NCBI GenBank assembly: GCA_021786095.1
Contig: JAJYNX010000032.1
Coordinates: forward strand, 1 to 40,563
Length of the DNA: 40,563 nt
Direction of reading: 5' to 3'
Origin: Actinomycetes bacterium
GTDB lineage: Bacteria; Actinomycetota; Acidimicrobiia; Acidimicrobiales; RAAP-2
A program made the translations under genes and the position numbers. Positions 1 to 40,563 of the stretch are shown in pieces. Below the pieces are notes generated by a model. It saw nothing but the letters and a program-made list of their open reading frames with translations, searched no databases and was not told the DNA's origin. Numbering within the stretch: the first letter of the stretch is position 1; each line of letters opens with the position of its first letter.

Positions 1-335
1 CGTGCGCCAGTAGGTGAGGGCCGAGTAATCGAGGCCCGCCTTGTCGAGGGCGAGACCGCAGACCACCTTCCAGCTGACCCGGTCGGTCAACGCCCGTGCG
101 GTGACAGGTCCGAGAGCCCCTCGAGGCCTGGAGGACCATGACCGGGGCCACCGCGCCAGCGGGGACCGAGGGACGACCGCCTCGTGGCGGACAGGTCCAG
201 GAACACCGCGTCGGGAACAGGTCGTGGTGGTGGTCGACCAGGAACGCCTGGACGCGGCCTCGGGGCACGAGTGGTCGCAGAGCGTCGACGCGTCGAGCAG
301 TTCGCGGTTGAGTTCGCTGGGTCCTCGCCCTCGTC
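1..335 (-). pseudogene. Degenerate IS1182-family transposase, N-terminal part (runs off the left edge)
   Basis: Read on the minus strand and hopping between frames, this stretch spells the N-terminal region of an IS1182-type (DUF772) transposase: ELNRELLDASTLCDH, then LVPRGRVQAFLVDHHHDLFP, DAVFLDLSATRR, GRPSVPAGAVAPVMVLQA, LEGLSD, and ALTDRVSWKVVCGLALDKAG followed by LDYSALTYWRT at the window edge. Each step needs a change of frame, so there are at least five frameshifts in about 335 bp and no intact ORF. The catalytic DDE part would lie beyond position 1. It is a dead element remnant, unless the frameshifts are sequence errors near a contig end. No terminal inverted repeat was recognised between 335 and the next gene. 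Confidence 0.75.
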
Positions 336-490
336 ACTTCTCGACGACCGGCGCTCGAGAACTCGGCTTTGTGAGCCGAACGACGCAACAGTCTCCTCAT
401 GAGGCTGGAGGGTTCGCCTCGGATGCGGCAGGCCTTTCACGAGCCGCTCACGGGTGAGCACTCAGAACTCCTGAGCCTCGAGCTCTACCG

Positions 491-1258
491 CTAGCGGGGA
501 CGCAGTCGCAGTCGTCCGAGGATCGCGGCGACCGTGATGACCAGAGCGCTGATGAAGTAGGGCGTGTGCGATCGCGTCCGGTCGCGGGCCAGCACCGGAT
601 GGGTGAAGCTCAGGATGGGCCACGACTGCTCGTGGGCGATTCGCGCCAGTGCGCGGTCCGGGTTGACCGCGTAGGGGTGACCGACCGTGAAGAGCATTGG
701 CGCGTCGGTCGCGGAGTCGGAGTAGGCGTAGGACTGCGTCAGGTCGATGCCGCGCTCCTCGGCCAGCTCGCGGATGGCGACCGCCTTGTTGTCGCCCTGG
801 GCGAGGAACTCCATCTCGCCAGTGAACTTCCCGTTGGCGTCGACGCGCGCGCGCGAGGCGATGGCGCCGGTGATGCCGAGCAGTTCGGCGAAGGGCTCGA
901 CGATCTCGCGCGGCGACATGCTGACCAGCCAGATCTCGTCGCCGCGCGCGCGGTGGAAGTCGATCAGATCGAGCGCCTCTTCGTAGATGAGAGGCTCGAA
1001 GACGTGGGTGAGGGTCTCGGCGACCAGGGTGCGCACCTCGTCGCGGTCCCAGCCCCGCGTGATCTTGAGGGTGGTCTCGCGGATCTTGGCCAGACGCTCC
1101 TCGTTGGCGCCGAAGCGCATGAAGAACAGCTGGACCAGAGCGGCGCGAATCAGGGTGCGCCGGTGCAGGAACCCGCGGGCGTGGAACTCCGGGCCCAGGG
1201 CCACCATGGAGGACTTGGCGATGACGGTCTTGTCCAGATCGAAGAAGGCGGCCCGCAC
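491..1258 (-). CDS. HAD superfamily subfamily IB phosphatase (SerB-like)
   Basis: 255-residue HAD hydrolase of the IB (SerB-like) subfamily. Motif I is FFDLDKTV with the nucleophile and acid at D7 and D9. Motif II is the serine in LVSMSPREI, and motif III/IV is YSDSATDAPML, the usual Mg-binding acidic pair. A helical cap lies between motifs I and II. The last 30 residues hold a hydrophobic segment (FISALVITVAAILGRL) that looks like a single C-terminal membrane anchor, so the enzyme may act at the inner face of the membrane. Relatives are annotated as phosphoserine phosphatase or lysophosphatidate phosphatase-like; the substrate cannot be told from sequence. The GTG start at 1258 places the motif I aspartate at residue 7, as is usual. 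It lies 37 bp beyond the TrkA pair on the same strand. Confidence 0.85.
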   Translation of the reverse strand: MRAAFFDLDKTVIAKSSMVALGPEFHARGFLHRRTLIRAALVQLFFMRFGANEERLAKIRETTLKITRGWDRDEVRTLVAETLTHVFEPLIYEEALDLIDFHRARGDEIWLVSMSPREIVEPFAELLGITGAIASRARVDANGKFTGEMEFLAQGDNKAVAIRELAEERGIDLTQSYAYSDSATDAPMLFTVGHPYAVNPDRALARIAHEQSWPILSFTHPVLARDRTRSHTPYFISALVITVAAILGRLRLRPR

Positions 1259-1295
1259 GGGGCAATGCTAGGCCCGAGGCCCGCGCCGGGGCGCC

Positions 1296-1964
1296 TCAGC
1301 CGATGAAGGCGTCGGCGCAGTCCTGTCCGGCGGTGTCGCGCGCCAGCAGGATGACGTGGTCGTACTCGAGGAAGTGCATCGTCGGGGTTGGGGTGAGCGG
1401 CTGGTCACTGCGCACGACGGCGACCACGCGCACGCCGTCGGCCAGGCGCAGCTCGTCGAGGGTCAGGCCCTGGGCCACGGCCGGCGAGTCGGCCGCGAGG
1501 GTCACCTCGATCAGGCGCATGCGGCCCTGGGCCAGGTCCAGGAGCTTGACGATGGACCCGACCTCGACGGCCTCGTCGACCAGCGACGTGATGAGGGCGG
1601 GGGTCGACACGGCGACGTCGACGCCCCAGCGCTCGTTGAAGAGCCACTCGTTGCGCGAGTTGTTGATGCGCGCGATCACCCGCGGCACGCCGAACTCCTG
1701 CTTGGCCAGCCAGCTCACCACGAGGTTGTCCTCGTCGTCGCCGGTCGCCGCGATGACGACGTCGGCCCCGCGTAGGTCCGCCGCCGCCAGGCACGCGTAC
1801 TCGCACGCGTCGGCCGCCATGACGTTCACGCCGGGCAGCAGCGACTTGAGGCGCTCCGCGGTCGCCGTCACCTGCTCGAGCAGGGTCACGTCGTGGTGCC
1901 GATCGATCAGGTCGGTGGCGATGGCGGTGCCGACCGAGCCGCCGCCAGCGACGACGACCCTCAC
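1296..1964 (-). CDS. trkA: TrkA/RCK potassium-channel regulatory protein (second of pair)
   Basis: 222-residue protein with TrkA_N then TrkA_C architecture. The Rossmann NAD-binding loop is at the extreme N-terminus (VVVAGGGSVGTAIATDLI), followed by the acidic strand end LLEQ. ADVVIAATGDDEDNLVVSWL is the typical RCK nucleotide/ion sensing segment. The C-terminal half (about 135-222) is an RCK_C domain. The GTG start at 1964 overlaps the TGA of the upstream RCK gene (GTGA), so the two are translationally coupled. Such proteins are cytosolic gating subunits of K+ transporters and bind NAD(H), ATP or c-di-AMP. No TrkH/KtrB pore gene is present here, so the likely partner is the divergently encoded KimA-like transporter or a pore encoded elsewhere. 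Confidence 0.88.
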   Translation of the reverse strand: MRVVVAGGGSVGTAIATDLIDRHHDVTLLEQVTATAERLKSLLPGVNVMAADACEYACLAAADLRGADVVIAATGDDEDNLVVSWLAKQEFGVPRVIARINNSRNEWLFNERWGVDVAVSTPALITSLVDEAVEVGSIVKLLDLAQGRMRLIEVTLAADSPAVAQGLTLDELRLADGVRVVAVVRSDQPLTPTPTMHFLEYDHVILLARDTAGQDCADAFIG

Positions 1965-2614
1965 GACGGCTCTCCGGCGAGCAGGGTGCGCAGCGCGTCG
2001 ACGCCCTGGTTGGTCACGAGAAACTCGAGCATGTCGTCCTCCTGGGCGAAGAGTCCCTCGATGTCGACGCGTCCCTGCCCGCCCCGGATGAGTCCCACCA
2101 CGCGGACGTGGTCGGTGAGGTTGAAGTGGGCGAGGGGGCGACCCGCTAGCGCGTCGGGCACGATGCGCTCGACCAGGTGCAGCGAGCCGGTTCCGTCGGT
2201 CCACTCGATCGACTCGTCCGAGGGGAGCAGCCAGCGCTTCACCTGCTGGGTCGTCCACAGCGAGGTCGCCACCGTGGGGATGCCGAGCTTCATGTAGATG
2301 TCGGCGCGCTGGGGGTCGTAGATGCGCGCCACCACGTTGGCGATGTCGTAGGTGTCGCGCGCGATGCGTGCGCACAGGATGTTGGTGTTGTCACCGCTGG
2401 TCACCGCGGCCAGGGCGTCGGCGTGGCTGGCGTCGGCCTTCATCAGGATGTCCCGGTCGAACCCCGAGCCCAGCAGCGTCGAGCCGTGGAAGCGCGTCAG
2501 GCGGCGGAAGGCGTCGCGGTTCTTGTCGATGATGACCACCGAGTGGCCATCTTCGGAGAGCTGCATCGCCAGTTCTGATCCCACTCGGCCGCAGCCGATG
2601 ACGATGATATGCAC
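1961..2614 (-). CDS. trkA: TrkA/RCK potassium-transport regulatory protein (first of pair)
   Basis: 217-residue RCK protein beginning VHIIVIGCGRVGSELAMQL, a standard glycine-rich NAD-binding loop, followed by VVIIDKN with the ribose-binding acidic residue. The middle carries GDNTNILCARIARD, and an RCK_C domain fills about residues 130-217. The reading frame stays open up to 2758, but the GTG at 2614 puts the Rossmann strand at the N-terminus as in relatives; the extra upstream residues are arginine-rich and unlike the family. The paired arrangement resembles the mycobacterial ceoB-ceoC genes, which also sit next to an APC-type transporter. It likely senses nucleotide or cation state to control K+ flux. 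Confidence 0.88.
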   Translation of the reverse strand: MHIIVIGCGRVGSELAMQLSEDGHSVVIIDKNRDAFRRLTRFHGSTLLGSGFDRDILMKADASHADALAAVTSGDNTNILCARIARDTYDIANVVARIYDPQRADIYMKLGIPTVATSLWTTQQVKRWLLPSDESIEWTDGTGSLHLVERIVPDALAGRPLAHFNLTDHVRVVGLIRGGQGRVDIEGLFAQEDDMLEFLVTNQGVDALRTLLAGEPS

Positions 2615-2690
2615 CCGGGTATCAGAGCACACGTGGCCGCGGCGACGCAACTGGGCGGCGTCACGGAGCAGGGTGGGGCGATGCCTTAGT

Positions 2691-5069
2691 GTGAACGTGG
2701 TGTCCGAGGCCGACAAGCAGATCGTGGATAGCACGCGCGTGCTGACGTCGCACGCCAACGTGTCGACCGTCTACCCCGAGACGCTCGGCTACCGGATCAA
2801 GCGGATCCTGCTCGGGCGCCCCTACGTGACCGAGCAGCTGAGCGGCGAGCGGCTGGGGCGCACGACTGCGCTGGGTGTGCTGTCGCCTGACTGCATCTCC
2901 TCGTCGGCGTACGGGACCGAGGAGATCCTGACCCAGCTGACCCCCTTCATCGGTCTGGCCGCGTTCGCGCTGGTCGTACCGATCATGTTCGTGATCCTCG
3001 GGGTGCTCTTCTTCGTCACCACGTCCTACATGGACGTGATCAAGTACTACACCTCGGCCGGGGGCTCGTACGTGGTGGCCCGCGACAACTTCGGGCCCCG
3101 GGTGGCCCAGATCGCGGCGGTCGCCCTGCTGATCGACTACACGGTGACCGTCGCGGTGCAGTGCTCGGCGGGCACCGCCGCGCTGACCAGCGCGGTCCCC
3201 TCGTTGACTCCCTACACCGTGCCGATCACCGTGGCCGTGGTGCTGATCCTGATCTACGGCAACCTGCGGGGCCTGCGCGAGGCCGGGAGCTACTTCGCGC
3301 TGCCGACCTACTTCTTCATCCTGATGATGGGGCTCACCATCGTCGTGGGGTACGCGAAGAAGATCGCGGGATCGCTGCACTACATCGCCCAGCCCCCGGT
3401 GCACCTGCTGGTGGACGGGCACCTTGGCCAGAGGGGGTCGGGCCTGCTCATGGGCCTGGCGTTCCTGACGCTCCTGCGCGCCTACGCCAACGGGGGGTCG
3501 TCGCTCACGGGTCTGGAGGCGATCTCCAACGGCGTGGCGAGCTTTCGCCGTCCCGAGTCGAAGAACGCCCGCGCGACGCTGATCACCATGTCGAGCATCC
3601 TGGCCTTCCTCCTGCTGGGCGTGACGCTGCTGGCGGCGTGGACCCACGCCCTGCCCTACGCCGCCGGCACGCCCACCGTGGTCAGTCAGGAGGTGCACGC
3701 GGTGTTCGGGTCGCACGGCGTGGGCGAGGTCATCTTCTACCTGGTGCAGCTGGCGACACTGCTCATCCTCTACACCGGCGGCAACACGTCCTTCAACGGC
3801 TTCCCGTTCCTCGCGAACTACGTGGCGACGGACAACTACCTCCCGCGCCAGCTGACCAAGCGGGGCCACCGGCTGGCCTTCTCCAACGGGATCATCGTCC
3901 TGGGGGTCGTGTCGCTGACCCTGATCGTGGTGTTCCAGGCGAAGGTCAACGCGCTGGTCGCGCTCTACGCCATCGGGGTCTTCACCGGCTTCACCATGGC
4001 TGGCGCGGGCATGGTGGCGCGCCACTTGCGCGAGCGCACGGGCCGCTGGCGCGTCGGCGTCGCGGTGAACGTGATGTCCGCCACGGTGACCGCGGTGGTG
4101 GTGCTGGTGTTCGTGCTGGCCAAGTTCACCGAGGGTGCGTGGATCATCGTCGTCGTGGGGCCGATCATGTACGTGGGTCTGCTGCGCTTCAACCGCCAGT
4201 ACGAGCGCGAGGAGAAGGCCTTCGCCGCGGTCACCGCGAGGGGTCTGCCCAACATCCGCATGAACCGGGTCGTCGTGTTCGTCGACAACTACGACGTCGT
4301 CACCGAGCGCTCGCTGCGCTACTGCATGACGCTCAACGCCTACTCGATCCGCGCGGTGCACTTCGACATCGACCCGATGGCCACGCGTCGCCTCGAGGCG
4401 GCGTGGGGGGCGCCCAACACCACCTCGGCTGGCATCAGCCTCGAGGTGGTGGACTGCGAGGACCGCCGGGTCGACCGCGCCGCCCTGGAGCTGGTGGCCG
4501 ACGTCGTGCGCGACCCCGACGTCTTCTGCATGGTCATCCTGCCGCGTCGCGGCTTCTCCTCGCGCCTGCAGCGCCTGCTGCACGACCGGACGGCGGACCT
4601 GATCGCCGGGGCGGTGATGCACGTGCCGCGCACGGCGGCCACCATCATCCCCTACCGGATGGGCCAGAGCCGCCTGATCGAGGGGGAGCACGTCGAGGAG
4701 CCCATGAGTGACGAGGTCGTGCGCGGCGGCGTACGCGAGGACGCCCACCTCGAGGCCGACGTCAAGCTGGCCGAGCGCTCGACGGGCGCCGCCCCGATCG
4801 GTGGCCTGCACCAGCGCGAGTTCGCGGAGATCGCGGGCCGGGTCCGGGCGATGGCCATCAGCAACGAAGGCGGCTCGCACGAGCTGCGCTGCGTGATCGC
4901 CGACAACACCGGCTCGGTCACCCTCGTGTTCCAGGGGCGCACGGCGGTGCCGGGGATCGAGCGGGGCACCCGGCTGCTGGTGCGCGGCACCGTGACATCC
5001 CTGCGCCGCGAGGCCGTGATCCTGAATCCCCAGTACGAGATCGTCGCGGCCCCGCACGGCGACGAGTGA
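2691..5069 (+). CDS. KimA-like APC potassium transporter fused to a C-terminal OB-fold domain
   Basis: 792-residue protein. Residues ~30-500 are an APC-superfamily permease with about 12 membrane spans and close resemblance to the Bacillus K+/H+ symporter KimA (YdaO). Visible signatures are LSPDCISSSAYGTEEIL, TSAGGSYVVARDNFG, LLIDYTVTVAVQ, SSLTGLEAISNGV and GHRLAFSNGII. Residues ~500-671 form the soluble KimA-type domain. Residues 672-792 add an OB-fold nucleic-acid-binding-like domain (REFAEIAGRVRAMAISN, then TGSVTLVFQGR, GTRLLVRGTV), which actinobacteria normally encode as a separate small protein. The frame is continuous across the junction; an internal ATG at 4704 has AGGAG only 3 nt upstream. 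The start is taken as GTG 2691; GTGs at 2697 and 2700 are alternatives. It diverges from the two RCK genes with a 76-bp gap, so K+ uptake is the most likely role. Confidence 0.82.
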   Translation: MNVVSEADKQIVDSTRVLTSHANVSTVYPETLGYRIKRILLGRPYVTEQLSGERLGRTTALGVLSPDCISSSAYGTEEILTQLTPFIGLAAFALVVPIMFVILGVLFFVTTSYMDVIKYYTSAGGSYVVARDNFGPRVAQIAAVALLIDYTVTVAVQCSAGTAALTSAVPSLTPYTVPITVAVVLILIYGNLRGLREAGSYFALPTYFFILMMGLTIVVGYAKKIAGSLHYIAQPPVHLLVDGHLGQRGSGLLMGLAFLTLLRAYANGGSSLTGLEAISNGVASFRRPESKNARATLITMSSILAFLLLGVTLLAAWTHALPYAAGTPTVVSQEVHAVFGSHGVGEVIFYLVQLATLLILYTGGNTSFNGFPFLANYVATDNYLPRQLTKRGHRLAFSNGIIVLGVVSLTLIVVFQAKVNALVALYAIGVFTGFTMAGAGMVARHLRERTGRWRVGVAVNVMSATVTAVVVLVFVLAKFTEGAWIIVVVGPIMYVGLLRFNRQYEREEKAFAAVTARGLPNIRMNRVVVFVDNYDVVTERSLRYCMTLNAYSIRAVHFDIDPMATRRLEAAWGAPNTTSAGISLEVVDCEDRRVDRAALELVADVVRDPDVFCMVILPRRGFSSRLQRLLHDRTADLIAGAVMHVPRTAATIIPYRMGQSRLIEGEHVEEPMSDEVVRGGVREDAHLEADVKLAERSTGAAPIGGLHQREFAEIAGRVRAMAISNEGGSHELRCVIADNTGSVTLVFQGRTAVPGIERGTRLLVRGTVTSLRREAVILNPQYEIVAAPHGDE

Positions 5070-5207
5070 CGGTTGCCGGACGACGTACGGGTTTTCGCTC
5101 GCCTCGCGCCCGTCGCGCACGCCGGTCCGGCGAGTCTGTCTATCTTGTAGGTCGGTAGTTTCGTGGCCGCACGGCCCCACGTCGGAACGCGTTGAGAGGC
5201 GGTGAGC

Positions 5208-8048
5208 ATGGCCCGAGCACTGGTGATCGTGGAGTCGGTGGCGAAGGCCACCCGCATCCAGTCCATGCTGGGGCCCGACTACATCGTGCGGGCGTCGGTG
5301 GGTCACGTGCGCGACCTGCCCCAGAGCGCGGCCGAGATCCCCGCGGCGATCAAGGGCGAGAAGTGGGCACGACTGGGGATCAACGTCGACGACCACTTCA
5401 AGCCGGTCTACGTGGTCTCCAGCGACCGCCGTAAGGTGGTGAGCGAGCTCAAGTCCGCGCTGAAGCAGGTGGACGAGTTGTATCTCGCGACCGACGAGGA
5501 CCGCGAGGGCGAGGCCATCGCCTGGCACCTCGAGGAGCTCCTCAACCCCCGGGTCCCGGTCAAGCGCATGGTCTTCCACGAGATCACGCCGGCGGCGATC
5601 GAGCGGGCCGTGCACGAGACCCGTGACCTCGACACGCGCCTGGTGGACGCCCAGGAGGGTCGCCGCTTCCTCGACCGCCTCGTCGGCTACGAGGTGTCGC
5701 CGGTGCTGTGGCGCGCGGTCGACAAGGCGCGCTCCGCTGGTCGCGTCCAGTCGGTGGCCATCCGCCTGGTGTGCGAGCGTGAACGCGAGCGGATGGCGTT
5801 CCGCTCGGCGACGTGGTTTGACGTGACCGCGACCCTCGGCGCCGGTACCGACTTCGACGCGACGGTCGAGACGTTGGACGGCACGCCGCTGGCGAGCGGG
5901 CGCCACTTCGACGCCACGGGTCGGCTCGATCCGGCGATCGCGGTCCAGGTGCTGAGCGAGACGGCGGCCCGGGACCTCGCCGGCGCCCTCGAGACGGCCA
6001 CGGTGACGGTAGCCGCAGTGACCTCGACGCCGCGCACGCAGCGTCCCCAGCCCCCCTTCATGACCTCGTCGCTGCAGATCGAGGCCAGCCGCAAGTTGCG
6101 CTTCGATCCCGAGCGCACCATGCGCGCGGCTCAGCGCCTCTACGAGCAGGGTTGGATCACCTACATGCGCACCGACTCGACGACGCTCTCCGACGAGGCG
6201 TTGCGGGCCGCGCGCTCGATGGCGGCGGCGATGTTCGGCGATGACTACGTCGCCGACACTCCGCGCCGCTACGACCGCAAGGTGAAGAACGCGCAGGAGG
6301 CCCACGAGGCGATCCGCCCCGCCGGGGAGTCCTTCCGCACGCTCGACGACGCCCAGGCCAACCTGCGCGGCGACGAGCTCGCGGTCTACGACCTCATCTG
6401 GAAGCGCACGATCGCCTCGCAGATGGTCGACGCCCGTCTGACCCAGGATCGCGTGAGTCTGGCGTCCACGGTGCGCGGCGTGGCGGGCTTCGCGGGCGAC
6501 GTGGCGGTGGGGCTGGTCGCGACGGGACTGCGTATCGAGTTCGCGGGGTTCCGCCGGGCCTACGTGGAGGGCACCGACGACCCCGAGGCCGAGCTGGCCG
6601 AGCAGGAGCGCATCCTGCCCGCGCTCGGCGTCGGGCAGGTCGTGGCCGTGCGCGCGACCGAGGCGAAGGGCCACGAGACCCAGCCGCCCGACCGCTACTC
6701 CGAGGCGACGCTCATCAAGAAGTTGGAGGACCTGGGGATCGGGCGACCCTCGACCTACGCCTCGGTGATGAAGACGATCGATCGGCGTGGCTACGTCTGG
6801 AAGAAGGGTAAGTCCCTGGTCCCGGCGTTCCGGGCCTTCGCGGTGGTGAACCTCCTGCAGCGCTACTTCGCCGACCTGGTGGACTACGAGTTCACCGCTG
6901 AGATGGAGGAGCAGCTCGACGAGATCGCGCGAGGCAGCCAGGATCTCGAGCCGTGGCTGCGCAAGTTCTACTTCGGCGACCCCGAGGGAGCGACCGAGTT
7001 TGCCCGTTTGGGGCTCGCGCGTCTGGCTCACGAGACCTACGACTTCGACTTCGCCGCGATCAACTCGCTGGTCCTAGGCGTGGCGCCCGACGGCGAGACG
7101 GTGAGCGTGCGCTCGGGTCGCTACGGTCCCTACCTGGTCCACGGCGAGGACCGGGTGTCGATCCCCGAGGCCACCGAGCCGGACTCGCTCACCGTCGAGC
7201 GCGCCCTGGACCTGCTCGCCGCCCCGAGCGGCGATCGCGAGCTGGGGGTGGACGAGGCGACCGGACAGCCCATCCTGCTGAAGGCCGGCCGTTACGGACC
7301 CTACGTGCAGGTCGGCGAGATGACTGACCCCAAGGACAAGCCCAAGACCGCGTCGCTGTTCTCGACGATGTCGCCCGAGACGATGACCCTAGACGACGCA
7401 CTCCGCCTCCTGTCGCTACCGCGCGAGGTGGGTCCCCACCCCGACGACGGCGTGATCATCCAGGCCCAGAATGGTCGCTTCGGCCCCTACCTCACCTGGG
7501 GCAAGGAGACGCGGTCACTCGAGAGCGAGGAGCAGATCTTCACGGTCACCCTCGACGAGGCGGTTGCCCTGTTGGCCCAGCCCAAGGCCCGGGGCCGGCG
7601 CGCGGCGGGCCCGTTGCGCGAGCTGGGGACCGACGCGGTGACCGGTCGACCGGTCGTGGTCAAGTCTGGCCGTTTCGGTCCCTACGTCACCGACGGCGAG
7701 ACGAACGCGACCCTGCGCGTCGGCGACACCCCTGAGATGGTGACCCTGGACCGGGCCAGTGAGCTGCTCGCCGAGCGCCGCGACGCCGAGCCCTCGTCGC
7801 GTCCGCGCCGCGCCGCCGCGAAGAAGGCGACCGCGAAGAAGGCACCCGCGAAGAAGGCACCCGCGAAGAAGGCGGCCGTGAAGAAGACGGCCGCGAAGAA
7901 GGCACCCGCGAAGAAGGCGGCCGCCAAGAAGGCGACCGCGAAGGGGACTGTCACGGCGGCCGCGACCCCGACCGCCGCGCGCGCGGCGCGCGCGCTCGGC
8001 TCGCGCGACAACGCCGCGTTGGTCTCGCGGGTCGACGGGGACGGATGA
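5208..8048 (+). CDS. topA: DNA topoisomerase I (type IA)
   Basis: Relaxes negative supercoils by single-strand passage. A TOPRIM domain occupies ~1-140: VIVESVAKATRIQ near the N-terminus and the metal-binding acidic cluster ATDEDREGEAIAWHLE. The catalytic tyrosine is Y319 in GWITYMRTDST. After the core come four GRxGPY repeats (GRYGPYLVHG, GRYGPYVQVG, GRFGPYLTWG, GRFGPYVTDG) in place of the zinc fingers of the E. coli enzyme, then a Lys/Ala-rich basic tail, the actinobacterial arrangement. The total is 946 residues from ATG 5208; GAGAGG lies 8 nt upstream of it. GTG 5202 would add two residues but sits only 2 nt from the same purine tract. The stop overlaps the tmk start (ATGA), so topA-tmk-holB looks like one operon. 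Confidence 0.97.
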   Translation: MARALVIVESVAKATRIQSMLGPDYIVRASVGHVRDLPQSAAEIPAAIKGEKWARLGINVDDHFKPVYVVSSDRRKVVSELKSALKQVDELYLATDEDREGEAIAWHLEELLNPRVPVKRMVFHEITPAAIERAVHETRDLDTRLVDAQEGRRFLDRLVGYEVSPVLWRAVDKARSAGRVQSVAIRLVCERERERMAFRSATWFDVTATLGAGTDFDATVETLDGTPLASGRHFDATGRLDPAIAVQVLSETAARDLAGALETATVTVAAVTSTPRTQRPQPPFMTSSLQIEASRKLRFDPERTMRAAQRLYEQGWITYMRTDSTTLSDEALRAARSMAAAMFGDDYVADTPRRYDRKVKNAQEAHEAIRPAGESFRTLDDAQANLRGDELAVYDLIWKRTIASQMVDARLTQDRVSLASTVRGVAGFAGDVAVGLVATGLRIEFAGFRRAYVEGTDDPEAELAEQERILPALGVGQVVAVRATEAKGHETQPPDRYSEATLIKKLEDLGIGRPSTYASVMKTIDRRGYVWKKGKSLVPAFRAFAVVNLLQRYFADLVDYEFTAEMEEQLDEIARGSQDLEPWLRKFYFGDPEGATEFARLGLARLAHETYDFDFAAINSLVLGVAPDGETVSVRSGRYGPYLVHGEDRVSIPEATEPDSLTVERALDLLAAPSGDRELGVDEATGQPILLKAGRYGPYVQVGEMTDPKDKPKTASLFSTMSPETMTLDDALRLLSLPREVGPHPDDGVIIQAQNGRFGPYLTWGKETRSLESEEQIFTVTLDEAVALLAQPKARGRRAAGPLRELGTDAVTGRPVVVKSGRFGPYVTDGETNATLRVGDTPEMVTLDRASELLAERRDAEPSSRPRRAAAKKATAKKAPAKKAPAKKAAVKKTAAKKAPAKKAAAKKATAKGTVTAAATPTAARAARALGSRDNAALVSRVDGDG
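7818..7943 (+). repeat. 15-bp tandem repeats encoding the Lys/Ala tail of TopA
   Basis: Eight head-to-tail 15-bp units (consensus GCGAAGAAGGCACCC) plus a partial unit, each encoding an AKKAx pentapeptide (AKKAT, AKKAP, AKKAP, AKKAA, VKKTA, AKKAP, AKKAA, AKKAT). Units differ mainly in the last codon. Such tails in actinobacterial topoisomerase I bind DNA and increase processivity; the near-identical units suggest copy-number variation by slippage. Confidence 0.9.
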
Positions 8049-8665
8049 GCGCGCGCCGGGGGACCTTCGTCGTCTTCGAGGGGGTCGACGCCTGCGGTAA
8101 GTCGACGCAGGCGCGCCGTGCCGCGAGCGAGCGCGGCGCCCTGTTCACCTTCGAGCCCGGTGACACCGCGCTGGGCGTCGATCTGCGTCGCTGGCTGCTC
8201 GACGCCGGCCCACCGATGGCGCCGGCCACCGAGGCTCTGCTGATGCTCGCGGATCGCTCCCACCACGTCCATACGGTCATCGAACCCGCGCTGGTGCGGG
8301 GCACCGCCGTGGTGAGCGATCGGTTCTTCGCTTCGACCCTCGCGTACCAGGGTTACGGTCGGGGCGTCGATCTCGGCGATCTCGAGGCCGCGACCGACCT
8401 GGCCATCGGTGCGTGCCGGCCGGACCTCACGGTGTGGCTCGACGTGCCGCTGGAGGTGGCCAACGATCGTCGACGCCGCGACGCGCGCGACCGATTCGAG
8501 TCGGCCGACCTCGACTTTCACGAGCGCGTGCGCGCCGGCTACGCCGCGTTGGCCGCCCGGGACCCCGATCGTTGGGCCGTGGTCGACGGTGCCGGCGACG
8601 AGGACGAGGTGGCCGCGATCGTGGCGCACCGCCTCGACGCGCTGCCGTGGGGGGACGATGGCTGA
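8045..8665 (+). CDS. tmk: Thymidylate kinase (dTMP kinase)
   Basis: Phosphorylates dTMP to dTDP with ATP, the last specific step of dTTP synthesis. The 206-residue length is standard. P-loop FEGVDACGKST is at residues ~11-21, followed by the FEPGD loop that contacts the nucleotide. VSDRFFASTLAYQGYGRG is the substrate-binding DR(Y/F) motif, with Phe where Tyr is common. The LID region is arginine-rich (NDRRRRDARDRFE). The ATG at 8045 overlaps the topA stop (ATGA), and the 3' end overlaps holB by 8 nt, so all three are translationally coupled. No frame damage. Confidence 0.96.
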   Translation: MSARRGTFVVFEGVDACGKSTQARRAASERGALFTFEPGDTALGVDLRRWLLDAGPPMAPATEALLMLADRSHHVHTVIEPALVRGTAVVSDRFFASTLAYQGYGRGVDLGDLEAATDLAIGACRPDLTVWLDVPLEVANDRRRRDARDRFESADLDFHERVRAGYAALAARDPDRWAVVDGAGDEDEVAAIVAHRLDALPWGDDG

Positions 8666-9740
8666 CGTCTTCTCGACGCTGGCGGGCCAGGAGCGGGCGG
8701 CGGGGGCGTTGCGCCAGTACGCGCGCTCCCCGGTGCACGCGTACCTCCTGACGGGGCCGCGCGGCGCCGACCTGCGCGGCGCCCTGGTGGCCTTCGCCGC
8801 GGCGCTGCAGTGCGCGGAGCACGGGTGCGGGCACTGCGAGCGGTGCCGCCTGGTGCTCTCGGGTCACGACCCCGACGTCTACGTGGCGCCGCGGGCCGGG
8901 CTGGCGTGGCGGGTCGACGAGCTGCGCGAGGCCGATCGCGTGAGTCGGCGCCGGCCCCTGTCGCGGGGGTATCAGATCGTGATCATCGAGGACGTCGACG
9001 CTGCGGTGGCCGGCGCGTCGCCGGCTGGCGCCGCGCTGCTCAAGTCGCTGGAGGAGCCGCCGGCGCGCACGATCTTTCTCCTGAGCGCGCACGACACCCC
9101 GCCCGAGATGGACACGGTCGCGTCGCGCTGCGTGCGGGTAGCGCTGCGCGCTCCGTCCGACGTCGAGCTCACCGCCACGCTGGTCGGCGAGGGAGCGGCT
9201 CCCGAGGTCGCCGCGCTCGCGGTCGGCGCGGCCCACGGGGACCTGGGCCGGGCTCGGGTGCTCGTCGGTGACCCGGGTCTCGCGGCGCGCCTGGAGCGCT
9301 GGCGCACGGTGCCCGATCACCTCGGGGGCACGTCGGCCTCGGCGTCGGCACTGGCCGGCGAACTGCTGCGTGCGCTCGACGCGGCGAGCGAGCCACTGGC
9401 GGCGCGCCAGCGCGAGGAGGCCGCGCGCGAGGTACCGGAAGCGGGCTCGTCGCGCGGCGTGACGTCGCGCAAGGAACTCGACGCGCGCCGCCGCCGCGAA
9501 CAGCGTCGCTTTCGCGTCGACGAACTGCGCCTGGGGTGCGCGACGCTGGCGCGGGCCTACCGCGACCGGCTGGTGGAGGCCCTGGCGGCGGGAGCTGACG
9601 CGGCTCCTCGTGACCGGCGCCGGGCCCAGGCGGCGCTACGCGCGCTGGACGTCGTGGCGGAAGCCAGTCGACGTCTCGAGAGCAACCTCGACGAAACGCT
9701 GCTCGTTCACGACCTTCTGCTGTCATTGGTGGACGTGTAG
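8658..9740 (+). CDS. holB: DNA polymerase III subunit delta' (clamp-loader ATPase-like)
   Basis: 360-residue clamp-loader subunit. A degenerate P-loop (LLTGPRGADLRGAL) is followed by a zinc-binding Cys cluster, CAEHGCGHCERC, typical of delta'/gamma. VIIEDVDAAV corresponds to the Walker B strand and LLKSLEEPPARTIFLLS to the sensor 1 region; the P-loop lacks GKT, as expected for a subunit that does not hydrolyse ATP. The C-terminal half is helical and Arg/Ala rich. Residues ~240-275 look like a charged low-complexity linker. The frame is open further upstream, but ATG 8658 gives the usual AxVFSxLxGQ-type N-terminus and lies just inside the tmk end. Confidence 0.92.
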   Translation: MADVFSTLAGQERAAGALRQYARSPVHAYLLTGPRGADLRGALVAFAAALQCAEHGCGHCERCRLVLSGHDPDVYVAPRAGLAWRVDELREADRVSRRRPLSRGYQIVIIEDVDAAVAGASPAGAALLKSLEEPPARTIFLLSAHDTPPEMDTVASRCVRVALRAPSDVELTATLVGEGAAPEVAALAVGAAHGDLGRARVLVGDPGLAARLERWRTVPDHLGGTSASASALAGELLRALDAASEPLAARQREEAAREVPEAGSSRGVTSRKELDARRRREQRRFRVDELRLGCATLARAYRDRLVEALAAGADAAPRDRRRAQAALRALDVVAEASRRLESNLDETLLVHDLLLSLVDV

Positions 9741-9778
9741 CGGCGCTGGTCGTGCGGTCGGGTAATCTTGCTGCTTGC

Positions 9779-9851
9779 GCCTGGGTAGCTCAGTCGGTAG
9801 AGCAGCGCATTCGTAATGCGCAGGTCAAGGGTTCGAATCCCTTCCCAGGCT
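9779..9851 (+). tRNA. tRNA-Thr (anticodon CGT)
   Basis: A full cloverleaf can be folded. Acceptor GCCTGGG (9779-9785) pairs with CCCAGGC (9844-9850). The D-arm contains TAGCTCAGTCGGTAGAGCA. Anticodon stem GCGCA/TGCGC encloses loop TTCGTAA with anticodon CGT at 9812-9814, which reads ACG (Thr). The T-arm is GGGTTCGAATCCC. The 3' CCA is not encoded. The 3' end lies inside the antisense murD2 reading frame. Confidence 0.96.
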
Positions 9852-11147
9852 CCGGTGCACCTCGTGGGCGAAGTCCCGCGAGCGCTCCTCCCAGTCGCGG
9901 TAGCGATCGAAGCTGGGCGCGGCGGGAGAGAGCAGCACGACGCCGTGCTCGCCGAGCGCGGCCACCGCGTGCGCCACAGCCTCCTCCATCGTGTCCGCTC
10001 GGTACTGGCGCACGCGCGGCGCTCGCTCGCGCGTCACGTCGGCCAGGCGACGTCCGGCCTCGCCCATGGTGATCAGGGCGGTGGCGGGCTGGCGCGCCGC
10101 CAGCGCCTCGCCCAGCTCCGCGTAGTCCACGCCCCGATCGAAGCCGCCGGCGATGAGCGCCACCGGCTCGTCGGCGAAGACGGCCAGGGCGGCCAGCGTG
10201 GGGAGGGGCGCCGTCGCCAGCCCGTCGTCCACGAAGCGCAGCGCTCCCTCGTGGCGCGCGCGCGTCGCCACGAGGGTCAGGCGCCCGGGCAAGGGGCTGA
10301 AGGAGGCGGCCCGCCCGGCTGCGGCCGCGATCACCTCGTCGCGGGGCCGCTCGGTCATCGCCGTGACGGCCGCCAGGGCGAGGGCCACGTTGCTCTCGTT
10401 GTGCGCGCCCAGCAGCCCCAACACGTTCGCGAGGCCCCCATCGTCGGGCGCGACGTAGGTCACGTCGCCCCCGAGACGGTCCGCCGCCGCGCGCAGCGCC
10501 GGCTGATCGGCCACCAGTGTCCGGTGCCACCCCTCGGCGCGGGTGAGTGAGAGCTTGTCGTCGTGGTACTGCTCCAGGGAGCCGTGCCAGTCGAGGTGAT
10601 CGGCGCCGAGCGAGGTCACGACCACGAGGGACGGCGCGACGTCGATATCCACGCACTGGTAACTCGAGACCTCCACGACGAGCCAGCCGTGGCGGTCGTC
10701 CACCTGGGGGTCGTAGGGGGGCAGGCCGCTGTTGCCGACGCGGTGGGCGTCGTCGCCGACGCACTCGAGGAGGAAGGCGATGAGTGCGGTGGTGGTGGAC
10801 TTGCCCTTGGTGCCCGTGACGGTCACGACGCGTGACCGGTCGACGTCGTGCAGCCAGAGGTTGAGCGCCGAGCAGACCACGACCCCGTGCTCCTCCAGGT
10901 CGAGCACGTCGGGTCGGCGCCGGGGGATGCCGGGGCTCTTCACGACGGCGTCGCACGTGAGCAGGGCCTCGTGGCCGCCGTCGGTGGTCACGAGGACGTC
11001 GCGACCCCGTCCGGGGGCGTCGTCGACCAGGACGAGCGAGTCCGCGAGTCCGAGCAGGCGTCGGTGGGTGGCGCGGCCCTCGACGCCGTAGCCGAAGATT
11101 CCGACCCGTCGCCCCGCGAGGTCAGCGAAGCCAGTGGGCCGGAGCAC
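9825..11147 (-). CDS. murD2: MurD2-type UDP-MurNAc-L-Ala : L-glutamate ligase (MurD family)
   Basis: 440-residue Mur ligase. The N-terminal Rossmann segment is GRRVGIFGYGVEGRATHRRL. The central ATPase P-loop reads VTVTGTKGKSTTTALIAF, where canonical MurD has GTNGKTTT. SLGADHLDWHGSLEQY and LLGAHNESNVALALAAV are Mur-ligase middle-domain motifs, and the C-terminal domain includes ALIAGGFDRGVDY. MurD normally adds D-Glu to UDP-MurNAc-L-Ala. Here the gene overlaps murL by 26 nt, the pairing described in Xanthomonas where MurD2 adds L-Glu and MurL epimerises it, so the MurD2 assignment rests mainly on context. The GTG start at 11147 is chosen because it gives the expected short N-terminus. The 3' end (GRDSNP, stop 9825) runs 27 nt into the antisense tRNA-Thr gene. 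Confidence 0.82.
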   Translation of the reverse strand: MLRPTGFADLAGRRVGIFGYGVEGRATHRRLLGLADSLVLVDDAPGRGRDVLVTTDGGHEALLTCDAVVKSPGIPRRRPDVLDLEEHGVVVCSALNLWLHDVDRSRVVTVTGTKGKSTTTALIAFLLECVGDDAHRVGNSGLPPYDPQVDDRHGWLVVEVSSYQCVDIDVAPSLVVVTSLGADHLDWHGSLEQYHDDKLSLTRAEGWHRTLVADQPALRAAADRLGGDVTYVAPDDGGLANVLGLLGAHNESNVALALAAVTAMTERPRDEVIAAAAGRAASFSPLPGRLTLVATRARHEGALRFVDDGLATAPLPTLAALAVFADEPVALIAGGFDRGVDYAELGEALAARQPATALITMGEAGRRLADVTRERAPRVRQYRADTMEEAVAHAVAALGEHGVVLLSPAAPSFDRYRDWEERSRDFAHEVHRSLGRDSNP

Positions 11148-12438
11148 GGGTGCGTCCCTGGGGCGTGAGGAGAGTCTCGAGGGGGGCCGACGGCGCGCGC
11201 GCCGCCAGATCGGCCAGGGCGGGGACGTCGCGCCACGCGCCGCGCCGCGCGATCGCCGTGAGCGCGGCGGCGCTCTCGTCGGGGTCGCCGACGCACTCGA
11301 AGGGCTTGTGGTGCTCGCCGAGACCCACCAGGTCGGCCAGCGCACCGAGGCGCGCGGGATCGCTCAGGGGCTCCACGCCCAGCGCCGTGCGCAGGGTCGA
11401 GCGCTCGATGAAGGGGGCGAGGACCAGGTCGATGAAGAGGCACTTGTCGCACTCGCCGCACCACGTGGCGGCGCGCGCGGCCGGATCCTGAGCGAAGGCG
11501 CGATTGCAGCTGCGAAACACGTGGTGGTACTGGGGGAGACGGCTGAACGCCTCGGCGACCCACAGCTCGCTGCGATCGCGCAGCAGGCTCGCCACGGTGA
11601 GCGACGGCCCGACGGTCTCCTCGAGCGCCGCGCCGATCAGCTCCTCGGCCGCGAGCGACTTGCTCCACTGGTGGTTGACCTCGCGCCCGGCGACGCGCAG
11701 GTTGGGCACCGACGCCGAGTGCTCGTTGCTCATCACGACGCCCCCGCGGCCGGTCGACACCGCCGCCACCGCGGCCAGCAGGGTGATCATCGCGGTGACC
11801 GGGACGTGGCCGCGCAACTGCCCGTCCCCTCCGTGCAGCACCTGGGGATCGATCGCGCGCGTGGCGCGCACGACTGGGCGACCGGTGACGGCGGCGGTCT
11901 GGTCGAGCGCCGCGAAGCGCCCGCTCGCTGGGCTGACGACGAAGAGGGTCTGGTCCAGGTGCGCAGGCAGGGTCTCGACGCTCACCACCGAGTCGATGCC
12001 GCCGCCGAAGGGGACCAGCACTCGTGACGGGTCGAGCGTGGCCGGCGCGAAGGGGGGTGCGAGGGCGAGTGACCGCCCGCCCTCGATGACGACGTCGTCC
12101 AGGGTCAGCGCGTTGCGGTAGGCGAACTCGCCGAGGCCGTCAATCAGCGCCGCGCGCACCAGCGCGCCCCCGTGGGGGCCCACGGGGGTGTCGCCCAGGT
12201 CGATGAGGGGCGGCGCGCCGACCTTGTAGTAGGAGAGTCCGGCGAGCAGGTACCACAGGTGGGCCACCGCGGTGACCGCTGGCGAGCGGAGGGACCCGGC
12301 ACCCTCGAACACGACGGTCTCACGGAAGACTCGCCCGTCGAGGTCGAAGTGTCCCGTGAGCGTGTCGTCGGTGACCGCCAGCCCGAGGTAGGTGAAGCGA
12401 CGGGCGCGTGGGGTCGTCGTTCCCATCACGGTTCCCAT
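11122..12438 (-). CDS. murL: MurL: UDP-MurNAc-L-Ala-L-Glu epimerase
   Basis: 438-residue protein matching the MurL family by several landmarks: GLGEFAYRNALTLDD, the PP-loop-like VPFGGGIDSVVSVETL, SNEHSAS, VNHQWSKSL, SCNRAFAQ, a WCGECDKCLFIDLVLAPF cysteine cluster, and HKPFECVGDP near the C-terminus. MurL converts the terminal L-Glu of UDP-MurNAc-L-Ala-L-Glu to D-Glu with ATP and Mg2+, replacing a free glutamate racemase (MurI) in supplying D-Glu to peptidoglycan. The loop reads GGGIDS rather than the GGGKDS I remember for the Xanthomonas protein, so one residue differs in the presumed nucleotide loop. A second ATG at 12426 is an alternative start. The gene is 6 bp after pgeF and overlaps murD2, making a peptidoglycan-precursor operon. 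Confidence 0.88.
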   Translation of the reverse strand: MGTVMGTTTPRARRFTYLGLAVTDDTLTGHFDLDGRVFRETVVFEGAGSLRSPAVTAVAHLWYLLAGLSYYKVGAPPLIDLGDTPVGPHGGALVRAALIDGLGEFAYRNALTLDDVVIEGGRSLALAPPFAPATLDPSRVLVPFGGGIDSVVSVETLPAHLDQTLFVVSPASGRFAALDQTAAVTGRPVVRATRAIDPQVLHGGDGQLRGHVPVTAMITLLAAVAAVSTGRGGVVMSNEHSASVPNLRVAGREVNHQWSKSLAAEELIGAALEETVGPSLTVASLLRDRSELWVAEAFSRLPQYHHVFRSCNRAFAQDPAARAATWCGECDKCLFIDLVLAPFIERSTLRTALGVEPLSDPARLGALADLVGLGEHHKPFECVGDPDESAAALTAIARRGAWRDVPALADLAARAPSAPLETLLTPQGRTRAPAHWLR

Positions 12439-12444
12439 CGCGAC

Positions 12445-13170
12445 TCATGCTACGTGGCGTCGGGCGACGAGCGCGAAGCGGCCGCAGGGCCGTACGGCGC
12501 GGTCACTGAAGAAGAGCGCGTCGTCGTCGGTGCGCTCGACGCAGGCCGTGACGTGTTCGCCGTCGAGACCGGCCTCGGCCAGTCGGTGCTCGACCACGCG
12601 AGTCAGATCGAGGAGCCAACGGTCGCCACCGTCGCGGCGCCGCGCGCCGGGCACGTCGGCGAAGTGACCGGCGACCTCGGGGCCGACCTGGTAGCGGTCC
12701 CCGGAGATCGCCGGTCCGATGAGGGCGTGGACGTCCTGGGGGCGCTCGAAGTGGGCCAGCACGCTCTCGAGCACGCCCGCGGCGAGTCCCCGCCAGCCCG
12801 CGTGGGCCACGGCGAGACGCCCGCGGCGCGGATCCACGAGCAGCACGGGAACGCAGTCGGCGACCAGGATCGCGAGGGCGAGGTCGCGCGAGGAGGTGAC
12901 CAGGGCGTCGGCGTGCGCCGACGCGGCGTCGCGGGCGTCGCCCACCTCGACGACCTCGCGCCCGTGGATCTGGTCGACCACGATCAGGTCGCCCTCGGCG
13001 ACACCCACCGCGTCGGCCACGCGTCGTCGGTTCTCGCGCACTCGAGCCGGGTCGTCGCCGACGTGGTCCCCCAGGTTGAGCGAGTCGTAGGGGGGGTCGC
13101 TCACCCCGCCCGCGCGCGTGGTGACGAAGGCGTCCACGCCGAGGGCGCGGGCGTCATCGACCACCAGCAC
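12445..13170 (-). CDS. pgeF: PgeF-type peptidoglycan editing factor (YfiH/LACC1 family)
   Basis: 241-residue protein of the YfiH/YlmD family (formerly called laccase-like polyphenol oxidases). Visible motifs are FVTTRAGGVSDPPYDSLNLG, VVDQIHGREVVEV, ILVADCVPVLLVD and AVAHAGWRGLA, which supply the conserved His-Cys-His metal/active site. E. coli PgeF keeps L-Ser out of the first peptidoglycan stem position; other members act on purine nucleosides. Its place between zur and murL favours the cell-wall role. The frame is open to 13338, but that part overlaps the fur-family gene and is arginine-rich; GTG 13170 (or 13164) gives the family-typical length. A 26-bp gap separates it from the upstream regulator, so they are probably cotranscribed. 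Confidence 0.85.
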   Translation of the reverse strand: MLVVDDARALGVDAFVTTRAGGVSDPPYDSLNLGDHVGDDPARVRENRRRVADAVGVAEGDLIVVDQIHGREVVEVGDARDAASAHADALVTSSRDLALAILVADCVPVLLVDPRRGRLAVAHAGWRGLAAGVLESVLAHFERPQDVHALIGPAISGDRYQVGPEVAGHFADVPGARRRDGGDRWLLDLTRVVEHRLAEAGLDGEHVTACVERTDDDALFFSDRAVRPCGRFALVARRHVA

Positions 13171-13196
13171 GTCCAGGCGGCCTCGGCGCGACGGGC

Positions 13197-13598
13197 TCAG
13201 CGCGGCGCGTCGTGGCACGCGGGGCACACTCCGGTCAGCTCGAGGACGTGGTGCACGTCGTAGAAGCCGTGCTCGACGGCCACCGCGCGCGTCCAGCCCT
13301 CCAGGGGCGGGATGTCGATCTCCCACGTGGCTCCGCACACCCGACAGGCCAGGTGGTGGTGGTGGGTCTCGGCCGCACAGCGCCGGTAGAGGCTCTCGCC
13401 GCGCTCGTTCATCACCGCGTCGACGTCGCCGCTCGCCGCGAGCTTCTTCAGTTGGGCGTAGACCGTGGCCAGGGCCACGCGGTCCCCCACCGCGGCGATA
13501 CGCGCGTAGAGCTCCTGCGCGCTGACGAAGCCCGCCGCCTGATCGAGGGCGGCCAGGATCGCGCGTCGCTGGGTGGTGTTGCGTGGGCTCACGATCAC
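13197..13598 (-). CDS. zur: Fur-family transcriptional regulator, probably Zur
   Basis: 133-residue Fur-family repressor. The winged helix (~1-80) contains NTTQRRAILAALDQ, SAQELYARIAA and ALATVYAQLKKL. The metal-binding/dimerisation part has HHHHLACRVCGATWEI and TGVCPACHD, that is two CxxC pairs for a structural zinc. Its divergent neighbour is a ZnuA/ZnuC/ZnuB uptake operon, so zinc-responsive Zur is the best guess; a manganese-sensing relative cannot be excluded. Two similar palindromes between the start codons are the natural operators and imply autoregulation. GTG at 13598 is used; GTG 13592 is also possible. It leads the minus-strand series zur-pgeF-murL-murD2. Confidence 0.88.
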   Translation of the reverse strand: MIVSPRNTTQRRAILAALDQAAGFVSAQELYARIAAVGDRVALATVYAQLKKLAASGDVDAVMNERGESLYRRCAAETHHHHLACRVCGATWEIDIPPLEGWTRAVAVEHGFYDVHHVLELTGVCPACHDAPR

Positions 13599-13613
13599 CG
13601 CGGGTGGGGGGAT

Positions 13614-13658
13614 TTGTTCTCTAGAATGATTCCAACTATACTATCTAGAACGGTTCTA
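13614..13658 (+). promoter_or_regulatory. Divergent zur/znuA promoters with two Zur-type operator palindromes
   Basis: Box 1 (13622-13634) is TAGAATGATTCCA and box 2 (13646-13658) is TAGAACGGTTCTA, the latter a perfect 6-1-6 palindrome; they share the pattern TAGAAYGRTTCYA and their centres are 24 bp apart. For znuA, TTGTTC (13614-13619), a 17-bp spacer and TATACT (13637-13642) form a good sigma-70-type promoter. On the other strand TATAGT (13640 to 13635) can serve zur. The two -10 boxes lie between the operators, so one bound repressor assembly would shut both directions. The region is AT-rich compared with its surroundings. Confidence 0.72.
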
Positions 13659-13673
13659 CACAAGGGGACGACA

Positions 13674-14618
13674 ATGAGAGCGACAGCGCAGCACCCGCGC
13701 CGGTGGCATCGCGTCGGGATCGCCCTGGCCATGGCCGTCGTGGCGGTGGGCCTGAGCGGGTGCAACTCGGGCGGATCGAGCGCCAGCGGTGTGATCGCGG
13801 CCGTGGGAGCCGAGAACCAGTACGCCAACGTCATCGCGCAGATCGGGGGTCGCTACGTCCACGTCGCGGCGATCATGAGCAACCCCAGCGTCGATCCGCA
13901 CACCTTCGAGGTGTCCACCTCGGTCGCCCAGGTGGTGTCCCAGGCGCGCCTGGTGGTGCAGAACGGCCTCGGCTACGACCAGTTCATGACCCAGCTCGAG
14001 TCGGCCTCGCCCTCCTCGTCGCGCCGGGTGATCGACGTCCAGCACCTGCTGACGCTGAGTGACGCGACCCCGAACCCGCACCTGTGGTACAAGCCGACGA
14101 CCATGCCGATCGTGGCTGCGGCGATCGAGCGCGATCTGGCGGCGATGGCACCGACGCACGCGAACTACTTCGCCGCGCGCCTGGCGCGCTTTCGCTCGTC
14201 CTTCGCGCCCCTGACGGCGCAGATCCGCGCCTTTCGCGCCCGCTTCGCCGGCGACGTGGTGGCGACCACCGAGCCGGTGGCGGACTACCTGCTCACGGCG
14301 CTCGGCCTGGTCGACGCGACGCCCTGGCGGCTGCAGGCGGACGTCATGAACGGAATCGACCCGGCGCCCGAGGACGTGGCGACCCTGCAGACGATGATCC
14401 GCGACCACCACGTGGCGGCGCTGTGCTACAACGCCCAGGTCACCAGCTCGGTGACCCTGGCGCTTCGCTCGCTGGCCCAGAGTGCGGGCGTGCCGATCGT
14501 GGCGGTCTACGAGACGATGCCCGAGCCGGGGTACGACTACCAGTCCTGGATGAGCGCCGAGATCCACGCGCTGACTCTGGCCCTCACCACGCACCACTCG
14601 ACGACGGAGTTGCGATGA
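13674..14618 (+). CDS. znuA: Metal (Zn/Mn) ABC transporter substrate-binding lipoprotein (ZnuA family)
   Basis: 314-residue cluster A-I metal-binding lipoprotein. The signal has a basic N-terminus, a hydrophobic core (VGIALAMAVVAVG) and lipobox LSGC with lipidated C30. Candidate metal ligands by family position are H76 (DPHTFEV), H136 (NPHLWYK), E200 (TTEPVADY) and E280 (VYETMPEPG). True zinc binders usually have a third His, while Mn/Fe binders such as PsaA have Glu there, so metal preference is open. No His-rich loop is present. ATG 13674 has AAGGGG 6 nt upstream; the open frame upstream of this covers zur in antisense. The stop overlaps the ATPase start (ATGA). Confidence 0.9.
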   Translation: MRATAQHPRRWHRVGIALAMAVVAVGLSGCNSGGSSASGVIAAVGAENQYANVIAQIGGRYVHVAAIMSNPSVDPHTFEVSTSVAQVVSQARLVVQNGLGYDQFMTQLESASPSSSRRVIDVQHLLTLSDATPNPHLWYKPTTMPIVAAAIERDLAAMAPTHANYFAARLARFRSSFAPLTAQIRAFRARFAGDVVATTEPVADYLLTALGLVDATPWRLQADVMNGIDPAPEDVATLQTMIRDHHVAALCYNAQVTSSVTLALRSLAQSAGVPIVAVYETMPEPGYDYQSWMSAEIHALTLALTTHHSTTELR

Positions 14619-15445
14619 GCGACCACGAACCCTCCACGGCACTGCTCGAGGTGCGCGACGTCAACGTGAGCGCGGACGGACGCGACATCCTGCGCGACGT
14701 TCACTTCTCGATCAACCACGGCGAGTTCACGGGGCTGATCGGCTCCAACGGTGCCGGCAAGACGACGCTGTTCCGCGTGATCCTCGGTATCCAGGAGCAC
14801 GCCTCGGGTGAGGTCCTCCTGCACGGCGAGCCCCTGACGAGGTCGAACCGGTCGATCGGCTACGTGCCCCAGAAGGTCCTGTTCGACCCCGACCTGCCCA
14901 TACGGGCGCGCGACCTGGTGGCGCTCGGCGCCGACGGGCACCGCTACGGCCTGCGCCGCCGGCCCCGTGCGCTGCACGACGCGGTGGACGAGATGCTCGA
15001 CGCGGTGGACGCCGGCGCCTTCGCCGACCGTCGGGTGGGCAGCCTCTCGGGCGGGGAGCAGCAGCGCGTCCTGATCGCCCACTCGCTGATCAGCCGCCCC
15101 GAGCTGCTGCTGCTCGACGAGCCGCTGGCCAACCTGGATCCGGGCAGCGTGCAGGAGATCATCGCGCTGCTGCACCGCGTCGCGCAGCGCCAGCGGGTCG
15201 CCATCCTGCTCTCGGCGCACGAGATGAACCCGCTGCTGCCGGTGATGGACCGGATCGTCTACGTGGCCAACGGCCACGTCGCGAGCGGGACGACCGACGA
15301 GGTGGTGCGCCCGAGCGTGCTCAGTGCGCTCTACGGGCACCACGTGGACGTCCTGCGCGTGCACGGCCGCGTGCTGGTGGTGGCCACGGCCCTCCCGGTG
15401 GGTCCGGCGCCCAACGACGAGCACCCCGAGTTCGTGGTCGAGTAG
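14615..15445 (+). CDS. znuC: Metal ABC transporter ATP-binding protein (ZnuC family)
   Basis: 276-residue ABC ATPase that energises metal import. Walker A is GSNGAGKTT, the Q-loop lies in IGYVPQKVLF, the signature is LSGGEQQRVLIAHSL, Walker B is LLLLDEPLANLD, and the H-loop is LLSAHEMNPLLP. The C-terminal ~45 residues (from about 232) extend past the core, as in other ZnuC/MntB members. ATG 14615 overlaps the znuA stop by 4 nt. The next gene, a membrane permease, starts 6 bp after the stop, so stoichiometric cotranslation is likely. Confidence 0.94.
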   Translation: MSDHEPSTALLEVRDVNVSADGRDILRDVHFSINHGEFTGLIGSNGAGKTTLFRVILGIQEHASGEVLLHGEPLTRSNRSIGYVPQKVLFDPDLPIRARDLVALGADGHRYGLRRRPRALHDAVDEMLDAVDAGAFADRRVGSLSGGEQQRVLIAHSLISRPELLLLDEPLANLDPGSVQEIIALLHRVAQRQRVAILLSAHEMNPLLPVMDRIVYVANGHVASGTTDEVVRPSVLSALYGHHVDVLRVHGRVLVVATALPVGPAPNDEHPEFVVE

Positions 15446-15451
15446 GCGACC

Positions 15452-16342
15452 GTGGGCTGGCTCTTCGAACCCGGGTGGTGGGCGAACGGTACCGTGCGCA
15501 CGGCGCTGCTGGTCGGCTTCGTCGTCGCCGTCACCTCGGCGGTGGTCGGGATCTTCACGGTGATGCGGGGTCAGTCCTTCGCGGGCCACGCCCTGACCGA
15601 CGTGGCGACCGCGGGCGGGGCCGGCGCGTTCCTGGCCGGCGTCGCGCCCCTGGTGGGCTTCGTGGGCGGCGGGGTGTTGGGGGCGGGCGCCATGGACGCG
15701 ATCGGAGTGCAGCGGGTCAAGGGCCGCGACATCGCCACCGGCGTGGTGCTCGGTGCCGCCATGGGCCTGGCGGCCCTCTTCCTCTTCCTCTCCGCGCGCA
15801 GCAGCTCCGCGTCCGGCACCACCCAGTTGGTCCTCTTCGGCTCGATCTTCACCGTGAGCCCCTCCACCCTCCCCGAGGTGTCGTGGCTGAGCGGTGCCGT
15901 GCTGGTCACACTCGCCGCCGTGGCGCGGCCGCTCCTGCTCAGCTCGCTCAGCGTCGAGCTGGCGGCGGCCCGGGGTGTGCGCCTGCGGTCGGTGGGCCTG
16001 ATCTTCATGGTGGTGCTGGCGGTCGCGGTCGGCATGTCGGCCATCGTGATCGGTGCGATCCTCTCCACGGCCCTGCTGATCGGCCCACCGGCGAGCGCGC
16101 TGCGCGTCGCGCGACGCGTGGGCCGCGCGGTCGCCCTGGCGGCGGGGCTCGGCGTGCTGGCCACCTGGGTCGGCGTGCTGTTCGCCTACGACAGCTACTA
16201 CTGGTTCCCGTCGCACCGCAGCCTGCCCGTCAGCTTCTTCGTGGTCGCCGCGATCGTGGTGGAGTACCTCGTGGCCAGCGTGCTGCGACGCCGCACCCGA
16301 CCGGCGCCGGTCGCGGCCTCCGAACCCGAGGGGTGGACCTAG
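15452..16342 (+). CDS. znuB: Metal ABC transporter permease (ZnuB family), first copy
   Basis: 296-residue integral membrane protein of the ABC-3 family with about 8-9 hydrophobic segments. VMRGQSFAGHALTDVATAGGAGAF near the N-terminus and VIGAILSTALLIGPPASAL in the C-terminal half are family hallmarks; the latter is the coupling region that faces the ATPase. A GTG start at 15452 follows the ATPase stop by 6 bp. The last residues (RRRTRPAPVAA) are basic and cytosolic. A second, different permease follows directly, so the transporter is probably a heterodimer in the membrane, as in some Mn/Zn systems (MntC/MntD type). Confidence 0.92.
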   Translation: MGWLFEPGWWANGTVRTALLVGFVVAVTSAVVGIFTVMRGQSFAGHALTDVATAGGAGAFLAGVAPLVGFVGGGVLGAGAMDAIGVQRVKGRDIATGVVLGAAMGLAALFLFLSARSSSASGTTQLVLFGSIFTVSPSTLPEVSWLSGAVLVTLAAVARPLLLSSLSVELAAARGVRLRSVGLIFMVVLAVAVGMSAIVIGAILSTALLIGPPASALRVARRVGRAVALAAGLGVLATWVGVLFAYDSYYWFPSHRSLPVSFFVVAAIVVEYLVASVLRRRTRPAPVAASEPEGWT

Positions 16343-17142
16343 TGTTCTCGAGCTTCATGACCAACGCCTGGATCAGCGGGACCATCGTGGCGATGCTGGC
16401 CGGGGCGGTCGGGTTCTTCGTGGTCCTGCGTGGTGCGTCCTTCGCGGCGCACGCCATCCCCAACGGGGCCTTCGCCGGTGCCGCGGGGGCGTACCTGGTG
16501 GGGATCAGCCCGTTGGTGGGTCTGGTCTCCTTCGCCCTGCTCTCGGCGCTCGGGATCGGGGTGACCAGTCGGCGCACGCGCAACGACGTCGCCACCGCCC
16601 TGTCGCTGGTCGCGATGCTGGCCCTGGGCGCGGCGTTCCTGTCGGTGAGCCTGATCTACGAGCCGACGATCAACGCCCTGCTCTTCGGCGAGATCCTCGG
16701 CGTCTCGAGCAGTCAGCTGGCGCCGGTGCTGATCCTGGGCGTGGTCAGCGTCGCCGTGCTCGGGTGGTTCTACCGTCCCCTGGTGTTCACGTCGGTGGCG
16801 CCCGAGCTCGCGCGGGCGCGTGGCGTCAACGCCACCGTGGTCGACGTGGCGTTCCTGGTCGTGGTGGCGCTGGCCACGGCGCTGACCGTGCCGGTGGTCG
16901 GGGCACTGCTCACCTTCTCGCTCATGATCGGTCCGCCGGCCGCCGCGAGGATCCTGGTGGCGCGGCCGGGCTGGGCGGTGGCGGGCTCGGTGGGCCTCTC
17001 CCTGGTGACCGTCTGGGTGTCCATCGGCGCGTCCTACGCCCTCAACCTGCCCATCGGGTTCTTCGTGGGCGCCCTGGGCGCCGTCTTCTACCTCGGCGCG
17101 CGCGTCGCCGCGCGACGTCGGGTCACCCGTCCGGCTACGTAA
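16342..17142 (+). CDS. Metal ABC transporter permease (ZnuB family), second copy
   Basis: 266-residue ABC-3 family permease, clearly homologous to but divergent from the preceding one. Shared marks are VLRGASFAAHAIPNGAFAGAAG and VPVVGALLTFSLMIGPPAAA. It begins MTNAWISGTIVAMLAGAVGFF if ATG 16357 is used, or five residues earlier with GTG 16342, whose G is the last base of the previous gene's TAG stop. About eight membrane spans are seen. It closes the znu operon; tilS begins 10 bp later, so read-through into the housekeeping cluster is possible. Confidence 0.9.
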   Translation: MFSSFMTNAWISGTIVAMLAGAVGFFVVLRGASFAAHAIPNGAFAGAAGAYLVGISPLVGLVSFALLSALGIGVTSRRTRNDVATALSLVAMLALGAAFLSVSLIYEPTINALLFGEILGVSSSQLAPVLILGVVSVAVLGWFYRPLVFTSVAPELARARGVNATVVDVAFLVVVALATALTVPVVGALLTFSLMIGPPAAARILVARPGWAVAGSVGLSLVTVWVSIGASYALNLPIGFFVGALGAVFYLGARVAARRRVTRPAT

Positions 17143-17152
17143 CCTACGGGGC

Positions 17153-18049
17153 GTGGAACCGGTGCGCCTCGTGGACGCCTGTCACTTCCCGGCGACGGGA
17201 CCGGTGGACCTCGCGGTCTCGGGCGGGCCGGACTCGCTCGGGCTGCTGCTGCTGGCGCGCGAGGCGGGGCTGGTGGCGCGCGTGCACCACGTGGATCATC
17301 ACGCCCGACCCACCAGCACCGACGACGCGCACTTCGTGCGCGAGCTGTGCGCGCGGTTCGCGGTGTCCTGTCAGGTGCACGACGTGCGCGTCGCGCCGGG
17401 ACCCAACTTCGAGGCGCGGGCCCGCACGGCGCGCCGCGCGGTCCTGCCGGCTACGGCCCTCACCGGACACACGATGGACGACGTGGCCGAGACGATCGTG
17501 CTCAACCTGCTGCGCGGGGCCGGGTTGGACGGGCTCTCCCCAATGATCGGCGATCCGACCAAGCCACTGGTGCGCCTGCGCCGCGCCGACCTGCACGCCT
17601 ACGTCGCCGCATCGGGTCTGGTGGCGCGCCACGACGAGACCAACGACAGTCCCCAGTACCTGCGCAACCGGGTGCGCCACGAGGTCCTTCCCCTGCTGGA
17701 CGCCGTGAGTGGCCGCGACGTCGTGCCCGTGCTGGCGCGTCAGGCCGGGCTGGTGCACGACGAGCGGCGCTGGCTCGACGAGCTGGTCGGGTCCGACGAC
17801 CGGGCCCTGGGCGACGTGGACTGCCGCGAGTTGCGCGGGTGGCCGGTGGCTCGCCTGCGCCGCTGGCTGCGCGCGCGTCTCGCGTCGCCGGACCGGGGTG
17901 ACGGCTCGCACCCGCCGTCCTTCGACGAGGTCGAGCGCGTGATCGCGGTGGTGCGCGGCGAGTCCGTCGCCACCGAGATCGCCGGGGGCCGGCGCGTCGC
18001 GCGTCGCGCGTCGCGACTCTGGATGCAGGAAGACCGCCGTCGGCCCTGA
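17153..18049 (+). CDS. tilS: tRNA(Ile)-lysidine synthase
   Basis: 298-residue N-type PP-loop ATPase that converts C34 of tRNA-Ile(CAT) to lysidine so that it reads AUA. The PP-loop is AVSGGPDSLGLLLLA. Further family marks are VHHVDHHARP, GHTMDDVAETIVLNLLRGAG (the nucleotide/tRNA binding helix) and ETNDSPQYLRNRVRHEVLPLL. It has the short actinobacterial form with no separate C-terminal PilZ-like domain. The GTG start at 17153 places the PP-loop at residues ~21-27. It is followed by hpt, the classical actinobacterial neighbour; ftsH, often next, is absent. Confidence 0.94.
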   Translation: MEPVRLVDACHFPATGPVDLAVSGGPDSLGLLLLAREAGLVARVHHVDHHARPTSTDDAHFVRELCARFAVSCQVHDVRVAPGPNFEARARTARRAVLPATALTGHTMDDVAETIVLNLLRGAGLDGLSPMIGDPTKPLVRLRRADLHAYVAASGLVARHDETNDSPQYLRNRVRHEVLPLLDAVSGRDVVPVLARQAGLVHDERRWLDELVGSDDRALGDVDCRELRGWPVARLRRWLRARLASPDRGDGSHPPSFDEVERVIAVVRGESVATEIAGGRRVARRASRLWMQEDRRRP

Positions 18050-18117
18050 GGCTCCGCGCCACGACCCGGACCTCGAGCTCGACCACCACGCTGACCAGGC
18101 CACTACGCTGACCAGAC

Positions 18118-18687
18118 ATGGACAGTGATCGTTCGCCCGACGTGACGGGGCACTGGGCGGGCCACGACCTGGGTGAGCTGGTGGTCTCGGCGCAGGACGT
18201 GCGCGAGAAGGTGTCCGAGTTGGGTGCGCAGATCACCCGGGACTACGCCACCCACCCCCCGCTCCTGGTGTGCGTGCTGAAGGGCGCGGTCAACTTCGTG
18301 TCGGACCTGATGCGCGCCATCGCCCTGCCGGTCGAGGTCGACTTCATGGCGGTGTCGTCCTACGGCGCCGCGACCAAGACGAGCGGCGTGGTGCGCATCG
18401 TGAAGGACCTCGACGTCGACCTGGTGGACCGCGACGTGCTGATCGTCGAGGACGTCGTCGACTCGGGACTGACCCTGCACTACCTGCGCCAGTACCTGGG
18501 GGCGCGCAACCCGCGCAGCCTCGAGGTGTGCGCGCTGCTGCTCAAGGCCGGGGAGCAGCGCGTCGAGCAGGACCTCAAGTACGTCGGCTTCACGATCCCC
18601 TCGGACTTCGTCGTGGGCTACGGCCTGGACGTGAACGAGCGCTACCGCAACCTCGACGCGATCTACACGTTCGTCGGGGAGGCGTAG
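18118..18687 (+). CDS. hpt: Hypoxanthine-guanine phosphoribosyltransferase
   Basis: 189-residue purine-salvage enzyme transferring ribose-5-phosphate from PRPP to hypoxanthine/guanine. The PRPP loop is DVLIVEDVVDSGLTLHYL. VCVLKGAVNFVSDLMRAI provides the pyrophosphate-binding loop, SSYGAATKTSG the flexible loop, and FTIPSDFVVGYGLD the base-binding end. No Shine-Dalgarno is visible; instead TACGCT (18104-18109) ends 8 nt before the ATG, spacing that suits a leaderless transcript. The 11-mer ACGCTGACCAG occurs twice just upstream (18088 and 18105). The stop TAG is directly followed by the folE ATG. Confidence 0.95.
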   Translation: MDSDRSPDVTGHWAGHDLGELVVSAQDVREKVSELGAQITRDYATHPPLLVCVLKGAVNFVSDLMRAIALPVEVDFMAVSSYGAATKTSGVVRIVKDLDVDLVDRDVLIVEDVVDSGLTLHYLRQYLGARNPRSLEVCALLLKAGEQRVEQDLKYVGFTIPSDFVVGYGLDVNERYRNLDAIYTFVGEA

Positions 18688-19269
18688 ATGGTCGACCGGG
18701 AGCGAGTCCAGGCACTGGTGCGCGAGCTCCTCGACGCCATCGGCGAGGATCCGCAACGCGAGGGCCTCGTGGACACGCCGCGCCGGGTGGCCGAGATGTA
18801 CGTCGAGCTCTTCGAGGGCCTCGAGGTGGACCCCGGGGCCCACCTGCGGGTCACCTTCGAGTCGGACCACGACGAGATGGTGATGGTGCGCGACATCCCC
18901 TTCACGACACTGTGCGAGCACCACCTGGTCCCCTTCACCGGCGTGGCCCACGTGGCCTACCTCCCCGGTCCGCAGGGTCGCGTCACCGGCCTGTCGAAGA
19001 TGGCGCGCCTCGTGGAGGGCTACGCGCGCCGTCTCCAGGTCCAGGAGCGCATGACGACCGAGATCGTCGAGGCCATGGAGCGCGAGCTGCACCCCAAGGG
19101 CACGATCGTGGTGCTCGAGGCGGAGCACTTCTGCATGTCGATGCGCGGTGTGAAGAAGGAGGGCACCACCACGGTCACCTCGGCCGTGCGCGGCGTCTTT
19201 CGCGACGACCCGCTCTACCGGGCCGAGGCGCTGCAGTACATCCACCAGCGACGGTCGACGTGGCGCTGA
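18688..19269 (+). CDS. folE: GTP cyclohydrolase I
   Basis: 193-residue FolE1 enzyme making 7,8-dihydroneopterin triphosphate from GTP, the first step of folate synthesis. Visible motifs are [16 protein letters not shown], the zinc/catalytic [39 protein letters not shown], and [14 protein letters not shown] with the second zinc cysteine. It starts at the base following the hpt stop and overlaps folP by 10 nt, beginning the folE-folP-(pseudophosphatase)-folB-folK run. Length and motifs are complete. Confidence 0.96.
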
Positions 19270-20060
19270 GCCCGGGCGTGATGGGCGTCATCAACGTGAC
19301 GCCCGACTCCTTCTTTCCCGACTCGCGCGCCGCCACCGCGGCGGCGGCGGTCGCGCGCGGTCGCGCGTTCTTCGAGGCGGGCTGCGACCTGGTCGACGTG
19401 GGGGGCGAGTCGACGCGCCCGGGCGCGTCGCCGGTGCGCGCGAGCCACGAGGTGGCGCGGGTGCGCTCGGTCATCGAGGAGCTGGCGGGCGTCGGGCCGG
19501 TGTCGGTGGACACCCAGAAGGAGAGCGTCGCGCGCGCGGCGGTGGACGCGGGTGCGACGGTCATCAACGACGTCTCGGGCACCCTGGTCGAGCTGGCCGG
19601 GGAGCTGGGCGTGGGCTACGTCGCGATGCACCGACGCGGTACGCGCATCGCTGCGGACGAGCGGCCCGTCTACGACGACGTCGTCGGCGAGGTGCGCGAC
19701 TACCTGCGCGGCGTCGCCGAGCGGGCTCGGGCCGCGGCGGTGGACCCGCTGTGGCTGGATCCCGGCATCGGCTTCAACAAGGACGTCGCCCACAACCTGG
19801 CCCTGCTGGGCGACTGCGCGACGCTGGCCGAGCTCGCGCACGAGTACGGAGCCGGCCTGCTGATCGGCACCAGTCGCAAGCGCTTCCTGGCCCACCTGGG
19901 CCGCGAGGTGCTCGACGTGGACCAGCGGCTCGAGGGCTCGCTCGCCACGGCGGCCTGGGCCCTGGTCAACGGCGCGACGATGGTGCGCGTGCACGACGTG
20001 CGCGTCGCGGTGCAGGTGCGCGACCTGCTCGCGCGACCGCTCGACGAGGTCGCCTCGTGA
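19260..20060 (+). CDS. folP: Dihydropteroate synthase
   Basis: 266-residue TIM-barrel enzyme condensing dihydropterin pyrophosphate with p-aminobenzoate; the sulfonamide target. Visible are [14 protein letters not shown] (loop 1), [13 protein letters not shown] (loop 2), [42 protein letters not shown] and IGTSRKRFL. The canonical MHxRG-type pterin contact is present. GTG 19260 is the likely start (family-typical spacing to GVINVTPDS); an in-frame GTG at 19278 and ATG at 19281 are too close to the first strand. It overlaps folE by 10 nt and the next gene by 4 nt. Confidence 0.95.
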
Positions 20061-20557
20061 AGGGCCGATGGGCGTCGGGCATCGAGCCGCGGGGCTTCAC
20101 GTGGGTCTACCGGGGGATCCTGGCGGTCTCGGAGCGACCGGGGGGATCGACCACCGTGCACCGGCGCGTGCGCCGCGACGAGGAGTTGCTGTGGCTGGCG
20201 CACCAGGGGTTCGCGAGGGTGATCTCGATCCTGCCCGACATGCAGAACGTCGCCGCCTACCTCGAGCACGGGCTCGACGTGCGCCACTACGCGCTGCGCG
20301 GCGGGCCCCAGCAGCGTGAGGTGCTGGCGTCGTGCTACCGGGACTTGGCCGACTCCATGGACCGCAACGTCACCGTGCTGCTGCACGGGGACGACGTGTC
20401 CGACCGCCTGCTCGGGGTCGTGGCCGGGTACCTCGTGTGGTCCGGGCGCGTGGAGACCGCCCCGGCGTCGCTGGCTCTGGTCGAGCGCCTCTTTCGGCGC
20501 TCGGTGGGCCCCGAGGGCCGTACGGTGCTGCTGGATCTGCCCGAGGCGCCGTCGTGA
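20057..20557 (+). CDS. Dual-specificity phosphatase-like protein lacking the catalytic cysteine
   Basis: 166-residue protein in the folate operon. Its layout follows DSP/tyrosine-phosphatase-like proteins: an N-terminal FTWVYRGILAVSERPGG strand, ELLWLAHQGFARVISILPD, and the P-loop position VLLHGDDVSDRLLGVVAGYL. In active enzymes this loop is HCx5R; here it is HGDDVSDR, so the nucleophilic Cys is Gly while the Arg remains. It should therefore be catalytically inactive, perhaps binding a phosphorylated ligand. GTGA overlaps join it to folP upstream and folB downstream, so it is cotranslated with folate enzymes. The family assignment is by pattern only and moderate; the Cys loss is seen directly. 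Confidence 0.6.
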   Translation: MKGRWASGIEPRGFTWVYRGILAVSERPGGSTTVHRRVRRDEELLWLAHQGFARVISILPDMQNVAAYLEHGLDVRHYALRGGPQQREVLASCYRDLADSMDRNVTVLLHGDDVSDRLLGVVAGYLVWSGRVETAPASLALVERLFRRSVGPEGRTVLLDLPEAPS

Positions 20558-20916
20558 ACGTGATCGAGGTGCGTGGGCTGCGCTGCTCGTGTGTGGTCGG
20601 CGCGCTGGCCCACGAGCGCGAGGCGCGCCAGCCGCTCGAGTTCGACGTGGACCTGGAGCGGCCCTTCGCCGCGGCGGCGCGCGACGACGACCTCGCGGCC
20701 ACGACGAACTACGCGCGGGTCACCGCTCTCGTGGTGGCGGTGGCCACCGAGGGCCGTTTCGTGCTGCTCGAGACCCTCGCCCAGCGGGTCGGCGAGCGCC
20801 TGCTCGAGCTGGACCCCGCCATCGAGGCGGTCGTGGTCGCGGTGCGCAAGCTTCGTCCGCCGGTCGAGGAGGACGTGGCCACGATCGGCGTGCGGTGGCG
20901 ACTCTCGCGCCCGTGA
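20554..20916 (+). CDS. folB: Dihydroneopterin aldolase
   Basis: 120-residue FolB, which cleaves 7,8-dihydroneopterin to 6-hydroxymethyl-dihydropterin and glycolaldehyde. Typical features are IEVRGLRCSCVVGALAHERE at the N-terminus, FDVDLE, the DDLAATTNYARV motif, a central FVLLETLAQRVGERLLE helix with the pterin-binding glutamate, and VVVAVRKLRPPV near the end with the catalytic lysine region. GTG 20554 overlaps the previous stop (GTGA); folK starts 4 nt before its end. Confidence 0.93.
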   Translation: MNVIEVRGLRCSCVVGALAHEREARQPLEFDVDLERPFAAAARDDDLAATTNYARVTALVVAVATEGRFVLLETLAQRVGERLLELDPAIEAVVVAVRKLRPPVEEDVATIGVRWRLSRP

Positions 20917-21383
20917 CGCGCCGCGCGTACCTGTCGCTCGGCTCGAACCAGGGCGAGCGCGGCGCGTGTCTCGCGACCGGCGTCGCGATGGTCGCCGGCG
21001 CCGACCCGTCGCGCACGTCGCTCGTCTACCAGACCGAGCCGGTGGGCGGCGTCGTCCAGGACGACTTCTGGAACCTGGTGCTCGAGGTGCGCACCACGGC
21101 GTCGCCGCGCGAGCTCCTGGAGCGCGCGCGTGAGGCCGAGCGGGCTTGCGGGCGCACGCGCGAGGTGCGCTGGGGCCCGCGCACGCTCGACGTGGACGTC
21201 CTGCTGGTGGGCGACCTGGTCAGTGACGACCCGGAGATCCTGGTGCCGCACCCGCGGCTCTGGGAGCGCGCCTTCGTGCTGGTGCCCCTCCGTGAACTGG
21301 CGCCCGACCTGGTCAGCGCGGCACAGCTACGAGCCGCCGTCGGACGCGTCGTGGCTCTGGGTACACTGGAGTCAGTGCGGTAG
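20913..21383 (+). CDS. folK: 2-amino-4-hydroxy-6-hydroxymethyldihydropteridine diphosphokinase
   Basis: 156-residue HPPK that pyrophosphorylates hydroxymethyl-dihydropterin for FolP. Signature elements are YLSLGSNQGERGA, VYQTEPVGGVVQDDFWNLVLEV, and RWGPRTLDVDVLLVGDLV (the Mg/ATP-binding D-D pair), then LVPHPRLWERAFVLVPL. GTG 20913 overlaps the folB stop by 4 nt. A 40-bp gap follows before the DUF2520 gene, the first real break since hpt. Confidence 0.94.
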   Translation: MTRRAYLSLGSNQGERGACLATGVAMVAGADPSRTSLVYQTEPVGGVVQDDFWNLVLEVRTTASPRELLERAREAERACGRTREVRWGPRTLDVDVLLVGDLVSDDPEILVPHPRLWERAFVLVPLRELAPDLVSAAQLRAAVGRVVALGTLESVR

Positions 21384-21423
21384 GACCGAACGGCACCCCT
21401 GGTGGGCCGGAACGGAGACTCTC

Positions 21424-22140
21424 ATGAACATCACCATCGTCGGCGCGGGCCGCGCGGGCAGCGCCTTCTCGCTGGCTCTCGCGCGCGCCGGGCACCGGGT
21501 CACGCTGGTCCACCACGACGACCCGATCCCCCTCGAGGACGCGCAGGTCGTGCTGCTGTGCGTACCCGACGGCGAGGTCGCCGCGACGTCGGCGCGTCTG
21601 GCACCCTCGGCGTCGCGCGTCGTGGCCCACGTCGCGGGGTCGTTGACGCTCGCGGCGCTGGCGGGCCACCCTCGCGTGGCGTCGCTGCACCCGCTGGTGC
21701 CCCTGCCGACGGGGGAGCGGGGCGCCGCACGACTGGTGGGCGCGACGTACTGCGTCGCGGGCGACCGCGCCGCCGCGGACCTGGTGACGTCACTCGGCGG
21801 GCGCCCGATCACCCTGGCCGACGACCAGCGCGCCCTCTACCACGCCACCGCCGCGGTGGCGGCCAATCACCTGGTGGCGCTGATGGCTCAGGTGGGCGAT
21901 CTGGCCGAGGCGGCCGGGCTCGACCTGGACGACTTCCTCCCGCTGGCCCGCCTGGCCCTGGCCGACGTGGCCGAGCTCGGACCGACGGCGGCGCTGACCG
22001 GACCGGCCTCGCGCGGGGACGTGGCGACGATCGACGCGCACCTGGCGGCCATGCCCGCGGCGCAGCGGGCGACCTACGTGGCGCTGGCGCGTGCGGCCTT
22101 CGACGTCGCCGAGCGCCAGCGAGCGCGCACGCCTGCGTGA
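21424..22140 (+). CDS. Rossmann-like / DUF2520 domain protein (NAD(P)-binding)
   Basis: 238-residue protein with an N-terminal Rossmann domain (NITIVGAGRAGSAFSLALARAG, then VVLLCVPDGEVA) and a C-terminal helical DUF2520 domain (HATAAVAANHLVALMAQVGDLA, LTGPASRGDVATIDAHL). It resembles ketopantoate reductase/ProC-like oxidoreductases in shape. DUF2520 proteins sit next to panC across actinobacteria, so a pantothenate-related reduction is often proposed but I cannot prove it from sequence. ATG 21424 is preceded by GGAGA. It overlaps panC by 4 nt (GTGA). Confidence 0.85.
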   Translation: MNITIVGAGRAGSAFSLALARAGHRVTLVHHDDPIPLEDAQVVLLCVPDGEVAATSARLAPSASRVVAHVAGSLTLAALAGHPRVASLHPLVPLPTGERGAARLVGATYCVAGDRAAADLVTSLGGRPITLADDQRALYHATAAVAANHLVALMAQVGDLAEAAGLDLDDFLPLARLALADVAELGPTAALTGPASRGDVATIDAHLAAMPAAQRATYVALARAAFDVAERQRARTPA

Positions 22141-22994
22141 GGTCGCTCTCGTCGATCGAGGAGTGGCGGGCCTACTGCGAGGAGGTGCGCCGCGCCGGTG
22201 GCCGAGTCGGTCTGGTGGCGACGATGGGCGCGCTGCACGAGGGCCACGCGTCGCTCTTCGAGCGCGCGCGACGCGACGGTACCGTGGTGGTGGCGACCAT
22301 CTTCGTCAACCCGCGACAGTTCAACGACGACGGCGACCTGCGCTCCTACCCGCGCACGCCGCGCGACGACCGGGCGATGGCCCGTCGCCACGGGGTCGAC
22401 TGCCTGGTGGAGCCGCGCCTGGACGAGATGTGGCCGGACTACCCACGACCGACCGCCACCACCGTGAGCGTGCGCGGGGTGGGCGACGGCTTCGAGGGCG
22501 ACGGGCGGCCGGGGCACTTCGACGGCGTGGCCAGCGTCGTGGCGAAGCTGCTGACGATCACCGGCCCCTGTGCCGCGTACTTCGGGGAGAAGGACTTCCA
22601 GCAGGTCGCCGTGGTGCGCGCGATGGTGCGCGACCTCGGCTTCGCCGTGACGGTGGTGGCGTGCCCCATCGTGCGCGAGCCCGACGGGTTGGCCCTGTCG
22701 AGCCGTAACCGGCGACTGAGCCCGCGGGGTCGCGAGCGCGCGACCGCCCTGTCGCGAGCGCTGGCCCGCGCGGCGCGCGAGCCCGCGACAGCCAGTGAGG
22801 TTCGCGCCACGCTGCGCGCGACGCTGGAGGAGGCCGGCGTGGAGGTCGCCTACGCCGACGTCGTCGATCCGGTGCGCCTCGTCCCCGCGGGCGACGACGA
22901 GGCGGGCGAGCGTCGTGCGCTGGTGGCGGGCATAATCGACGGCGTGCGACTGATCGACAACGGGCCGGTCACGCTCGTGGCGCGGGAGGCCTGA
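22137..22994 (+). CDS. panC: Pantothenate synthetase (pantoate-beta-alanine ligase)
   Basis: 285-residue enzyme joining pantoate and beta-alanine with ATP. Nucleotidyltransferase motifs are VATMGALHEGHASLF (HIGH-like), FVNPRQFN, PGHFDGVASVVAKLL, YFGEKDFQQVAVVRAMVRDL, and DGLALSSRNRRLS (KMSKS-like). GTG 22137 overlaps the DUF2520 stop. panB and panD are not in the window; in many actinobacteria panD would lie here, so its absence is notable but not alarming. The stop shares one base with the coaX ATG. Confidence 0.96.
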   Translation: MRSLSSIEEWRAYCEEVRRAGGRVGLVATMGALHEGHASLFERARRDGTVVVATIFVNPRQFNDDGDLRSYPRTPRDDRAMARRHGVDCLVEPRLDEMWPDYPRPTATTVSVRGVGDGFEGDGRPGHFDGVASVVAKLLTITGPCAAYFGEKDFQQVAVVRAMVRDLGFAVTVVACPIVREPDGLALSSRNRRLSPRGRERATALSRALARAAREPATASEVRATLRATLEEAGVEVAYADVVDPVRLVPAGDDEAGERRALVAGIIDGVRLIDNGPVTLVAREA

Positions 22995-23827
22995 TGCTGC
23001 TGGCGATCGACGTGGGCAACACCGAGACCGTGATCGGGCTCTTCGGGTCGGCGGGCCCCGAGCAGCCCGACGCCATGGGATTCGCGAGGGCCGTGGACGA
23101 GCGGGGCCTGGCGTTCCACTGGCGGCTGTCCACCGTGCCCGAGCGCACGCCCGACGAGCACGCGATGGTGCTCACCCAGCTGTTGGACCTCGAGGGCCTC
23201 GACCTGCGCACGACGGTGCGGGCCATGGCCATCTCCTCCTCGGTGCCGACGGTGACGACCCAACTGCGGCGAATGGCCCACCGGTGGTTCGCCGACCTCG
23301 ACGTCACGGTGCTGGGGCCCGGCACCAAGTCGGGCATGGCCATCCTCTACGACAATCCCCGAGAGGTCGGCGCCGACCGGATCGCCAACTCGGTGGGTGC
23401 CTACGACCTCTACCCCGGCGCCTCCATCGTGGTGGACCTGGGCACGGCCACCACCTTCGACGTCATCAGCGCGCGCGGCGAGTACCTGGGTGGCGCCATC
23501 GCTCCGGGTGTGGCGATCTCCCTCGAGGCGCTCTTCACCCACGCCTCGGCGCTGCGCTCGGTGGAGCTGGTGCGCCCGCGCTCGGTGATCGGGCGCTCCA
23601 CGGTCGAGTCGATCCAGTCCGGCGTGCTCTACGGGTTCGCCGCGCAGGTCGACGGCATCGTGGAGCGCATCCGCGAGGAGCTGGGCCCCTCGACGGTCCT
23701 CGCGACCGGGGGGCTGGCGGGGCTGATCGCGCCGCACACCCGACACGTCGAGCACGTCGAGCCGTGGCTCACCCTGCACGGATTGCGTATCGTGCATGGA
23801 CGCAACCATTCGGGAGACGATCTGTGA
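22994..23827 (+). CDS. coaX: Type III pantothenate kinase
   Basis: 277-residue CoaX that phosphorylates pantothenate at the start of CoA synthesis. ASKHA-fold motifs: LLAIDVGNTETVIGLF (phosphate 1), GPGTKSGMAI and REVGADRIANSVGA (substrate and dimer contacts), VVDLGTATTFDVIS (phosphate 2), GGAIAPGVAIS, and VLATGGLAGLIAPH (adenosine). It is a complete, standard-length copy. ATG 22994 begins on the last base of the panC stop, and the 3' end overlaps lysS by 4 nt, giving panC-coaX-lysS coupling. Confidence 0.95.
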   Translation: MLLAIDVGNTETVIGLFGSAGPEQPDAMGFARAVDERGLAFHWRLSTVPERTPDEHAMVLTQLLDLEGLDLRTTVRAMAISSSVPTVTTQLRRMAHRWFADLDVTVLGPGTKSGMAILYDNPREVGADRIANSVGAYDLYPGASIVVDLGTATTFDVISARGEYLGGAIAPGVAISLEALFTHASALRSVELVRPRSVIGRSTVESIQSGVLYGFAAQVDGIVERIREELGPSTVLATGGLAGLIAPHTRHVEHVEPWLTLHGLRIVHGRNHSGDDL

Positions 23828-25260
23828 GCACGCCCTACTCCTTCGCCCACGGCGCCTACGCGCGCGACGTGCGTGCCACCTTCGACCACCTCGAGGCCGG
23901 TGAGGAGTCGGGGTCGTCGGTGAGCGTAGCGGGTCGAGTGATGCTGCTGCGCACCCAGGGCCGCGTGGCGTTCGCGACGATGCGCGACTCCACGGGGGAG
24001 GTGCAGTTGTTCGCGCAGAGCGCGGCGAGCGAGGACTTCGAGGGCTTCACCCACCTGCACCTCGGCGACTGGGTGGGCGTCACCGGCGAGGTCGTGCGCA
24101 CGCGCCGCGGCGAGTTGTCGGTGAAGGTGGGGTCCTGGACTCGCCTGGCCGAGGCTCGGCGCAACTTCGGGGACAAGTGGGCGGGGATCGCCGACTACGA
24201 CGTGCGCTATCGTCACCGCGAGGCCGACCTGTGGGCCAACGAGCGAACGCGCACGTCCCTGGCGCTACGCAGCGCCGTGCTGCGCGCGTTGCGCGAGCGG
24301 TGTTGGGCGGGGGGCTTCATGGAGGTGGAGACCCCGATGCTGAACCCCATCGCCACCGGGGCGGCGGCGCGCCCCTTCGTGACGCACCACAACGCCCTCG
24401 ACAGCGAGTTCTACCTGCGCATCGCCCCCGAGCTCTGGCTCAAGCGCCTCGTAGTGGGCGGCTTCGAGCGCGTCTTCGAGCTCGGGCGGGTCTTTCGCAA
24501 CGAGGGCGTGAGCCCTCGCCACAATCCGGAGTTCACGTCGCTGGAGCTCTACAGCGCCTACTGGGACTACGAGGACATGATGGCCTTCACCGAGGAGCTC
24601 GTGGCGGGGGTGGTGCGCGACGTGCTCGGCACCACCACCCTGACCTACCAGGGCCGGGCGCTGTCGATGGCGCCGCCGTGGCCGCGCCGTCCGATGGCCG
24701 AGCTGGCCAGCGAGGCAGTGGGGGAGGCGGTCTCGGTGCACACCCCCCGTGAGCGCCTGGCGGCGCTGCTCGAGGAGCGCGGCGTGGTGGCGCCGCCGGC
24801 GTGGGGTCCGGGGCGGTGCCTGGCCGAGCTCTTCGAGTGTGCGGCGGAGTCCGCGTTGTGGGAGCCGGTCTTCGTGACCGATCACCCCGTCGAGGTCTCG
24901 CCCCTGGCCCGGCGTCACCGCGGCGACGCGGAGCTGACGGAGCGATTCGAGTCCTACGTGGCCGGTTGGGAGCTCTCCAACGGGTTCAGCGAGCTCAACG
25001 ATCCGGTGGAGCAGCGGGTTCGCTTCGAACAGCAGGCCGCGCTGGGTGCCGCCGGCGACGACGAGGCGATGAGCGTCGACGAGAACTACCTCGCCGCCCT
25101 CGAGTGGGGCCTGCCGCCGACCGCCGGCCTCGGCGTGGGGGTCGACCGGCTCGCGATGATCGTCGCCGACGAGTCGAACATTCGCGAGGTGATCGCCTTC
25201 CCCACGCTCAAGCCGTGGCGCGACGAGGTGGGCGGGTCCGAGGGGGCGGGTGGCGCCTAG
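23824..25260 (+). CDS. lysS: Lysyl-tRNA synthetase, class II
   Basis: 478-residue class IIb synthetase. An OB-fold anticodon-binding domain (~35-120, SVSVAGRVMLLRTQGRVAFA) precedes the catalytic core: motif 1 around GFMEVETPMLNPIATGAAARP, motif 2 FRNEGVSPRHNPEFTSLELY, and motif 3 GLGVGVDRLAMI. PELWLKRLVVGGFERVFELG is the conserved lysine-site strand. GTG 23824 overlaps the coaX stop. The stop TAG shares the tetramer CTAG (25257-25260) with the stop of the convergent prenyl synthase gene, leaving no room for a terminator between them. Confidence 0.95.
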   Translation: MSTPYSFAHGAYARDVRATFDHLEAGEESGSSVSVAGRVMLLRTQGRVAFATMRDSTGEVQLFAQSAASEDFEGFTHLHLGDWVGVTGEVVRTRRGELSVKVGSWTRLAEARRNFGDKWAGIADYDVRYRHREADLWANERTRTSLALRSAVLRALRERCWAGGFMEVETPMLNPIATGAAARPFVTHHNALDSEFYLRIAPELWLKRLVVGGFERVFELGRVFRNEGVSPRHNPEFTSLELYSAYWDYEDMMAFTEELVAGVVRDVLGTTTLTYQGRALSMAPPWPRRPMAELASEAVGEAVSVHTPRERLAALLEERGVVAPPAWGPGRCLAELFECAAESALWEPVFVTDHPVEVSPLARRHRGDAELTERFESYVAGWELSNGFSELNDPVEQRVRFEQQAALGAAGDDEAMSVDENYLAALEWGLPPTAGLGVGVDRLAMIVADESNIREVIAFPTLKPWRDEVGGSEGAGGA

Positions 25261-26240
25261 GAGGACGGCAGGTCGTCGAGCAGCGACGTGATCAGCGCGC
25301 TGAAGCCCGCGCGCAGGCCCGGGTCGGGCAGGACGTCCAGGGCCTCGTTGGCCAGGTCGAGGAAGCGTCGCGCGGCCCCGACGGTCTCGGCGACCGCGTT
25401 CGTGGCCACGACGAGCTTGCGCGCCCGCTCGCGGTCCTCGTCGCCCAGCACGCGGCCGAGGAGAGCGCGCAGCTCGTCGCCCACCGCCGGATCGCGCAGC
25501 GCGTAGAGGGTTGGCAGGTTGTAGATGCCCTCGGCGAGGTCCTGGCCCGCGGGCTTGCCCAACTGGTTCTCGACCGCGACGACGTCGAGGATGTCGTCGC
25601 GCAGTTGGTAGACCATGCCGAAGCACCGGCCGAACTCGCTCAGCGCCTCGGTCTGGGCGTCGTCGAGGCTAGCGGTGATCGCCCCGATGCGACAGCTCGA
25701 GGCCATCAGCGACGCGGTCTTGCCCTCGATGGCCTCGTAGTAGTCCTGCTCGGTGCGCGTGGTGGAGAACGCGGTGCGCACCTCGCTGGCCTGACCGCGC
25801 GTCAGCCAGGCCAGCGTGTGGGCGAGCAGCCGGGCGGACTCGACGCCTAGGTCCGCGGCGATGCCGGCCGAACGAGCCATCAGGTAGTCGCCCGCGACGA
25901 TCGCCACCAGGTTGCCGTAGCGGGCGTTGACGCTGTCCACGTTGCGTCGAACCATGGCCTCGTCCATGACGTCGTCGTGGTAGAGCGAGGCCAGGTGCAT
26001 GAGCTCCACCGCGACGCCGCCCATCAGGTCGTCGGTCGTCGCGGGCCGGGCCCCGCTGGTCGCCGCGGCGATCGCCAGCGTCGGGCGCAGGCGCTTGCCG
26101 CCGGCGTAGATGAGGTGGGTGGTGACCGCGTCGAGATAGTCGTCACCGATCACCACCGAGTCCGCGAGCAGGGTCTCGAGTCGGGCCAGGTCGGCGTCGA
26201 CCGTGGGCAGGCGCAGGAACTCGAGCGGATTCACGCACAC
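25257..26240 (-). CDS. Polyprenyl diphosphate synthase (trans, long chain)
   Basis: 327-residue all-helical isoprenyl synthase that elongates allylic diphosphates with isopentenyl diphosphate. The first aspartate-rich motif is LYHDDVMDE, the second QLRDDILDV; GGKRLRPTLAIAA is the IPP-binding region and EGKTASLMASSCRIG follows. Residues just before the first motif (VELMHLAS) are small to medium, which favours a longer product such as a menaquinone side chain (C40-C45), but length cannot be fixed by eye. GTG 26240 is the likely start (VCVNPLEFLRLPTV). It is transcribed against lysS and divergent from clpC. Confidence 0.92.
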   Translation of the reverse strand: MCVNPLEFLRLPTVDADLARLETLLADSVVIGDDYLDAVTTHLIYAGGKRLRPTLAIAAATSGARPATTDDLMGGVAVELMHLASLYHDDVMDEAMVRRNVDSVNARYGNLVAIVAGDYLMARSAGIAADLGVESARLLAHTLAWLTRGQASEVRTAFSTTRTEQDYYEAIEGKTASLMASSCRIGAITASLDDAQTEALSEFGRCFGMVYQLRDDILDVVAVENQLGKPAGQDLAEGIYNLPTLYALRDPAVGDELRALLGRVLGDEDRERARKLVVATNAVAETVGAARRFLDLANEALDVLPDPGLRAGFSALITSLLDDLPSS

Positions 26241-26335
26241 ACCTTAGAGGAGGCGGCTCGCCGAGCTCGGGGGTGGGGGCGATCGCGGCCGAGGTACCGG
26301 TACACTGCTACTAGTCAGCCGAAAAGGGATGAGAG

Positions 26336-28840
26336 TTGTTCGAACGATTTACAGACCGTGCCCGACGAGTCCTGGTACTCGCTCAGGAGGAGGCTCGTGA
26401 CCTGAATCACGCGTTCATCGGCACCGAGCACATCCTGCTCGGGCTGATTCGCGAGGGGGAAGGGGTCGCGGCCAAGGCACTGGACGCCCTTGGCGTCACC
26501 TACGACGTGGTGCGCGAGAAGGTGGAGGAGGCCATCGGCACCAACACCAACCCGTCGCCCGGCTCGCCTCCCTTTACGCCTCGGGCGAAGAAGGTGCTGG
26601 AGCTGTCGCTGCGCGAGGCCTTGCAGCTGGGCCACTCCTACATCGGCACCGAGCACATGCTGCTGGGACTGGTGCGCGAGGGTGACGGCGTCGCCGCCCA
26701 GGTGCTGAACGACCTGGGCGCCGACATGGCGCGGGTGCGCGCGCAGGTCATCCAGATGATGTCGGGTCAGGGCACCAAGGAGACCGGCTCGGCCGTGTCC
26801 TCGGGCGGACCCAAGGGTGACACGGACGCGTCGGGCGGGTCGGCCGTGCTCGACCAGTTCGGGCGCAACCTCACCCAGTACGCCCGCGAGGGCAAGCTCG
26901 ACCCGCTGGTGGGTCGTGAGAAGGAAGTCGAACGCGTGATGCAGGTCCTGTCGCGGCGCACCAAGAACAACCCGGTGCTCATCGGCGAGCCGGGGGTCGG
27001 CAAGACCGCCATCGTGGAGGGACTGGCCCAGCGGATCGTGGCCAACCAGGTTCCGGTGACGCTGGCCGACAAGCAGCTCTACACACTGGACCTCGGCGCG
27101 CTGGTCGCCGGCAGCCGCTACCGCGGCGACTTCGAGGAGCGCCTGAAGAAGGTGCTGAAGGAGATCCGCACGCGCGGCGACATCATCTTGTTCATCGACG
27201 AGATCCACACCCTGGTCGGCGCCGGCGCGGCCGAGGGCGCCATCGACGCCGCGTCGATCCTCAAGCCGATGCTGGCTCGCGGCGAGTTGCAGACCGTGGG
27301 CGCGACGACCATCGACGAGTACCGCAAGCACATCGAGAAGGACGCGGCGCTGGAGCGCCGCTTCCAGCCGGTCAAGGTCGAGCAGCCCTCGGTGGCCATG
27401 ACCATCGAGATCCTCAAGGGCCTGCGCGAGGTCTACGAGGAGTTCCACGCGGTCAAGATCACCGACCAGGCGCTGGTCGCCGCGGCCAACCTGGCCGATC
27501 GCTACATCGCCGATCGCTTCCTGCCCGACAAGGCCATCGACCTCATCGACGAGGCGGGGAGCCGTCTGCGCATCCGGCGCATGGACGCGCCGCCCGCTGC
27601 GGTGAAGATCGACGAGGACCTGGCGCGCGTGCGCGCCGACAAGGAGAGCGCGATGGACAGCGGCGCTCTCGAGCAGGCCAAGGCCCTCGAGGAGCGCGAG
27701 CGCGAGCTGGTGACCAAGAAGGAGGCCCTGGACGTGACGGTGGCCGCCTCGGGTGGCAGCACGTTCGATCTGGTCGACGAGGAGACGATCGCCGAGGTGC
27801 TGGCCAACTGGACCGGCATCCCGGTCTACCGGCTGACCGAGGAGGAGACGTCCAAGCTGCTGCGCATGGAGGACGAGCTCCACAAGCGCATCATCGGCCA
27901 GGACGAGGCCATCATCGCGCTGAGCCGCGCCATCCGGCGCACCCGCGCGGGCCTGAAGGATCCCAAGCGCCCCGGCGGGTCGTTCATCTTCCTGGGCCCC
28001 ACTGGCGTGGGCAAGACCGAGTTGGCCAAGACGCTGGCGGAGTTCCTGTTCGACGACGAGGATGCGCTGATCCAGCTCGACATGAGCGAGTACATGGAGA
28101 AGCACTCGGTGAGTCGTCTGGTGGGCTCGCCCCCCGGCTACGTCGGCTACGACGAGGGCGGGCAGCTGACCGAGGCCGTGCGGCGCAAGCCCTTCTCCGT
28201 GGTCCTCTTCGACGAGGTGGAGAAGGCCCACCCCGACGTGTTCAACACGCTGCTGCAGATCCTGGAGGATGGTCGCCTGACCGACGCGCAGGGTCGCGCG
28301 GTCGACTTCAAGAACACCATCCTGATCATGACCTCGAACCTTGGCACGGCGGACCTGCGCCGCGCCGCGATCGGCTTCGGCAAGGGCTCGGACGTCCTGA
28401 CCCACGAGCGCATGAAGGAGAAGGTCAACCAGGCGCTGAAGGCGCACTTCCGCCCGGAGTTCCTCAACCGCATCGACGACACGATCGTCTTCCACGAGCT
28501 GACTCGCGCGGAGGTGATCCTGATCGCGGACCTGTTCGTCGCACGACTGCGCGAGCAGTTGGCGGTGCAGGGTCTCGGCCTGGAGCTGTCGGCGAGCGCG
28601 CAGAACTTCCTCGCGGAGAAGGGCTACGACCCCGAGCTCGGGGCGCGGCCGCTGCGCCGGGCCATCCAGCAGTACGTGGAGGACGTGTTGAGCGAGAAGA
28701 TCCTCTTCAAGGAGTTCCGAGTCGGCCAGACCATCGTGGTGGACACCGCGGAGGGTGACGACGGCACGTATCTCACCTTCGAGGGGGTCGAGGGTCTCCC
28801 GCCGTCGGTGGACTTCGAGGACCTGACGCCGAATCGGTGA
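26336..28840 (+). CDS. clpC: ATP-dependent Clp protease ATP-binding subunit ClpC
   Basis: 834-residue Hsp100 unfoldase for ClpP. The duplicated Clp_N domain is at ~1-140 ([37 protein letters not shown]). AAA-1 Walker A is GEPGVGKT (217-224) with [14 protein letters not shown] as Walker B. A UVR-type coiled middle domain (~425-460) marks ClpC. AAA-2 Walker A is GPTGVGKT (554-561), followed by [20 protein letters not shown] and a C-terminal D2-small domain. The start is TTG at 26336, with AAAGGGA 6 nt upstream; no ATG or GTG fits. No CtsR, ClgR or HAIR-type operator was recognised upstream. The stop overlaps radA (GTGA). Confidence 0.96.
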
Positions 28841-30186
28841 CACAGCGGCCGCCTAGGGTGGCCGGCGTGAAGAGCAAGGACGTCCACGTCTGTCGATCCT
28901 GCGGGACGACGGCGTTGCGCTGGGCGGGGCGCTGCCCCGGCTGCGGTGAGTGGAACTCCCTCGAGGTCCGCCGCGTGGCGGAGGTCGCTCCGGTGCTCGA
29001 GGAGTTGCGCGACGTCGACGTGTCGGGCGATCCCGCGACGCCCAGCGGCGTGAGCGAACTCGACCGTGTGCTGGGCGGCGGCCTGGTGCCCGGTTCGACG
29101 ACTCTGCTCTTCGGCGAACCCGGCGTCGGAAAGTCCACGCTGGCCCTGAGCGTGCTCTGCGCCGTCGCCACGGCGGGCCACGGCGCCCTGCTCATCGCCA
29201 GCGAGGAGTCGGCCGCCCAGGTCGCTCGCCGAGCGCGACGCCTGGGACCGGTGCCCGCGGGGCTCGGCCTCGTCGCCACCACCGACGTCGACGAGGCCGT
29301 GGCCGCCCTGGCTCACCACCCGCGCGTCGCGGTCGTGGACTCGGTCTCGGCGTTGAGCGACGGGGGACTCACGACCGCGCCGGGGTCGGTGCCCCAGGTT
29401 CGCCAAGCCGCCGAGCGGCTGTGTCGGGTGGCCAAGTCCACCGGCACCGCCCTGATCCTGGTGGGTCACGTGACCAAGGACGGCGAGCTCGCGGGCCCCC
29501 GAGCGCTCGAGCACCTCGTGGACACCGTGGTGCGCGTCGAAGGGGACCGCCACGGCTCCCTACGCCTCCTGCGCGCTCTCAAGCACCGCTTCGGGCCCAC
29601 CGATGAGGTGGGACTGCTGGAGATGGTGGCGGGGGGCTTGCGTGAGCCACCCGACGACGCCCTCGGGCGTCGCGCGGCGCTGGAGGTGCCCGGTGTCGTG
29701 GGGACGGTGACCCTCGACGGCTCGCGCTCGTTCGTCGTCGAGGTGCAGGCTCTGGTGGCCGCACCGACCGGCACGGCGCGCCGGGTGGCGCACCTGGTCT
29801 CCTCGCAGCGCCTCTCGCTGCTGCTCGCCGTCCTCGACGCGCGGTGCGCGGTGGCCACGGGGAGCCTCGACGTATTCGCGAGCACCGCGGGCGGGCTCGC
29901 GGCCACCGAGCCCGGCGTCGACGCGGCCCTCGCCCTCGCGATCGCCTCGGTCGTCGCGGGCTTCGCCGTGTCGCGTTCACTCGTGGTCGTCGGCGAGGTG
30001 GGGTTGGCGGGCGAACTGCGCGCGGTCGTGGGGCTCACGCGCCGGGTGCGCGAGGCGCGCCGCGTGGGCGCGACTCTGGTGATCGCGCCGGTCGAGGGCG
30101 ACCTCGACGAGGTGGCCGACATCGACGTGGTGCGCTGCGGGTCCCTGATCGAGGCGATCGAGGCGGCACGCTCCGCTTCGAAATGA
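28837..30186 (+). CDS. radA: DNA repair protein RadA
   Basis: 449-residue RecA-like helicase acting in branch migration of recombination intermediates. A C4 zinc finger uses C19, C22, C33 and C36. The ATPase domain has Walker A GEPGVGKST and RVAVVDSVSALSD as Walker B; the C-terminus is a Lon-like domain (AVVGLTRRVREARRVGAT). The RadA-specific KNRFG motif reads KHRFG (249-253), an Asn-to-His change at a normally invariant position. GTG 28837 overlaps the clpC stop; GTG 28867 (VKSKDVHVC) would give a shorter, equally plausible N-terminus. clpC-radA-carD order is common in actinobacteria. Confidence 0.94.
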   Translation: MTQRPPRVAGVKSKDVHVCRSCGTTALRWAGRCPGCGEWNSLEVRRVAEVAPVLEELRDVDVSGDPATPSGVSELDRVLGGGLVPGSTTLLFGEPGVGKSTLALSVLCAVATAGHGALLIASEESAAQVARRARRLGPVPAGLGLVATTDVDEAVAALAHHPRVAVVDSVSALSDGGLTTAPGSVPQVRQAAERLCRVAKSTGTALILVGHVTKDGELAGPRALEHLVDTVVRVEGDRHGSLRLLRALKHRFGPTDEVGLLEMVAGGLREPPDDALGRRAALEVPGVVGTVTLDGSRSFVVEVQALVAAPTGTARRVAHLVSSQRLSLLLAVLDARCAVATGSLDVFASTAGGLAATEPGVDAALALAIASVVAGFAVSRSLVVVGEVGLAGELRAVVGLTRRVREARRVGATLVIAPVEGDLDEVADIDVVRCGSLIEAIEAARSASK

Positions 30187-30194
30187 GCGAAATC

Positions 30195-30203
30195 TGGTAA
30201 ACT
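30195..30203 (+). promoter_or_regulatory. Probable extended -10 promoter of carD
   Basis: TGGTAAACT (30195-30203) is an extended -10 element: TG, one base, then TAAACT. It lies in an AT-rich pocket directly after the radA stop, 45 bp before the carD ATG, with no clear -35. AGGAGA (30233-30238) is the carD ribosome-binding site. A separate promoter here would let carD, ispD, ispF and rlmB be expressed independently of clpC-radA. This is a pattern call only. Confidence 0.45.
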
Positions 30204-30247
30204 ATCTAGTCCCCCGGAATGCTCCGGAGCAGAGGAGATTCGACTGC

Positions 30248-30736
30248 ATGGCCGCTCGCAAGTACAAAAAAGGTGATCGTCTCGTGTACCCCCACCACGG
30301 AGCGTGCACCGTCGAAAAGATCGAGAAGATGACGGCTTTTGACGTGAAACAGGACTACCTCAAGCTCAAGGTCGCCTACACCGATTTGGTCCTGATGGTT
30401 CCCGTCGCCAACGCCGAGTCGGTGGGACTGCGCGACGTGATCAACGACGAGGAGGTCGAGGAGGTGTTCGCGGTGCTGCGCAAGAAGGAGGCGCGTATGC
30501 CGACCAACTGGTCGCGGCGCTTCAAGAACCACTCCGAGAAGCTCCGGTCGGGCGACATCTACCAGGTCGCGGAGGTCGTGCGCAACCTCTCCATCCGTGA
30601 CAAGGACAAGGGCCTGTCCGCCGGCGAGAAGCGGATGCTGACGCGGGCTCGTCAGATCCTCGTGTCGGAGTTGACCTTCGCGCTCAACGTCGACACCGAG
30701 GCGGCCGAGCAGAAGCTCGCCTCGGTCCTTCCCTAG
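30248..30736 (+). CDS. carD: CarD/CdnL family RNA polymerase-binding transcription factor
   Basis: 162-residue CarD. The N-terminal Tudor-like RNA polymerase interaction domain (~1-60) reads KKGDRLVYPHHGACTVEKIE; the C-terminal helical domain contains NWSRRFKNHSEKLRSGDIYQ (with the Trp that contacts the -10 upstream fork) and GLSAGEKRMLTRARQIL. CarD stabilises open complexes at rRNA and housekeeping promoters in actinobacteria. ATG 30248 with AGGAGA upstream is clear. It is followed within 2 bp by ispD, a conserved linkage. Confidence 0.96.
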   Translation: MAARKYKKGDRLVYPHHGACTVEKIEKMTAFDVKQDYLKLKVAYTDLVLMVPVANAESVGLRDVINDEEVEEVFAVLRKKEARMPTNWSRRFKNHSEKLRSGDIYQVAEVVRNLSIRDKDKGLSAGEKRMLTRARQILVSELTFALNVDTEAAEQKLASVLP

Positions 30737-30738
30737 CC

Positions 30739-31377
30739 GTGCGCGTGGCCGCCGTCGTCGTGGCTGGCGGCCGAGGGGAGCGCTTCGGGGGCCTCAAGCA
30801 GTTCGCGCCCCTCGACGGGGCAACGGTGTCGGCGCACAGCGTGTCCGCCGCGCGCTCGGTGGCGCCCTTCGTGGTACTCGTCGTGCCCGACCCCTACGGG
30901 GGTGACGGCGAGGGGGCTGATCTGGTGGTGACCGGCGGGGCGACGCGCACCGAGTCGGTGCGTGCGGGACTCGAGGTCCTGGACGAGGTGGACATCGTGG
31001 TGGTGCACGACGCTGCTCGTCCGTGGGCGACCCGGGCGCTCTTCGAGTCGGTGGTCGCCGCGGTCGAGGCCGGGGCGGACGCGGCGGTGCCGGGGCTCTC
31101 GATCACCGACACGGTGAAGCGCGTGGATGTCGAGGGCACGGTGACCGTGGTGCGAGCGACGGAGGAGCGTGATCAGCTCGTCACCGTGCAGACGCCGCAG
31201 GCCTTTCGTTACGCGACGCTGGTGAGCGCCCACGCGGCGGGCCAACCGGCCACGGACGACGCGGCCCTGGTGGAACGACTGGGTGGACGCGTCGTGGTCG
31301 TACCCGGCGAGGAGGCCAACGTCAAGATCACACGGCCGGCGGACCTGGGCGTGGGCGTGGCGGGAGGTGACGGGTGA
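30739..31377 (+). CDS. ispD: 2-C-methyl-D-erythritol 4-phosphate cytidylyltransferase
   Basis: 212-residue MEP-pathway enzyme making CDP-methylerythritol. The nucleotidyl-transferase loop AAVVVAGGRGERFGGLKQF begins at residue ~4; VVVHDAARPWATRALFESVV and TVQTPQAFRYATLV (substrate binding) and TDDAALVERLGG follow. The protein is slightly short for the family, with trimmed loops around residues 55-65, but all core motifs are present. GTG 30739 is 2 bp after the carD stop; the 3' end overlaps ispF by 4 nt. Confidence 0.94.
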   Translation: MRVAAVVVAGGRGERFGGLKQFAPLDGATVSAHSVSAARSVAPFVVLVVPDPYGGDGEGADLVVTGGATRTESVRAGLEVLDEVDIVVVHDAARPWATRALFESVVAAVEAGADAAVPGLSITDTVKRVDVEGTVTVVRATEERDQLVTVQTPQAFRYATLVSAHAAGQPATDDAALVERLGGRVVVVPGEEANVKITRPADLGVGVAGGDG

Positions 31378-31847
31378 GGATCGGGCAGGGTGTCGACGTG
31401 CACCGTCGCAGTGATGACCCCCAGCGCGAGCTGTGGCTCGGCCTCGTGCGGATCCCGGGAGCACCCGGCCTCCAGGGCCACTCCGATGCCGACGTGGCGA
31501 CGCACGCGTTGTGCGACGCACTGCTCGGTGCCGCGAGCCTCGGCGACCTCGGACGTCAGTTCCCCGACAGTGATCCCGCCACGGCGGACATCGCCTCGTC
31601 GCGTCTCCTCGCCTCGACGGTGTCGCTCGTGCACGGCGCGGGATGGCGAGCGGTCTCGGCCGACGTGACGATCATCGCGGAGCAGCCGCGCTTGAGTCCG
31701 TTCATGGACGCGATGAGCGCGGCACTGTCCGCGGCGGTCGGGGCACCCGTGTCGGTGAAGGCAACGACCGCCGAGGGCCTAGGAGCCCTCGGGCGCGTCG
31801 AAGGCATCGGGGCGCTGGCCGTGGCACTGGTGGAGGAGCGAGTATGA
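31374..31847 (+). CDS. ispF: 2-C-methyl-D-erythritol 2,4-cyclodiphosphate synthase
   Basis: 157-residue trimeric zinc enzyme of the MEP isoprenoid pathway. The zinc ligands are in GQGVDVHRRS (D, H) and LQGHSDADVATHALCDALLG; LGDLGRQFPDSDP, DVTIIAEQPRL and SVKATTAEGLGALGRVEGIGA complete the family pattern. GTG 31374 overlaps the ispD stop and the ATG of rlmB overlaps its own stop. IspD and IspF supply precursors for the prenyl synthase at 25257-26240. Confidence 0.95.
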   Translation: MRIGQGVDVHRRSDDPQRELWLGLVRIPGAPGLQGHSDADVATHALCDALLGAASLGDLGRQFPDSDPATADIASSRLLASTVSLVHGAGWRAVSADVTIIAEQPRLSPFMDAMSAALSAAVGAPVSVKATTAEGLGALGRVEGIGALAVALVEERV

Positions 31848-32707
31848 GTGGACCGCGGCCTTCGAGGCGCCCGGGAAGTCGGTCCGTGGCGTCGGGCTCG
31901 CCGCGCCGGGGAGCGCCACCGCGAGCGGCGGTAGGTCGCCCACGCGGCGATCGGGGTGACGGTCTCGGAGGTGAGCAGGTCGAGGGCCGCCACGCGGTGC
32001 TCGAGCTGCTACGCGCGCAGCGCCGTCCGGTCCAGCGCGTGCTGCTGGCCGACGCGCAGGACCCTTCTGACATCCTGGACGAAATCGAGCGGGAGGCCCG
32101 GCGCCAGCACGTGCCCGTGCAGGTGGTTTCGATGGCTCGTCTGGACCGCGAGGCGCGGACCGAGGGGCACCAGGGCGTGATGGCGCTCGCGCGACGCATA
32201 CCGACCGTCACTTTGGACGAGCTGCTCGAGGTTGACAACGCCTTCCTCCTCGTGGGCGACAGCGTGACCGACCCGAGGAACTTGGGTGCGATGCTGCGTA
32301 GTGTCGAAGGCGCCGGCGTGACGGGCGTCGTCCTGCCCCGTCACCGGGCCTCGCGCATATCGCCCACCGTGACCAAGACTGCCGCGGGCGCGATCGAGTA
32401 CCTGACATTCAGCGATGTGGGCGGGATACCATCCGCGATCGATCAGATGAATCGGGCGGGCCTCCTGACCGTCGGACTGGCCGGTGAGTCCGCGGCATCG
32501 CTCTATGACCTGGATCTGCGCGACACGCCGATGGCACTCGTCGTGGGCGGTGAGGAGAGGGGACTCAGTAGTCTCGTGCGCAAGCGCTGCGCTGCTGTCG
32601 TCGCCATCCCTCAAAGGGGGCACATCAGTTCGCTCAACGCCGGTGTCGCCGTCTCGATCGCGGCCTTCGAGGTGGCTCGACAACGAGCGCAGCGCCCGCG
32701 CAGCTAG
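31844..32707 (+). CDS. rlmB: 23S rRNA 2'-O-methyltransferase, RlmB/TrmH (SpoU) family
   Basis: 287-residue SPOUT methyltransferase. Residues 1-48 are a disordered Arg/Pro/Gly-rich extension. A substrate-binding domain (VEGRHAVLELLRAQ) and then the knotted SpoU domain follow: LLVGDSVTDPRNLGAMLRSVEGAGV (motif 1), ALVVGGEERGL (motif 2), and VAIPQRGHISSLNAGVAVSIAAFE (motif 3). It probably methylates G2251 of 23S rRNA. ATG 31844 overlaps ispF by 4 nt. cysS, often placed before this gene in actinobacteria, is missing. GC content falls sharply just after its stop. Confidence 0.93.
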   Translation: MSGPRPSRRPGSRSVASGSPRRGAPPRAAVGRPRGDRGDGLGGEQVEGRHAVLELLRAQRRPVQRVLLADAQDPSDILDEIEREARRQHVPVQVVSMARLDREARTEGHQGVMALARRIPTVTLDELLEVDNAFLLVGDSVTDPRNLGAMLRSVEGAGVTGVVLPRHRASRISPTVTKTAAGAIEYLTFSDVGGIPSAIDQMNRAGLLTVGLAGESAASLYDLDLRDTPMALVVGGEERGLSSLVRKRCAAVVAIPQRGHISSLNAGVAVSIAAFEVARQRAQRPRS

Positions 32708-32737
32708 CGCCGACGTCGGATGGGTGGACCCACCCGT

Positions 32738-32760
32738 CCCGAAACAATATTTGTTTGGGG
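32738..32760 (+). terminator. Hairpin after rlmB, possible terminator
   Basis: CCCGAAACAA (32738-32747), loop TAT, TTGTTTGGGG (32751-32760) form a 10-bp stem with a single G-G mismatch. No T-tract follows, so termination may be weak or bidirectional. A smaller GGGTGG/CCACCC inverted repeat lies just before it (32722-32735). It marks the end of the clpC-rlmB transcription block and the boundary of the AT-rich segment. Confidence 0.5.
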
Positions 32761-33011
32761 TCAACTGATCCGCAATTCAAGCGACAGTTGTGATAGCGAT
32801 CAATACGTCTGATTGGGTCAACACGGAACAATTTATTTGTTAGTAAGTAATTCCGTGTTTACGCCCGAAATGACGGAGATAAATGATCACGCAAAAGTAG
32901 TCAAGATTTAGAGTTGGTACTCAATACGATAGTGGACTGTGTCGAAAATAAACGGTGAGTTTTAAGTAGAGTATTGCAGCCAATCATATCTGCGAATGTA
33001 GTCGCATATTG
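32761..33011. other. AT-rich non-coding stretch with inverted repeats
   Basis: About 250 bp with clearly lower GC than anything before it and no plausible gene on either strand. It contains the 9-bp inverted repeat AACACGGAA (32820-32828) / TTCCGTGTT (32851-32859) around a 22-nt loop that itself can pair (AACAA with TTGTT), and a second hairpin TGCGA (32991-32995) / TCGCA (33002-33006) immediately before the next gene's start. No sigma-70 promoter is convincing. It looks like transferred DNA carrying the upstream region of the repeat-protein gene. Confidence 0.6.
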
Positions 33012-34664
33012 GTGAAGCTAACAAATCTGGGGGGAACTTTGAAAACCAATTATCACGGTACATATCGGTCTACTAGGTCCTTGCAGCTCTTGCTATCTGT
33101 TGCAGTAGCACTTTCATTTTCGCTAACATGGGCAAGTAATAGTTACGCCCTCAGCAGCCACACAATAGCACAGTTCTACTCAGTATTTTTTTGCAGTAAT
33201 TCGCCTTCATCATCTTGTACTGTGTATGCGACGGAAACAGCAGATACGCAGACCCCACTGACTTTATTTGCAAATTTGAGCCCCGCACTGACTAATCCTG
33301 GTTATACATTTGTTAAGTGGAACACGGCTCCGGATGGTAGCGGAACGTCATATGTAGACGGTGAACTGTATTCTTTCACCGGCGGCTCCATATCTCTGTA
33401 CGCCCAATGGATTGAGAATTCTGTGACGTTCTATGAGAATAGTTCGGGAAGTGATGTCGTTCAGTCTGTCCAGTCTGGCAGCACCTCAGAGCCGTTGACG
33501 CTTGTCTCCGCATTGAGTCCCGGATTCTCTAATCCGGGCTATAACTTCGCCGGCTGGACAACCGGGCAGAACGGCAGCGGCACGTCGTACGGGAATGGAG
33601 CGACCTACGACTTCGTGAGCGGCTCCACTTCCCTCTACGCCCAGTGGACGCCGGCCACCGTGGCGGTGAGCTTCTCGGCCAACGGCGGCGTGGTGAGCAC
33701 GAGCCAGGCGAGCTACACGACGGGCTCGACACCCGTGACCCTGCCCACGCCGACCTTTCCCGGCTACTCGTTCGCGGGGTGGTTCAGCGCACCCACCGGC
33801 GGCAGTTTCGTGGGACCCGCGGGCACGGCGTTCACCCCCACTTCGCCGACCTCCCTCTACGCCCAGTGGACGCCGGCCACCGTGGCGGTGAGCTTCTCGG
33901 GCAACGGCGGCGTGGTGAGCACGAGCCAGGCGAGCTACACGACGGGCTCGACACCCGTGACCCTGCCCACGCCGACCTTTCCCGGCTACTCGTTCGCGGG
34001 GTGGTTCAGCGCACCCACCGGCGGCAGTTTCGTGGGACCCGCGGGCACGGCGTTCACCCCCACTTCGCCGACCTCCCTCTACGCCCAGTGGACGAAGCTG
34101 CCATCCATCGCCGTACGATTCAGCACCAACGGCGGCCGGGGGGCGATGGCGCCCGTGTCGAGCTACTCCGGTGCCACCGTGGCGGTCCCCGATCGGGCGC
34201 CCGTGACGCGGCCGGGCTACCGATTCGTAGGGTGGAACACGTCACCGACGGGCGCGGGAACCGCCTATCGCGCCGGCGAGGCGCTGACGCTGACGTCCCC
34301 GATGGTCCTCTATGCGCAGTGGCGTGCGAACACGACGATTGTCATGCTGGGATCGGTCGAACCGTTCCCGGCTCGCGTCGCGGCCCTGCCGGGTCAGCTC
34401 GTCGCTCAGGTCGATAGGTTGGCCGCGGCGGTCGTGAGGCGGGGCTTCTCGCGTGTCGTGGTCTACGGGTTCACGACGGAGATGGGCTCGAGGTCGCGCC
34501 AGCACGCGACCAGTACGGCACGCGCCCGAAACGTCGCCCGCCTGCTGCGTGTGGCACTCAATCGGCGGGGTGACCGCGCCGTGAGCGTCCGAGCGATCGG
34601 CGAAGGATCGGTTCGTGGGCTGTCCGCGGCGAACTCCCGGCGCGTCGAGGTCGCGGCGCAGTGA
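33012..34664 (+). CDS. Secreted InlB B-repeat/Flg_new-domain protein with C-terminal OmpA-like domain
   Basis: About 550 residues. A signal peptide (basic start, then LQLLLSVAVALSFSLTWA, cleavage near SNSYA) is followed by five InlB B-repeat/Flg_new units, each with PGYxFxGW...G and ending LYAQW at about residues 133, 212, 286, 360 and 437. Units 3 and 4 are nearly identical. Residues ~438-550 resemble an OmpA C-terminal domain (VVVYGFTTEMGS, STARARNVARLL, NSRRVEV), which binds peptidoglycan in other proteins. It is probably an exported, wall-associated adhesin-like protein. DNA up to about 33580 is AT-rich with rare-codon use, the rest has host composition, so the gene looks chimeric. GTG 33012 and TTG 33039 are alternative starts; neither has an ideal ribosome site. 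Confidence 0.75.
   Translation: MKLTNLGGTLKTNYHGTYRSTRSLQLLLSVAVALSFSLTWASNSYALSSHTIAQFYSVFFCSNSPSSSCTVYATETADTQTPLTLFANLSPALTNPGYTFVKWNTAPDGSGTSYVDGELYSFTGGSISLYAQWIENSVTFYENSSGSDVVQSVQSGSTSEPLTLVSALSPGFSNPGYNFAGWTTGQNGSGTSYGNGATYDFVSGSTSLYAQWTPATVAVSFSANGGVVSTSQASYTTGSTPVTLPTPTFPGYSFAGWFSAPTGGSFVGPAGTAFTPTSPTSLYAQWTPATVAVSFSGNGGVVSTSQASYTTGSTPVTLPTPTFPGYSFAGWFSAPTGGSFVGPAGTAFTPTSPTSLYAQWTKLPSIAVRFSTNGGRGAMAPVSSYSGATVAVPDRAPVTRPGYRFVGWNTSPTGAGTAYRAGEALTLTSPMVLYAQWRANTTIVMLGSVEPFPARVAALPGQLVAQVDRLAAAVVRRGFSRVVVYGFTTEMGSRSRQHATSTARARNVARLLRVALNRRGDRAVSVRAIGEGSVRGLSAANSRRVEVAAQ
33641..34084 (+). repeat. Two 222-bp tandem direct repeats inside the repeat-protein gene
   Basis: Units 33641-33862 and 33863-34084 are identical except for one base that turns an Ala codon (GCC) into Gly (GGC) in SFS(A/G)NGG. 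Each encodes one 74-residue Flg_new domain. Such near-identity, synonymous sites included, indicates a very recent duplication or ongoing homogenisation and allows domain copy number to change by recombination. Confidence 0.92.
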
Positions 34665-34728
34665 CGTGGTGGACCGCGTACGTGGCGGGGCTCCGTGAGC
34701 GGGACCTCGCCACGTCGAATCGACGGCG

Positions 34729-34800
34729 AGCCGGTGGAGGGATTCGAACCCACGACCTGACGATTACAAATCGCCTGCGCTACCACTGCGCCACACCGGC
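34729..34800 (-). tRNA. tRNA-Thr (anticodon TGT)
   Basis: On the minus strand, acceptor GCCGGTG pairs with CACCGGC. The D-arm has GGCGCAGTGGTAGCGC, anticodon stem GGCGA/TCGTC (one G-T pair) encloses loop TTTGTAA with anticodon TGT (reads ACA), and the T-arm is GGGTTCGAATCCC. CCA is not encoded. It sits at the downstream edge of the anomalous 32.7-34.7 kb segment, convergent with the repeat-protein gene. Confidence 0.95.
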
Positions 34801-34853
34801 AGACGGCCAACCGAGGCTAGATACGGCGTGCCCGTAGCCCTAGGCTAGGCGCA

Positions 34854-35357
34854 ATGAGCGCCCCGACCTCGCCGCCGACTGAGCCGTCTCCCGGATCGCA
34901 CTATCAGCCGTCGCTGGGCGTGGTACTGGTCATCCTCGTGTTGTTCGTAGGGGGCGCCTTCGTCATGCTGCGTTCGCCCGGTGCGGCGACCTCGCCTTCG
35001 GTCACGACGACGACGGTGCGCCCGAGAGTGCACACTACGACCACCAAGCTGCCGTCGCGCGCGAGCGTGCGCGTTCAGGTGGCGAACAGCACCTCGGTGA
35101 CGGGGCTGGCGGGCAACTACTCCCAGAAGTTGACCACGCTCGGCTGGGATGTGCTCCCGGCTCTCAACGCGGCGCACGTGGCGGCCACCATCATCTATTT
35201 CAAGCCGGGATTCCGCTGGGCCGCACTGGAGATCGCGGCGCAGATCAAGATCTCGCAGAGTGCGGCACAGCCGCTCGGACATCTCGTGCCGGTGCCGAAC
35301 GCGGCGGGTGACGACATCGTCGTGGTCCTGGGACCGGACGCCGCAATCATTGGGTGA
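34854..35357 (+). CDS. Membrane-anchored LytR C-terminal domain protein
   Basis: 167-residue protein: a Pro/Ser-rich cytosolic start, one membrane span (LGVVLVILVLFVGGAFVML, ~21-39), a Thr-rich linker (TTTTVRPRVHTTTTKLPS), then a LytR_C domain (~70-167: VRVQVANSTSVTGLAGNYSQ, LTTLGWDVLPA, DIVVVLGPDA). LytR_C domains occur alone or after LCP phosphotransferase domains that attach polymers to peptidoglycan; this one lacks the LCP domain, so an accessory envelope role is inferred. It is convergent with gpgS, with 1 bp between the stop codons. Confidence 0.82.
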   Translation: MSAPTSPPTEPSPGSHYQPSLGVVLVILVLFVGGAFVMLRSPGAATSPSVTTTTVRPRVHTTTTKLPSRASVRVQVANSTSVTGLAGNYSQKLTTLGWDVLPALNAAHVAATIIYFKPGFRWAALEIAAQIKISQSAAQPLGHLVPVPNAAGDDIVVVLGPDAAIIG

Positions 35358-35358
35358 G

Positions 35359-36138
35359 CTACGACTCGGGGTCCGGCAGTTCGACCCCGAAGCGCACCAG
35401 GGCGGCGTGCAGCACGTCGACCGCGATGGGGCGTAGTTCGTCGAGGGGCCGGTTGCGGTGGCGGCGGACGCCGAGGTCGACCTGGGCGAGAGACCGGACG
35501 CCGAACTTGCGCGCGACGTCGATCAGAAGGGCGATCTCGACCCCGTATGCGGACTCGAAGTCGATCGCCTCGAACGCGGACCGGCGGCCCGCCGTCTCGC
35601 CCGCGAGTGGCTGGCGGACCTCCCCGAGGCCGGGGTAGAGCAGGGAGAGAATGGGTCGCGCCGCCAGCTCGTTCACGCGCCCGCCTCCCGTGGGCAGGTC
35701 GTGGAGCGGGCGCTCGTAGTAGCCCTTGACCAGCTGGGTCTCGGGACGTTCGAGGAGGGGCTGGATCAGGCGGGCGACGAAGTCGTCCGCCGTGTTGATG
35801 ACGTCGGCGTCGAGGTACACGACGAGTTCGCTCCTGGTCTCCTCGAGCCCCGCCCGCATGGCCTCGCCCTTGCCGCCGGGTCCGCGCAGTGTCACGACGC
35901 GCGCACCGTGGTGGTGCGCGATGGTGGTGGTGTCGTCGTTGGAGTGGTCGTTCACCACGACCAGCTCGTCGACCGACGCCACGCCGTCGAGCACGGCGTC
36001 GAGTACGGCGCCGATCGTCGCCGCCTCGTTACGCGCGGGGACGATCACCGCGATGGTGGTCGTCCCGCGGCGGTCGTGGAACGAGTCGCGGGAGAAGTCG
36101 TCGCGGTCGAGGGTCCAGGGGGCGTCGACGTCGACCAT
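35359..36138 (-). CDS. gpgS: Glucosyl-3-phosphoglycerate synthase (GT81/GT2-like)
   Basis: 259-residue glycosyltransferase making glucosyl-3-phosphoglycerate, first step toward glucosylglycerate or methylglucose lipopolysaccharides in actinobacteria. GT-A motifs: VIVPARNEAATIG, ELVVVNDHSNDDT, GPGGKGEAMRAGL, and VYLDADV (DxD). GpgS-specific stretches are QLVKGYYERP, GGGRVNELAARPILSLLYP, VRQPLAGETAGRR, and YGVEIALLID with AQVDLGVRRHRN. The frame is open to 36177, but ATG 36138 (VDVDAPWTLDRDDF) gives a family-like N-terminus. The upstream region is shared with the divergent riboswitch. Confidence 0.88.
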   Translation of the reverse strand: MVDVDAPWTLDRDDFSRDSFHDRRGTTTIAVIVPARNEAATIGAVLDAVLDGVASVDELVVVNDHSNDDTTTIAHHHGARVVTLRGPGGKGEAMRAGLEETRSELVVYLDADVINTADDFVARLIQPLLERPETQLVKGYYERPLHDLPTGGGRVNELAARPILSLLYPGLGEVRQPLAGETAGRRSAFEAIDFESAYGVEIALLIDVARKFGVRSLAQVDLGVRRHRNRPLDELRPIAVDVLHAALVRFGVELPDPES

Positions 36139-36196
36139 GCAAGGCACACTACGGCTCGCGGCTGGTGCACTTGACACCCGCCCCGCCGGTCGGCCA

Positions 36197-36300
36197 TGAT
36201 GGACGGGTCATCAAGAGCGACTGAGGGACGGGCCCTTTGAAGTCGCGACAACCAGTGTGAGCACGTCGTGTCACACCAGGTGCCAAAGCCCGATCGATGA
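36197..36300 (+). promoter_or_regulatory. SAM-I-clan riboswitch upstream of the threonine-synthase-like gene
   Basis: The S-box core is recognisable. P1 is TCATC (36208-36212) with GATGA (36296-36300). AAGAG follows at 36213. P2 is GCGACT (36217-36222) with AGTCGC (36241-36246), enclosing the kink-turn/pseudoknot core GAGGGACGGGCCCTTTGA. ACAACC follows. P3 is GTGTGA (36255-36260) with TCACAC (36271-36276). GGTGCCAA (36279-36286) is the conserved 3' core. The P4 hairpin of standard SAM-I appears missing, so the subclass (SAM-I, SAM-IV or SAM-I/IV) is uncertain. No terminator hairpin exists: the P1 3' strand abuts AGAGGAG, the ribosome site of the ATG at 36310, so translational control is likely. 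TGATG (36197-36201) can pair with CATCA (36209-36213) as an alternative to P1. Confidence 0.85.
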
Positions 36301-36309
36301 AGAGGAGTT

Positions 36310-37557
36310 ATGAGTTTCGCCACAGGTCTTATCTGTCGAGAGTGTGGAACGGCCTACCCCGCGGAGGCCCGTTACGCCTGTGAGTTCTGCTTCGGTCCCC
36401 TCGAGGTGTCCTACGACCTCGAGTCGGCCAGGGGCGTGGTCACGCGCGCGTTGATTGAGAGCGGTCCGGCGTCCATCTGGCGCTACGCCCCGCTCCTGCC
36501 CGATCCGGGGCCGTCGCCCGTCGACCTCGGGGCTGGATGGACGCCGTTGCGTCGGGCTTCGCGACTGGCCGAGGTGCTGGGCGTGCGCGAGCTCTGGCTG
36601 AAGGACGACACACGCAACCCGACCGGGTCGTTCAAGGACCGCGTCGTGTCCGTGGCGTTGTCGAGTGCGCGCCGCCTGGGCTTCACGACGGCGGCGTGCG
36701 CCTCCACCGGCAACCTGGCGACGTCGGTGGCGGCCCACGCCGCCGCCATTGGCTGGCCGAGTGTGACGATCATCCCCTCCGACCTCGAGAAGTCCAAGAT
36801 CGCGATGGCCGCGGTGTTCGGCGGGACGGTGCTCGGCGTCGAGGGCAACTACGACGACGTGAACCGCTTGTGCGTCGAACTGGTCGCCGAGCACGAGGAC
36901 TGGGCCTTCGTCAACGTGAACCTGCGCCCCTACTACGCCGAGGGCTCCAAGACGCTGGCGTTCGAGATCGCCGAGCAGCTCGGCTGGCGTGCGCCGGATC
37001 AGGTGGTCGTGCCGGTGGCCTCGGGCAGCCAACTCACCAAGGTGGCGAAGGGGTTCGAGGAGTTCGTCTCCCTGGGACTGATCGACGGGCCCGCCCCCGT
37101 CCTCTTCGGAGCCCAGGCCGAAGGGTGCTCGCCCGTCGCCACGGCGTTTCGTAGCGGTGCGGACGTCGTGACCCCCCAACGTCCGCACACCATCGCGCGC
37201 TCGCTGGCCATCGGCAACCCCGCCGACGGCCTCTACGTGCTCGACGAGCTACGCGCCCACGGGGGCGACTGCGGGTCGGTGCCCGACGACGAGGTCCTGG
37301 AGTGCATCTCGCTGCTGGCACGCACCGAGGGGATCTTCGCCGAGACCGCCGGGGGAGTCACGATCGCCTCACTGCGCCAGATGCTGGCGCGCGGCACGAT
37401 CGACCCGGACAAGTCGATCGTGGCGATCATCTCGGGCCACGGGCTCAAGACGCTCGACGCGATCGTGGACAGCGCCACGGTCAGCTCGACGATTCGCCCT
37501 TCGCTCGCGGACGCCGAGGAGGCGTTGCGCTTCCACCAGCTGGTGGCGGTCTCGTGA
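36310..37557 (+). CDS. thrC: Threonine synthase-family PLP enzyme (zinc-ribbon type; possible homocysteine synthase)
   Basis: 415-residue fold-type II PLP enzyme. An N-terminal zinc ribbon (CRECG near residue 9, CEFCFGPLEV near 26) is followed by TPLRRASRLAE and the PLP-lysine motif NPTGSFKDRVV. CASTGNLATSVAAHAA is the phosphate-binding segment and GLKTLDA lies near the end. The family makes threonine from O-phosphohomoserine. Context suggests otherwise: a SAM riboswitch controls it, and a MoaD/CysO-type sulfur carrier overlaps its stop by 4 nt, both features of methionine/cysteine synthesis. I recall, without being able to verify here, reports of threonine-synthase-like enzymes in Streptomyces that make homocysteine from O-phosphohomoserine. 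Family assignment is firm; the substrate is open. AGGAG precedes ATG 36310. Confidence 0.9.
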   Translation: MSFATGLICRECGTAYPAEARYACEFCFGPLEVSYDLESARGVVTRALIESGPASIWRYAPLLPDPGPSPVDLGAGWTPLRRASRLAEVLGVRELWLKDDTRNPTGSFKDRVVSVALSSARRLGFTTAACASTGNLATSVAAHAAAIGWPSVTIIPSDLEKSKIAMAAVFGGTVLGVEGNYDDVNRLCVELVAEHEDWAFVNVNLRPYYAEGSKTLAFEIAEQLGWRAPDQVVVPVASGSQLTKVAKGFEEFVSLGLIDGPAPVLFGAQAEGCSPVATAFRSGADVVTPQRPHTIARSLAIGNPADGLYVLDELRAHGGDCGSVPDDEVLECISLLARTEGIFAETAGGVTIASLRQMLARGTIDPDKSIVAIISGHGLKTLDAIVDSATVSSTIRPSLADAEEALRFHQLVAVS

Positions 37558-37829
37558 GCGTCGTCGTCCGACTGCCTAGTCAGCTCCGCTCCCTGGTCGG
37601 AGGGGTCGGTGAGGTGCCGGTCGAGGCCGGGACCGTCCGCGAGGCGATCGTCGCGGTGGACGCCCAGTACCCCGGGGTGGCGTTTCGGGTCCTGGACGAT
37701 CGCGGGGCACTGCGGCGATTCGTGAATGTGTTCGTGGCCGACGAGGATGTCCGCTTCCTCGACGGGCTGGACACCGTGGTCGAGCCCGGCCAGACGGTCT
37801 CGCTGGTGCCGGCGGTCGCCGGAGGCTGA
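37554..37829 (+). CDS. MoaD/ThiS/CysO-family sulfur-carrier protein
   Basis: 91-residue ubiquitin-like protein ending in AVAGG; the terminal di-glycine is where a thiocarboxylate forms in MoaD, ThiS and CysO. The beta-grasp pattern is visible: VVVRLPSQLRSLVGG, VREAIVAVDAQYPGV, RRFVNVFVADEDVRFLDGL and VEPGQTVSLVPAVAGG. GTG 37554 overlaps the ThrC-like stop (GTGA), so the two are made together. In Mycobacterium the related CysO hands sulfur to CysM, another fold-II PLP enzyme. Here the natural recipient is the upstream enzyme. No activating MoeB-like or Mec-like protease gene is in the window. Confidence 0.88.
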   Translation: MSVVVRLPSQLRSLVGGVGEVPVEAGTVREAIVAVDAQYPGVAFRVLDDRGALRRFVNVFVADEDVRFLDGLDTVVEPGQTVSLVPAVAGG

Positions 37830-37834
37830 CCGCG

Positions 37835-39533
<1,699 letters not shown>

Positions 39534-39556
39534 TCCTCGCCACACTGCGCCGTTGT

Positions 39557-39592
39557 GCACGATCGCGGGGCCCTCGGGCCCCGCGATCGTGC
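39557..39592 (+). terminator. Strong hairpin terminator after groEL
   Basis: A perfect 16-bp stem, left arm 39557-39572 and right arm 39577-39592, with loop CTCG. An outer GCCACA (39539-39544) / TGTGGC (39595-39600) pair can extend it. It lies 23 bp after the groEL stop and 47 bp before hemQ. No T-run follows, as is common for actinobacterial terminators. Confidence 0.85.
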
Positions 39593-39639
39593 GTTGTGGC
39601 CCTCGCGACGGGCGCGAGGACGACCCGTAGCATGGGGTC

Positions 39640-40338
39640 ATGACGTCACCGACACCCCTTAGCCCCTCGCGGGGTCTCAACGTGCTCCACCTCTTCTGTC
39701 ACGTCACCGCGCCGGTGGACGCGCAAGAGGTGAACGAGGCGGTCGACGAGGCGCGCTCGGGGGGCCTGCAGGTGGTGACGGCGGCGATCATGGGGGCTAA
39801 GGCGGATCTGTGCGTCATGGTCCTCGGGGAGGACCTCTGGGACCTTCGCCGCTTCCAGACGCGCCTGCAAAGTGCGGGGCTGGCGGTGGCGGAGAGCTAC
39901 GTGTCGGTGACCGAGGTGAGCGAGTACGCCGGCGGCATGCCCGAGAAGATGATCCATGACCGCCTCTTCCCCGTGCTGCCGCCCGAGGGGATGTCGGCCT
40001 TCTGCTTCTATCCGATGTCCAAGCGCCGCGGTGAGGAGAACAACTGGTACGCCCTGCCCTACGAGCGACGCGAGCAGTTGATGCGCGAGCACGGGCTGTC
40101 GGGGAGGAACTTTCGCGGGCGGGTCCTGCAGGTGGTGACGGGATCGACCGGGCTGGACGACTGGGAGTGGGGTGTCACCCTCTTCGCCGTGCACGTCGAC
40201 GACCTCAAGGACTGCGTTTACACGATGCGCTACGACGAGGCGTCGACCCTCTACGGGGAGTTCGGTGCGTTCTACACGGGACTCGTCGGCACGGTGGACG
40301 AGGTGCTCGCCGCCACGTCGCCCGCGCGGGGCCGGTAG
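39640..40338 (+). CDS. hemQ: HemQ: coproheme decarboxylase (chlorite dismutase family)
   Basis: 232-residue dimeric alpha-beta barrel heme protein. It performs the last step of the coproporphyrin-dependent heme pathway of monoderm bacteria: peroxide-driven decarboxylation of coproheme to heme b. Family signatures: FCFYPMSKRRGEENNWYALP (Y137 in NWY is the likely catalytic tyrosine), REQLMREHGLSGRNFRG, and VVTGSTGLDDWEWGVTLFAV. RYDEASTLYGEFGAFYTG completes the C-terminal barrel. Other heme genes are not in the window. Start ATG 39640; a NUDIX gene begins 3 bp after the stop. Confidence 0.94.
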   Translation: MTSPTPLSPSRGLNVLHLFCHVTAPVDAQEVNEAVDEARSGGLQVVTAAIMGAKADLCVMVLGEDLWDLRRFQTRLQSAGLAVAESYVSVTEVSEYAGGMPEKMIHDRLFPVLPPEGMSAFCFYPMSKRRGEENNWYALPYERREQLMREHGLSGRNFRGRVLQVVTGSTGLDDWEWGVTLFAVHVDDLKDCVYTMRYDEASTLYGEFGAFYTGLVGTVDEVLAATSPARGR

Positions 40339-40340
40339 CC

Positions 40341-40563
40341 GTGGACGGCGTCGTTCCCGAGAAGACGCTGCGCCGCTGGGCCGAGGCGCTGGCCGGCGTG
40401 GCGCGCACCGGGCTCGGCTTCACGCAGAGCCAGTACGAGCGCGAGCGCTTCGAGGAGGTGCTGAAGATCGCCGCTGACATCAAGGTGGCGGCCGACGTGG
40501 GCCTCGAGGGCGTGCCCGACGCCGAGGGCCGCGTGATCGAGTGGATGCGCGAGGTCGGCTCGG
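40341..40563 (+). CDS. NUDIX hydrolase, N-terminal part (truncated by window end)
   Basis: 74 codons are visible from GTG 40341, 2 bp after the hemQ stop. The segment LRRWAEALAGVARTGLGFTQ, then SQYERERFEEVLKIAADIKV is the helical N-terminal domain found in front of some ADP-ribose pyrophosphatase-like NUDIX hydrolases. The NUDIX box itself is beyond the window, so the catalytic function is inferred from this domain only. It is probably cotranscribed with hemQ. Confidence 0.65.
   Translation, partial: MDGVVPEKTLRRWAEALAGVARTGLGFTQSQYERERFEEVLKIAADIKVAADVGLEGVPDAEGRVIEWMREVGS

Follow-up and report, generated by a model that had tools for sequence, protein, structure and literature searches.

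The window, that is, the whole stretch of 40,563 nt that we analysed, carries a threonine synthase (ThrC) homologue and a small sulfur carrier behind a SAM-I riboswitch, and we consider it highly likely that this metM-metO pair makes homocysteine, from which methionine is formed, the predicted reaction of the metM-type enzyme leading from O-phosphohomoserine to homocysteine. The original prediction, which was that the enzyme serves homocysteine rather than threonine synthesis, is supported at the level of sequence by the presence of a second thrC in the genome, while a conventional homocysteine pathway was not found among the genes searched for (MetX and PF01053); neither of the two genomic findings named beforehand as speaking against the prediction thus turned up. 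The route is known from Streptomyces (2024) and is here very probably recognised in another bacterial lineage. The threonine synthase-like homocysteine synthase of Streptomyces to which the original prediction referred is real: it is the MetM of Hasebe et al. 2024 (doi 10.1128/aem.01247-24), as cited in PMC12172450, which also mentions MetM homologues in cyanobacteria and a SAM riboswitch upstream of S. albulus metM, and draws a comparison between S. albulus metO and a gene of the sulfur-carrier family.

The riboswitch, the metM-type gene and its carrier

The features of the locus, in window coordinates, are as follows.

35359-36177, minus strand: glucosyl-3-phosphoglycerate synthase-like gene (gpgS), divergent upstream neighbour (NF010496, 263.7 bits, cut-off 262); a synteny marker
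36171-36200, plus strand: sigma-70-like promoter, TTGACA-18-CATGAT (10 of 12 consensus matches)
36205-36303, plus strand: SAM-I riboswitch aptamer (RF00162, 56.5 bits, gathering threshold 44.4; covariation)
36303-36307, plus strand: Shine-Dalgarno sequence AGGAG, directly after the P1 strand
36310-37557, plus strand: metM-type gene, zinc-ribbon fold-II PLP enzyme of the ThrC superfamily (PALP 244 bits; TIGR00260; tree)
37554-37829, plus strand: metO-type gene, beta-grasp sulfur carrier ending in Gly-Gly, GTG start (NF041918; 4n6e_B, 3dwg_C)
37911-39533, plus strand: groEL (TIGR02348); a synteny marker for which no role is claimed

The original prediction had described a SAM-I-clan aptamer ending at the ribosome site of a zinc-ribbon gene of the ThrC family, the stop of which overlaps a 91-residue beta-grasp protein with a Gly-Gly end, and all three parts of this description hold. 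Its score above gathering, together with covarying stems, places the leader among the SAM-I riboswitches: in 12 aligned leaders 95.8% of the cells were paired, and 18 cells, counted in the second and fourth helix, had changed on both sides, compared with 4.2 in shuffles. Single-sequence minimum-free-energy folding of the leader revealed no excess stability (z 0.14), so that the aptamer call rests on the covariance model and on covariation. The end of the aptamer and the start of the ThrC homologue are 6 nt apart. Because the Shine-Dalgarno sequence directly follows P1 and no terminator-like site was found in the leader region, we infer that the riboswitch acts on the translation of metM and metO. 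The promoter-like site (one in the region, against 0.1 expected from shuffles) ends 4 nt 5' of the aptamer, in which case the leader would be barely longer than the aptamer itself. TTGACA-like hexamers, judged by eye and uncounted, are similarly placed in many relatives.

The metM-type open reading frame starts with ATG and encodes 415 aa, with four N-terminal cysteines (positions 9, 12, 24 and 27) and the PLP lysine, K109, within an SFKD motif. The protein scores 266.6 bits with the TIGR00260 threonine synthase model, above the cut-off of 167.1. Its AF2 model (pLDDT 84.2) has Arabidopsis ThrC (2c2b_C) as best PDB match (Z 40.5, rmsd 2.4 over 378 residues); the model only confirms the ThrC fold, and nothing beyond it.

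The metM stop and the carrier start share the letters GTGA, a 4-nt overlap, and we infer that the two genes are translationally coupled. The carrier (91 aa) ends in PAVAGG, a C terminus that is invariant in 11 aligned carriers. It matches the ThiS family of Pfam with 46.4 bits (for a query with three extra leading letters), while the exact 91 aa score 54.5 bits with NCBIfam SAMP1 (NF041918; below the cut-off of 60) and 32.7 bits with MoaD (below the cut-off of 49.5). Its nearest solved relatives are 4n6e_B, a ThiS/MoaD family protein (4e-17), and 3dwg_C (4.2e-17), which we take to be CysO from Amycolatopsis and CysO from M. tuberculosis, respectively. The possibility that the window carrier is itself the cell's CysO was considered and rejected, because a separate carrier sits with a cysK/cysM-like gene in the same genome: contig 36 holds this second carrier (SAMP1 62.8 bits, cut-off 60), the cysK/cysM-like gene (313.5 bits, cut-off 344) and a JAB-peptidase-like gene (69.2 bits, cut-off 130), so that two carrier-enzyme pairs coexist in the genome.

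This arrangement is conserved in a first set of 41 genomes, among them that of the window; metM is present in 32 of the 41. The carrier follows metM in all 32, and RF00162 lies upstream of metM in all 30 loci where the contig includes the 5' end of metM, the gene starting at a contig edge in the two others (G011 and G018). The aptamer score exceeds the gathering threshold in 29 of these 30 loci, and is 43.0 bits, under the threshold, in the remaining one (G019). The gap from aptamer to metM is 6-11 nt in 29 of the 30 loci and 135 nt in G033, where it was measured to the start of the match and the true metM start may be further upstream.

Comparison with conventional threonine synthases

As a conventional thrC elsewhere in the genome had been proposed as a check, its presence was looked for and established: contig 30 carries lysA (419.7 bits), hom (486.3 bits) and then a conventional thrC (TIGR00260 301.8 bits), the window gene therefore not being the sole thrC. 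A quick ThrC tree of 92 rows, for which the program warned of long branches, has two sets with an SH-aLRT value of 97 each, one made up of the 10 conventional ThrC rows and the other of G029 and the 79 rows of the metM type. The tree placement of three long-branched rows (G027 C58, G029 C29 and G037 C15) is unsure. Streptomyces orthologues with riboswitch and carrier represented the genus in place of the S. albulus protein itself, and six Streptomyces orthologues share a starred set of 55 rows with the window's genus.

Comparison of the 79 metM-type with the 10 conventional rows, the three long-branched rows being excluded, revealed 28 columns that consistently differ, among them V112/V113 (Gly/Met in ThrC), L136 (Thr) and R206 (Asn). 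Positions 202, 204, 209 and 238 align with N154, S155, R160 and N188 of T. thermophilus ThrC, which are, as we assume, its phosphate-binding residues. Three of these are replaced in 79 of 79 metM-type rows (S to N204, R to Y209 and N to S238), whereas S, R and N are retained at 204, 209 and 238 in 10 of 10 conventional rows; the equivalent of N154 is kept, as N202, in all 79 metM-type rows and in the ThrC rows. The six Streptomyces orthologues have the same residues as the window at the diagnostic positions that were rechecked. In ThrC the product phosphate reportedly drives threonine formation (work of Murakawa and colleagues, from 2011), and the loss of these residues could reflect a change from adding water to adding sulfur, an argument that depends partly on the presumed roles of the residues. 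Thus, the window protein has the fold, the PLP lysine K109 in SFKD and the presumed substrate of a conventional threonine synthase (TIGR00260), and differs from it at 28 positions, three of the four presumed phosphate-binding ones included.

Methionine genes and distribution of the pair

The other proposed check, for metB, metX, metY or metZ, gave a similar answer. In the window's genome (G000; 96.4% complete) there is no match to MetX and no full-length PF01053 protein (MetB/MetC/MetY/MetZ family), none reaching 1e-30; this search covered MetX and PF01053, and, as the genome is 96% complete, a metX or metY could have been missed. Three partial PF01053 matches (29.3, 24.8 and 19.8 bits), of which the first passes the Pfam cut-off of 27 but spans only positions 71-177 of 381, are presumably other PLP enzymes. 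The genome also has (i) a thrB-like gene (167.9 bits, just under the cut-off of 168.25), (ii) a PF02574 domain inside an open frame of 1171 aa, which we took for MetH-like, and (iii) an E1 of the MoeB type (NF006444 567.6 bits, cut-off 449), the N-terminal part of which is rhodanese-like and scores 56 bits with the rhodanese model, below the cut-off of that model.

Within the 41-genome set, metM occurs alone in 24 genomes, together with metX in 8 (all of the window's genus), metX alone in 9 and neither in none; 14 of the metM genomes are devoid of a full-length PF01053 protein. When 16 further families of the order were represented by a single genome each, 8 had metM, 8 had metX and none had both (P = 1.6e-4), G029 being scored as metX only in this count although a diverged metM-like gene is present, and G034 being only 70% complete. 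A separate sample of the class (n = 149) consisted of 21 genomes with both genes, 30 with metM only, 74 with metX only and 24 with neither; among the 30 with metM only, PF01053 reaches 1e-30 in 13, whereas the other 17 have no such protein. A strict rule by which metM and metX would exclude each other was hence rejected, as 8 of 41 first-set and 21 of 149 class genomes have both: with such a number in the class, exclusion is not general and the anticorrelation is local evidence only. In G028, which lacks metM, the RF00162 aptamer precedes a PF01053 gene and then metX, an arrangement that would be the expected swap, seen once. Two genomes (G029 and G175) show a diverged metM-like gene (45-46% identity) with metO at the site of the cassette, no SAM riboswitch, and metX present.

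The order gpgS, riboswitch, metM, metO, groEL is found in the window and in L213, L217 and L218, NF010496 matches being present also in L198, L199 and L213-L218. GroEL lies near metO in relatives both with and without metM. Four metX genomes (G026, G030, G035 and G036) have neither metM nor the riboswitch there, and metO is still located within 2 kb of groEL, adjoining it in G030 and G036 and separated from it by one ORF in G026 and G035. From this retention of metO one might tentatively suppose that the carrier, rather than the enzyme, is the stable core, and that one thiocarboxylate donor may serve either of two unrelated homocysteine synthases, MetM or a MetY-type enzyme, the two having replaced each other under the same riboswitch class, a reading that we find rather doubtful. 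What counts against it is that three of the 8 other-family metX genomes (G028, G037 and G040) lack a metO so placed, any carriers that they have being more distant, and that one of them, G028, is where the riboswitch precedes the PF01053 gene and metX.

A scan of public genomes yielded at least 596 confirmed metM-type loci, of which the best 80 were kept. These best 80 are mostly from Actinomycetota, with a few from Nitrospirota and Chloroflexota, one Hydrogenobacter, one Omnitrophota, and a metagenome-assembled genome (MAG) labelled Acidobacteria that is nested in the window's genus in the tree. A metO-like match lies near metM in 63 of the 80. The 17 others of these best 80, two of which (L180 and L181) have a truncated locus sequence, are from six Micromonosporaceae, five Geodermatophilaceae, Lentzea, Prauserella, Amycolatopsis, a Pseudonocardiales MAG, one Nocardioides and Hydrogenobacter. 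Forty of the best 80 loci were scanned with Rfam, and the SAM aptamer was present in 29; the 11 without it comprise 9 from outside Actinomycetota, among them L179 with only 147 nt upstream, one Acidimicrobiaceae MAG, and L146, which starts at the end of its sequence.

Price et al. 2018 (PMC5764234) stated that bacteria and archaea still held at least one undiscovered way to homocysteine, and named Acidimicrobium ferrooxidans, Aquifex aeolicus and Pyrolobus fumarii. G053, a genome of the window's order that is presumably Acidimicrobium ferrooxidans, carries the riboswitch (60.0 bits), metM (58%), metO and groEL in a row, with no MetX at 1e-60 and one partial PF01053 match (248 bits). Judged by this cassette, the MetM/MetO route known from Streptomyces since 2024 probably fills the 2018 gap at least as far as Acidimicrobium is concerned. 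Hydrogenobacter, a member of the Aquificaceae, has a metM-type gene among the best 80 of at least 596 loci. Our literature search found no paper linking MetM/MetO to Acidimicrobium ferrooxidans, and Hasebe et al. 2024 may do so. Where a zinc-ribbon "threonine synthase" is encoded beside a small carrier and a SAM riboswitch, its annotation may need revision, and genome-based calls of methionine auxotrophy in such lineages may be wrong.

Proposed route, rival explanations and known systems

In the route that we propose, the MoeB-like E1 with its rhodanese-like domain would adenylate and thiocarboxylate the C terminus of the carrier, while Hom and ThrB would supply O-phosphohomoserine. MetM would bind this substrate as ThrC does and eliminate the phosphate, giving a PLP-bound vinylglycine-type intermediate. 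As most of the residues presumed to hold phosphate in ThrC are replaced, water would not add at C-beta; sulfur from the carrier would instead add at C-gamma to give homocysteine, to be methylated by the MetH-like enzyme. At high SAM, the aptamer would fold next to the Shine-Dalgarno sequence and repress translation of both metM and metO. That the pair makes homocysteine with the carrier as its main sulfur donor in vivo appears likely to us, although with less assurance than homocysteine formation as such.

Several observations count against this route, namely that TIGR00260 would name the protein a threonine synthase, that N202 (N154 in T. thermophilus) is kept at the phosphate site, that 17 of the best 80 of at least 596 loci are without a metO-like match, and that a Microcystis homologue makes threonine. 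As described in PMC12172450, this relative, which is 51.6% identical to MetM and adjoins a metO-like gene, makes threonine from O-phosphohomoserine and deaminates threonine in vitro, and in the authors' view does not entirely fill the role of MetM in vivo; activity is therefore unreadable from the family alone. The same Microcystis ThrC, along with the ThrC fold and the TIGR00260 score, speaks for the window gene being a second threonine synthase to which riboswitch and carrier are incidental. We regard this as very improbable in view of the ordinary thrC that follows hom elsewhere in this genome, the SAM control kept in all 30 assessable loci, the replaced phosphate-site residues and the anticorrelation with metX across 16 families; a plain thrC paralogue was likewise rejected on genome context and residues.

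With homocysteine as the product, the source of the sulfur and the number of steps could differ from those of the proposed route. MetM might use free sulfide in vivo, the carrier only helping or serving elsewhere, and both the 15 loci, among the best 80 of at least 596, that have downstream flank and no neighbouring carrier match and the orphan metO genes near groEL in the four metX genomes without metM would fit such a view. The presence of the carrier beside metM in 32 of 32 first-set genomes and in 63 of the best 80 of at least 596 loci, and the conserved PAVAGG end, make it unlikely. We give still less credence to a two-step route in which MetM would condense O-phosphohomoserine and cysteine, the resulting cystathionine then being cleaved by a different lyase: O-phosphohomoserine and cysteine are, in the review PMC13257386, the two key substrates of plant methionine synthesis, and our lyase search covered PF01053, so that a MalY-type lyase may exist, but without a full-length PF01053 protein the genome has no cystathionine beta-lyase of that family, and a sulfur carrier encoded next to the enzyme is in keeping with sulfur being passed on directly.

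Like the CysO-CysM(-Mec+) system, which we take to be the cysteine route of Mycobacterium, the window combines a Gly-Gly beta-grasp carrier with a neighbouring fold-II PLP enzyme, and 3dwg_C is among the carrier's nearest solved relatives. In contrast to that system, the partner is ThrC-like and not of the CysM family, and a cysK/cysM-like pair is located elsewhere in the genome. A protein-thiocarboxylate route through HcyS and MetY was reportedly described in Wolinella by Krishnamoorthy and Begley in 2011, and there, as proposed here, a carrier thiocarboxylate leads to homocysteine; the Wolinella enzyme, however, is MetY, a PF01053 protein acting on acylated homoserine, whereas that of the window belongs to the ThrC family and has no full-length PF01053 partner in its genome. 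The closest precedent is the MetM/MetO system of Streptomyces, where thiocarboxylated MetO is said, from the 2024 work of Hasebe and colleagues, to donate its sulfur to O-phosphohomoserine. The window differs from it in protein sequence (56-59% identity to the Streptomyces proteins among the best 80 of at least 596 loci), in the distance from aptamer to start (6 nt, versus about 70-90 nt in the four Streptomyces loci scanned, all of which carry the aptamer), in its gpgS/groEL synteny and in having no full-length PF01053 protein in the genome. Aside from these differences, the two systems have in common a ThrC-homologous homocysteine synthase, as predicted for the window, an adjacent sulfur carrier and an upstream SAM riboswitch.

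Carrier ends and carrier loci near groEL

At one locus (L020, genome G015, contig C168), a single reading frame spans both metM and metO, the gene for the beta-grasp carrier. An N in the nucleotide sequence leaves one residue of this frame undefined, so the joint frame probably reflects an assembly gap rather than a metM-metO fusion. In eight genomes (G005, G006, G011, G016, G024, G031, G033 and G039) the terminal Gly-Gly of the carrier is trailed by 1-2 further amino acids (C, CC, CA, S, I, Q or A), and carriers of this form might need trimming by a peptidase. At four further loci (L195-L198, from G026, G030, G035 and G036), a metO-like carrier, 56-58% identical, is retained less than 2 kb from groEL, with neither metM nor a SAM riboswitch at the locus.

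Diverged metM-like genes and metX-bearing genomes

Two genomes (G029, contig C29, locus L199; G175, contig C6, locus L216) harbor at the same syntenic position a diverged metM-like gene of 45-46% identity, where no SAM riboswitch was found; both also possess metX, of the conventional homocysteine pathway. A search with the homoserine kinase model TIGR00191 (E 0.001) gave no match in seven metX-bearing genomes of the order (G026, G028, G029, G035, G036, G037 and G040), in which a different homoserine kinase may be at work.

Other SAM riboswitches and tRNA genes

Additional SAM riboswitches lie 4-7 nt upstream of small ORFs of 122-146 aa at L202 (G003, C42), L204 (G019, C34) and L210 (G017, C47). 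Two more, both in G036 (L205 on C118 and L206 on C110), precede by 7-8 nt ORFs of 279 and 293 aa which, as judged by eye, resemble each other and not methionine genes. The window also carries two tRNA genes:
9779-9851, + strand, tRNA gene
34729-34800, - strand, tRNA gene

A metM-type gene in Hydrogenobacter

Among the best 80 of 596 confirmed metM-type loci, L134 places a metM-type gene (55%) in a Hydrogenobacter sp. (Aquificaceae), with no metO-like match and no SAM riboswitch within 3 kb of it. This gene is a candidate for filling the homocysteine gap of Aquifex aeolicus, named in a 2018 paper among the organisms without a known homocysteine pathway (PMC5764234).
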